Assembly: GCF_001050195.2 (NCBI RefSeq)
Contig: NZ_DF967966.1
Coordinates: forward strand, 257,046-298,947
Direction of reading: 5' to 3'
DNA length: 41,902 nt
Source: Anaerolinea thermolimosa
GTDB taxonomy: Bacteria; Chloroflexota; Anaerolineae; Anaerolineales; Anaerolineaceae
Shown: positions 1 through 41,902 of the stretch, one piece after another
Numbering within the stretch: position 1 is the first letter of the stretch
Layout of the letters: each line of letters opens with the position of its first letter
The notes under the pieces: generated by a model
Told to the model about the DNA's origin: nothing
Seen by the model: only the letters and a program-made list of their open reading frames with translations
Database searches by the model: none
Program-made: the position numbers and the translations under genes

Positions 1-153
1 GGGGATGGCAGGGGCGGCGGTGGTGGGCGTTTCAGAGGGCGGAACCACCACCGTGATCACCACCGGCGTAACCTCGGGCTTCGCCGAGGTTAAGGGGGCG
101 CAGGCGATCAGCCCTGCCAGCAATCCGAGAACCAACCTCCATTTTTTCATCAT
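1..153 (-). CDS. Putative lipoprotein, N-terminal part only
   Basis: This is the first 51 codons of a gene that runs off the left edge. It opens with a Lys/Arg n-region (MMKKWR), a hydrophobic stretch and a lipobox LIAC, so the product is probably a lipoprotein exported through Sec and anchored at Cys18. A Val/Pro/Thr-rich linker follows, a common extracytoplasmic spacer in Anaerolineae. The ATG overlaps the stop of the STAND gene as ATGA and is preceded by GGGAGG, so the two are translationally coupled. No functional domain is visible in the part present. The coupling suggests it works with the membrane-anchored STAND protein on the outer face of the membrane, which is inference. Confidence 0.7.
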   Translation of the reverse strand, partial: MMKKWRLVLGLLAGLIACAPLTSAKPEVTPVVITVVVPPSETPTTAAPAIP

Positions 154-3098
154 GATCCTCCCTGATCTCCCAGGTACTGGAGCAGGTCCTCGCGGAACGA
201 AAGGCAAAGCTTCTGCGCAATCTCCACACGGGTGATCTGATCCGGTGAGTTTTGGCCCACTTCCACACAGCGGGCATAACGATCGAGGGCCAGGTCGTAA
301 TCCTTCTGGCTCTGGGCAAAATTCTTCTCGCTTTCCGAAAGAAACCCAAGCCACTGATACGCTGTGCCCAGCGTTTGATACGTCTGCGCCAGATAGCGTT
401 CGCGCCCGGCCTGCCCGAAAGGCTCAACCAGTGCCTCCAGCTCGCGTACTGCGCCTTCGGCCACAGTACGCGCCGCCGCAGAGTCGCCCAGGTAATAATG
501 AATCTCGGCCAGCAGGCGCATGGCTGTTCCCTTCCCCAGGCGGGCGATGAACTCAACGGGGGTGCCGCTTTCTTCGCTCACCGAAGGCAAGGTCTCTGCC
601 TGGTGATAGGCCTCCAGAGCCTGTTCTACCAGCGCTCTGGCCTGCCTTAGCTCTTCTTCCGGGTGGTTGGCGGGTGGTACCCGCCGCTTGGCCGATGCGA
701 AAAAGACACTCCCCAGCCCGATGTAGGCGTTTCCATAGGCCGGATCGAGGGCAATTGCCCGACGAAAAGCCGCTTCGGCCTCATCGGTGAGGGCTTGCTG
801 GGCCGGTAAATCGCTATCTGAGAGGAAAAGGCTTTCTCGCCCGATAAAAAATTGCACCGCTGCCGAATCAGGAGTAAACCCCTCGGCCTGGCGGAATGCC
901 TGGAGTGCCTCCCGCTCCTGCCCAAAACGCATGCGAGTCAATCCGAGTGCCACCCACGCCAGGGTGCTGGCCTGGCGGTTGATCTCAGGTTGAATCTCGA
1001 TGCCCGGGTGGGTTACATCGCGTATGAGCAGGTCGCCGCCGGTGGTATAACCGTTCGACGAGACCTCGAAGCGGTAATCCAGCTGGGGAGCCAGCCAGAA
1101 TTCCAGCTTCAGGCGGGCTGGCTGCTGGCGGGTATCCATATCGCCAAACACAACCATCTGGGCATTCAGGCGCTCGGCCAGCGCCGCGGCAGATGCCGCC
1201 CGTTCGGCGGGGGTGAGGCCGGTGACGCGCCCGATCTGCACATTTTGCCGCTGTAATTCGGGGCCATCCTGCCAGACAAGCAGGTTGGGGTCGGTGGCCA
1301 GTTCACTGCGCAGTTTGTTGGCCACCCAGCCGCTCACCAGTTTTCCTCCCTCGCCGGGTACCGATCGCTGGTTGCCCTGTCCGTCAATCAGGCCGAACTC
1401 GGCCACCGCTATATTGAAGACGCCGTTCATCTTTGCCGGGGTTTTAAAACGGACGTTCAACCCGGTGAGGAAAAACAGCGCCACCAGCATCCCTGCCAGC
1501 GCCACAGCTGAGACCGGGAAGACCACCCGCCGCAGTACCAGTGCCTGCCGATACCGCCGCTCGCGCGCCTGTTCCTCTACCAGCGCCTGGCAGCTGGCCT
1601 GGAGGAAGGCCTGTTCATCCAGGCTGAGCAGGGTGGGGTTCTGACTGGCCCATTCGTTCACCTGTTGCAGGCGTTTTCCGCGGAAAAGCGCTCCGGGGTC
1701 TCGTTGCAAACGCAACCAGTCGGCGGCCCCATCGGTTAACTGGCGGTGCAACAACAACCCTTCGCGGTCTTCTTCCAGCCACTGGCGCAGGGTGGGCCAC
1801 TCGCGAATGAGCGCCTCGTGGGCCACCTCCACCGTCTTTACATCGCCCGGTTCAACCACCCCCGTGGTCACCAGCCGCGCCTCGACGAGGATGGAAAGCA
1901 CCGTGTCGATGGTCAATGGATCGATGGCGCGTGTGATCAGTTCAGAAAAAGGCGCACGCCTTCGCGTATCCTGCGCGTCTTCATTCAATTCCGTCAGCCG
2001 CAGGAAGATCATGCGCGCCACAGGGCGCTGTTCGGCGGTCAGCCGTTGTTGAAAAACGGCTTCAGCTGTGCGGGCAATCGCCCCGCGCACCCCTCCGGCC
2101 TCGGTATACCCTGAAAGCGTCATCGTGCGCTGCCGCCGCCGATTCCACGTCTCGAGCAGGGCATGAGAGAGAAGGGGTAATGCCCCAGGCTCGTTGCCGA
2201 TGTCATCGAGCATCACCTCGACCAGCCCTTCCTGAATTTTCCAGTTTCCCAGGGCCGCCGGTTTGACGATGGCATCAAACAGTTCATTGCGCGTCATCGC
2301 CCCGATGAATTCCTGCTGACTGGCGACCAGATCGCGCAGACGGTCATACTGGGCCAGGCGGGCGTAAAAATCGGCCCGCAGTAAAATCAACACGCTGACG
2401 GGCTGGTCATCGGCGGGGTCGCAGATAGAGAGCAACGCTTCAAAGAACACCCGGCGTTCTTCTTCCTGATGACACTGAGAGAACACCTCTTCAAACTGGT
2501 CAATGACCAGAAACAGGCGCGGGCTTCCGCACCTGGCGAGAATTTGCCGGAGGATGAGGATCAGGCTGTGGGGGTCTTCCTGCAGGGATGTGACCGTTGC
2601 CGCCAGAGAAGCGGGGGATGCGGCGTCGTACGTAAGCGCTGCGGCCAGAGCATCGACGGGATGGGCGCTGGGCGTAAAAAGGCGGTACTCCCATTTCGGG
2701 CTGTCGGTAGGCGGCAGGGAATCGTCTCCCAGGCGCACCCCGCGTTTCAACGCCGGCACCACCCCCGCCCGCACCAGCGAGGATTTTCCGCTCCCCGAAT
2801 CGCCGATCACCGCCAGAAAGCGTGTGCTTTTCAAACGGTTCACCAGCCGGGCGGTGAGCAACTCGCGGCCAAAGAAACGGTCGGCATCTTCCTCGTTGAA
2901 GTACTGCAGCCCCAGGTATGGAGGGGCTCCCGGCTCGGGAGGGAGGTTTTCGAGCTCTTTGACTTCCTGAGCGCTGATCAGGGTTGAATGAATGTTGATC
3001 GTCGCATGGCGGAAATCACCGGCGAGGTTGTACACATCGCCGGCAGGGTTCTGGTCTGGTTTCTTCGGGTTCTGCCGCGGCGTGGAGGGTTTTCTCAT
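150..3098 (-). CDS. Membrane-anchored STAND (nSTAND-type) NTPase with TPR region
   Basis: A 982-aa multidomain protein. Residues 21-40 hold a YNLAGDFRHATINI motif that is nearly repeated in the small protein just upstream. Residues 60-450 are a STAND-type P-loop NTPase: Walker A GDSGSGKSS at 99-107 (Lys105), Walker B LFLVIDQFEE at 195-204, then a helical/winged-helix arm ending near the IREWPTLRQWLEEDR segment. One membrane span lies near 523-547. After it comes a TolB/CsgG-like stretch (FNIAVAEFG to VVFGDMD) and TPR-like repeats from about 700 (DSAAVQFF, AFRRAIALDPAYGNAYIGLG). STAND NTPases are ATP-driven switches that assemble on ligand sensing and are frequent in bacterial conflict and signalling systems. 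Here the switch would be cytosolic and the TPR sensor external. It lies 12 nt after the small gene and overlaps the lipoprotein gene by 4 nt. The ligand is unknown. Confidence 0.85.
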   Translation of the reverse strand: MRKPSTPRQNPKKPDQNPAGDVYNLAGDFRHATINIHSTLISAQEVKELENLPPEPGAPPYLGLQYFNEEDADRFFGRELLTARLVNRLKSTRFLAVIGDSGSGKSSLVRAGVVPALKRGVRLGDDSLPPTDSPKWEYRLFTPSAHPVDALAAALTYDAASPASLAATVTSLQEDPHSLILILRQILARCGSPRLFLVIDQFEEVFSQCHQEEERRVFFEALLSICDPADDQPVSVLILLRADFYARLAQYDRLRDLVASQQEFIGAMTRNELFDAIVKPAALGNWKIQEGLVEVMLDDIGNEPGALPLLSHALLETWNRRRQRTMTLSGYTEAGGVRGAIARTAEAVFQQRLTAEQRPVARMIFLRLTELNEDAQDTRRRAPFSELITRAIDPLTIDTVLSILVEARLVTTGVVEPGDVKTVEVAHEALIREWPTLRQWLEEDREGLLLHRQLTDGAADWLRLQRDPGALFRGKRLQQVNEWASQNPTLLSLDEQAFLQASCQALVEEQARERRYRQALVLRRVVFPVSAVALAGMLVALFFLTGLNVRFKTPAKMNGVFNIAVAEFGLIDGQGNQRSVPGEGGKLVSGWVANKLRSELATDPNLLVWQDGPELQRQNVQIGRVTGLTPAERAASAAALAERLNAQMVVFGDMDTRQQPARLKLEFWLAPQLDYRFEVSSNGYTTGGDLLIRDVTHPGIEIQPEINRQASTLAWVALGLTRMRFGQEREALQAFRQAEGFTPDSAAVQFFIGRESLFLSDSDLPAQQALTDEAEAAFRRAIALDPAYGNAYIGLGSVFFASAKRRVPPANHPEEELRQARALVEQALEAYHQAETLPSVSEESGTPVEFIARLGKGTAMRLLAEIHYYLGDSAAARTVAEGAVRELEALVEPFGQAGRERYLAQTYQTLGTAYQWLGFLSESEKNFAQSQKDYDLALDRYARCVEVGQNSPDQITRVEIAQKLCLSFREDLLQYLGDQGGS

Positions 3099-3110
3099 GA
3101 ACGGGGAAGA

Positions 3111-3494
3111 TTAACGGGTCATTTTTCCCACCGCCAGAACGATCTGTGTGGCGATGGAAAGAACCGTGGGCAGTACATCGGCCACGTTCTGAGCGGCCTG
3201 CTTGAGGCCTTCGCCGGTGATCTGCAACATCGTCCGGTTGGGCTTGGGTTCCTTCGCCTGTTCCACCAGTGCTTTGGCCGTCGCGGCCACGGCCTCCACC
3301 TGTTCTTTCTTCTCCGCCGGTACGGCAGCGGTCAGCTCTTTTGAAAGCTGGCCAATCAACTGCTGCAATTCGCGGCGCGAATCCTCGTCGCCGGTCTGCA
3401 TCTGACCGACGGTTTGCTGGACATTCTCCAGAGTGGACGCGATATTGAGAATCGCACCGCGGAAGTCTCCCGAAAGGTTGTATTGATCGGGCAT
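3111..3494 (-). CDS. Small helical protein sharing an N-terminal motif with the STAND NTPase
   Basis: A 127-aa protein. I start it at the ATG at 3494, with AGGGAG upstream, rather than the GTG seven codons earlier. Residues 5-21 read YNLSGDFRGAILNIAST and match the N-terminus of the downstream STAND protein (YNLAGDFRHATINIHST). The rest is predicted helical: a charged segment rich in Glu, Gln and Lys (about 30-85), then an amphipathic helix and a hydrophobic C-terminus (LPTVLSIATQIVLAVGKM) that could touch or enter a membrane. I recognise similar small proteins in cyanobacteria and Chloroflexota from memory but know no assigned function. It is first gene in the operon, behind a strong promoter. 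It is most simply read as the signalling partner or effector of the STAND protein, which is inference. Confidence 0.75.
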   Translation of the reverse strand: MPDQYNLSGDFRGAILNIASTLENVQQTVGQMQTGDEDSRRELQQLIGQLSKELTAAVPAEKKEQVEAVAATAKALVEQAKEPKPNRTMLQITGEGLKQAAQNVADVLPTVLSIATQIVLAVGKMTR

Positions 3495-3540
3495 GGTTTT
3501 ATTGCTCCCTGTCACCTTAAGCCGGTGAAGCTGTGGTTTT

Positions 3541-3575
3541 ATGATATTTTATATCATATAAGTATAGTATATACT
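3541..3575. repeat. Two adjacent AT-rich inverted repeats at the STAND operon promoter
   Basis: ATGATAT-TTT-ATATCAT (3541-3557) and AGTATA-GTA-TATACT (3561-3575) are both perfect inverted repeats with 3-nt centres. The second covers the -10 box and the first covers the expected transcript start. The placement suits a repressor operator. The first repeat could instead fold as a weak hairpin at the mRNA 5' end. Confidence 0.5.
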
Positions 3576-3594
3576 ATTCACGCGGTGCAGACAA
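3566..3594 (-). promoter_or_regulatory. Sigma-70-type promoter of the STAND operon
   Basis: On the minus strand, -35 TTGTCT (3594-3589) and -10 TATACT (3571-3566) are separated by 17 bp, and transcription should begin near 3559. It is the only good promoter upstream of the small-protein/STAND/lipoprotein operon. Confidence 0.65.
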
Positions 3595-3630
3595 GGAAAT
3601 GGGAAGGAAAAAACCACCCCTCCGCCCCCC

Positions 3631-3660
3631 AAAAGAAAAAAGCCCCGGCCATGCCGGGGC
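3631..3660 (-). terminator. Rho-independent terminator of infC
   Basis: The minus-strand transcript folds an 8-bp GCCCCGGC/GCCGGGGC stem with a 3-nt loop, followed by TTTTTTCTTTT. It sits about 60 nt after the infC stop and separates infC from the STAND operon. Confidence 0.85.
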
Positions 3661-3721
3661 AAAAGGAAACCCGGCTCCGGGTGAGGGAGCCAGAAATCAG
3701 ATGAATGGATGAAAGGGGCTT

Positions 3722-4297
3722 CTAGCTCTGAGCCTCGCCAGCGCTTTGCGCGGTGGGCGCAGGAGCTTCACTGCGTTTACGCCCCGGTTTGGCCGGTGAA
3801 AGCACCATGCTCATCACCCGCCCTTCCATGGCCGGGGGTTGCTCGATGGTAGCAATGTCGGCCAGTTCCTCGGCAATTTCACGCAGGTCTTCCAGCGCCA
3901 GCTCGGGGTAGGTCACTTCGCGCCCGCGGAAGCGGATGGTCACCTTGACCTTGTTGCCCTCCATGAGCCAGCGGCGGGCGTCGCGCGTCTTAAAACCGCG
4001 GTGATGCTCGTTGGTTTTGGGGCGCAGGCGGATTTCTTTTACCTCGATCTTGGTCTGCGCTTTCTTGGCTTCGCGTTCCTTCTTGGCGCGTTCGTAGAGG
4101 AACTTGCCAAAATCCATCACGCGGCACACGGGCGGCGTTGCTCCCGGAGCCACCTCGACCAGGTCGAGTTCAGCCTCTCGGGCAATGCGCAGAGCTTCTG
4201 AAATGGATACAACCCCCAGGTTTTCTCCTCCGGGGCCAATCAGGCGCACTTCCGGCACCCGGATCATCTCGTTGACACGAAAAGTCTGTGTACTTAT
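3722..4297 (-). CDS. infC: Translation initiation factor IF-3, with AUA start
   Basis: IF-3 binds the 30S subunit, prevents premature 50S joining and checks start-codon/initiator-tRNA pairing. The N-domain (VRLIGPGGENLGVVS, then DLVEVAPGATPPVCRVMDFGKF), the Lys-rich linker helix and the C-domain (KEIRLRP, HHRGFKTRDARRWL, KVTIRFRGRE) are all present. The first ATG (4267) would cut off the conserved RVNE that precedes IRVPEVRLIG in this family. Reading upstream in frame gives STQTFRVNE preceded by ATA at 4297-4295, with GAGGAG ending 6 nt before it. No in-frame ATG, GTG or TTG fits that SD. I therefore place the start at AUA, giving 191 aa. Rare AUU/AUC/AUA starts are known for infC and underlie its autoregulation. 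It has its own promoter and terminator, and rpmI and rplT do not follow it. The C-terminal Ala/Pro-rich tail is a short extension. Confidence 0.93.
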   Translation of the reverse strand: MSTQTFRVNEMIRVPEVRLIGPGGENLGVVSISEALRIAREAELDLVEVAPGATPPVCRVMDFGKFLYERAKKEREAKKAQTKIEVKEIRLRPKTNEHHRGFKTRDARRWLMEGNKVKVTIRFRGREVTYPELALEDLREIAEELADIATIEQPPAMEGRVMSMVLSPAKPGRKRSEAPAPTAQSAGEAQS

Positions 4298-4371
4298 GGT
4301 CTTCTCCTCACAACATGTGCTTACCAGATTGAAATCGTCCGACTCACCCTGTGGCGCTTCGAACCGTAAAA

Positions 4372-4400
4372 ATCATACCATAAATGAGGGTGTAGATCAA
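4372..4400 (-). promoter_or_regulatory. infC promoter
   Basis: On the minus strand, -35 TTGATC (4400-4395), a 17-bp spacer and -10 TATGAT (4377-4372). It predicts a leader of roughly 65-70 nt before the AUA start. Confidence 0.6.
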
Positions 4401-4444
4401 CTTTTCCGGCGCCCCAAACGCTAACAGGTGCGGTAGTTACCCGA

Positions 4445-4477
4445 GGTGAGGGTTACCCTGAGGGGGCAACCCTCACC
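4445..4477. repeat. Hairpin between thrS and infC
   Basis: A perfect 10-bp inverted repeat, GGTGAGGGTT/AACCCTCACC, with a 13-nt loop, starting about 38 nt after the thrS stop. No T-tract follows on the minus strand. It may stabilise the thrS mRNA 3' end or act as a weak terminator. Confidence 0.45.
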
Positions 4478-4514
4478 GGTCAATATGTGGTTTCATGCCC
4501 CTCTGCGGAGCGGG

Positions 4515-6323
4515 TCATAGCTCTGCAGAACGGGTGCGAATGCGGTCGGTAATCAGCGCGATAAACTCTTCTACTGGCATAACCTGCTGACTGCCGTCGC
4601 GTTTGCGCAGGGCTACTGCTCCGGCGTTCATTTCTTTCTCACCGACCACCAGCATGTAGGGCACCTTCATCAATTGTGCTTTGCGGATTTTCGCGTTCAT
4701 CCGGTCGGGCGTCAGGTCGGCTTCCACGCGCACGCCCAGGTCGTAAAGGCGGTTCTGCAGGTTGACCGCATACTCATTCTGGCTGTCGGTGATGGGAATG
4801 ATGCGCACCTGTTCTGGTGAGAGCCACACCGGGAAGGCCCCCGCGTAATGCTCCAGCAGGAACCCGATAAGGCGTTCATGGGTGCTGAGAGGTGCGCGGT
4901 GCAGGCACAGAGGGGTTTCGGGCTGGCCGGCTTCGTTGGTAAAGGTTAATTCAAAGCGCGCCGGTTGGGCAAAATCTACCTGGTTGGTGGCCAGGGTAAA
5001 CTCTCGCCCGATGGCACTGCGCACCTGCACGTCGATCTTGGGGCCATAAAAGGCGGCTTCGTCGGCGATTTCAATATACGGGATGCCGTTCTTTTGCATG
5101 GCCTGGCGCACCATATCCTCGGTTTTCTTCCAGAGTTCGGGGTTGTTCACGTACTTCTTCCCCAGCCCCCTGGGATGATGCGTGCTGAAGCGCATGTAGT
5201 ATTCCTGAATACCGAACAGTTCGAAGTACTCCAGGTACATCTTGATCACATCTGTGAATTCCTGCTCGAATTGCGCTTCTGAGCAATAAATATGAGCGTC
5301 ATTCATCTGCAGTGAACGCACCCGCATCAGGCCGAACAGCTCGCCGCTTTTCTCGTAGCGGTAGCAGGTGCCATACTCGGCCAGGCGCAGAGGCAGGTCG
5401 CGGTAGCTCCGCGGGCGGCTGGCAAAAATCTTGTGGTGCATGGGGCAGTTCATGGGCTTGACGTAATAACGCACCCCTTCCAGCTCCATGGGCGGGTACA
5501 TGCTCTCGGCGTAATACGGCAAATGCCCCGAGTGCACAAAGAGGTCTTCTTTGGCCAGATGAGGGGTGCGCACCCGGACGTAGCGGTGCTTGAATTCCAC
5601 TTCCTTGGCCAGTTTTTCAATTTCTTCGATGATCGCCCCGCCGCGCGGAGTCCACAGAGCCAGCCCCGGGCCAACTTCCTCGTCGAAGGTGAAGATATCC
5701 AGTTCGCGGCCCAGCTTCCGATGATCGCGTTTTTTGGCCTCTTCAAGGCGCCAGAGGTATTCTTCCAGCTCTTTCGGGTCATTCCAGGCCGTGCCATAGA
5801 TGCGCTGGAGCATGGGGTTGTGTTCATCGCCGCGCCAGTACGCCCCCGAGACGTGGAGCAATTTAATGGCCTTCGGGTTAATCTCGGCTGTGTTCTCCAC
5901 ATGCGGCCCGCGGCACAGGTCCACGAAGGAATCGTGCTGGTAAATGGAGATTTCGGGCTTCTCTTCCACGGGGTTGCCGTCTTCATCTACTTCACCGCGC
6001 TCCAGCCCTTCAATCAGTTCCAGTTTATAGGGCTGATCCTTGAAGATTTGCCGGGCTTCCTCCGCGGAAACGACCCTGCGCACAAAGGGATGCTTTCCTT
6101 TGATAATTTCCACCATGCGCTTTTGAATTTGCTCCAGATCTTCCGGAGTCAGTGTGCGCGGGAGGTCGAAATCATAATAAAAGCCATCTTCAATCGCCGG
6201 GCCGATGGCGATTTTGGCGCCGGGGAACAGTTCCATCACCGCCTGCGCCATGACATGGGCAGTCGAGTGGCGGATGCGATAGAGTTTGGAATCCTCATAA
6301 CGTTCACGCATTTTTGCTACCAT
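4515..6323 (-). CDS. thrS: Threonyl-tRNA synthetase lacking the TGS domain
   Basis: It charges tRNA-Thr with threonine in the cytosol. I start at the ATG at 6323, which follows AAGGAGG by 7 nt. The longer reading frame upstream is the T-box leader, not protein. The 602-aa product begins almost directly at the editing domain (RHSTAH, His19/His23; later CRGPHV), then the class II catalytic core (motif 2 region YRYEKSGE, zinc-ligand region KPMNCPMHH, motif 3 region LCLHRAPLSTHERLIG) and the anticodon-binding domain (VRIIPITD to RKRDGSQQ). The N-terminal TGS (ubiquitin-like) domain of about 60 residues found in E. coli ThrS is absent, and the upstream sequence does not encode one. Expression should be controlled by the T-box. 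Confidence 0.95.
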   Translation of the reverse strand: MVAKMRERYEDSKLYRIRHSTAHVMAQAVMELFPGAKIAIGPAIEDGFYYDFDLPRTLTPEDLEQIQKRMVEIIKGKHPFVRRVVSAEEARQIFKDQPYKLELIEGLERGEVDEDGNPVEEKPEISIYQHDSFVDLCRGPHVENTAEINPKAIKLLHVSGAYWRGDEHNPMLQRIYGTAWNDPKELEEYLWRLEEAKKRDHRKLGRELDIFTFDEEVGPGLALWTPRGGAIIEEIEKLAKEVEFKHRYVRVRTPHLAKEDLFVHSGHLPYYAESMYPPMELEGVRYYVKPMNCPMHHKIFASRPRSYRDLPLRLAEYGTCYRYEKSGELFGLMRVRSLQMNDAHIYCSEAQFEQEFTDVIKMYLEYFELFGIQEYYMRFSTHHPRGLGKKYVNNPELWKKTEDMVRQAMQKNGIPYIEIADEAAFYGPKIDVQVRSAIGREFTLATNQVDFAQPARFELTFTNEAGQPETPLCLHRAPLSTHERLIGFLLEHYAGAFPVWLSPEQVRIIPITDSQNEYAVNLQNRLYDLGVRVEADLTPDRMNAKIRKAQLMKVPYMLVVGEKEMNAGAVALRKRDGSQQVMPVEEFIALITDRIRTRSAEL

Positions 6324-6348
6324 TTCAGCACCTCCTTGCTGACCAGAA

Positions 6349-6600
6349 TAAAAAAACTCCGCTGCCCGGGCTGGTTCACAGACCAGCTTTCTGGGGCGAG
6401 CGAAGTTCGCACGTGGTTCCACCCAGGTTCGCGCCCGCAGGCGCGCACTCATCAGGCCGGTAACGGGGCCAATCGTCTTGCCTTACTTCTGGGCCGGTTC
6501 GGGCAAGCCGCTCGCGGGTGGTTTTCATCGGCGTCCTTCCCGGAGGGGGTTCTCAGTCTACGACCCCGCTCTCTCTGTCGGTGTCCGCCGGTTACTCGTC
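6349..6600 (-). promoter_or_regulatory. T-box riboswitch leader of thrS (threonine)
   Basis: The minus-strand leader has a recognisable T-box. The antiterminator carries the hallmark GGGTGGAACCACG near 6424-6412, with acceptor-binding bulge TGGA (6421-6418). A stem I-like region at 6600-6540 includes GACGAGTAA and ACAGAGAG, and GAGAACCCC offers Thr codon ACC as specifier (6550-6548). A competing terminator, AACTTCGCT...AGCGGAGTT with an inner CTGGT/ACCAG hairpin, ends in TTTTTTT (6356-6350). Uncharged tRNA-Thr should stabilise the antiterminator and switch thrS on. The bulge base A would pair with a U73 discriminator, usual for tRNA-Thr in many bacteria. The specifier position is less certain than the antiterminator. 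Confidence 0.88.
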
Positions 6601-6619
6601 CCGGTCGTCGCGTTTCCAG

Positions 6620-6693
6620 TGGGCGGTATAGGGCTCGAACCTACGACCTCACGGATGTCAACCGTGTGCTCTAACCAGCTGAGCTAACCGCCC
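6620..6693 (-). tRNA. tRNA-Val (GAC anticodon)
   Basis: The minus strand folds into a full cloverleaf: acceptor GGGCGGT/ACCGCCC, D arm AGCTC...GAGC, anticodon stem CACGG/CCGTG enclosing loop TTGACAT (anticodon GAC), a variable loop, and a T arm with GGTTCGAGCC. The discriminator base is A. CCA is not encoded. It is the first gene on the transcript that continues into the thrS T-box leader. Confidence 0.95.
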
Positions 6694-6704
6694 GCGTGAG
6701 CCTT

Positions 6705-6733
6705 ATTATAGCCAGATTAGGCGGGTTTTGCAA
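6705..6733 (-). promoter_or_regulatory. Promoter of tRNA-Val (and probably thrS)
   Basis: On the minus strand, -35 TTGCAA (6733-6728), a 17-bp spacer and -10 TATAAT (6710-6705), placing the start about 5-10 nt before the tRNA. I see no second promoter between the tRNA and the T-box, so thrS probably depends on this one. Confidence 0.7.
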
Positions 6734-6758
6734 TGGTAACCCGATGAAAAAATTATGA

Positions 6759-6764
6759 TATACT
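6759..6764 (+). promoter_or_regulatory. -10 box of a probable leaderless promoter
   Basis: TATACT lies 8 nt before the ATG at 6773, with TATGAT overlapping it on the 5' side. There is no SD. Initiation would fall at or beside the start codon. Confidence 0.45.
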
Positions 6765-6772
6765 CTATCGCT

Positions 6773-7039
6773 ATGCCTCTTGATCGTGAAGTTTACGACT
6801 TTCCTACTGCCATTCCTCTCAAAGTCATTGGCCGCAATGAGGACGAATTTGAGCAGTTCGTGATGGGGCTGTTCTACAAGCATGTGCACGTCGAAGATAT
6901 TCACCGTGTCAGCCAGAGGCTCAGCCGCGGCGACCGCTACCTCGCCCTCACCGTTACCTTTACCGCGCATTCCCGTGAGCACCTGGATGCCGTGTATGCC
7001 GAACTGCAATCGCACCAGCGGGTGCTCTTTGTGATCTGA
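6773..7039 (+). CDS. DUF493 (YbeD-like) family protein
   Basis: An 88-aa protein of the DUF493/UPF0250 type, a small ferredoxin-like alpha/beta fold. Typical segments are the FPTAIPLKVIGRNEDEFEQFV opening, the conserved strand YLALTVTFTAHSREHLDAVYAEL, and the VLFVI end. I prefer the second ATG (6773) because the product then has the family's usual length of about 87 residues and a -10 box sits directly upstream. The E. coli relative YbeD sits near lipoic acid genes, but its biochemical role is not established. A putative ligand-binding or regulatory role is the most that can be said. The transporter gene begins 1 nt after its stop, so the two are likely co-transcribed. Confidence 0.85.
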   Translation: MPLDREVYDFPTAIPLKVIGRNEDEFEQFVMGLFYKHVHVEDIHRVSQRLSRGDRYLALTVTFTAHSREHLDAVYAELQSHQRVLFVI

Positions 7040-7040
7040 A

Positions 7041-7991
7041 ATGCCCTCGTCACCGCACAGCGCCTGGCGCGCCAACGCCCTGCTCATCCTCGTCACGGCC
7101 ATCTGGGGCTTTGGCTTCGTGGCCCAGCGGGTAGGCATGCAGCACATCGGGGCGTTCACGTACAATGCCCTGCGTTTTGGCATCGGCAGCCTGGTTTTGC
7201 TGGCCTTCGTCCCGCTTCTGCGGCGCTTTAATCCACCTGCCGGCAGGCTGGAGGGGCGGGCTTTGCTTAAAGCCGGGGCAGCGGCAGGAACGTTGCTTTT
7301 CATTGCGGCTTACCTGCAGACGGCCGGGCTGGCTTACACCGGCGCAGGCAAAGCCGGGTTCATCACCGGCTTCTACGTGGTGCTGGTTCCCCTGCTGGGG
7401 TTATTCTGGCGGCAACGCACCAGCCCTTTCACCTGGGTGGGTGGAGCGCTTTCTCTGGCGGGGTTGTATTTGCTCACCATCAGCGAGAGCTTGCAGGTCA
7501 ACCCTGGCGATCTGCTGGTGCTCTCCAGTGCTTTCTTCTGGGCGGCTCACATCCAGGCCATCGGGTATTTCTCCCGGCGGGTAGAGCCACTGTCTTTTTC
7601 CATTGTCCAGTATGTGGCGGTAGCACTTTTCAGCGCCCTCGTGGCGCCCTTTTTTGAAGGGAACACCCTTTCGCAAATCACTGCCGCCGCAGGCGCGGTG
7701 CTTTATGGCGGGGTGATGGTGGTGGGGGTATCTTTCACTCTGCAGGTCATCGCTCAGCGCGAGGCACACCCTGGCCATGCCGCTGTGATCATGGTCTCGG
7801 AAGCCATGTGGGGGGTCGTGGCGGGCTGGTTGCTGCTGGGTGAGGTGCTTACCCCGCGCGCGCTGGCCGGTTGTGCTCTGATGCTTGTGGCCATGCTTCT
7901 CTCTCAGGCAGGCTCTTATTTGTCTTTCAGCCTGCCCCGTCGCAACACCCAGCCTGAAGTGCTCAAAACCGATCGTTCAACCTCCCTGTGA
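7041..7991 (+). CDS. EamA/DMT-superfamily transporter
   Basis: A 316-aa integral membrane protein with about ten hydrophobic helices arranged as two EamA repeats. The first starts at NALLILVTAIWGFGFVAQRV and the second at GDLLVLSSAFFWAAHIQAIG. Both show the typical Trp/Gly-rich first helix, and the second ends with a GWLLLGEVLTPRALAGCALML segment characteristic of the family. Members export or import metabolites such as amino acids, nucleotide precursors or drugs, and the substrate cannot be inferred from sequence. It starts 1 nt after the DUF493 stop without a clear SD, so translation is probably coupled. Confidence 0.9.
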   Translation: MPSSPHSAWRANALLILVTAIWGFGFVAQRVGMQHIGAFTYNALRFGIGSLVLLAFVPLLRRFNPPAGRLEGRALLKAGAAAGTLLFIAAYLQTAGLAYTGAGKAGFITGFYVVLVPLLGLFWRQRTSPFTWVGGALSLAGLYLLTISESLQVNPGDLLVLSSAFFWAAHIQAIGYFSRRVEPLSFSIVQYVAVALFSALVAPFFEGNTLSQITAAAGAVLYGGVMVVGVSFTLQVIAQREAHPGHAAVIMVSEAMWGVVAGWLLLGEVLTPRALAGCALMLVAMLLSQAGSYLSFSLPRRNTQPEVLKTDRSTSL

Positions 7992-8033
7992 TCTGACGCA
8001 TATAAGAAAATCGTTAGATCATTCCTCCATTGC

Positions 8034-8063
8034 TTGACTCTTCCTCCCCCCTGTGCGTAGAAT
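8034..8063 (+). promoter_or_regulatory. Promoter of the DnaJ-like gene, leaderless configuration
   Basis: -35 TTGACT (8034-8039), an 18-bp spacer and -10 TAGAAT (8058-8063). The ATG at 8071 is exactly 7 nt after the -10 and there is no SD, so the mRNA is predicted to begin at the start codon. Confidence 0.7.
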
Positions 8064-8070
8064 CTAAAAT

Positions 8071-9003
8071 ATGGAATACAAAGACTATTACAAAATCCTC
8101 GGCGTAGATCGAAATGCCAGCGAGGAAGAAATCAAGAAAGCCTTTCGCAAGCTGGCCATGAAATACCATCCCGACCGGAACCCCGGCGACAAAAAAGCCG
8201 AGGAGACTTTTAAGGATATTAACGAGGCTTACGAGGTTCTGAGCGACCCTGAAAAGCGCCGCCGCTACGACCAGCTGGGTGAGTCGTATACCCGCTGGCA
8301 GCAGGCGGGCGGTGCTCCGGGTGGCTTTAACTGGAATGAGTGGTTTAGCGGTGCCCCCGGCGGAGTGCGCGTGGAGTATACCAACCTCGATGACCTCTTC
8401 GGCGGCGGCGCCGGGGGGTTCTCCGATTTCTTCCAGGCCATTTTTGGGGGTATGGGCGGCGGAGCGGCCACCCGCACGGCCACCCGCACGGCTCGCTCGC
8501 GCCCACCTGCGGTAGAGCATCCTGTGGAAATCACCCTGCAGGAGGCTTACCGGGGTACGGAACGCACCGTCACCATCGATGGGCGCCGGTTGCAGGTAAA
8601 AATCCCGCCAGGCGCCGATAACGGCACCAAAGTACGCATGGCCGGTGTGGGGCAGCCCGGCCCGAATGGCACCCGCGGTGATATCTACCTCGTCGTGCAG
8701 GTCATCCCGGACTCGCGCTTTGAGCGGAAAGGGAATGATCTCTATACCGATTTTGATCTCGACCTGTACACTGCCGTGCTTGGGGGCGAAGCCCGTGTGG
8801 ATACGCCCGACGGGCAGGTTGTCCTCACCATCCCTCCGGGTACTCAGCCTGGCCAAACCTTCCGTCTGGCAGGGCGCGGCATGCCGCACCTGCGTAACCC
8901 GCAAAACCGGGGAGACCTGTTTGCCCGGGCGCGGGTATCCCTGCCACGCAACCTGACCCCGCAACAACGGGAATACTTTGAAAAACTGGCCCGGCTGAAG
9001 TGA
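8071..9003 (+). CDS. DnaJ-like co-chaperone without zinc fingers (CbpA type)
   Basis: A 310-aa type II J-protein. The J-domain (residues 1-70) has the HPD triad at 33-35, which stimulates ATP hydrolysis by DnaK. A Gly/Phe-rich linker follows ([15 protein letters not shown] to [12 protein letters not shown]). The four CxxCxGxG zinc motifs of true DnaJ are absent, and two C-terminal client-binding beta domains follow ([59 protein letters not shown]). E. coli CbpA has the same architecture. It is followed 34 nt later by the HtrA-like protease gene, a pairing that suggests a shared protein-quality role. No CIRCE element is seen at its promoter. Confidence 0.95.
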
Positions 9004-9037
9004 CCGCCGACCACGGATTGGATTTCAAGGAGGCACC

Positions 9038-10204
9038 ATGAAACGCAGTTTTCCTCTGGCTTTTCTGCTGGTTGTGCTGGCGCTCACGGCCCTTTCCTGC
9101 CGTGTCAGCCTGCCGGGCGGGTTGCAGTCTGAGACACCCACCCTCATCCCCACCCTCAGGGTGGAGAAGGTTCCACAGGAGAACGCCCAGCCTCCACAAT
9201 CTCTTCCTGACCTGGTCGATCAGCAAAACACGCTGGTCAACCTCTACGAACGGGTGAACCCCGGGGTGGTCTCGATCCGCGTGTACACCGCAGGCGGCGG
9301 GGGGCAGGGTTCGGGGTTTGTTTACGATACTGAAGGCCACATCATCACCAACTACCACGTTGTGCAGGATGCCGAAGACCTTGAAGTGGATTTCCCCTCC
9401 GGGATCAAGGTACGCGGGAAGGTTGTGGGCACCGATCTGGACTCTGATCTGGCGGTGGTCAAGGTTGACGTGCCTTCCAGCGAACTCACACCGCTTCCGC
9501 TGGGCGATGGCGAATCGCTCAAGGTGGGGCAAACGGTGGTGGCCATTGGCAACCCCTTCGGGCTGGCCGGCACCATGACCGCGGGGATTATTTCTGCCAA
9601 GGGGCGTACCCTTGAATCGCTGCGTGAAGCCCCCGGCGGAAACTATTTTTCGTCCGGCGCCATCATCCAGACCGATGCCGCCATTAACCCCGGTAACTCC
9701 GGGGGGCCGCTCATTGACCTGGACGGGAAGGTGGTGGGCATTAATCGCGCTATCGTGGCCAACAATGCCTTTGGCGAATCCACCAATAGCGGCGTGGGGT
9801 TTGCGGTCAATGTAGATATTGTCAAGCGCGTCGTTCCAGAGCTGATCAAGAATGGCAAATACAGTTATCCCTATCTGGGGGTGACCAGTCAGGAAGAAAT
9901 CACCCTGCTCATGGCCGAAGAGCTGGGCCTGCCCCAGGCCACCGGTGCCTACGTGCTCCAGGTTACTCCGGGCAGCCCGGCAGACAAGGCCGGAATCCGT
10001 GCCGGAACGCGCCGTACCAGTGTGGCAGGGTTGTATGCAGGGGGCGATCTCATCATAGCGGTTGATGGGCAGGAGGTTCGCGTCTTTGGCGACCTGCTCA
10101 CTTACCTGATGACCAAGAAAAGCCCCGGAGACACCATCGTTTTAACCATTTTGCGCGATAATCAACGAAAGGAGGTCAGCGTCACCCTCGCAGAACGTCC
10201 GTAA
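9038..10204 (+). CDS. HtrA/DegP-family serine protease, lipoprotein form
   Basis: A 388-aa trypsin-like protease with one PDZ domain. The N-terminus is a signal peptide ending in LTALSC. Cys21 is a likely lipid attachment site, although the -3 residue is Ala rather than Leu. A Pro/Thr-rich spacer precedes the protease domain. The catalytic triad is visible: His107 in NYHVVQDAEDLEV, Asp137 in DSDLAVVKV and Ser221 in NPGNSGGPLI. The PDZ domain spans roughly 285-385 (YLGVTSQEE to GDTIVLTILRDNQRKEV). HtrA proteases degrade or refold damaged proteins outside the cytoplasm. Start at 9038 is supported by AAGGAGG. It likely belongs to the dnaJ-like transcription unit. Confidence 0.95.
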   Translation: MKRSFPLAFLLVVLALTALSCRVSLPGGLQSETPTLIPTLRVEKVPQENAQPPQSLPDLVDQQNTLVNLYERVNPGVVSIRVYTAGGGGQGSGFVYDTEGHIITNYHVVQDAEDLEVDFPSGIKVRGKVVGTDLDSDLAVVKVDVPSSELTPLPLGDGESLKVGQTVVAIGNPFGLAGTMTAGIISAKGRTLESLREAPGGNYFSSGAIIQTDAAINPGNSGGPLIDLDGKVVGINRAIVANNAFGESTNSGVGFAVNVDIVKRVVPELIKNGKYSYPYLGVTSQEEITLLMAEELGLPQATGAYVLQVTPGSPADKAGIRAGTRRTSVAGLYAGGDLIIAVDGQEVRVFGDLLTYLMTKKSPGDTIVLTILRDNQRKEVSVTLAERP

Positions 10205-10251
10205 GCACGTTATCGTATTCGCTTACCCTTTCAATTGAATAGGAGGATGCC

Positions 10252-11346
10252 ATGATAACCGAGCATGACTTGCGGGAGCTGGTGGAATTCACTGCCAACG
10301 CGCCGGTGCTCAGTCTGTATCTGAATCTTGACCCCACTCTGGGCAACGCAGATGCGCATAAACTGCGCGCGCGCAGCATTCTCAAGGATATTTATCTGCC
10401 GCAAGATGTAGAGGCTATCACCCGTTACCTGGATCATGAGTATAACTGGTCAGGGCGGGGGTTGGCGATTTTCTCATGCGCTCCAGAGGGATTCTTTCGC
10501 GCCTACCCGTTAGGTGTGCCCGTGCGGAGCGCTGTTCATATCAGCGACCGACCAAGTGTTAAAATCCTCACTGAACTGCTCGATAACTACGGCGGCTACG
10601 GCGTGGTCCTGATCGATAAACAGGGCGCGCGTGTATTTCACTTTCACCTGGGCGAACTGGTGGACCAGGAAGGCTTCATGGGCGAAGAGGTCAAGCACGT
10701 CAAACGCGGGGGGGCGTCGACCTTTCCGGGTCGGCGGGGGGGTGTGGCTGGACGCACCCGCGCCATGGAAGAGCAAATTGACCGCAACATGAAGGAGGCC
10801 GCCGAGTTCTGTGTGCGCTTTTTCGAATCCCGCCGTATCCGGCGTATTCTCATCGGCGGCACCGATGAGAACGTCAAACATTTGATGAATGATCTGCCTA
10901 AAACCTGGCAGAGCCTGATCGTCGGCACCTTCCCGATGAGCCTGACCGCCAACCAGAACGAAGTGCTGGCGCGCGCCCTTGAAGTGGGTGCCCAGGCCGA
11001 AGCCGAAAGCGAAGCTCAACTGGTAGATCAGCTTGTCACCGGCGCGGCCAAGGGCAGCGGCGCGGTGGTGGGGCTGGAAGATACCCTGGCCGCCGTCAAC
11101 GATGGTCGCGTGCAACTGCTGGTGATTGCCGAGGGGTTCCGTAAGGTGGGGTATCGCCACCGGGAGACCGAAGCTCTCGCAGTGAAACCACCCGATGACG
11201 ATGATCCCACCGCCTGGGAAAAGGTGTTCGATGTCATCGACCTTGCGGTCAACCGTGTCATGCGCAGCGGCGGTGAAGTGGAAGTCATTCACAGTGTAGA
11301 AGACTTTGAAAAGGTCGGGAACATTGGTGCCCTGTTGCGTTATTGA
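10252..11346 (+). CDS. Bacterial eRF1/Vms1-like (baeRF-type) protein
   Basis: A 364-aa protein with the layout of the bacterial eRF1-like families. The N-terminal domain has SLYLNLDP. The middle RNase H-like domain reads YGVVLIDKQGARVFHFHLGEL. A basic Gly-rich loop follows (GGASTF then RRGGVAGRTRA), at the place where the GGQ loop lies in eRF1, and leads into the helix EEQIDRNMKEAAEF. The C-terminal Pelota/L7Ae-like domain includes RRILIGGTDENVKHL and LAAVNDGRVQLLVIAEG. Eukaryotic and archaeal relatives release peptides from tRNA on the ribosome, and Vms1 does so on stalled 60S subunits. The canonical GGQ is not present, so peptidyl-tRNA hydrolase activity is uncertain. A role in ribosome rescue is inference. 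The start has AGGAGG 7 nt upstream. Confidence 0.8.
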   Translation: MITEHDLRELVEFTANAPVLSLYLNLDPTLGNADAHKLRARSILKDIYLPQDVEAITRYLDHEYNWSGRGLAIFSCAPEGFFRAYPLGVPVRSAVHISDRPSVKILTELLDNYGGYGVVLIDKQGARVFHFHLGELVDQEGFMGEEVKHVKRGGASTFPGRRGGVAGRTRAMEEQIDRNMKEAAEFCVRFFESRRIRRILIGGTDENVKHLMNDLPKTWQSLIVGTFPMSLTANQNEVLARALEVGAQAEAESEAQLVDQLVTGAAKGSGAVVGLEDTLAAVNDGRVQLLVIAEGFRKVGYRHRETEALAVKPPDDDDPTAWEKVFDVIDLAVNRVMRSGGEVEVIHSVEDFEKVGNIGALLRY

Positions 11347-11369
11347 TCTTCTCAGGCGCCGTTAAATTC

Positions 11370-11403
11370 GGGGGCTGGTAGAGAAGTGCCAGCCCCCGGA
11401 TTT
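11370..11403. terminator. Terminator between convergent genes
   Basis: A 9-bp stem, GGGGGCTGG/CCAGCCCCC, with a 10-nt loop, followed on the plus strand by GGATTTTTC. It ends the eRF1-like transcript. The minus-strand gene stops immediately beyond it and may use the same hairpin. Confidence 0.8.
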
Positions 11404-11404
11404 T

Positions 11405-12673
11405 TCATTTCACCATTTGTTGGAGTTGCTCAAAAGAGGTCACCCGGGCAATGGTGTTGAGGAACTCGGCCAGAGAGGCGCTTTTCTGGCGCAGTGCCTG
11501 CACAGCCGGGCCTACGGGATCTTCACCGGCGGCCCCACCGCCAGGGGTATCGTTGTAGGCACCGTAGAAGGCAAAATAGGCCTGATTAAGCTTGCGGATG
11601 AGATACCCGTGCTCCCAGAACACCTTGCGACGCGCTTCCATATAGGCCTCGGCTTCTTCGATCTTCCCTTCTGCCAGAAGGGCTTCAGCCTGAAGGCGGG
11701 TGATGCGCATCTCTTTACGGAAGTCGAACGATGGGGGGGTGGCTGGCTTCTCTGGCCCCGGAGAAGCAGGTGCCGGTACCTCTTCGGGAGGGAGCTTTTC
11801 GGGGTAAAAGCGCGCCACCACCGCCCGGCCGATTTCCTTGCCAGCGATGCTTGCGGTGGTTTCGTTGATGGTGCGCATTTCTGGTGAGGCGTCATAGAGC
11901 ATCCCCAGAGGGCGGAGTGTGAGGTAATTGTGCGTCCACTCGTGCGCCACTACTTCGGTCAGCCAGTTCAGGTCGCTGGTCGATTGCACCATTGTGGGGT
12001 AGACCCCCACCCCGCCGATGCCCACGACCAGCGTCGACTTGTTGAGTGATCGGGCCACTTTTTCTTCGATGGCGATGCGTTCTTTCAGCGATAGTCCTGG
12101 CACCAGGGAAATGTTTGCCTCCTGTTCGATGCGCTCACGCGGAGATACGATGAGTGCGTAGGGCAGCGGGGTGACACGGTAAAGCACCGGCGGCAGAGGC
12201 TGCCCCCCGGTGGTCAGACCCAGGCTGGCGAGCACCGTACTGACCTGTGCCTGAAGGATGGACTCGGCCAGCGGGCCCAGGCGTGCCTCCTCGGCCTGAG
12301 CTGCTTCCAGTTCGGTGCGTTTCTCGCGCGAGGCAGTTTCGGGGTCTTTCACCGCCGGGTCAGCGTAAATGGTAGCCACTTCCCGATTCAACCCGTCGAT
12401 TCTGGCTACCAGATCAAGATAACGGAATACCGCCTGCTTTTGATCTTCCAGGCTCAGGTAACGCGGTGCATCCAGAGCGGCCTGAGTGTTTTTTGTGGCC
12501 AGGGCATTGAGCACCCACTGCACGTATTCAAATTCGTCCCGCCGCACGAACGCACGCACCCGGTCGTAATCATCGGTAAACAGCCCATCACTGCGGCTTA
12601 AAACCAGCCCCAGCAGGAGCAGGAAGATTGTGCGTTGAAGAACTTCCTGAACAGTAAAAAGAATGCGCACCAT
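11405..12673 (-). CDS. Putative membrane-associated zinc metallopeptidase (gluzincin-like)
   Basis: A 422-aa protein. A hydrophobic segment near the N-terminus (TIFLLLLGLVLS) is a probable membrane anchor or signal. A helical, charged region follows (about 40-190), then a peptidase-like core with HEWTH at 244-248 (HExxH). It is preceded by hydrophobic STLVVGIGGVGVYPTMV and followed by INETTASIAGKEIG, whose Glu could be the third zinc ligand as in gluzincins. The C-terminal part has Pro-rich and charged helices. I do not recognise a named family. Start: the ATG at 12673 has TATAAT exactly 7 nt upstream and no SD, so a leaderless start fits, and the longer reading frame overlaps the divergent glgC. 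The substrate is unknown. Confidence 0.75.
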   Translation of the reverse strand: MVRILFTVQEVLQRTIFLLLLGLVLSRSDGLFTDDYDRVRAFVRRDEFEYVQWVLNALATKNTQAALDAPRYLSLEDQKQAVFRYLDLVARIDGLNREVATIYADPAVKDPETASREKRTELEAAQAEEARLGPLAESILQAQVSTVLASLGLTTGGQPLPPVLYRVTPLPYALIVSPRERIEQEANISLVPGLSLKERIAIEEKVARSLNKSTLVVGIGGVGVYPTMVQSTSDLNWLTEVVAHEWTHNYLTLRPLGMLYDASPEMRTINETTASIAGKEIGRAVVARFYPEKLPPEEVPAPASPGPEKPATPPSFDFRKEMRITRLQAEALLAEGKIEEAEAYMEARRKVFWEHGYLIRKLNQAYFAFYGAYNDTPGGGAAGEDPVGPAVQALRQKSASLAEFLNTIARVTSFEQLQQMVK

Positions 12674-12680
12674 GCGCCTG

Positions 12681-12686
12681 ATTATA
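12681..12686 (-). promoter_or_regulatory. -10 box of leaderless metallopeptidase promoter
   Basis: Minus-strand TATAAT sits 7 nt before the ATG at 12673. No convincing -35 is seen 16-18 bp upstream. Confidence 0.5.
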
Positions 12687-12724
12687 GCCGCATTCGGGGG
12701 TAGTTTTCTTTTTTCAAGGCATTG

Positions 12725-12730
12725 TATAAT
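12725..12730 (+). promoter_or_regulatory. -10 box of the glgC promoter
   Basis: Consensus TATAAT about 40 nt before glgC, in the short region shared with the divergent metallopeptidase gene. The -35 is weak. The leader carries a clear SD, AGGAGG at 12760-12765. Confidence 0.5.
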
Positions 12731-12770
12731 GGGTTCAAGAGCGGTGCAAAAAGGATAACAGGAGGAAACC

Positions 12771-14045
12771 ATGCCTTCACTCGATAACATTCTGGCCATC
12801 ATTCTGGGCGGCGGTCGGGGCAGCCGGCTTTATCCACTCACCAAACTTCGCTCTAAACCTGCCGTTCCTATGGGCGGTAAATATCGCCTGATCGATATTC
12901 CCATCAGCAATTGCATCAATTCCGGCATCTACCGCATCGCTGTCCTCACCCAGTTCAACTCGGTCTCCCTGCATCGCCACATCACCCAGACTTATGTCTT
13001 CGACGTATTCCACACCGGCGCAGTCTACATCTGGGCGGCAGAGCAAACCATGGAAAACGCTGACTGGTACCAGGGTACTGCTGATGCTGTTCGCAAACAG
13101 CTGTTTCAGATTCGCTCTGCCCGCGCCGATTACGTCCTGATCCTGGCCGGGGATCACCTTTACCGCATGGATTATTCTGAAATGGCGCGTTTCCACTGGG
13201 AGCACAACGCCGATATTACCGTAGCGGTACAGCCCGTGCGCGCCGATGAAGCCCACCGGTTGGGCATCCTCAAGCGCGATTCTGAAGGGCGCATTTTGCG
13301 TTTTGCCGAAAAGCCCAAAGACCCTGCCCTGCTGGCCGATCTGATCAGCCGTGATGACCCCATTCGCCCTTACCTCGGCTCGATGGGTATTTACATGTTT
13401 AAAACCAATGTGCTCATCGATGTGCTTGAAAACAACGCCTTCAACGACTTCGGCGGCCAGGTGATCCCCCATGCCCTGAACACGCACCGAGTCTACGGCT
13501 TCGATTTCGATGGCTACTGGGAAGACATCGGAACCATCCGCGCTTTCTACGAGACCAACCTTGCGCTGGCGGATCCCAATCCCCGTTTTAACCTCTACGA
13601 TCCTCAGCGGCCCATTTACAGTCACGCGCGTTTTCTCCCCGGCTCTATCCTCGATAACTATGTCCTGGAGCACGTTTTGCTCACTGAAGGCTGTTCGCTG
13701 AAACGTTGTGAGGTGCGCCATTCGGTCATTGGCCTGCGCAGCCAGATTCGTTCTGGCACGGTGATTCTGGATAGCATCCTGATGGGCGCCGATTACTACG
13801 ATTCTGGCTGCATGAGCGATGACTCAGATGAAGGCCCTGAACCATGCATCGGCATCGGGCGGGATTGTTTCATCCAGGGCGCGATCATCGATAAAAACGC
13901 GCGCATCGGGCGCAATGTGATCATCAAGCCCTTCCCCCGCGGTGTGGATATGGAGACCGAGAACTGGACGGTTCAGGATGGCATTGTTGTGGTTCCCAAA
14001 GGCGCCATTCTGACCGCCGGAACGATCATCGCTCCGAAAGTCTGA
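12771..14045 (+). CDS. glgC: Glucose-1-phosphate adenylyltransferase (ADP-glucose pyrophosphorylase)
   Basis: It makes ADP-glucose and pyrophosphate from ATP and glucose-1-phosphate, the committed step of glycogen synthesis. The 424-aa length is normal. The nucleotidyltransferase signature is GGGRGSRLYPLTKLRSKPAV, followed by the conserved GGKYRLIDIPISNCINSGI, the YQGTADAVR segment, the AGDHLYRMDY metal-binding region, the substrate-contacting FAEKP and YWEDIGTI. The C-terminal third is a left-handed beta-helix (CIGIGRDCFIQGAIIDKNARIG) with the usual end, WTVQDGIVVVPKGAIL. These enzymes are usually allosteric tetramers, and the effector cannot be read here. Glycerate kinase follows 26 nt downstream, so 3-phosphoglycerate metabolism and glycogen storage may be co-expressed. 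Confidence 0.97.
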   Translation: MPSLDNILAIILGGGRGSRLYPLTKLRSKPAVPMGGKYRLIDIPISNCINSGIYRIAVLTQFNSVSLHRHITQTYVFDVFHTGAVYIWAAEQTMENADWYQGTADAVRKQLFQIRSARADYVLILAGDHLYRMDYSEMARFHWEHNADITVAVQPVRADEAHRLGILKRDSEGRILRFAEKPKDPALLADLISRDDPIRPYLGSMGIYMFKTNVLIDVLENNAFNDFGGQVIPHALNTHRVYGFDFDGYWEDIGTIRAFYETNLALADPNPRFNLYDPQRPIYSHARFLPGSILDNYVLEHVLLTEGCSLKRCEVRHSVIGLRSQIRSGTVILDSILMGADYYDSGCMSDDSDEGPEPCIGIGRDCFIQGAIIDKNARIGRNVIIKPFPRGVDMETENWTVQDGIVVVPKGAILTAGTIIAPKV

Positions 14046-14071
14046 CCCCACACCCGGCCACCGCCGCCGCG

Positions 14072-15439
14072 ATGAACCCTGCTTCTTTTCTGACCGCATC
14101 CCTGCGTGCGCACCCGGCCGGTGAGGGCATGGCGCGCGTCATGGCCGCTGCGGTTAACGCCGTAGACCCCCGGGAGGCGGTACGGCGCTACCTGCGGCGA
14201 GAAGGCCAGCGCCTGTGGGTGGGAGATGAGCTTTATGACCTGCAAAGCGTGCGCCGCGTGTGGGTGGTTGGAGCCGGTAAAGCCGGTTACCCCATGGCGC
14301 AGGCGGTGGAAGATATCCTCGGCGCGTGGATCGCGGGCGGACTGGTGATTGTGAAAGATGGGTATGCCCCGGAAGCCGTCCGCCTTCCGCACATCGAAAT
14401 CGCCTTTGCCGCTCATCCTGTTCCCGACGAACGCGGCGTAGAGGGTACGCGGCGCATCCTCTCCCTGCTTCAGCAGGCGGGTGCCGATGACCTGGTGCTC
14501 TGCCTGCTTTCGGGGGGTGGGTCAGCCCTGCTCACCGCCCCAGCGGAGGGCATTTCGCTTGCCGACGTTCAGGCGCTTACCAGCCTGCTCCTTGCCTGCG
14601 GGGCGGCCATTGATGAAATCAACGCTCTGCGGAAACACATCGATCAGGTCAAGGGGGGGGCGCTGGCACGCATGGCCGCCCCTGCCCGGGTTGCCGCTCT
14701 CATCCTCTCCGACGTTATCGGTGATCGGCTGGATGTCATCGCTTCAGGGCCGTGTTTCCCCGATGAAAGTACTTTTTCTGATGCCTGGAGCGTGCTTGAA
14801 CGATACGCTCTGGCCGACCGGGTGCCCGAGTCCATTCGGGTGCATCTGCAGGCCGGACTGCGGGGTGAAACAGGTGAAACTCCCAAGCCCGGTGACCCGC
14901 TCTTTCAACGTGTACAAAACCTGGTTGTGGCCAGCAATTTACAGGCGGCGCGTGCCGCACTTCACCAGGCCCGTGCCGAAGGCTGGCATACACTGCTCCT
15001 GACCACCTTTCTCCAGGGAGAGGCCAGCCAGGCCGGGCGTGCCCTGGCCTCAATTGCCCGGCAGGTGGCCGCTACCGGTGAGCCGCTCCCCCGCCCTGCG
15101 TGCCTGGTCGCCGGAGGTGAAACCACCGTTACCCTGCACGGTCAGGGGCTGGGAGGGCGCAACCAGGAGCTGGCGCTGGGCGCCGTGGAAGATATGCGCG
15201 GCCTTGAAAACGCCTTCCTCATCGCCCTGGCTACGGATGGTGGTGATGGCCCCACCGACGCCGCCGGGGCGGTGGTGTCGGGTGATACGCTCGCCCGTGC
15301 GTTCTCCCGTGGCTTTCATCCCGGGCACTTCCTGGCGCGCAATGATGCTTATCACTTTTTCCAGCCCCTTGGAGACCTGTTGCTCCCCGGCCCTACCCGC
15401 ACCAACGTCAACGACCTGACTTTTCTCTTCCTGCTCTGA
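14072..15439 (+). CDS. Glycerate 2-kinase (MOFRL/DUF4147 family)
   Basis: A 455-aa enzyme that phosphorylates D-glycerate with ATP, normally at the 2-hydroxyl, feeding glycolysis and serine-pathway metabolism. The N-terminal DUF4147 domain shows VWVVGAGKAGYPMAQAVE, then the HPVPDERGVEGTRRIL and LCLLSGGGSALLTAP loops that define the family, KHIDQVKGG, and LILSDVIGDRLDVIASGP. The C-terminal MOFRL domain includes CLVAGGETTVTLHG, GGRNQELALGA and ATDGGDGPTDAAGAVV, and ends at GPTRTNVNDLTFLFL. All motifs are intact. The 211 nt between its stop and the next gene hold no clear terminator or gene. Confidence 0.93.
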   Translation: MNPASFLTASLRAHPAGEGMARVMAAAVNAVDPREAVRRYLRREGQRLWVGDELYDLQSVRRVWVVGAGKAGYPMAQAVEDILGAWIAGGLVIVKDGYAPEAVRLPHIEIAFAAHPVPDERGVEGTRRILSLLQQAGADDLVLCLLSGGGSALLTAPAEGISLADVQALTSLLLACGAAIDEINALRKHIDQVKGGALARMAAPARVAALILSDVIGDRLDVIASGPCFPDESTFSDAWSVLERYALADRVPESIRVHLQAGLRGETGETPKPGDPLFQRVQNLVVASNLQAARAALHQARAEGWHTLLLTTFLQGEASQAGRALASIARQVAATGEPLPRPACLVAGGETTVTLHGQGLGGRNQELALGAVEDMRGLENAFLIALATDGGDGPTDAAGAVVSGDTLARAFSRGFHPGHFLARNDAYHFFQPLGDLLLPGPTRTNVNDLTFLFLL

Positions 15440-15650
15440 TGCGTTTTTGCTGCGTGGCTCTGTCTGGCTGTGGGTATTCAGGAACATTGACGGGGTAAAG
15501 CTCGGAAGATTGACCTTAGTACGCCGCCGCAGTTTGGGTTTATACTTCTACGAAGGCGATCTTCCCGGCAGGCGTGTGTAATCCGCGGTGCTCTGCGGCT
15601 GTGCTTAAGCCGGGGGTTGCCCACGCATCTTTACCAGCGAGGAGTTCTTC

Positions 15651-18479
15651 ATGGAAAAACAGGTGGTACCTGCATCCAGGGATTCATCGGGCGAAGTGAG
15701 CATCACCTGGCACGCCATGAGCGCCAATGAGGTCATCCGTACCCTGAGTACTCACCTCGGAGAAGGTCTGACCTCAGAAGAGGCGGCGCGCCGGTTCGAA
15801 CAATACGGCCCCAACCAGCTGGCCGAAAAACCCCGCCCATCTTTCTTTCAGCTTGTCCTCTCCCAGCTGAATAATTTTGTGGTCATTCTGCTCATCGTGG
15901 CCGCGGTGGTATCGGCCCTCCTCGGCGAATGGGTCGAGGCGGCGGCCATCCTGGCCATCGTCGTTCTGAATGCTATTCTGGGTGTGGTGCAGGAAAGCCA
16001 GGCCGAAGAAGCCCTGGTGGCATTGAAGAAAATGGCTGCTCCCGAAGCCCAGGTGCTCCGTGATGGACGGCGAGTGACCCTGCCTGCCTGGCAACTTGTC
16101 CCGGGTGACATCGTTTTCCTTGAAGCGGGTAATTACGTGCCCGCCGATGTGCGTTTGCTGGAGGCCGTCAACCTCAGGGTGGAAGAAGCCGCCCTTACAG
16201 GTGAATCGGTACCGGTGAGCAAGGTGGCTGTGGATCACATCGCCGCCGATGCCGCGCTGGGAGACCGGAAGAATACTGCCTTTATGGGCACGCTGGTTTC
16301 GTATGGACGCGGTAAAGGGGTGGTGGTGGCCACCGGCATGCGCACCCAGCTTGGCCTGATCGCCGGCATGCTGCAGAGTGTGGAAGAAGAAGAAACTCCC
16401 CTTCAGAAACGCCTCGACCAGCTCGGTAAAACCCTTGGCTGGGGGGCGCTTGCAGTGTGCGGGCTGGTTTTTGTGGTGGGGATTGCCCGCGAACTGCTGG
16501 ACGGGCAGTTCAACCTTTCTGCGCTGGTAGAAATGTTCATGATCGCCGTCAGCCTGGCCATCGCCGCCGTGCCTGAGGGCCTGCCCGCGATCGTTACCAT
16601 CAGCCTGGCGCTTGGCATGCGCGAGATGGTGCGCCGCCACGCCCTTATTCGCCGTCTGGCCTCGGTTGAAACCCTCGGTTCCGCCACCGTCATCTGCTCC
16701 GATAAAACCGGCACCCTCACCCAGAACGCCATGACCGTTACCCGTCTGTGGGTTGACGGGGTTACGCTGGAGGTTACCGGAAGCGGCTACAACACCAGCG
16801 GAGAATTCCTCCGTGATGGCCAGAAGGTTGACCTGCACGAATACCCGGCTGCCACCACGGCTCTGTGGGTGGGCACCCTGAACAATGACGCCCAGCTCGA
16901 ACCCCTGGAAGGTGAGAACGGTTCTGGCAGTGTGCGCATCATCGGCGATCCTACTGAAGGCTCCATTCTGGTTGCCGCCGCCAAGGCGGGCATTTTCCAG
17001 GGTGAACTTGGCGCCCATTATCCACGCTCGCAAGAAATCCCCTTCGACTCGGCCCGGAAACGCATGGTTACCGTGCATCACATCGAAGAGGTCATTCCTG
17101 AAGACAGTTCTCCCATTTACAATGGCCACGTCCGCCAGTGGTATGCGGTGGTCGTCAAAGGCGCCCCGGATGTCGTTCTGGAGCTGTGCAGTCATTACCA
17201 GGACCTGCAGGATCATCCGCAACCACTCACTGCGGAGAAGCGCCAGCAAATCCTTGCCGCCAATGACGCCATGACTCGTGATGCCCTGCGCGTGCTGGGG
17301 CTGGCCTACCGGCTGGTGCCCGTTTTGCCTGAAGAAATCCAGAGCGAAACCCTCGAAAAAGACCTGATCTTCGTCGGGCTGGTCGGCATGATCGACCCCG
17401 CCCGCGCCGAAGTGCGCCCGGCTCTCGAGAAAGCGCGCAAAGCTGGCATCCGTACCATCATGATCACCGGAGATTACCCCAACACCGCACGTGCCATCGG
17501 CGAGAGCATTGGCCTGCTCAAGCCCGGGCGCCAGGTGCTGACCGGCCCTCAGATCGTCGAGATGGACGACGCCACCCTCATCCGCGAAATCGAACGTACC
17601 GATGTCTTTGCGCGCGTTTCGCCTGAACACAAAATGCGCATTGTGGATGCCCTGCGCGCCAACCACGAAGTGGTTGCCATGACCGGCGACGGCGTCAACG
17701 ATGCTCCGGCTATCAAACGCGCGGATATTGGCGTGGCCATGGGCATCACCGGCACCGATGTGGCCAAAGAAACCGCCGATATGGTGCTCACGGATGATAA
17801 CTACGCCAGCATCGTGGCCGCCATCGAGCAGGGGCGCATCATCTACAGCAACATCCGTAAGTTCGTCTACTACCTGCTTTCCTGCAACCTGGCTGAAATT
17901 GCCACCATTTTCCTTTCCACGGTGGTGATTGGTAAATCGGCTCTCACCGCCTTGCAGCTTCTCTGGCTCAACCTGGTTACCGACGGCGCGCCTGCCCTGG
18001 CCCTTGGCACCGAAAAGGGCGACCCTGACATTATGGAACAACCCCCGCGCCCTCCCCAGGAACCGATTATCAACCGCAATATGCAGATCGGCATTGGCTT
18101 TCAGACGCTTGCCATTACCGCGGTCACCCTGCTGGCTTTCTGGATTGGCTCTACCGATCCACAGCACCATCTCTATGCTCAAACGATGGCCTTTGTGACC
18201 CTGAGCGTTTCCGAACTTCTGCGTGCCTACACTGCCCGTTCTGAGTACTATCCGTTGTTAAAAATTGGCCTGTTCAGCAACCGCTGGATGAACCTGGCCG
18301 TGCTTTCTTCCCTGGTGTTGATTCTGGCGGTGGTCTACCTTCCCTTCCTCCAGGATGTCTTTGGCACCGAAGCCCTTGGGTGGCCTCAGTGGGCCGATAT
18401 TCTCCCCCTGGTTGTGGTGCCCTCGGTGGTGGCCGAGCTGACCAAGGTGTTCTTCCTGCGCCGCATGCGCCGCGGGTAA
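15651..18479 (+). CDS. P2-type cation-transporting ATPase (Ca2+-ATPase-like)
   Basis: A 942-aa membrane pump that couples ATP hydrolysis to cation transport. The order is: N-terminal cation-ATPase domain ([21 protein letters not shown]), TM1-2, actuator domain with LTGES, TM3-4 with the ion-site motif [11 protein letters not shown], phosphorylation site DKTGTLTQN with Asp351, nucleotide-binding domain ([11 protein letters not shown]), hinge motifs [10 protein letters not shown] and [22 protein letters not shown], and six C-terminal helices ([32 protein letters not shown]). PEGL in TM4 and the NLVTDG segment fit Ca2+/Mn2+-type P2A pumps more than heavy-metal pumps. The exact ion is inferred. 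GAGGAG precedes the ATG. It has its own terminator. Confidence 0.95.
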
Positions 18480-18502
18480 ACCACACAAAACCTTCGAGCC
18501 AC

Positions 18503-18543
18503 AGCGGGCTGGCTTATCTATCAAGAGCCAGCCCGCTTTTCTT
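18503..18543 (+). terminator. Terminator of the cation ATPase gene
   Basis: A perfect 12-bp stem, AGCGGGCTGGCT/AGCCAGCCCGCT, with an 11-nt loop and TTTTCTTT following on the plus strand, about 25 nt after the stop. It could also serve the convergent lipoprotein gene. Confidence 0.85.
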
Positions 18544-18571
18544 TATCAGGGAAATATTTGAACGCTTATTC

Positions 18572-19189
18572 TCACTGCGAAGAACCGCCCGTCTCAAGCA
18601 TTTGCTGGCATTCTTTCGTATCCAGTGAATGGACGGGAAGATTCTCTGGAGTGGGCAGGTCTGATGGCCCTGGCTGGGGTGAGGTCACCGAGATTCCTGC
18701 GCGGGTACAGGTTACTTTGCCTTCAAGAGACTTTGCCTCTTGAATGGTTGCCAGCTTCTTCTCAAAATCCACTCTGGCCAGGAACCGAAGTGTGCTTTCG
18801 ATGCGGCAATCCGCATCTTTATAATCGAGATTACCGGTCATCGGAATGTCCACAGAATAATAATGGATCATTTTTCCTGGCTCTGCGATTGGCACACCCT
18901 CCATCACGGAGGAACCCTCCATGTGCATGGTATGGCCATCTCCAATGGGACCATCTACCTGCACACGTGCGGCAAATTCAACTGTGGTACAACCATGAAC
19001 CACTCCGCTAAACTGTAATCCCTCCGGGATGGGTACATCCCAGGTAAAACCATATCCTTTTCCCTGCCACTGCGACTCCGTGTTTTCCCGGGTTTCTGTG
19101 GTCTGAGCAGGCGGCTGAGAACCACACCCCACCAGGAGAGTCAAAAAGGCAAAAATCGCCCCACACCACAGAAAAACTTTTTGGGCCAT
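18572..19189 (-). CDS. Unrecognised lipoprotein
   Basis: A 205-aa protein with a clear lipoprotein signal: a hydrophobic stretch ending in the lipobox LLVGC, so Cys22 is the likely lipid-modified residue, then a Gln/Thr/Glu-rich linker. The mature part has no motif I know. It contains alternating hydrophobic strands (GVVHGCTTVEFAARVQVDGP, MIHYYSVDIPMTGNLDY), suggesting a beta-rich fold, and four further Cys residues that could pair outside the cytoplasm. GGGAGGGA precedes the ATG. It stands alone, behind its own promoter, between the ATPase gene and the sugar-uptake operon, so context gives no function. Confidence 0.75.
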   Translation of the reverse strand: MAQKVFLWCGAIFAFLTLLVGCGSQPPAQTTETRENTESQWQGKGYGFTWDVPIPEGLQFSGVVHGCTTVEFAARVQVDGPIGDGHTMHMEGSSVMEGVPIAEPGKMIHYYSVDIPMTGNLDYKDADCRIESTLRFLARVDFEKKLATIQEAKSLEGKVTCTRAGISVTSPQPGPSDLPTPENLPVHSLDTKECQQMLETGGSSQ

Positions 19190-19232
19190 TGGTCCCTCCC
19201 ATCGCCGTCTTCATTCGGGTGAAGGCTTTTTC

Positions 19233-19260
19233 ATTATAACTCTCGGGGTATGGGAATCAA
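19233..19260 (-). promoter_or_regulatory. Promoter of the unrecognised lipoprotein gene
   Basis: Minus strand -35 TTGATT (19260-19255), a 16-bp spacer and -10 TATAAT (19238-19233). Confidence 0.55.
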
Positions 19261-19306
19261 TCATCGTGTTCATCGAAACGGGTACTTACCCTCTTCTGCA
19301 TACAAA

Positions 19307-19334
19307 GGGGAGGTGCCTCCAGAGGCACCTCCCC
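19307..19334 (-). terminator. Hairpin terminator after the GH127 operon
   Basis: A nearly perfect palindrome with 13-bp arms, GGGGAGGTGCCTC/GAGGCACCTCCCC, and a 2-nt centre, 25 nt after the GH127 stop. Only a short TTT follows on the minus strand, so termination may be partial. Confidence 0.65.
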
Positions 19335-19359
19335 TGCGCTTTTCTCGCCAGGTTGCCGA

Positions 19360-21258
19360 TCAGGCGCGTAACCAGACGCGCATTTCACCCGGTTCGCGGT
19401 TATCCCAGGTGCAGTATGGCACCGCGGTGAGGGTGATCTCTTTTTCGCCGGGCGCCTCAGGACGGTAGAGCACCTCGCCCCAGCCTTCGGCTTCGATGGC
19501 CCGCCCCGGCCCGTGGATGACCGCTACCCCACCCAGCAGATCAGGGCGATATTCAACGGTGCAGGCCTTCAAGAAGCCTTCTGGGTCGATCGAAATCCGG
19601 TCGAGAGGGGTGGTGGGGTTATCCACACTCTCCAGGCAGTACACCACCGGCCCACGCTGAATGGCTACCCGCCCTTCGAGCTGACGCACAGCCGGGTTCG
19701 ACCATATCAGTTGCACGGGCATATCCATCTCGTAAACCACGGTGTCTCCGCTCTGCCACTCACGCCGAACAGCCAGGTAGCCATCCGGGCCGGGCTGAAC
19801 CTGCAAAGCCTTTCCATTCACGCTCAGGCGGTAGCCGGGGCACCACTCTGGCACGCGCAGATGCAGGGTGAAGGTTGCCGGGCGCTCCAGTTCCATCTGA
19901 AGGGTGACCTTTCCATCCCAGGGGTACTGCGTTTCTTCCCGCAGGGTAAGGGCGGTGCCCGCTACTTCCAGGCTGGCGTGGTTGCTCGCGAAGAGATGCA
20001 CCCACACATCCTCGGCGCCGGTGGAGTAGAAGTATCCCCCGACGCTGGCGAGCAACCGGGCGACGTTCGGCGGGCAGCACGGGCAGTAGAACCATTCTTC
20101 ATGATGGCGACTGCCATTGGTCGAAAGCGGGTTCTCATAGAGGAAGCGATCTCCCGAAAGCGTCACCCCGCTGAGGAAGCCGTTGTAGAGTCCACGTTCC
20201 ATCACATCGGCAAAGCGGCGGTCGCCCTCGAACTGGAGCAGGCGATGATTCCAGAAGATCAGCCCGATGGTGGCACAGGTTTCAGCGTAAGCGGTTTCAT
20301 CGGGCAGGTCATAATCCTCGGTGAATCCCTCGTTATGGCGTGAAGGCCCAATACCGCCGGTGATATACATGCGCCGGTGGATCAGGTTGTCCCACAAGCG
20401 GTCGCACGTCTCACGCAAAGAGGGGTCGTTATTCTCATGTGCCAGGTCGGCCACGGCACTGAAGAGATACATTGCGCGCACTGCATGCCCCACGACCTTA
20501 TCCTGCTGGCGGATGGGCACATGGGCCTGACAATACTCGTAGGTTTTGGCCCAGAACGAAGCCGGGTCTTCTCCCCGTTCACGCGCTTCGATATCGAAGT
20601 AATGGGGCTGCTGTCCGCGTTCATCGACAAAAAACGTGGCCAGCTTGAGATAGCGGGGGTTGCCGGTGGCGTGGTAGAGCCGTACCAGCGCCAGTTCGAT
20701 CTCCGGGTGGCCGCAATAGCCGCGCTTTTTCCCGGGTTCGGGGCCAAAGGTGGCATCGATGTGATCGGCGTAGCGGGCCAGTGCATCGAGTAATTTGCGC
20801 TGGCCGGTGGCCTGCGCATGGGCCACCGCGCCTTCCATGAGGTGCCCCGCGCAGTACATTTCGTGCCAGTCACGCAGGTTCTTCCAGCGCATCTCCGGCT
20901 GGACGACGATAAAGTGGGTGTTCAGGTAGCCGTCGGGCTGCTGGGCGGCGATGACCTTATCGACCACCCCATCCAGTGTCTGGGCCAGTTGCGGGTCGGG
21001 GTGTGTGGCCAGCGAGTAGCTAACCGCTTCGATCCATTTGGCCACATCAGAATCGCCGAAGATTTCCACAATGGGTGAAGGCACTTTTCGGGTGAAGTTG
21101 AGGTCGAAGGCGGCAATTCGCCCCGTCTCCTGCAATTTGCGGTGGATATGCTGCAGGGTGACCCTGCGGTTGGTCTCCTGGCGGGGAGCCCAGAAACCAT
21201 CGGTGAGTTGTACCTGTGTGAAAGGAACAGGCTGAAGGGACCGTTGAACGTTGGGCAT
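19360..21258 (-). CDS. GH127 beta-L-arabinofuranosidase (DUF1680 family)
   Basis: A 632-aa cytosolic enzyme that should release L-arabinofuranose from beta-linked arabino-oligosaccharides. The family's zinc-thiolate catalytic centre can be placed by motif. CPCCPPN supplies the adjacent Cys394/Cys395, the second being the nucleophile by analogy with HypBA1, and AETC supplies Glu326/Cys328. Glu310 in NEGFTEDYD is the expected acid/base. Other family segments are [32 protein letters not shown] and [14 protein letters not shown]. It has no signal peptide. I start at the second ATG, because GGAG is 7 nt before it but only 1 nt before the first ATG at 21264. It is last in an operon with a sugar importer, so it probably processes imported arabinosides. 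Confidence 0.93.
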
Positions 21259-21300
21259 GGTCATTCTCCGTAGGGTTAAGAGATCGCGATTGGTCTAAGT

Positions 21301-22188
21301 TTACTTCAAACCGGTGAGGGTGATTCCCCCGCTTTCAAAGAAATACCGCTGTGCGGCGAAGAACAGTGCAATGACTGGAATGGTCATCGCGGTTGAGGCG
21401 GCCATCAGCAAATCCCAGCGCGAACGCATGATGCTGCGGAACCCTGCCAGGCCGATGGAAACCGTAAATAAATCGGGCGATTTAATGTACAGCAGCGGCC
21501 CGACAAAATCATTCCAGGTGCCCAGAAATGCCAGAATGGCGATGCTCACCAGTGCCGGTTTTGCCAGCGGCATGAAGATGGTCCAGTAAATCTGGAACTC
21601 ATTACAACCATCGATGCGTGCCGCATCGCTCAACTCTTGAGGGATGGTGCGGAAGAACTGGCGCATCAGGAAGATGTTGAAAGCCCCGCCCCCGAAGAAG
21701 GTGGGCACGGTGAGCGGAAGGTAGGTGTCAATCCAGCCGAGGCGCGTGAACATGATAAAAATGGGCACCATGAGCACGTAATAGGGCATCATCATGGTGG
21801 CCAGCACAATCACAAACCAGAAGTCGCGACCGGGGAAGGTAATGCGCGCAAAGCCATACGCACAGAACGACGACGCCAGCAGCACCGCCAGCATGTTCAC
21901 CCCTACGAGGAAAGCCGTGTTGCGAATATACAGCCCGAAGGGTTTGTATACCAGCGCTTCCACGTAGTTTGACCACATCGGCGGATCGGGGAGAAGCCTG
22001 GGGGGGTACTGGAATACCTGTTGTTCTGCTTTGAGCGAACTGCTGATCATCCAGACAAACGGCATGAGCATGATCACTGCCCCTACCACGAGTACGATCC
22101 AGATGAACACCCGCCAGAGGGTCAGTTTGGGGCGGTTGACTTTTACTGCGCTGGCCTGGCCTGCCAGAGAAGCTTCTACAGTTGCCAT
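21301..22188 (-). CDS. Carbohydrate ABC transporter permease (MalG-like)
   Basis: A 295-aa inner-membrane permease with six helices. The BPD signature region reads [20 protein letters not shown] with downstream [12 protein letters not shown], the EAA loop that docks the ATPase. The end at residue GLK matches the conserved C-terminus of CUT1 MalG/LacG proteins. The start at 22188 (MATVEAS) is set by AAAGGAGG upstream, and the longer frame would overlap the preceding gene. It lies 16 nt after the first permease and 42 nt before the GH127 start. No ATPase gene is in the operon, so a shared MsmK/MalK-type ATPase elsewhere is likely. Confidence 0.93.
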
Positions 22189-22204
22189 GCTTTTCCTCCT
22201 TTGC

Positions 22205-23137
22205 TCACTTGGCCTCTTCGTAGTACACGTTGCGGCCAATGTACCGGAAAACAATCAGAGTCAGGACAAGGATGATGAAGAAGAGGAGCCAACCCAGTGT
22301 TGCCGCATACCCCATCTCCAGATTGCGGAAGCCCACCCGGTACAGATAAAGCACATAAAACAGCGTCGAGTTCTGAGGGCCGCCGTCGGTCAGCAGGTAA
22401 CCGGCGGTGAACACCTGGAACGAGCCGATGATTCCCATGATCAGGTTGAAGAACAACACCGGAGACATCAGCGGAATGGTAATGTGAATCATCCTCTGCC
22501 AGCGGCCTGCTCCATCGATCTCGGCGGCTTCGTAATATACTTCTGGAATGCCCTGCAAACCGGCGAGGTAGATCACCATGCCTCCGCCAACCCCCCACAA
22601 CCCCATCAGAATAATGGCCGGGAGGGCAAACCGGGTGTCGATCAGCCAGCTGATCTTGGCGAACCCCAGCGCGCGCAGCACGGCATTAAGCAGGCCATAT
22701 TCGGTGTTGAAAATCCACGCCCAGAGCACGGCATTGGCCACTGCCGGTACAATGCTCGGCATGTAATAAATGGTGCGGAAAGCCCGAATGCCCCGCACCC
22801 GGGTATTCATCAACAGAGCCAGTAAGAAACCAAGCACCAGTCCCAGGGGTACCGAGACGAAGGTGTAAATACTGGTGACTTTTAAAGACTGCAACAGAAG
22901 TTTGTCATTAAAAAGCCGCTGGAAATTCTGCAAGCCGACAAACTTTGGCGGACTGATCAGGTTCCAGTCCGTCATGCTTAACCAGCCCGAAAAAACCGTT
23001 GGCCCCAGGAACCAGAAAAAGAACCCGAGGATGAACGGGGAGATAAAAATATACCCGATCAGCGTTCTTCGAAATTGCAGAGTGTGAAAAGGGTTCTTAA
23101 ACGGGACTTTCCTGGAAATGGTCTGAGCAATATTCAT
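22205..23137 (-). CDS. Carbohydrate ABC transporter permease (MalF/UgpA-like)
   Basis: A 310-aa permease, partner of the downstream MalG-like subunit. It has a short cytoplasmic N-terminus, then TM1 ([20 protein letters not shown]) with the SPF motif typical of CUT1 MalF-type subunits, and the EAA loop [20 protein letters not shown] followed by [11 protein letters not shown]. It sits second in the importer operon, 285 nt after the binding-protein gene, with a large hairpin in that gap that may lower its expression relative to the binding protein. Confidence 0.93.
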
Positions 23138-23297
23138 AATCCCCGGCGCCTCGGAAGCCTCAATGCCTGACAGGCCCTGGCCCTCCTGCGCCTCCTCCTT
23201 TCTACGTTTTTACGGAGAGAACCTCTGCCCCCACCGCAAAAAAGGTGCGATCAACCCATCCGCTGACAGCTTCGCGTCTCCGCTAAAAAACATCCTG

Positions 23298-23361
23298 GCT
23301 GGCACTGGCTTCCGGTTTACCATTAATCATAGCGAAACTCAACCGGTGCGCCAGTGCCAGC
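23298..23361 (-). repeat. Long intercistronic hairpin between sugar-binding protein and permease genes
   Basis: A perfect 12-bp inverted repeat, GCTGGCACTGGC/GCCAGTGCCAGC, encloses a second pair CCGGTT/AACCGG around a loop of about 20 nt. A smaller TGCCTGAT/ATCAGGCA hairpin lies beside it at 23366-23392. There is no strong T-tract on the minus strand. Such hairpins after binding-protein genes often protect the upstream mRNA or cause partial termination, giving excess binding protein. The remaining 285-nt gap holds no gene. Confidence 0.65.
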
Positions 23362-23422
23362 GCTATGCCTGATGATCAGCGATGATCAGGCATGGGCCTC
23401 TGTCTGATCCTGGATGCGAACC

Positions 23423-24865
23423 TTACGACCCCTTCGTGGCTTCTTCTTCGAGGATCTTATTGGCTTCAGCTACTGCCGGTGGCAGGGCTTCTTCGGCGGT
23501 GGCTTCACCAATGCGAATTTTATCCCAGGCGGGCTGCATCACGTCGTTGGTCTTGGGATACCCCGGCGGCATGTAAAGCACCTTGCCGTAGTTGGTCACA
23601 TACTTGGTGACGATCAGCTCATATCCTTCGGGGTGCACCTCGGGGTTGAGCCAGGTTTTCAGGCCTTCGGGGGTCATCAGCGCGGTCTGGCTCGGCAGCC
23701 ACAGGCCGATCTTGCAGAACTGGGTTTGATAATACGGTGTGGAGAGGAAGCGCACCCACTTCCAGGCGGCGTCGGGATGTTTGGAAGCGGCCAGAGCCGA
23801 ATGGAGGTGCGCCTGCATGTTGGTGGCGGGGACTTTCATCTTGGGTAAGACCGCCGTTCCGAGGCGCCCCTTCATTTTGTACATCCACGAAAGCGCCCAT
23901 GAGCCGTCAATGGCGATGGCCAGTTTGCCATTCTCCAGCATCTGCACCGTGCTCATCCCAAGCTGCTGGGTCACCTCATCGGAAGGCGCTACATGCTGCT
24001 TGAGTGAGAGGTCGTACACCCTCTGAATGGCTTCCAGCGCTTCCGGTTTATCCAGGACGAACAATCCCGTGTTGAGGTCGATAAAGTCGCCTCCGTTAGA
24101 GGCCACTGCCGAATGCAATGGAATCCACCAGGTAGGCCAGGAAACCCCCCAGCGTTCCACGTTGTCTTTGTCAAAACCGCTGTCGGCGGGGGTCTTCCCG
24201 TTGCGGTCAACCGTCAGCTTAATGGCGTAGTCGAGGAAAGTATTCCAGTCCCAGGCTTCGTCCGGATCGTTGCTGGGGAAGGGCACGCCGGCTTTTTCCA
24301 GGGTATCGGCGTTGTAATAAATGTGCGGCGCCACCCAGCAGGAGCCAATCCCATACCATTTCCCTTTGTACGTACAGCGCTGTTCTTCCTGCGGCTCGAT
24401 GAAATAATCCTTGGCGCCGATCAGCGGATCAGATTTGACGTAGTTGGTAATATCCAGCAGCAGGCCATCGCGCGCATAGGTGCGGAAAACATCCGAACCG
24501 ATAAAGGCCGTATCGGGCGGGGTACCGGCGGCCACGCTGGCCAGGAATTTTTCGGCATACTGTTCGGGCGTGTGGAGCCAGGTTACCTTGACCTCAGATT
24601 GTTCCTTCTGGAACTGCTCGATGGCTTTCTTCACGCCTTCATCTTCTTCGGGGGCGCCCCAGCCCATGAAGGTAATTTCCACAGCCTGCGCACTGGCCGG
24701 AGCCGCTGTGGGGGCTTCTTCCTTGGGCTGAGAGCCCGCAGAGGCTCCCTGGTTGCTGGCGGCAGGGGTGGCCGTCTTGGGGGCACAGGCCGCCAGGGCC
24801 GCCCCAAGGCCCGTTAAAACAGACGCTTTGAGAAAATTTCGCCGATTGAAGGGCTTTACAGTCAT
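23423..24865 (-). CDS. Sugar ABC transporter substrate-binding lipoprotein
   Basis: A 480-aa extracytoplasmic binding protein of the family 1 type (MalE/UgpB-like). The N-terminus has a twin-arginine motif RRNFLK at residues 8-13 and a lipobox LAAC at Cys27, so it is probably exported folded via Tat and lipid-anchored. A Thr/Ala/Pro linker follows, then the binding-protein fold (VEITFMGWGAP, ASVAAGTPPDTAFIGSD, KLAIAIDGSWALSWM, HPDAAWKWVRFLSTPYYQ). The start at 24865 is supported by AGGAGG. It is first gene of the operon and presumably captures an arabinose-containing oligosaccharide, judged from the GH127 gene downstream. Confidence 0.93.
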   Translation of the reverse strand: MTVKPFNRRNFLKASVLTGLGAALAACAPKTATPAASNQGASAGSQPKEEAPTAAPASAQAVEITFMGWGAPEEDEGVKKAIEQFQKEQSEVKVTWLHTPEQYAEKFLASVAAGTPPDTAFIGSDVFRTYARDGLLLDITNYVKSDPLIGAKDYFIEPQEEQRCTYKGKWYGIGSCWVAPHIYYNADTLEKAGVPFPSNDPDEAWDWNTFLDYAIKLTVDRNGKTPADSGFDKDNVERWGVSWPTWWIPLHSAVASNGGDFIDLNTGLFVLDKPEALEAIQRVYDLSLKQHVAPSDEVTQQLGMSTVQMLENGKLAIAIDGSWALSWMYKMKGRLGTAVLPKMKVPATNMQAHLHSALAASKHPDAAWKWVRFLSTPYYQTQFCKIGLWLPSQTALMTPEGLKTWLNPEVHPEGYELIVTKYVTNYGKVLYMPPGYPKTNDVMQPAWDKIRIGEATAEEALPPAVAEANKILEEEATKGS

Positions 24866-25012
24866 TTTTTCCTCCTGAATATGGATCGAGAACCAGAAAT
24901 GGAAAGACAAAGGGAGAACGAATCAGATGGAACGCTCCGCAGAACACACCTCCTCAATTGGTGGACGAAATGGGATCGCTATGCACGAATCAAAAAACCA
25001 ACGACACTTCAC

Positions 25013-25041
25013 AGTATAATGAAGGGGCGCGGGCCGACCAA
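25013..25041 (-). promoter_or_regulatory. Promoter of the sugar importer/GH127 operon
   Basis: Minus strand -35 TTGGTC (25041-25036), a 17-bp spacer and -10 TATACT (25018-25013), predicting a leader of about 140 nt before the binding-protein gene. I see no convincing operator in the leader. The 24866-25144 gap contains no gene. Confidence 0.55.
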
Positions 25042-25144
25042 GTTTTTTCAGCCAAACATCAGCCCGAAAGCGGACATAAATCGGACTTAACGCACGGCTC
25101 CGGTAGCCGGTTCGGCCAGGAATCAATAGGTGAGGGGCAGCGGT

Positions 25145-26428
25145 ATGAAAATTGACAGCGATCTCTTTTTTCAGGTGGTACGGAGCGCTCTCAACCATCT
25201 TTATGATCCTTATTTTCTGCGTACCAGTCCGCTGGTCAAATGGTTCGACCTGGGCGACCGCCCCGATACCCCCGCCGTCCTCCAGCGCATCCTGAATGAA
25301 GCCATCAACGAACTGCAACCACGCGAAGGCGACCCCAACGCCGCCCAGAAACGCAAATCGTACGAGCTTATCCTTTACCGCTATGTGCACCAGCTCAACC
25401 AGGAAGAGGTTGCCAACCAGTTCGGCTTGAGCGTGCGTCATTTGCGCCGCGAGCAGAATGCCGCCATCGTTCAACTGGCGGCCAACCTGTGGAATCGCTA
25501 TCACCTTGGCTCAGAATCTTTCGTGGTGAAAGACCCCGACAGTGACGAGCCTTCAGGCACCTCGGTTGCCACTTCTCCCCAGAGTGATCTTTCGGCGCCT
25601 CCAGACGTGCCCCGCCGCGATGACTTGAGCTGGCTCTCTCCGCGCACCATCACCCAGCCGGCTAACCTCGGGCAGGTGTTTGCAGGCGTGATCGACCTCA
25701 GCCGCAACCTGATGAACCAGTACCAGATCAAATTAACGGTCGAGGTACCCCCGGACCTGCCTGACCTGGCGGTGGAACAGGTTGCTCTGAGGCAAATTTT
25801 ACTCACTCTGTTCAGTGTGGCCATTTGCGGGCAAACCGGTGCAACCCTGAAGATCAGCGCAGAGGCGCAGGAAAACACCGTGCAGGTAACCTTCCTCTGT
25901 GCTTCACCCGGCGCACCTTCACGAGAGATCAGCGCCGATGACCGCGCCAATGTAGATCTGGCCGCTCAATTCAGTGAGCTTTACGGCGGGCATTTATCGT
26001 GTTCGAACACCCTCAATCCCTTCCATGCCCGACTGCAATTGCCTGTCTTCCGGGCTCAGACTGTGCTGGTCATCGATGACAATGCCGATTTCATTCAACT
26101 GATCGAGCGTTACCTTACGGGAACAAAGTATCGCGTGGCAGGCGAAAGGAACCCCGCCCTGGCCATCGCCGCCGCCGAAAAGCATACCCCTGCCGTTATC
26201 CTGCTCGACGTGATGATGCCGCATATCGATGGCTGGGAAGTTCTCGGTCGACTGCGCACGCATCCGGCGACCGCCTCTATCCCGCTCCTGGTGTGCACCA
26301 TCCTGCCTCAGGAAGAACTGGCCCTTTCTCTTGGCGCCAGCGCTTACCTGAGAAAGCCCATCTCTCAGGAACAACTGCTCACCGTGCTGGAACAGCTGAC
26401 GGCGCGCGCGGAGCAATCACCTCACTGA
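25145..26428 (+). CDS. Response-regulator-like protein with N-terminal HTH and degenerate ATPase domain
   Basis: A 427-aa protein with an unusual order. The N-terminal 120 residues are helical and end in a sigma-factor-like helix-turn-helix (LNQEEVANQFGLSVRHLRREQN). A linker rich in Ser, Pro and Asp follows. Residues about 180-300 resemble a histidine-kinase ATPase fold (LPDLAVEQVALRQILLTLFSVAI, then a C-terminal strand pair), but the N-box asparagine and the G-boxes are missing, so ATP binding is doubtful. A canonical receiver domain is at 303-425, with acidic pair Asp311/Asp312, phosphoacceptor Asp355 in LLDVMMPHIDG and Lys404 in RKP. It could regulate transcription by phosphorylation, perhaps with the convergent hybrid kinase. 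I start at MKIDS, with GAGGGG upstream. Confidence 0.8.
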   Translation: MKIDSDLFFQVVRSALNHLYDPYFLRTSPLVKWFDLGDRPDTPAVLQRILNEAINELQPREGDPNAAQKRKSYELILYRYVHQLNQEEVANQFGLSVRHLRREQNAAIVQLAANLWNRYHLGSESFVVKDPDSDEPSGTSVATSPQSDLSAPPDVPRRDDLSWLSPRTITQPANLGQVFAGVIDLSRNLMNQYQIKLTVEVPPDLPDLAVEQVALRQILLTLFSVAICGQTGATLKISAEAQENTVQVTFLCASPGAPSREISADDRANVDLAAQFSELYGGHLSCSNTLNPFHARLQLPVFRAQTVLVIDDNADFIQLIERYLTGTKYRVAGERNPALAIAAAEKHTPAVILLDVMMPHIDGWEVLGRLRTHPATASIPLLVCTILPQEELALSLGASAYLRKPISQEQLLTVLEQLTARAEQSPH

Positions 26429-28625
26429 GTGCACGGATGCTCGAATACAACTCTCTGGTCGAGAGCCCCCCTTTGCGAATGACCATCAACGAGTCGCTGA
26501 CGATGGGCGCGCCGGTGGGGTCTTTCGAAGACATCACGATCACCGGAATCTCCCGGATCGACTCGTCTTCCTGTTTCTCTCGCAGCACCTGAAAACCATC
26601 CATCTCAGGCATGATCAGGTCGAGAAGCACCACATCGGGTTTCCGTTCTCGCATCAGTTCCAGAGCCTGGTTTCCGTCTCTTGCCCGCAGGATGGTGTAT
26701 CCTTCCTCTGCCGAATTTAACACGCGCGAGAAAAGCTGAAGCACTTCGATATCATCATCCACCAGAAGAACGGTGCGCACCCCTTCGCCCAGCTGGCGGA
26801 TTGCCCCGATCAGCCTGGCCCGGCTGATCGGCTTAAGCAGATAGTTTGCCACTCCCAGCCGTCTGGCGGCCTCGTCTTCGCCGGTTACCCAGCAGGTAAT
26901 TACCGGCGTGAGGAAAGGTAAATGACCGATGATCTGATCCACCGCCTGGGAAGAAACATCCACTGTGGCACCGTTCAGAACCAGCCCCTGAGACGGAGAG
27001 CGGCTCAATTCCTCCAGCGCGGCTTCCAGACTTTCCACGGCCACAATTTCCACTTCGTCCAGATAACGGTTGAACACCCGCTGTAAAGCGGCACTGCGAT
27101 CGAACACCACAAACCGGGGCAGCACCTCGGGGATGGGGGCTTTGGAACGGCGTGCTTCGACTTCAGGCTGGTGATAGGGGGTGACCCAGCGCCGGTAACC
27201 GGGCACTTCTCCATGGGGCGTCAATTGCTCCACCATGGGAATGCTGAAGAAGAACGTGGTGCCCTTCCCCAGTTCGCTCTCCAGCCACATCCTGCCACCA
27301 TGAAGCTCAACGAAGCGCTTGCTGATGCTCAGCCCCAGGCCGCTCCCGCCCTCCCGACGGATGGAGTTATCCAGCTGTTGAAAAGGCTCAAAAAGGCGTG
27401 TCTGGTCTGCCTGTGAGATTCCCGGCCCCGTATCGGCCACACTGATGATCATGTTGCTCCCCTCAGAATAGGCGCGAACCGTCACCCCACCGGCGGTGGT
27501 GAAGCGCCCGGCATTGCTGAGCAGGTTCAGCAACACTTCTCGAATGCGCGTCCGGTCGCAGAACAACGGAACCGGCTCCTGCGGGATGGCTACCCTCAAA
27601 TACAGGTTCTTCATCTCAAAGAGGATCTTTGTGGCGTTCACCGCCGATTCCACCAGTTCTTGCAGGGTCGTCCATTCACGCACCAGCGTCATCCTGCCCG
27701 CGTCAATCTGGCTGAGATCGAGTACATCGTTCACCAGTTCGGCCAGATGCTGGCTGTTGCGCTGAATGGCGGCGATATCGGCCAACAGGGCGGGGGGTAA
27801 ATCGCCGTAAACATGCGGCGCCTGGGTGATCAGCTCGCTGAAGCCGATGATCATGTTCAACGGAGTGCGCAATTCATGGCTGACGTTGGCCACAAACTCT
27901 TCCTTTACCCGCCGCGCGTCCTCGGCGATCTGCATGAGCGCCTTGAGCCGGTCTGAAAGGCGGGCCAGCTCACGGTTCGCCTGGAGCAGGTCTTCCTGAG
28001 TCTGGATCAGCTCCATACGCTGGTGGCGCGATTCTTCCATCTGCTCGCGTGCCATCTGAAATTCTTTGAAGGCTCTCTGCACCACCCCCACCACCGAGCC
28101 CGTGGCCAGTGCCCCGATAAACCCGATCAGCACACTGTTCACTCCGATCATCAGGCGCAGAAAATCTGGCATGGGGAAGATCACCGGGCTCTGGGCGGTT
28201 GCCACCAGCGTGGCGATTAAAAGTAACTCCGAGAAAATAGCCAGTGTCCAGCCGTTGACGATGACTGCAACCAGCGGAATTGAAAGGTAAAAGAGTGCAA
28301 TCTCGGGCCGCCTGAAGAACACCCAGCCCAGGGTAATTGCCCCAAACAGGCCGGTCAACCAGAGCAGGTGGGCCAGCGTGGGATGTTTTTCGATCAGCGC
28401 GAGGGAGGCCCATACCGAAAGCACCACCGGCAGGGTGATCAGCAATACACTGCTCAGATAACGTCCCGGTTGAGAAGCGCCCAGAAGATAAGCCCAGACC
28501 AGGTAGATACAGACCACCGCCAGCGCCAGCGATCGGGTCACCGTCTGAGAAATTTCGCGGATGAAGCTTCGGGTATCTTCGTCAAGAATATGTACATTTC
28601 TCAATAAATGCAGCATCCGGGGCAC
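26379..28625 (-). CDS. Hybrid sensor histidine kinase with pseudo-receiver and receiver
   Basis: A 748-aa membrane kinase. Five or six hydrophobic helices (about 30-190) form a 7TM/MASE-like sensor region without a large outside loop. A coiled coil (FKEFQMAREQMEES to LKALMQIAED) leads to the HisKA domain with His250 in SHELRTPLN. The ATPase domain has the N-box LLNLLSNAGRF, DTGPGIS and GGSGLGLSISKRF. Two receiver-like domains follow. The first, about 490-615, has FDRS and VLNGATVD where a receiver has the acidic pair and the phospho-Asp, so it cannot be phosphorylated normally, though it keeps LLKPIS. The second, about 617-735, is canonical, with Asp669 in LLDLIMPEMDG. Its 3' end overlaps the convergent regulator gene by 50 nt. 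Confidence 0.92.
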   Translation of the reverse strand: MPRMLHLLRNVHILDEDTRSFIREISQTVTRSLALAVVCIYLVWAYLLGASQPGRYLSSVLLITLPVVLSVWASLALIEKHPTLAHLLWLTGLFGAITLGWVFFRRPEIALFYLSIPLVAVIVNGWTLAIFSELLLIATLVATAQSPVIFPMPDFLRLMIGVNSVLIGFIGALATGSVVGVVQRAFKEFQMAREQMEESRHQRMELIQTQEDLLQANRELARLSDRLKALMQIAEDARRVKEEFVANVSHELRTPLNMIIGFSELITQAPHVYGDLPPALLADIAAIQRNSQHLAELVNDVLDLSQIDAGRMTLVREWTTLQELVESAVNATKILFEMKNLYLRVAIPQEPVPLFCDRTRIREVLLNLLSNAGRFTTAGGVTVRAYSEGSNMIISVADTGPGISQADQTRLFEPFQQLDNSIRREGGSGLGLSISKRFVELHGGRMWLESELGKGTTFFFSIPMVEQLTPHGEVPGYRRWVTPYHQPEVEARRSKAPIPEVLPRFVVFDRSAALQRVFNRYLDEVEIVAVESLEAALEELSRSPSQGLVLNGATVDVSSQAVDQIIGHLPFLTPVITCWVTGEDEAARRLGVANYLLKPISRARLIGAIRQLGEGVRTVLLVDDDIEVLQLFSRVLNSAEEGYTILRARDGNQALELMRERKPDVVLLDLIMPEMDGFQVLREKQEDESIREIPVIVMSSKDPTGAPIVSDSLMVIRKGGLSTRELYSSIRALSEVIAPRAPSAVPAR

Positions 28626-28691
28626 CTCGGCTTTTTTTTTACCATTTTACCGCTCCGCTATCCATTGCGTGAAGTGCCCGCAGAAAAACAA

Positions 28692-28720
28692 CCGCGGGAA
28701 AGGTTAAGACCTCCCCGCGG
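28692..28720 (-). terminator. Terminator of the ABC-2 exporter operon
   Basis: On the minus strand, a CCGCGGG/CCCGCGG stem with inner AGGT/ACCT pairing, followed by TTGTTTTTC, lies about 30 nt after the last permease stop. Confidence 0.8.
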
Positions 28721-28748
28721 CCAGCGATCAGGGTGCCTTTCAGGCGCG

Positions 28749-29945
28749 TTATTGCCGGTAAAAACGCCACACGCCGATGCCCAGAAATACACCTGCAAAT
28801 CCGAGCAGCACACCCACCTCGGGGAGAATGCCGGCGAGACCTTCGCCGCGCAGAGTCAGGTCAATCATCCCCTGCATGGCCCAGGTGGTGGGCAGCACTT
28901 TCACTGCCTGCTGGACCGCGGCAGGGAAGAGTTCCAGTGGATACCAGCACCCGCCCAGCAGGGCCATCACCATGCCAAGCAAAATGCTGAGGTTGTTGGC
29001 CTGAGAGTCACTGCGGATGATCGTCCCCAGGGTACAGCCCAGCGCCCCGGCTGCCAGCGCAGCAGCCACCAGGAGCACCATCAACGCCAGCGGCTCGCGG
29101 CCCCATGGTACCCCAAGCACCACCACGCCAAAGCCCACCAGCAGGAGCATTTGCACCAGCGCCATTGCCACCTGCCCACCGATCGTCCCGAGCAGAAAGG
29201 CCGCCCGTGAAGTAGGCGTGGTGATCAGCCGCGCCAGTGTCCCGGCGTTTCGTTCGGCGGCAAACAGGGCCGAGATACCCAGCAGTGGGATGAACACCCA
29301 GGTGATCAATTGCCCTGCCGAAGAGTTGGCCTTCGGGTCGTAGAGAATCTCATCGGAGGTCTGCGCCTGGTTCACCACCAGCCGGGAAGGAGCCGACCTC
29401 TGCAGATTGGTTGCCAGTTCCATTGCACGGTCAAAATACGCCTCTCGCTCCGCCGCTGAAGAGAAAGGGTGGCGTGTTTCGGCCTGCTGAACGGCCAGAC
29501 GCGCTGCCTGAAGGCTCAATCCCACCTTTCGCAATGCCGATTGAACGGAGCGCTGTGCCGCGAGGGCGTTCAGGTTATTGGGTTGCGTGTAAAGGGTGAT
29601 CTCCCGGCTGCCCTCTCGCAGGGTGGCCAGCGTGACCCCCTCTGGAATGAGCAGCCAGAAAGCCACCTTACGCTCTGAAAACCGGCTCTCTGCCTCGGCC
29701 CGGCTGGCTTTTTGCGGTCGGACGACGGTGGAGTGCTCCAGTTCGGCCAGAATTTGAGCTGAAAGCTCTGACTGTGCCTCATCTACCACAGGCAGGACGG
29801 AACGCGCGTCCGAATTTCCCCCGCCTGTTCCGCCCGAAAGCAGGAAGGTAAAGAGAAGCGGCAAAATGAGGAAGAAGAGCCACTCTGATGGAGAAGAAAA
29901 CCTCAGGAGAATATCTTTGCGCATGATGGCCAGAATTTTTCGCAT
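28749..29945 (-). CDS. ABC-2 type exporter permease, second subunit
   Basis: A 398-aa permease of the NatB/YhaP/YbhR type. It has an N-terminal cytoplasmic helix (MRKILAIMRKDILLRF), one transmembrane helix, a large extracytoplasmic domain (about 45-195), then five helices including LITWVFIPLLGISALFAAERNAGTLARLITTPTSRAAF, where the ERNAGTL segment is the cytosolic ATPase-contacting loop of this family. It follows the first permease by 13 nt, with GGGAG before the ATG. With the ATPase and its paralogue it forms an exporter, probably for lipids, drugs or peptides. The substrate is not visible. Confidence 0.9.
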   Translation of the reverse strand: MRKILAIMRKDILLRFSSPSEWLFFLILPLLFTFLLSGGTGGGNSDARSVLPVVDEAQSELSAQILAELEHSTVVRPQKASRAEAESRFSERKVAFWLLIPEGVTLATLREGSREITLYTQPNNLNALAAQRSVQSALRKVGLSLQAARLAVQQAETRHPFSSAAEREAYFDRAMELATNLQRSAPSRLVVNQAQTSDEILYDPKANSSAGQLITWVFIPLLGISALFAAERNAGTLARLITTPTSRAAFLLGTIGGQVAMALVQMLLLVGFGVVVLGVPWGREPLALMVLLVAAALAAGALGCTLGTIIRSDSQANNLSILLGMVMALLGGCWYPLELFPAAVQQAVKVLPTTWAMQGMIDLTLRGEGLAGILPEVGVLLGFAGVFLGIGVWRFYRQ

Positions 29946-29958
29946 CGCTCATTCTCCC

Positions 29959-31209
29959 TTATTGAACCAGATTGCGGTTGCGTGCGAACAACCCCACCGA
30001 GACCGCAAAGAGCACTGCACCCATTCCCAGGAGCGCGGTCAGCACACGACCAAGGTCAGCCAGTGTACCTCCAAGTGCCAGAATGGTGAAGCCGTCCAGC
30101 CCCCAGGCGTTAGGGGTGAGGCGGCTGAGGATTTGAACGAACGGGGGGAGCATTTCAAGGTTGATGAAGCTTCCCCCCAGAATGCCGAACGTCAGCATCA
30201 GGGCCGAACCGATCGAGGCCACCTGGCCGGGAGTGCGGGCGAAGGCGGTGATCAGCAATCCCCAGCCGGTGGCGGCAAAGGAAGCGCAAAGGATAAGCGC
30301 GACAACGCCCACAAAGTCTCCCCACTTCAGGTTGAAAAGCAAACTGCTCGCGCCGATCAAAATGCCCAGCTGAAGCACCCCGGTGAGGAACGTTCCAAGC
30401 ATCTTCCCGCCGAAAACCTGCGCCACTGTGGTGGGCGTGGTCAGCAGCCGTTGGAGGGTGTGCTGGCGGCGCTCGGCGAGGAAAGTTCGCCCCCCGTAGG
30501 TGGCGGTAAACATCAGGAACAAAAGCGCCATTCCTGGTGCCATATATGCCATGACGTCAAAGCTCTGGGGTTCGGCTGCCGCCGTGCCCTTCACAACAAG
30601 GTTGAGAGGGGTTTCTCCGGCTTCTTCCCGGGCGGCAAGCTCCCTGCCCATCGAACGGCCAACCGTTTCAGCCTCGGCGGGTAGAAGCCAGCCGCTTTCC
30701 AGCATCGAGAGCGTGGCCGTCATTCCGGTGATTCGTCCTTCTTCCACCCGGGTGAGGAATTCTTCCAGAATGGCTTCCACAATGCCGGCGCTGGTGGGGC
30801 GGGATGGACTGGCATACAGCTCAATCTGAAGCACCCGTGCTCCCGGGGTAAACACACTGTGCGAAAAACCCGCCGGTATCAGCACAAGCCCGGCTACCCG
30901 GTCTTCGTCCACGGCCTGGCGCGCGGCAGCAACGTCTGTGACCAGGCGGGGTTCGAGCAGTTCGGCCAGCGTGTCTGACTGAAACACCTCGACGAGGGCC
31001 TGGCCCAGTTCTCCGTCATCCTGGTTGACCAGAAGAACGGGGATGTCGCGTAACCCCGAGGAGGCTCCCGATGGGGCGCTCAACCTGCCGGTGATCAGTC
31101 CCAACCCCAGGGTGAGCAGAAACGGCGCGGCCAGCATGAGGAGGATGGCCGCCCGGTCGCGGAAGGCCAGCTTCAGATCTTTGATGGCAAGCAGGAGTGT
31201 TTTCTTCAC
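29959..31209 (-). CDS. ABC-2 type exporter permease, first subunit
   Basis: A 416-aa permease paralogous to the next gene, with the same layout: KKTLLLAIKDLKLAFRDRAA, TM1, an extracytoplasmic domain with DIPVLLVNQDDGELGQAL, and five C-terminal helices after MAYMAPGMALLFLMFTATYG and ERRQHTLQRLLTTPT. I set the start at the GTG at 31209, which has GAGGGG 8 nt upstream. A TTG at 31224, overlapping the ATPase stop, is the alternative and adds five residues. Two different permeases with one ATPase suggest a heterodimeric channel. Confidence 0.88.
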   Translation of the reverse strand: MKKTLLLAIKDLKLAFRDRAAILLMLAAPFLLTLGLGLITGRLSAPSGASSGLRDIPVLLVNQDDGELGQALVEVFQSDTLAELLEPRLVTDVAAARQAVDEDRVAGLVLIPAGFSHSVFTPGARVLQIELYASPSRPTSAGIVEAILEEFLTRVEEGRITGMTATLSMLESGWLLPAEAETVGRSMGRELAAREEAGETPLNLVVKGTAAAEPQSFDVMAYMAPGMALLFLMFTATYGGRTFLAERRQHTLQRLLTTPTTVAQVFGGKMLGTFLTGVLQLGILIGASSLLFNLKWGDFVGVVALILCASFAATGWGLLITAFARTPGQVASIGSALMLTFGILGGSFINLEMLPPFVQILSRLTPNAWGLDGFTILALGGTLADLGRVLTALLGMGAVLFAVSVGLFARNRNLVQ

Positions 31210-31220
31210 GGCCTGACCCC

Positions 31221-32165
31221 TCAATCGCGCAGGGCGCGGCCCGTGAGGTGCAGAAAGAGCGCTTCCAGGTTCGGTTCCTGGATCTGTACCGTGCGCAGTC
31301 TAAGGCCAACCTCACCGCAGAGCTGAACCGCCGGGGGGAGCATTTTCTCAGCCGATTCGCCAAGCAGAGCCAGGCTGTGATCTTCGGCTTTTACCCGCAC
31401 CACCCCTGGCAGGCGAGTGAATGGCTCAGCCAGCGCCCCCACACTCTGGTCTTCTTCGAACTGCAACCTCAGGGTTTGTAGCTCTCCCACCTGCCGAACC
31501 AGCTCTGCCTGGGTTCCCAGGGCGATCAACTCGCCATGGTCGATGATCCCCACCCGGTGTGCCAGTTCCTGGGCTTCTTCCATGTAGTGGGTGGTGTAGA
31601 GAATGGTCATTCCCTGGCGGTTGAGTTCTTTGACGGTATCCAGAATAGCCCGGCGAGATTGCGGGTCGATGCCGACGGTGGGTTCGTCCATAAAAAGCAT
31701 GCGCGGGCGGTGAAGCAACCCCACCCCGATGTTCAACCGACGCTTCATCCCGCCAGAGAGCGTCCGCACGCGATGATGAGCTTTTTCCTGCAGGCCGGTC
31801 TGCGCCAGCACGGCGTTGACCCGCTGGCGCAACTCTTTCCCCGCCAGCCCGTACATTTGCCCCCAGAACACCAGGTTTTCACGGGCACTCAGGTCTTCAT
31901 AAAGGGCAATTTCCTGCGGGACAATCCCGATGAGCCGCCGCACCTGATCGGCCTGTTTCACCACCGAGAACCCCCCAATGATTGCATCGCCAGAAGTAGG
32001 CGGGAAGAGCGTGGAAAGGATGGAGAGGGTGGTGGTCTTCCCGGCGCCATTTGGCCCGAGCAGCCCAAAAATCTCTCCCTCAGCAATTGAAAAGCACAGG
32101 CCTTTCACCGCCAGTGTCTCGCCATACGTTTTGACCAGATCGTGGACTTCCAGAATGGGTGGCAT
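31221..32165 (-). CDS. ABC-2 type exporter ATPase subunit
   Basis: A 314-aa cytosolic ATPase that powers the two adjacent permeases. Walker A is GPNGAGKTTT, the Q-loop region is VPQEIALYEDLSARENL, the signature is LSGGMKRRLNIG, Walker B is MLFMDEPTVGIDP and the H-loop is TTHYMEEAQ. A C-terminal extension of about 80 residues follows, typical of drug/natamycin-type exporter ATPases (DrrA/NatA-like). It is first gene of the operon, and AGAGGAGAA precedes the ATG. A -10 TACAAT is visible about 40 nt upstream on the minus strand with no clear -35. Confidence 0.95.
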   Translation of the reverse strand: MPPILEVHDLVKTYGETLAVKGLCFSIAEGEIFGLLGPNGAGKTTTLSILSTLFPPTSGDAIIGGFSVVKQADQVRRLIGIVPQEIALYEDLSARENLVFWGQMYGLAGKELRQRVNAVLAQTGLQEKAHHRVRTLSGGMKRRLNIGVGLLHRPRMLFMDEPTVGIDPQSRRAILDTVKELNRQGMTILYTTHYMEEAQELAHRVGIIDHGELIALGTQAELVRQVGELQTLRLQFEEDQSVGALAEPFTRLPGVVRVKAEDHSLALLGESAEKMLPPAVQLCGEVGLRLRTVQIQEPNLEALFLHLTGRALRD

Positions 32166-32316
32166 GGGTTCTCCTCTCGGGGTGTTCTATTTATTGTACG
32201 AAAGTTTTCCTCTAAAGTTTCGCTTCCTGTCCCATTCGAGAGAAAAAGATGAGGGTCTCCGGTCTCTGCAGACGCGAGCATTAACAAAACGTAGGTTGTA
32301 ATTCCTGACAGAGGTG

Positions 32317-32322
32317 TATAAT
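32317..32322 (+). promoter_or_regulatory. -10 box upstream of the Cys-flanked protein gene
   Basis: Consensus TATAAT about 47 nt before the start at 32369. A TTGTAA lies 15 bp upstream, shorter than ideal. The 32166-32368 gap is the divergent promoter region shared with the ABC-2 operon. Confidence 0.45.
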
Positions 32323-32368
32323 ATATTTTGGATCGAAAATGTCTATAATTTGGAATGGAGGTTTTCTT

Positions 32369-33736
32369 ATGCTCAAACAGGAGCCGGTGATCACCAAATA
32401 TCAGGATATTCCCTGCTGCCCCGACCTGAAGACATCATCCACGTGCGATGTGCTCGACTTCCGCCGACACCTCATCTTCCCTACCAGTGTGCGCACCGAG
32501 CAGGGGCAAATCGTCCAGGTAGAGGTGATCCTCCATACACGTTTCTCGCGCTGCCCTGGGCCGCTTGCCCTGGGCGATCTGGTGTATTCCACCACCCTCC
32601 TCCCCGGAGAAAAGGTGCGGCTCGCCACCACCGACCGACGCAGCCGGTTCAGTTTCGACAGTGAAAGCAAGCTCAGCTATCGCAGCGAACAGATCTCGGA
32701 AGATCAGTATCGCCTGCGCTCCCTGCGTGCCTTCATGGCCGATGAAAACGTCACCGACCGCGGCTCCGATAACTACTCCGAACAGGGCAAGTGGGATTTC
32801 CACGGTGATGCCAGCGGCTCCATTGGCTTCCTCTCGGCCAGTGCCAGCACCAACGCCCGCGGTAGCCACAGCGCTTCATCCACCCGCGACTATCTGCGTG
32901 AGCACCGCGCCCACGCTCAGATGGCCGATAACCTTTCTGTGGAAGCCACGCGCAAAGCTCATTCGCTCTCCATCGGTGAGGTCTCTTCACGCACCCATGC
33001 TGAAGGTGAATCGGAGGATCATTTCGAAGCGTCCTCGCGTGAGTTCAGCAATCCCAACCGCTGTCATGCGGTCACTTTCCTGTTTTACCGCCTCAATAAA
33101 ACCGAGACGATTAAGTTTGAGCTGGTAAGCATCGAACGGCGTGTCCTCGACCCTGTGACCCCCATGCCGGTGCCCGCCAACCCCTTCCGTCCGGTGGGTG
33201 GGGTAGCCGCTGTGCCGCAGGAGGTTCCTGCCACCAGCCCCAAACGCCTTGAAATTCAGGAAGCCGCCATTACCAGCGAAGTTCGGCTGCGTTCGCTGGC
33301 TTCCGTCAGCTCGAACCCTCAGCAGGTGGCCAACTTGCGCGCGGCGGCATTCGGGCAGGTGCTGGTTGGCACAGCTGCCAGCCCGGTGGGTTTTCAACAA
33401 CCCATCAGCGATGACCTGCGCGCCAAAGCGCTGGCCGAGGTGGATGCCCAGCTTGTCCGCCAGGGGCTCATCGAAAAACCCGGCGGTGAAGTTTCCAGGC
33501 GCCTCCAGACCGAAATCAACTACGAGCGCGAAACCTCCATTCCAACTGCGGGAGTCATTGTTAAAAGCTGTATGGATGATTGTGGCATCTGTGAACCAGA
33601 GGTTGTCGAAAGAGAAAAGCTGGAGCTAGAACGCCTGGCGTTGGAGAACAAACTCCTCGCCCGCAAGATTGAACTGCTGGAGAAATCGCAGGAATACCGC
33701 TGCTGCCCGGCGGACGAAAGCGAGCCTACCGGGTAA
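32369..33736 (+). CDS. Unrecognised protein with Cys-flanked ends and C-terminal coiled coil
   Basis: A 455-aa protein with no signal peptide or membrane span. I start at MLKQEPV, which follows TGGAGG. The N-terminus has CCPDLKTSSTC and a beta segment with ALGDLVYSTTLLPGEKVRLA. The middle is Ser/Ala/His-rich and polar (ASGSIGFLSASAST, SHSASSTRD), likely flexible or helical. Then comes SNPNRCHAVTFLFYRLNKTE with FELVSIERRVL. The C-terminus has CMDDCGICEP, a heptad-like helix (LELERLALENKLLARKIELL) and YRCCP. From memory it resembles a widespread but unnamed family with APGE and HALT-type motifs, of no known function that I can name. The paired Cys at both ends suggest metal or disulfide clamps. 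It is monocistronic, with its own terminator. Confidence 0.8.
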   Translation: MLKQEPVITKYQDIPCCPDLKTSSTCDVLDFRRHLIFPTSVRTEQGQIVQVEVILHTRFSRCPGPLALGDLVYSTTLLPGEKVRLATTDRRSRFSFDSESKLSYRSEQISEDQYRLRSLRAFMADENVTDRGSDNYSEQGKWDFHGDASGSIGFLSASASTNARGSHSASSTRDYLREHRAHAQMADNLSVEATRKAHSLSIGEVSSRTHAEGESEDHFEASSREFSNPNRCHAVTFLFYRLNKTETIKFELVSIERRVLDPVTPMPVPANPFRPVGGVAAVPQEVPATSPKRLEIQEAAITSEVRLRSLASVSSNPQQVANLRAAAFGQVLVGTAASPVGFQQPISDDLRAKALAEVDAQLVRQGLIEKPGGEVSRRLQTEINYERETSIPTAGVIVKSCMDDCGICEPEVVEREKLELERLALENKLLARKIELLEKSQEYRCCPADESEPTG

Positions 33737-33775
33737 AACAACGACCTTTATTCAAAGTGGGGAGTTCAATTCATA

Positions 33776-33802
33776 CCGGCCAGGGGGCAAGCCGGGTTTT
33801 TT
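33776..33802 (+). terminator. Terminator of the Cys-flanked protein gene
   Basis: CCGGC/GCCGG stem with a 10-nt loop and GTTTTTT following on the plus strand. A second hairpin, GAAGAGGATCA/TGATCCTCTTC (33815-33851, perfect 11 bp), lies just beyond and may end the convergent dinB-like transcript. Confidence 0.7.
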
Positions 33803-33859
33803 AATGGAATAACTGAAGAGGATCAAACTCATCGAGAGCCTGATCCTCTTCTTGTTGAG

Positions 33860-34351
33860 CTATCCGAAGAAAATAAAATCAATATCGCCCGGCGATTGCC
33901 CCCTGGCGGTGAGAAGCTGGGCCAGCTCAGCGTGGTGCTGCATGCCATGCAGAATGACGTGTTGAAGGACGCGCCAGCGGAGAAAATCGTGCATTACCCC
34001 ATTCCGATCGGCCAGCCGGACGCCCCCGATGATCTCTTCTTCAGTCAGCCGTTCCAGAAAGGCCTGCCAGGCCTGCTCTTCTTTTTCGAACCCTTCCCGT
34101 AAGGCTTCGAGGGTTGGGTATGTCTCAATCGCCGGGGGTTGAGGGCGTTCACCGGTTTCCAACCGCCGCCGCCAGAGAAAATCGGTGCGCAGCAGGTGGA
34201 AAAAGATGGCATGAATGGAGCCCTGCCCGTAGCCGGGATTTGCGGTAACCTCCGACGGGTTGAGTTTTGCCGCGCAATCCAGCAGTCGCCGTGTGGTATG
34301 CCAGTGATAGGCAAAGAGCGTCTGAAACTGCCTCTGCACAAACGAGCTCAT
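33860..34351 (-). CDS. DinB-like/YfiT-fold protein
   Basis: A 163-aa four-helix-bundle protein of the DinB superfamily. The usual metal-binding histidines are visible: a His in helix 2 (SIHAIFFHLLRTDFLW) and the pair in HGMQHHAEL near the C-terminus. Members are metal-dependent and often act in thiol transfer, for example mycothiol- or bacillithiol-dependent S-transferases, or in damage response. The substrate is unknown here. AAAGGA precedes the ATG. It lies 39 nt after the nucleoside permease gene and may share that transcript. Confidence 0.88.
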   Translation of the reverse strand: MSSFVQRQFQTLFAYHWHTTRRLLDCAAKLNPSEVTANPGYGQGSIHAIFFHLLRTDFLWRRRLETGERPQPPAIETYPTLEALREGFEKEEQAWQAFLERLTEEEIIGGVRLADRNGVMHDFLRWRVLQHVILHGMQHHAELAQLLTARGQSPGDIDFIFFG

Positions 34352-34390
34352 GGAGATAATCCTTTCAGGCGGGTTAAGCTCTGGCCCGGC

Positions 34391-35659
34391 CTATTCCTTC
34401 TCGTAAGGGGTGCCGTCGGCGGCAGGCATTTGCCCGCGGCCCACCAGCCCGGCCAGCACTACCATGGTGGTGATGTAGGGAGCCATGGCCATGAACTGGA
34501 TCGGGATGCCCGTGCCCAGAATGGTCAATTTGGTGGCCACCGAATCGGTGAAGCCGAAGAGCAGTCCGGCGAAGAAGGCCCCGAGGGGGGTCCAGTTTCC
34601 AAAGATCATCGCTGCCAGCCCGATGAAGCCCTTTCCGGCGGTCATCATTTCATCAAAGCGCCCCACCGAACCGAGGGTAAAGAACGCCCCGCCGATGCCT
34701 GCCACCACTCCGCCGAGCAAGACGGCCATATAGCGGGTGGCAAAGACGTTAATTCCCAGTGTGTCGGCGGCTTTCGGATGTTCTCCCACCGAGCGCAGGC
34801 GCAATCCCCAGCGGGTGGTGAAGAGTGCCACCTGCAGGATGATTAGCAGAAGGAAAACCAGGTAAACGAAAAGGTTGGTGTTGAAGAAAAGCGGCCCAAG
34901 GATGGGGATATCGGCCAGCAGTGGAATGGGAACCCGCGGGAAGATCGGCGGGTTATTCAGTTCCTGATACGTTTGCAGGAACTTTGAGGAAAGGTAAGAG
35001 GTCATTCCGGTGGAAAAGATGTTGATCACTGTGCCGGAGATGATCTGATTGATCTTGTATTTAATCGAGAGGACGGCGTGTACCCAGGCCAGCAGCACAC
35101 TCGAAGCCACTGCCGCCAGCAAACCCATCCACATATTTTTGGTCACACTGCCCACCAGCGCGCCCACCATGGCCGCCATGAGCATCATACCTTCGATGGC
35201 GATGTTCACCACCCCGGCGCGTTCGCACAGCACGCCCGAGAACGCCCCCAGGATGATGGGCACGGCCAGCAATACTGCCGCGCTGAGCATGCCCAGCAGA
35301 TTAAGCGACTTGCCCGCGGTGGCCCAGGTGAGAAAACTGAACACGAAGAAAGCCACCACCACTCCCAGCACGGCGTTCGTCCAGCGCCCAAAACCACGTA
35401 CGAGCTGTACCATGCCGAGCAGGAAGTTCACCACGGTGAGAGCCATGAGGGTGCTGAACGCCGGTACCACCCAGTTGCCGGCAATGCCCTGGGTCAGCCC
35501 GCCGGGGGTCATCACAAAGGTTGCCATCTGGCCGGGCTGCACCTTAAGGGTGAAGACCAGCAGCATGATCAGCGCAGAACCAAGCTCCACCAGGCCCATT
35601 ACCCGCTGGCGTGTGGGAGAGACAGCTTCCCATTTTCGATGAACGACGATGGTAGCCAT
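34391..35659 (-). CDS. BMP-type nucleoside ABC importer permease, second subunit
   Basis: A 422-aa membrane protein of the BPD_transp_2 family (YufQ/NupQ-like). About ten hydrophobic helices are visible, with family segments CERAGVVNIAIEGMMLMAAMVGAL, the RSVGEHPKAADTLGINV loop that contacts the ATPase, and GKGFIGLAAMIFGNWTPLGAFFAGLLFG. The N-terminus carries an extra hydrophobic region of about 100 residues before the core. The ATG directly follows the upstream stop (TAAATG), and its SD GGAGGAGG is inside the preceding gene, so translation is coupled. Confidence 0.93.
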   Translation of the reverse strand: MATIVVHRKWEAVSPTRQRVMGLVELGSALIMLLVFTLKVQPGQMATFVMTPGGLTQGIAGNWVVPAFSTLMALTVVNFLLGMVQLVRGFGRWTNAVLGVVVAFFVFSFLTWATAGKSLNLLGMLSAAVLLAVPIILGAFSGVLCERAGVVNIAIEGMMLMAAMVGALVGSVTKNMWMGLLAAVASSVLLAWVHAVLSIKYKINQIISGTVINIFSTGMTSYLSSKFLQTYQELNNPPIFPRVPIPLLADIPILGPLFFNTNLFVYLVFLLLIILQVALFTTRWGLRLRSVGEHPKAADTLGINVFATRYMAVLLGGVVAGIGGAFFTLGSVGRFDEMMTAGKGFIGLAAMIFGNWTPLGAFFAGLLFGFTDSVATKLTILGTGIPIQFMAMAPYITTMVVLAGLVGRGQMPAADGTPYEKE

Positions 35660-36943
35660 TTACTTGTTTCCTCCTCCCCAGCTTCCAACGAAGACCGCTT
35701 CTTCAGCCTCTTTGGGCACTTTCACCCGGTAAATGGTGCGGATGATCGCCGGTGCCGCGACAAACACCAGGATGAGCGCCTGGATGATCGAGACGATGTC
35801 ATTGGGAATACGCAGGAGTTCCATGCGGGTGGCGCCGTTGCGCAGTGCGCCGAAGAGCAGAGAAGAAAGGATCACGCCCACGGGTGTGCTGTTGCCCAGA
35901 AGCGCCAGTGCAATACTATCGAAGCCGTAGCCCGGCGAGAGACCCAGCGCCATACTGCGGTTGACCGCCAGAATCTGATTGGCCCCCGCCATGCCCGCCA
36001 GTGCGCCCGAAAGCGTCATGGCGAGGATGATGTTGCGGGTAATGTTCATGCCAGCATACCGCGCCGCGTTGGGGTTGGCTCCCACCGTGCGCAGGTCGAA
36101 CCCCCAGGTGGTTTTGAAGAGCAGCCAGTGCACCAGCCATGCCATTCCCAGGGCGATAAAGAACCCGAGATGGAAGCGGATGGGGGCGGGAAAGAATTGC
36201 GGTATTTCTGCCGTTTTTTCGATCATCGGGCTGATGGGCAGACCACCGGAGCCGGGGCGAGTCATGGGGCCACCGAGCAGCCATTCGGTCAGGCGGAAGG
36301 CAATCCAGTTCATCATGATGGTGTTAATCACCTCGTGCCCGCCGGTCTTGGCTTTAAGCCAGCCAGGGATGAACCCCCAGACGGCCCCGCCCAGCGCACC
36401 GGCCAGAAAAGCCAGCGGCATGTGGATGAAACCCGGCAGGCCCTTTACTGCATACCCCACATACGTGGCCGCGGCCGCTCCCATGAAGAGCTGGCCTTCT
36501 ACGCCAATGTTGAACAACCCTGAGCGAAAGCCCAGTGCCACCGCCAGACCCGCGAAAATATAGGGGGTGGCATTCACCAGGCTTTCAGGGATGGGGTTGA
36601 GCGCGCGCCGAATTTCCAGCGCGTCGCCCGATTGGAATGCCTGCACAATACGCACGGGGTCACCCAGGGCACCGGTAAACAGGGCCGTATAAGCCTGAAC
36701 GATGGTATTCCATGCAGTCACCAACCCACTGCCCAGAGAGACTCGAAAAGCCTCCCAGACGGATTCACTGGTCAAAATGATCAGCACAGCGCCCAGTAAA
36801 AGCCCCGTTACCACCGCCAGGGCCGGCACCAGCAACACCCGGCCCACGCGCTGCCACCCACGCACCCGTTCGTTCACGGGGGGGCGGGTCACCTCTTCCA
36901 GGAAAACTTTACCAACATCGGGTTTATTTTCTGGTTTGCTCAC
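35660..36943 (-). CDS. BMP-type nucleoside ABC importer permease, first subunit
   Basis: A 427-aa permease of the same family (YufP/NupP-like). It has an N-terminal cytosolic tail of about 30 residues, TM1 (VLLVPALAVVTGLLLGAVLII), FRSGLFNIGVEGQLFMGA as the family signature, RTVGANPNAARYAGMNI as the ATPase-contacting loop, and GYGFDSIALALLGNSTPVGV. The start is a GTG at 36943, 13 nt after the ATPase stop, with GGGGTG upstream. With its paralogue it forms the heterodimeric channel. Confidence 0.93.
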   Translation of the reverse strand: MSKPENKPDVGKVFLEEVTRPPVNERVRGWQRVGRVLLVPALAVVTGLLLGAVLIILTSESVWEAFRVSLGSGLVTAWNTIVQAYTALFTGALGDPVRIVQAFQSGDALEIRRALNPIPESLVNATPYIFAGLAVALGFRSGLFNIGVEGQLFMGAAAATYVGYAVKGLPGFIHMPLAFLAGALGGAVWGFIPGWLKAKTGGHEVINTIMMNWIAFRLTEWLLGGPMTRPGSGGLPISPMIEKTAEIPQFFPAPIRFHLGFFIALGMAWLVHWLLFKTTWGFDLRTVGANPNAARYAGMNITRNIILAMTLSGALAGMAGANQILAVNRSMALGLSPGYGFDSIALALLGNSTPVGVILSSLLFGALRNGATRMELLRIPNDIVSIIQALILVFVAAPAIIRTIYRVKVPKEAEEAVFVGSWGGGNK

Positions 36944-36956
36944 AATTTCACCCCGT

Positions 36957-38519
36957 TTAGAACGTCGACTCGACGATGCGTTCTCCCTCCTGCGGGGCGC
37001 CTGCCTGCTCAGGGCTGACGCCAGCCATCAAGAGGCCAATGTACGATTTGGTGGCGCTCTCTGCCGGCACGATGGCCACAATCTTTCCCCGGTACATCAC
37101 CGCAATTCGGTCAGAAAGCTCCATGACTTCATCCAGCTCAGGAGAAACCAGCAACACCGCACAGCCCTCATCGCGCTTCTGGACGATTCGCTGGTGGATA
37201 TATTCAATCGAACCCACATCCAGCCCGCGCGTGGGCTGCGAAGCCACCAGCAGATGAATGGGGCGCGAAAACTCGCGGGCAATGATCACCTTCTGCTGGT
37301 TCCCACCCGAAAGAGAGCCCACCGTAGTGGAAGCGCTCGGCGTGCGGATGTCAAAGTCGGCAATCAGCCGGTTGGCAGTTTCGTAAATGATCTCCCGTTG
37401 CAACTGCACCCCCCTGGCAAAAGGCGGCTTGTAATAGGTGCACAAGACAATATTCTCTGCCACCGGGAAAGAAAGCACCAGGCCATCGCGCTGACGGTCT
37501 TCGGGGACGTGGGCCGTACCCAGTTCAATGATTTCCCGCGGGGTGGCGCGGGTCACATCCTGACCCAGTAAACGGATTGAGCCGCTCACCGGCTGGCGCA
37601 GACCGGTCACCGCTTCGACCAGCTCGGTTTGACCGTTGCCCTGCACCCCGGCCACGCCCAGGATTTCTCCCGCGCGCACATCAAAGCTCACCCCGTCCAC
37701 GGTGATCTGCTTCTGCGCGTCAGTCACCACCAGATCGTGCACTTCAAGCACCACATCACCGGCGCGGGCAATGCGCTTTTCAACCTCCAGCCGCACCTCA
37801 CGCCCCACCATCATCGCAGCCAGCGTCTGACGGTCAGCCTGTGCGGGCACCGTCTCACCCACCACAGCGCCGCGCCGAATAACCATAATACGGTCGGCCA
37901 CATCCAGCACTTCGCGCAGTTTGTGGGTAATAAAAATGATCGATTTCCCCTGCCGGGCCAGTTCGCGCATGATGACAAAAAGCTCATCGGCTTCCTGCGG
38001 AGTAAGCACAGCAGTAGGTTCATCGAAGATCAGAATATTGGCTTCGCGGTAGAGTAGTTTGATGATCTCAACCCGCTGTTGCACCCCTACAGGAAGATCA
38101 CGCACATAGGCATTCGGGTCAACTTCCAGGCCATACCGACTGGAAATTTCCCGGATACGCGCCGCAGCCGCGGGGCGGTCGAGAAAATCACCCATACGCA
38201 CCGACTCGGCCCCCAGCATGATGTTCTCAGTGACAGTAAAAACCGGGATCAACATGAAGTGCTGATGCACCATGCCGATCCCGGCCCGAATTGCGTCAAT
38301 GGGTGAATGAATGGTGATCTTCTCTCCCCTGATGAAAACCTCCCCTTCATCCGGTTGATACAGACCGTAGAGAATGTTCATCAGGGTAGATTTCCCGGCG
38401 CCGTTCTCACCGAGCAAGGCGAGAATTTCCCCCTCGTTGAGGGTCAGATCGATGTGATCATTTGCCAGCACCCCCGGGAAACGCTTGGTAATTCCTTTGA
38501 GTTCCAGGACAGGTGGCAT
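36957..38519 (-). CDS. BMP-type nucleoside ABC importer ATPase (two-domain)
   Basis: A 520-aa protein with two fused ATPase halves, as in RbsA/YufO. The first half is complete: Walker A LLGENGAGKSTLMN, Q-loop GMVHQHFMLIPV, signature-like LPVGVQQRVEII, Walker B ILIFDEPTAVLTP and H-loop FITHKLREV. The second has the usual degenerate Walker A GVQGNGQTELVEA, signature SLSGGNQQKVIIARE and Walker B LLVASQPTRGLDV, where Gln replaces the catalytic Glu position. That is normal for this class, in which only one site hydrolyses efficiently. AAGGAG precedes the ATG. It is first gene of the importer core. Confidence 0.95.
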   Translation of the reverse strand: MPPVLELKGITKRFPGVLANDHIDLTLNEGEILALLGENGAGKSTLMNILYGLYQPDEGEVFIRGEKITIHSPIDAIRAGIGMVHQHFMLIPVFTVTENIMLGAESVRMGDFLDRPAAAARIREISSRYGLEVDPNAYVRDLPVGVQQRVEIIKLLYREANILIFDEPTAVLTPQEADELFVIMRELARQGKSIIFITHKLREVLDVADRIMVIRRGAVVGETVPAQADRQTLAAMMVGREVRLEVEKRIARAGDVVLEVHDLVVTDAQKQITVDGVSFDVRAGEILGVAGVQGNGQTELVEAVTGLRQPVSGSIRLLGQDVTRATPREIIELGTAHVPEDRQRDGLVLSFPVAENIVLCTYYKPPFARGVQLQREIIYETANRLIADFDIRTPSASTTVGSLSGGNQQKVIIAREFSRPIHLLVASQPTRGLDVGSIEYIHQRIVQKRDEGCAVLLVSPELDEVMELSDRIAVMYRGKIVAIVPAESATKSYIGLLMAGVSPEQAGAPQEGERIVESTF

Positions 38520-38605
38520 CCCTACTCCTTAAACGGAAAAAGGTTGCCTGTATTGTAACATAAACCAGGCAGGAAAAACGCAATTGTCTGATAAGTTAAA
38601 ACCGA

Positions 38606-38635
38606 GGGCAGGGCAGGATGAAGCCTGCCCTGCCC
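38606..38635 (-). terminator. Terminator of the rhodanese-sufE operon
   Basis: A perfect 12-bp stem, GGGCAGGGCAGG/CCTGCCCTGCCC, with a 6-nt loop, about 27 nt after sufE. On the minus strand TCGGTTTTAAC follows. It separates sulfur genes from the nucleoside importer. Confidence 0.75.
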
Positions 38636-38662
38636 TTCCCCACGACCGGCAACTTCCGGCGC

Positions 38663-39088
38663 TTAACGAATCTGCTCTACCGCCAGCCGTTTGATGTGCG
38701 CCACAATCGCCGACATCCCGTTCATCCGCTGTGAGGTGAGCACCTCCTGCAACCCCATGGCGAGGTAAAAATCGGCGGGAAGGTCGAGCACCGCTTCAGG
38801 TGAGGCGCCTTTTAGCCCCTCGGCGATAATCGCCGCGAACCCGCGCACCGTTGGCGATTCTTCAGGCACCTTAAAATGGAAGTGCATTCCCCCTTCGCGG
38901 ATCTCAGCCGCCACAGCGACAGGAGTCATACATTCAGGCACAGCCTCCATTTCCATCTCCCTCCCCTGAAGCCACCCTGGCAGGGGAGGCAGGCTTTCGG
39001 CATACTGGAGCAAAAGTTCGAGCTTCTCCCGCCCTTCGCACAGGCGGAAGTCTTCCACAATCTCAGCCAGGCGGGCCGGCAAATTCAT
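38663..39088 (-). CDS. sufE: SufE-family sulfur acceptor
   Basis: A 141-aa protein that accepts persulfide sulfur from a cysteine desulfurase (SufS) and passes it to Fe-S cluster assembly. The family hallmarks are present: an N-terminal helix with [28 protein letters not shown], the loop with acceptor Cys53 in [10 protein letters not shown], the [20 protein letters not shown] strand-helix and a [14 protein letters not shown] end. The start ATG overlaps the rhodanese stop as ATGA, so the two are coupled. No sufS or sufBCD is in the window. Coupling to a rhodanese suggests sulfur delivered from thiosulfate or persulfides rather than from SufS alone, which is inference. Confidence 0.93.
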
Positions 39089-39942
39089 GGCGTGGCCCCC
39101 TTTCGGATAGGTGCCCCAACCAGGTTGCCCCATTCTGTCCAGGAACCGTCATAATTCCGCACCTGCGGATACCCCAACAGATATTTCAGCACAAACCACG
39201 TCAAAGAACTGCGCTCCCCGATGCGGCAGTAGGCAATCACCTCACGATCAGGCCCGATGCCCTTCTCCTCGAACAGTTTTCGCAGTTCGGCTGGGGGTTT
39301 GAAGGTGCCCGTTTCCGGGTCTACGGCCAGCGACCACGGAATGTTAACCGCCCCCTGGATGTGCCCACCGCGCATGGCGCCCTCTTGAGGATAATTGGGC
39401 ATGTGTAACAGTTCACCCGTATATTCCTGAGGTGAGCGCACATCCACCAGAGGTTTATTCGCCGAAACATGCGCAAAAACATCCTCCCGGAAGGCGCGGA
39501 TCTCGCGCACCGGCGGCTTGGCTTGATAACCTGTGGGCGGGTAGGAAGGAACCTCTTTGGTGAGTGGGCGGCCTTCCTTCACCCACTTCTGCCGCCCGCC
39601 GTTCATAATGCGCAGATGCTCGTGGCCGTAATAAGAAAACAACCAGAAAGCGTAACACGCAAACCAGTTATTCTTATCTCCATAAAAAACCACGGTGGTC
39701 TCGTTGCCAATCCCCAGCGAAGAACAGAGTTTTTCAAACCCGTCCTGGCTTAAAAAATCACGCCGCACAGGGTCCTGCAGGGTGGTGAACCAGTCCACCT
39801 TCACTGCACCGGGGATGTGCCCCGTCTCGTAGAGCAGGGCATCTTCATTGGACTCAATCAGCCGCACTGTGGGGTCATTCAGGTGTTCGGCAACCCACGC
39901 GGTTTCCACCAGCATTTCAGGATGAGCATAACTCTCCACCAT
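39085..39942 (-). CDS. Thiosulfate sulfurtransferase (two-domain rhodanese)
   Basis: A 285-aa cytosolic enzyme with two rhodanese domains. The first (about 10-125) is non-catalytic and carries [13 protein letters not shown] and [17 protein letters not shown]. The second (about 150-280) has [25 protein letters not shown] and the active loop CRIGERSS with catalytic Cys239, followed by the C-terminal [10 protein letters not shown] signature of the thiosulfate-specific CysA/SseA type. It transfers sulfane sulfur from thiosulfate to a thiol or cyanide acceptor. It has a consensus promoter and overlaps sufE by 4 nt. Confidence 0.95.
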
Positions 39943-39956
39943 AGGTAGGCCTCTTT

Positions 39957-39976
39957 TTTAAGGATTTATTCTTAAA
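39957..39976 (-). promoter_or_regulatory. Putative operator at the rhodanese promoter
   Basis: Inverted repeat TTTAAG-N8-CTTAAA lies directly downstream of the -10 box, over the expected transcript start. It has the size and symmetry of a dimeric repressor site. The repressor is not identified. Confidence 0.45.
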
Positions 39977-39977
39977 T

Positions 39978-40006
39978 ATTATAAAAAATCGGATAAGTTT
40001 TGTCAA
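39978..40006 (-). promoter_or_regulatory. Consensus promoter of the rhodanese-sufE operon
   Basis: Minus strand -35 TTGACA (40006-40001), a 17-bp spacer and -10 TATAAT (39983-39978), a full match to the sigma-70 consensus and the strongest promoter in the window. Confidence 0.8.
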
Positions 40007-40073
40007 TATTTTGAGGGCGTAAAAAAGGGCAAACGCATTCCTGGAGCATGCAGTCGGAATGCCTCTACCCCGC

Positions 40074-40107
40074 TAAAAAAAGACCCCCTTCCCTGCGGAA
40101 GGAGGTC
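40074..40107 (-). terminator. Terminator of the BMP-family binding-protein gene
   Basis: Stem GACCTCCTTCC/GGAAGGGGGTC (11 bp with one wobble) and a 4-nt loop, followed by seven T on the minus strand, about 25 nt after the stop. Confidence 0.9.
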
Positions 40108-40131
40108 TCTGATCCAAACCAATCGTACCGA

Positions 40132-41184
40132 CTACTTGATATCGGCCAGTTTGATTTTGCCGTCGATGATGTCTTTCTTGAGCTGTTCGATCTCGCTCTT
40201 CAGCTCAGCGGGGACCTTCGAATCCAGGTTGTGATAGGGGGCCAGGCCCACGCCGCCATTCGCCAGCGTACCCACCACGTTGGTGCCGCCCTTGAAGGTG
40301 CCATCCTCCACCGACTTGGCCACGTTGAAGGTGGTCACGTCCATGAACTTCATCACCGAGGTCAGGGTGATATCGGCATAGTCCGGGGCGGTGAGGTACC
40401 AGTCAGAGTCCACACCGATGATCAGGGCATTCCCGCGTTCCTTGACGGCAGCGGCAGTACCCAGGCCCACCGGGCCGGCCACCGGCATGATGATGTCTGC
40501 ACCTTCGTCCATCAGGGTGATACCAAATTCCTTACCCTTGGTCTGATCATCGAAGCTGTTGGTGAACAGCCCCTTGTTGGGGTCATTCAGGTCATATCCC
40601 AGCACTTCCACGTTCGTGCCCTTCAGCTGGTTGTAGTACTTGACGCCGCGGGTAAAACCATCCATGAAAATGGTTACCGTGGGGATGGACAGACCACCGA
40701 AGGTGCCCACTTTGCCGGTCTTGGTCATGCCAGCCGCCAGGTACCCCGCCAGGAAGGCCGCCTCATCCGTGGCAAAGACCTGCCCCACCACGTTGGCAAC
40801 CGGGGGATCATAGGAAAAGTCCACAATGGAGAATTTGGCATTGGGATTGGCCTCAGCCAGGGCTTTCGTGGCATCGCCCAGCAAGAAGCCCACCGTCACG
40901 ATCAGGTCGCATTTTTCTTCCAGGAAAGCGTTGATGTTCTTCTCATAGTCGGCGACTTCTTTAGACTCGAGGTATTTGGCTTCCCACCCGAGTTCCTTCT
41001 GCGCCATTTCAGCGCCCTTCCAGGCGGTGGCGTTGAAGGATTTGTCATCGATACCGCCCGTGTCGGTCACCTGGCAGATCTTTTTCTTCGCCGCCGGGGC
41101 CTGAGTGGTTGCGGCCGGCTGGCAGGCGCTCAACACGAGCGACAGGACTACCACGACGGCCAGAAACAGGGAAAGCTTTTTCAT
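40132..41184 (-). CDS. BMP-family ABC substrate-binding lipoprotein (PnrA-like)
   Basis: A 350-aa extracytoplasmic lipoprotein that should bind purine or other nucleosides and feed the importer at 34391-38519. The signal peptide ends in lipobox LSAC with Cys21. The BMP fold is evident from ICQVTDTGGIDDKSFNATAW near the mature N-terminus, NAKFSIVDFSYDP, GQVFATDEAAFLAGYLAA, GGLSIPTVTIFMDGF, ADIIMPVAGPVGLGTAAAVKE and IIGVDSDWYL. The ATG at 41184 has GGAGGAG upstream, and the earlier TTG would overlap that SD. It has its own promoter and terminator, so it can be made in excess over the membrane parts. Confidence 0.95.
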   Translation of the reverse strand: MKKLSLFLAVVVVLSLVLSACQPAATTQAPAAKKKICQVTDTGGIDDKSFNATAWKGAEMAQKELGWEAKYLESKEVADYEKNINAFLEEKCDLIVTVGFLLGDATKALAEANPNAKFSIVDFSYDPPVANVVGQVFATDEAAFLAGYLAAGMTKTGKVGTFGGLSIPTVTIFMDGFTRGVKYYNQLKGTNVEVLGYDLNDPNKGLFTNSFDDQTKGKEFGITLMDEGADIIMPVAGPVGLGTAAAVKERGNALIIGVDSDWYLTAPDYADITLTSVMKFMDVTTFNVAKSVEDGTFKGGTNVVGTLANGGVGLAPYHNLDSKVPAELKSEIEQLKKDIIDGKIKLADIK

Positions 41185-41231
41185 TTTTTTCTCCTCCAAG
41201 AGAAAAGAGAATGGAATGACGCTTGGCAGGA

Positions 41232-41262
41232 AAACCAGGGTCAGCTTGCTGAACCCTGGTTT
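41232..41262 (-). repeat. Hairpin in the BMP binding-protein mRNA leader
   Basis: A stem of about 14 bp, AAACCAGGGTTCAGC/GCTGACCCTGGTTT with a single bulged base, and a 2-nt loop, between the promoter and the start. Only TTTTCC follows on the minus strand. It may stabilise the mRNA or be half of an attenuator. It does not match a riboswitch I know. Confidence 0.55.
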
Positions 41263-41286
41263 ACCGCTAAACGTTCAACTGGTTTA

Positions 41287-41315
41287 AGTATAATGAGTAT
41301 CCAGAGGGTTTACAA
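41287..41315 (-). promoter_or_regulatory. Promoter of the BMP binding-protein gene
   Basis: Minus strand -35 TTGTAA (41315-41310), a 17-bp spacer and -10 TATACT (41292-41287), giving a leader of about 95 nt. Confidence 0.65.
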
Positions 41316-41384
41316 GAGAAATTCTGTTCCCCCTGGGGTGAGGTTCATCCTGTTCTTTGGCCAGTTCTCCCCCACCCGGGATCA

Positions 41385-41717
41385 TCAGACGACTTTCTCA
41401 ACCACCACCGCCGTCCCATAGGCCAGCACCTCAGTCACTCCGTCCATCACATCGTTGGCGTCATAGCGCATTCCAAGAATGGCGTTGGCGCCCCGCTCTT
41501 CCGCATGACGGATAAGCAACTCGAAGGCTTCCTGCCGGGCGTGTTCGCACAATTCGGTATATGTGGTGATGTTCCCACCAAAGATCGTTTCAATCCCGCC
41601 TACAAAATTTCCCACAATGCTCCGAGAGCGCACCGTTACCCCGCGCACCACCCCCAGGTTGCGCACCACCCGGTACCCCTCAAAACCAAAGGCCGTCGTG
41701 ACCATCTTTTCATCCAT
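41385..41717 (-). CDS. YbjQ/UPF0145 family protein
   Basis: A 110-aa protein of the UPF0145 (YbjQ) family, which forms small beta-alpha pentamer-like assemblies and is of unknown function. Recognisable segments are GYRVVRNLGVVRGVTVRSRSI, the GGNITTYTELCEHARQEAFELL helix, GANAILGMRYDAND and VLAYGTAVVVE. GGAG lies 8 nt before the ATG at 41717, and a -10 TATAAT is at 41749-41744 on the minus strand. It is probably monocistronic. Confidence 0.93.
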   Translation of the reverse strand: MDEKMVTTAFGFEGYRVVRNLGVVRGVTVRSRSIVGNFVGGIETIFGGNITTYTELCEHARQEAFELLIRHAEERGANAILGMRYDANDVMDGVTEVLAYGTAVVVEKVV

Positions 41718-41743
41718 CGGGACTACTCCTTTCTTCTTTTTCG

Positions 41744-41749
41744 ATTATA
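41744..41749 (-). promoter_or_regulatory. -10 box of the YbjQ-family gene
   Basis: Minus-strand TATAAT about 26 nt before the ATG. No good -35 at normal spacing. Confidence 0.45.
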
Positions 41750-41774
41750 GGGGAACTGGGAGCACGGGGGTATC

Positions 41775-41806
41775 AAAAAAGCGTCAAGCCGTTCACTCTG
41801 GCTTGA
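41775..41806 (-). terminator. Terminator of the gene at the right edge
   Basis: TCAAGCC/GGCTTGA stem with a 9-nt loop and, after CGC, six T on the minus strand. It lies about 28 nt beyond the stop of the partial gene. Confidence 0.8.
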
Positions 41807-41834
41807 TCACAGCTCTTCCAGGCAGGAAAGCCCC

Positions 41835-41902
41835 TCAGGGGGTGGGTGTAGGGGTCGCCGAGGGGGTGAGGTTTGCACCGGGCGTGATACTGCCAGTAGG
41901 CA
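41835..41902 (-). CDS. C-terminal end of a Pro/Thr-rich protein (partial)
   Basis: The last 21 codons of a gene that enters from the right edge end in NLTPSATPTPTP and TGA, followed by a good terminator. Pro/Thr-rich tails of this kind are common on secreted or surface proteins of Anaerolineae. Nothing else can be said of its function. The frame is chosen because it alone gives a low-complexity tail ending just before the terminator. Confidence 0.5.
   Translation of the reverse strand, partial: PTGSITPGANLTPSATPTPTP

What the first reader, a model, noticed from the sequence alone, without database searches (positions are those of the whole stretch)
6349..6733. A threonine T-box leader lies directly behind a tRNA-Val gene on one transcript
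Seen: a consensus promoter before tRNA-Val, no promoter between the tRNA and the T-box, and about 20 nt between the tRNA 3' end and the start of the T-box fold. Inference: RNase P/Z processing of a tRNA-thrS primary transcript creates the 5' end of the T-box mRNA. That would join tRNA-Val supply to ThrS synthesis and put an uncapped, processed 5' end at a tRNA-sensing RNA.
Basis: partly seen in the sequence, partly recalled or inferred. Interest (0 to 1): 0.6.

Follow-up and report, generated by a model that had tools for sequence, protein, structure and literature searches.

The report
tRNA gene heads riboswitch-controlled synthetase operon
In this bacterium a valine tRNA gene and the threonine-sensing switch of a threonyl-tRNA synthetase gene are very probably made as one RNA, so that the switch has no promoter of its own and its stop signal probably also ends the tRNA transcript; relatives in which the two lie apart mostly have the missing promoter and stop signal.

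Summary
tRNA-Val(GAC) (6693-6620, minus strand) is followed by a full-length Thr T-box leader (6617-6389, 85.4 bits, under Rfam's cut-off of 93) and thrS. Only 8 bases separate tRNA and stem I, not about 20. The best promoter-like site before the T-box scores 4/12; ahead of the tRNA, 10/12. Relatives give a natural test. Of 100 loci of the order, 50 have both elements, 27 with gaps of 0-18 nt, in 10 families. A promoter stands just before the T-box in 0 of these 27, but in 41 of 49 loci whose T-box has no tRNA or a distant one. Of 10 distant tRNAs, 7 have their own terminator. Specifier ACC and T-box base A (each 90 of 91) fit tRNA-Thr(GGU), not tRNA-Val. The tRNA-Val(GAC)-thrS order also occurs in two other phyla; no T-box was found in five such genomes. 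leuS shows a second case: tRNA-Ala ahead of its T-box in 22 of 23 loci. Best reading: one transcript from the tRNA promoter, the T-box terminator also ending the tRNA RNA, and tRNA 3' processing making the leader's 5' end. Processing is inferred; there are no RNA data; regulatory coupling is unproven.

The parts
6705..6733 (-). sigma70-type promoter TTGCAA-17-TATAAT of the tRNA/T-box/thrS unit; predicted start near 6698, about 5 nt before the tRNA (inference)
   Evidence: 10/12; a site of at least 9/12 within 80 nt before the tRNA in 25 of 27 short-gap relatives
6620..6693 (-). tRNA-Val(GAC), CCA not encoded, discriminator A6620; the only tRNA-Val(GAC) among the 51 tRNA genes found in the genome
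6612..6619 (-). spacer between the tRNA 3' end and stem I of the T-box; predicted 5' tail after tRNA 3' processing
6389..6617 (-). T-box leader (RF00230), model 1-219
   Evidence: (85.4 bits, E 3.6e-19; gathering score 93)
6520..6522 (-). specifier ACC (Thr), which fits tRNA-Thr(GGU)
   Evidence: alignment; 90 of 91 leaders ACC; tRNA-Thr(GGT) gene present
6412..6424 (-). T-box core GGGUGGAACCACG; bulge UGGA at 6421-6418, variable base A6418
6391..6426 (-). antiterminator (alternative to the terminator): 10 Watson-Crick pairs
   Evidence: Rfam structure; structure scored at -9.5 kcal/mol
6350..6408 (-). intrinsic terminator of the leader with run of 7 T; predicted also to end the tRNA-Val transcript
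   Evidence: fold -28.3 kcal/mol; sequence
6331..6337 (-). ribosome binding site AAGGAGG
   Evidence: sequence
4515..6323 (-). thrS, threonyl-tRNA synthetase (602 aa)
   Evidence: PF00587, PF03129, PF07973; TIGR00418, 650.6 bits
3722..4267 (-). infC, translation initiation factor IF-3, next gene downstream; a promoter-like site (9/12) lies at 4400-4372

Best explanation
The window holds a tRNA-headed T-box operon. One promoter starts RNA about 5 nt before tRNA-Val(GAC). RNA polymerase makes the tRNA, then after 8 spacer bases the Thr T-box leader. If tRNA-Thr(GGU) is charged, the leader terminator forms and ends the RNA, so it also acts as the terminator of the tRNA-Val gene. If tRNA-Thr(GGU) is uncharged, the antiterminator forms and thrS is transcribed. 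The tRNA is cut out on its 5' side by RNase P and on its 3' side by RNase Z or a similar nuclease. The T-box RNA therefore starts with a processed 5' end on a short single-stranded tail. Supported by comparison: shared promoter and shared terminator. Supported by sequence: Thr specificity. Inferred: the processing steps and the antitermination itself. tRNA-Val is not the ligand. The pairing probably arose because the Thr T-box sits inside an old tRNA-Val(GAC)-thrS gene pair.
For: Window: promoter 10/12 before the tRNA, best 4/12 in the 90 nt before the T-box. Order: 50 of 100 loci have both elements, 27 with gaps 0-18 nt in 10 families. A site of 9/12 or better within 80 nt ahead of the tRNA in 25 of 27 (shuffled 4.4%); 0 of 27 within tRNA plus gap (shuffled 2.6%, so this zero alone says little). 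Promoter in the 90 nt before the T-box: 0 of 27 short, 1 of 13 middle, 32 of 39 T-box only, 9 of 10 far; short against the last two p = 8e-14, not corrected for kinship. Within-family contrasts agree in f1, f5, f12 and f14. Own terminator after tRNA-Val: 7 of 10 far, 1 of 13 middle, and that one locus (L155) also has a T-box promoter. Specifier ACC in 90 of 91; variable base A in 90 of 91, fitting U73 of tRNA-Thr(GGU) and not A73 of tRNA-Val. RNase Z-type and RNase J-type homologues present. Other families of the phylum: 6 of 8 scanned loci have gaps of 19 nt or less. Second example, leuS: promoter 10-11/12 ahead of the first tRNA-Ala in 22 of 22.
Against: No RNA data exist here; promoters and terminators are consensus matches, and the terminator scan and the leuS promoter scan had no shuffled control. 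The T-box scores below Rfam's gathering score. In 40 of 100 loci the T-box has no tRNA within the fetched stretch, 8 have the tRNA without a detected T-box and 2 have neither, so the arrangement is dispensable. In 2 of 27 short-gap loci no promoter of 9/12 was found before the tRNA, and in a third (L212) the site lies far off, 50 nt upstream. In 8 of 49 separated loci none was found before the T-box. Family f2 gives no contrast: its two T-box-only loci score 0 of 2. Three of ten distant tRNAs lack a detected terminator. A T-run was seen behind 83 of 91 leaders, not all. Some short-gap relatives encode CCA, so RNase Z may not be the enzyme everywhere.
Confidence: 0.82

Rival explanations
1. The T-box and thrS have their own promoter inside the tRNA gene or the gap, and the nearness to tRNA-Val is only packing.
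For: The anticodon arm contains TTGACA, a perfect -35 hexamer (sequence). Most separated T-boxes have a promoter of their own (41 of 49), so the bacteria can supply one.
Against: No hexamer pair scores above 4/12 in the 90 nt before the T-box. 0 of 27 short-gap loci reach 9/12 inside tRNA plus gap.
Confidence: 0.05
2. Co-transcription is real but only historical: the tRNA-Val(GAC)-thrS gene pair is old, and the processed 5' end has no effect on the switch. (This accepts the transcript of the best explanation and denies a regulatory role for the junction.)
For: The pair occurs in two further phyla (23 of 30 loci; 12 of 30), and no T-box was found in 5 of 5 such genomes searched. In the order the T-box is often found without a near tRNA (40 of 100 with none in the stretch, 10 with one over 200 nt away).
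Against: The short gap is found in 10 of 15 families, and the predicted tail after processing (median gap 10 nt) is close to the 5' tail expected of separated T-boxes (-10 element ends a median 15 nt before the T-box). Both facts can also be read as chance under this rival.
Confidence: 0.6
3. tRNA-Val on the same RNA is itself a ligand of, or competitor for, the T-box, coupling valine tRNA to thrS.
For: It is a tRNA placed next to a tRNA-binding RNA.
Against: Specifier ACC cannot pair with anticodon GAC. The T-box base A does not fit discriminator A73 of tRNA-Val, while both fit tRNA-Thr(GGU). The leuS case carries tRNA-Ala, also non-cognate.
Confidence: 0.03

Closest known systems
T-box riboswitch of thrS in Bacillus subtilis and other Firmicutes
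   Same: Thr specifier, T-box core, terminator/antiterminator, thrS as target. thrS is among the synthetase genes under a T-box in at least 29 of 34 Firmicutes (PMC2494555, passages).
   Different: There the leader starts at its own promoter (recalled). Here the first cistron of the transcript is a non-cognate tRNA, and the leader's 5' end is predicted to come from tRNA 3' processing. The B. subtilis thrS leader is also processed, but just upstream of its terminator; in vitro a second site was seen only on 5'-monophosphate RNA and is ascribed to a block of 5' exonuclease (PMC3997798, passages).
T-box genes reported in Chloroflexi
   Same: Same phylum, judged from the names of the nearest thrS loci; T-boxes on an ile-tRNA ligase gene, trpE and trpB in Dehalococcoides (PMC2494555, passages).
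   Different: thrS and leuS leaders behind tRNA genes are not mentioned in the passages seen.
Mixed tRNA-mRNA transcripts of bacteria (E. coli secG-leuU, tRNA-tufB; recalled)
   Same: A tRNA and a protein gene share a transcript and processing separates them.
   Different: Here a riboswitch sits between them, and its terminator would serve as the tRNA gene's terminator.

Membership tests
T-box leader (RF00230) | Match to the covariance model | tested here: inconclusive
   Full length 1-219, 85.4 bits, E 3.6e-19, but below the gathering score of 93
T-box leader (RF00230) | Specifier codon that fits the regulated gene | tested here: met
   ACC at 6522-6520; 90 of 91 leaders ACC
T-box leader (RF00230) | T-box core with a variable base that fits the discriminator of the ligand tRNA | tested here: met
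   UGGA; A in 90 of 91, U73 in tRNA-Thr(GGT); the pairing rule is recalled
T-box leader (RF00230) | Mutually exclusive terminator and antiterminator | tested here: met
   Prediction only: terminator 6408-6350 at -28.3 and antiterminator 6426-6391 at -9.5 kcal/mol share bases 6408-6391. A free fold of 6442-6390 chose another pairing.
T-box leader (RF00230) | Antitermination by uncharged tRNA-Thr | not testable with these tools
   needs a transcription assay
Mixed tRNA-mRNA transcription unit | One promoter, no promoter or terminator between tRNA and mRNA leader | tested here: met
   by consensus and comparison
Mixed tRNA-mRNA transcription unit | Observed dicistronic RNA and processing | not testable with these tools
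   no RNA data

The most novel reading that the evidence does not exclude
tRNA maturation sets the working state of the riboswitch: the T-box folds and reads tRNA-Thr correctly, or survives long enough to matter, only after tRNA 3' cleavage gives it a 5' monophosphate tail. tRNA-processing capacity would then be a second input to thrS (and leuS) control, and riboswitch termination would be the normal way these tRNA genes end.
Probability: 0.12. Interest if true: 0.8.

Novelty: new variant of a known kind. Interest (0 to 1): 0.57.

Why it matters
It gives a conserved case in which a tRNA gene and a tRNA-sensing riboswitch appear to share one promoter and one terminator, so that stable RNA and a regulated mRNA come from the same initiation. 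Related genomes carry both the joined and the split form. That makes a clean comparison for asking how the 5' end of a T-box RNA (triphosphate or processed) affects its function and decay, and how a tRNA gene lives with a conditional terminator.

Tried and rejected
Rfam at its default threshold did not list the T-box; the E-value search found it. A single-sequence fold of the leader is no better than shuffles (z -0.15), so folding energy was not used as evidence that the element is real. The ninth T-box hit in the genome (L009, E 1.67) is taken as chance. That other T-boxes are also tRNA-headed was tested. In the window's genome only thrS and leuS (2 of 8) have a same-strand tRNA within 1.5 kb upstream; the stretch before pheS (L004) is partly masked. 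Of the 29 best-scoring further T-box loci, two have one and both are thrS (L332; L342, over 1.2 kb away). A third thrS locus (L314) and the other 26 have none in the held flank; the regulated gene was not identified for all 26. A promoter hidden in the tRNA was looked for and not found. tRNA-Val as ligand was rejected on specifier and discriminator.

Most listed papers were not opened. The library lacks most subscription papers, and the comparative study by Vitreschak et al. was not held.

Rows dropped: of 103 genomes with thrS, one is the window's own and the last two in the list (G096, G120; thrS matches at contig ends) were not fetched, leaving 100. Five of the 100 have under 500 nt upstream because a contig ends there (L120, L144, L157, L177, L183), so absence of a tRNA there means little. 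Of the 8 'tRNA only' loci, two (L195, L211) carry a T-box core motif, so the model may have missed T-boxes. In one search one T-box-only locus with under 60 nt upstream was left out (39 of 40); one search had 38. In the leuS set 23 of 25 loci were read, the window's genome included; two low-scoring paralogues (L366, L367) were left out. T-box starts there are estimated from the core, and in several loci the estimate falls inside the T-box. One search miscounted because its motif failed in many loci; one search repeats it correctly. One of 31 genomes is missing from each (no locus returned; no match). These two samples start from genomes chosen because they had the gene pair. One search asked for 13 named loci; one search scanned five of those with eight others.

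Full report
What is there. On the minus strand, a promoter (TTGCAA-17-TATAAT, 6733-6705) ends 11 nt before tRNA-Val(GAC) (6693-6620). Rfam's T-box model matches 6617-6389 over its whole length (85.4 bits, E 3.6e-19), below the gathering score of 93. The specifier is ACC, the core is GGGUGGAACCACG, and a terminator with seven T follows. The antiterminator of the Rfam structure can form ten Watson-Crick pairs and shares bases 6408-6391 with the terminator. Then come a ribosome binding site, thrS (6323-4515) and infC (4267-3722).

Specificity. The genome has 51 tRNA genes, with one tRNA-Val(GAC) and one tRNA-Thr(GGT). In 91 aligned thrS leaders (the window and 90 relatives) the specifier is ACC in 90; the exception (L163) lies in a run of C and looks like an alignment shift. 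The variable T-box base is A in 90 of 91, which fits U73 of tRNA-Thr(GGU) and not A73 of tRNA-Val. So the tRNA on the transcript is not the tRNA that is sensed. A T-run was seen behind 83 of the 91 leaders.

Conservation. A DNA search first showed tRNA plus T-box in relatives. thrS was then found in 103 of 121 genomes of the order, and 100 upstream stretches were fetched. ARAGORN and Rfam give: 58 of 100 with a same-strand tRNA, each including tRNA-Val(GAC); 90 of 100 with a T-box at E up to 0.01; 50 with both, 40 T-box only, 8 tRNA only, 2 neither. Of the 50 gaps, 27 are 0-18 nt (10 of 15 families), 13 are 31-91 nt and 10 exceed 200 nt. Outside the order, 60 loci chosen at one to three per family had 13 same-strand tRNA-Val(GAC), and three more had it on the opposite strand. 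Eight of the 13, those with a T-box core, were scanned with Rfam: 6 have gaps of 19 nt or less, one 106 nt, and one has no T-box match (L248).

The natural test. If T-box and thrS use the tRNA promoter, joined loci should lack a T-box promoter and split loci should have one. Sigma70-type sites of at least 9/12 occur in the 80 nt ahead of the tRNA in 25 of 27 short-gap loci (shuffled 4.4%) and 12 of 13 middle loci, and inside tRNA plus gap in 0 of 27 (shuffled 2.6%). In the 80 nt before the T-box they occur in 31 of 38 T-box-only loci (shuffled 6.4%) and 9 of 10 far loci (shuffled 11%). In the 90 nt before the T-box they occur in 0 of 27 short, 1 of 13 middle, 32 of 39 T-box-only and 9 of 10 far loci. 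Short against T-box-only plus far gives p = 8e-14 without correction for kinship. The contrast is seen within families f1, f5, f12 and f14; f2 shows none. The reciprocal also holds. A terminator directly follows the tRNA in 7 of 10 far loci and 1 of 13 middle loci, and that one (L155) is also the one with a perfect TTGACA-16-TATAAT before its T-box. None was found in the 8 tRNA-only loci, where thrS may be read from the tRNA promoter without a switch. A short gap has no room for one. In one relative (L027) tRNA-Val, with no thrS seen in the held 3.1 kb, is followed by its own terminator. The T-box terminator therefore most likely ends the tRNA transcript in joined loci.

The 5' end. In joined loci (short and middle) the -10 element ends a median 12 nt before the tRNA (n = 37), so RNA starts about 5 nt before it. 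In split loci it ends a median 15 nt before the T-box (n = 41), a 5' tail of roughly 8 nt; the median short gap is 10 nt. tRNA 3' cleavage would thus give the leader about the same tail as its own promoter does elsewhere. RNase Z (288.5 bits, cut-off 292.95) and TIGR00649 (597.3 bits; the RNase J label is recalled) homologues are encoded. The window's tRNA has no encoded CCA, but some relatives do, so the enzyme may differ. In the B. subtilis thrS leader a site seen in vitro only on 5'-monophosphate RNA is ascribed to blocked 5' exonuclease (PMC3997798, passages), so a processed end could matter; this is inference.

A second case. In the window's genome the leuS T-box (L007) follows tRNA-Ala(CGC) and tRNA-Ala(GGC). 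Of 23 leuS loci read in the order, 22 have at least one of these tRNAs upstream on the same strand and 19 have both. A strong promoter (10-11/12) precedes the first tRNA in 22 of 22. A site of 9/12 or more lies in the estimated gap before the T-box in 2 of 22, and one of 10/12 between the two tRNAs in 2 of 19; there was no shuffled control. The other six T-boxes of the genome have no upstream tRNA on their strand in the held flank, part of which is masked for one. Among the 29 best-scoring T-box loci of relatives, only two, both thrS, had one.

Age. The tRNA-Val(GAC)-thrS order also occurs in 23 of 30 loci from the phylum of a genome whose record is named Marinimicrobia and 12 of 30 from the phylum of one named Elusimicrobia, one of these over 1.3 kb away. 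In five genomes with the pair no T-box was found (0 of 5). The gene pair is thus independent of the T-box and may be older. Of the 80 best named thrS loci (of 586 found), 22 have a same-strand tRNA-Val upstream (21 GAC, 1 TAC; up to 2.6 kb away), 17 of them in records named as Chloroflexota or its groups.

Literature. Wels et al. list ile-tRNA ligase, trpE and trpB-like T-boxes in Chloroflexi (PMC2494555, passages). TBDB shows context downstream of the T-box (PMC7778990, abstract and passages), and PMC3766115 names Chloroflexi among the phyla with T-boxes (passages). No listing of ten searches showed a paper on tRNA genes directly before T-boxes.

Verdict. The finding is real and broader than stated. 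Co-transcription is well supported by comparison, processing is a sound inference, and regulatory coupling of tRNA-Val to ThrS is not shown.

Noticed in passing
L007 1501-2023; G000:C1:1834590-1835112: The leuS T-box lies behind two tRNA-Ala genes; 22 of 23 leuS loci read in the order keep at least one of these tRNAs upstream.
   Followed up: yes
L349, L350, L354, L364 (between tRNA-Ala(GGC) and leuS T-box): A hairpin with arms like ACTCAGGG...CCCTGAGT recurs between the last tRNA-Ala and the leuS T-box in several genera; its role is unknown.
   Followed up: no
L027 1570-1760: In one relative the last 23 bases of tRNA-Val and its terminator are repeated in tandem, three copies 81 nt apart, with no thrS seen in the held stretch.
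   Followed up: partly
L402, L407, L409, L411: In a second phylum tRNA-Val(GAC) is the last gene of a cluster such as Leu(GAG)-Gly(GCC)-Cys(GCA)-Val(GAC) before thrS.
   Followed up: partly
L240, L268, L277: In three loci of the phylum outside the order tRNA-Val(GAC) is next to thrS but on the opposite strand.
   Followed up: no
L207, L209, L213, L216, L219: In one family (f15) five loci keep tRNA-Val close to thrS but no T-box or T-box core is detected.
   Followed up: no
window 3722-3642: infC is followed by a terminator-like hairpin at 3660-3642, and no ORF of 30 aa or more between 3000 and 3722 on its strand reads like L35 or L20 to the eye, although these genes often follow infC (recalled).
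   Followed up: partly
G000:C1:2524936-2526761: A tRNA-Ser(TGA)-tRNA-Ser(GCT) pair is present twice, about 1.6 kb apart, with the same 3' ends and flanking bases.
   Followed up: no
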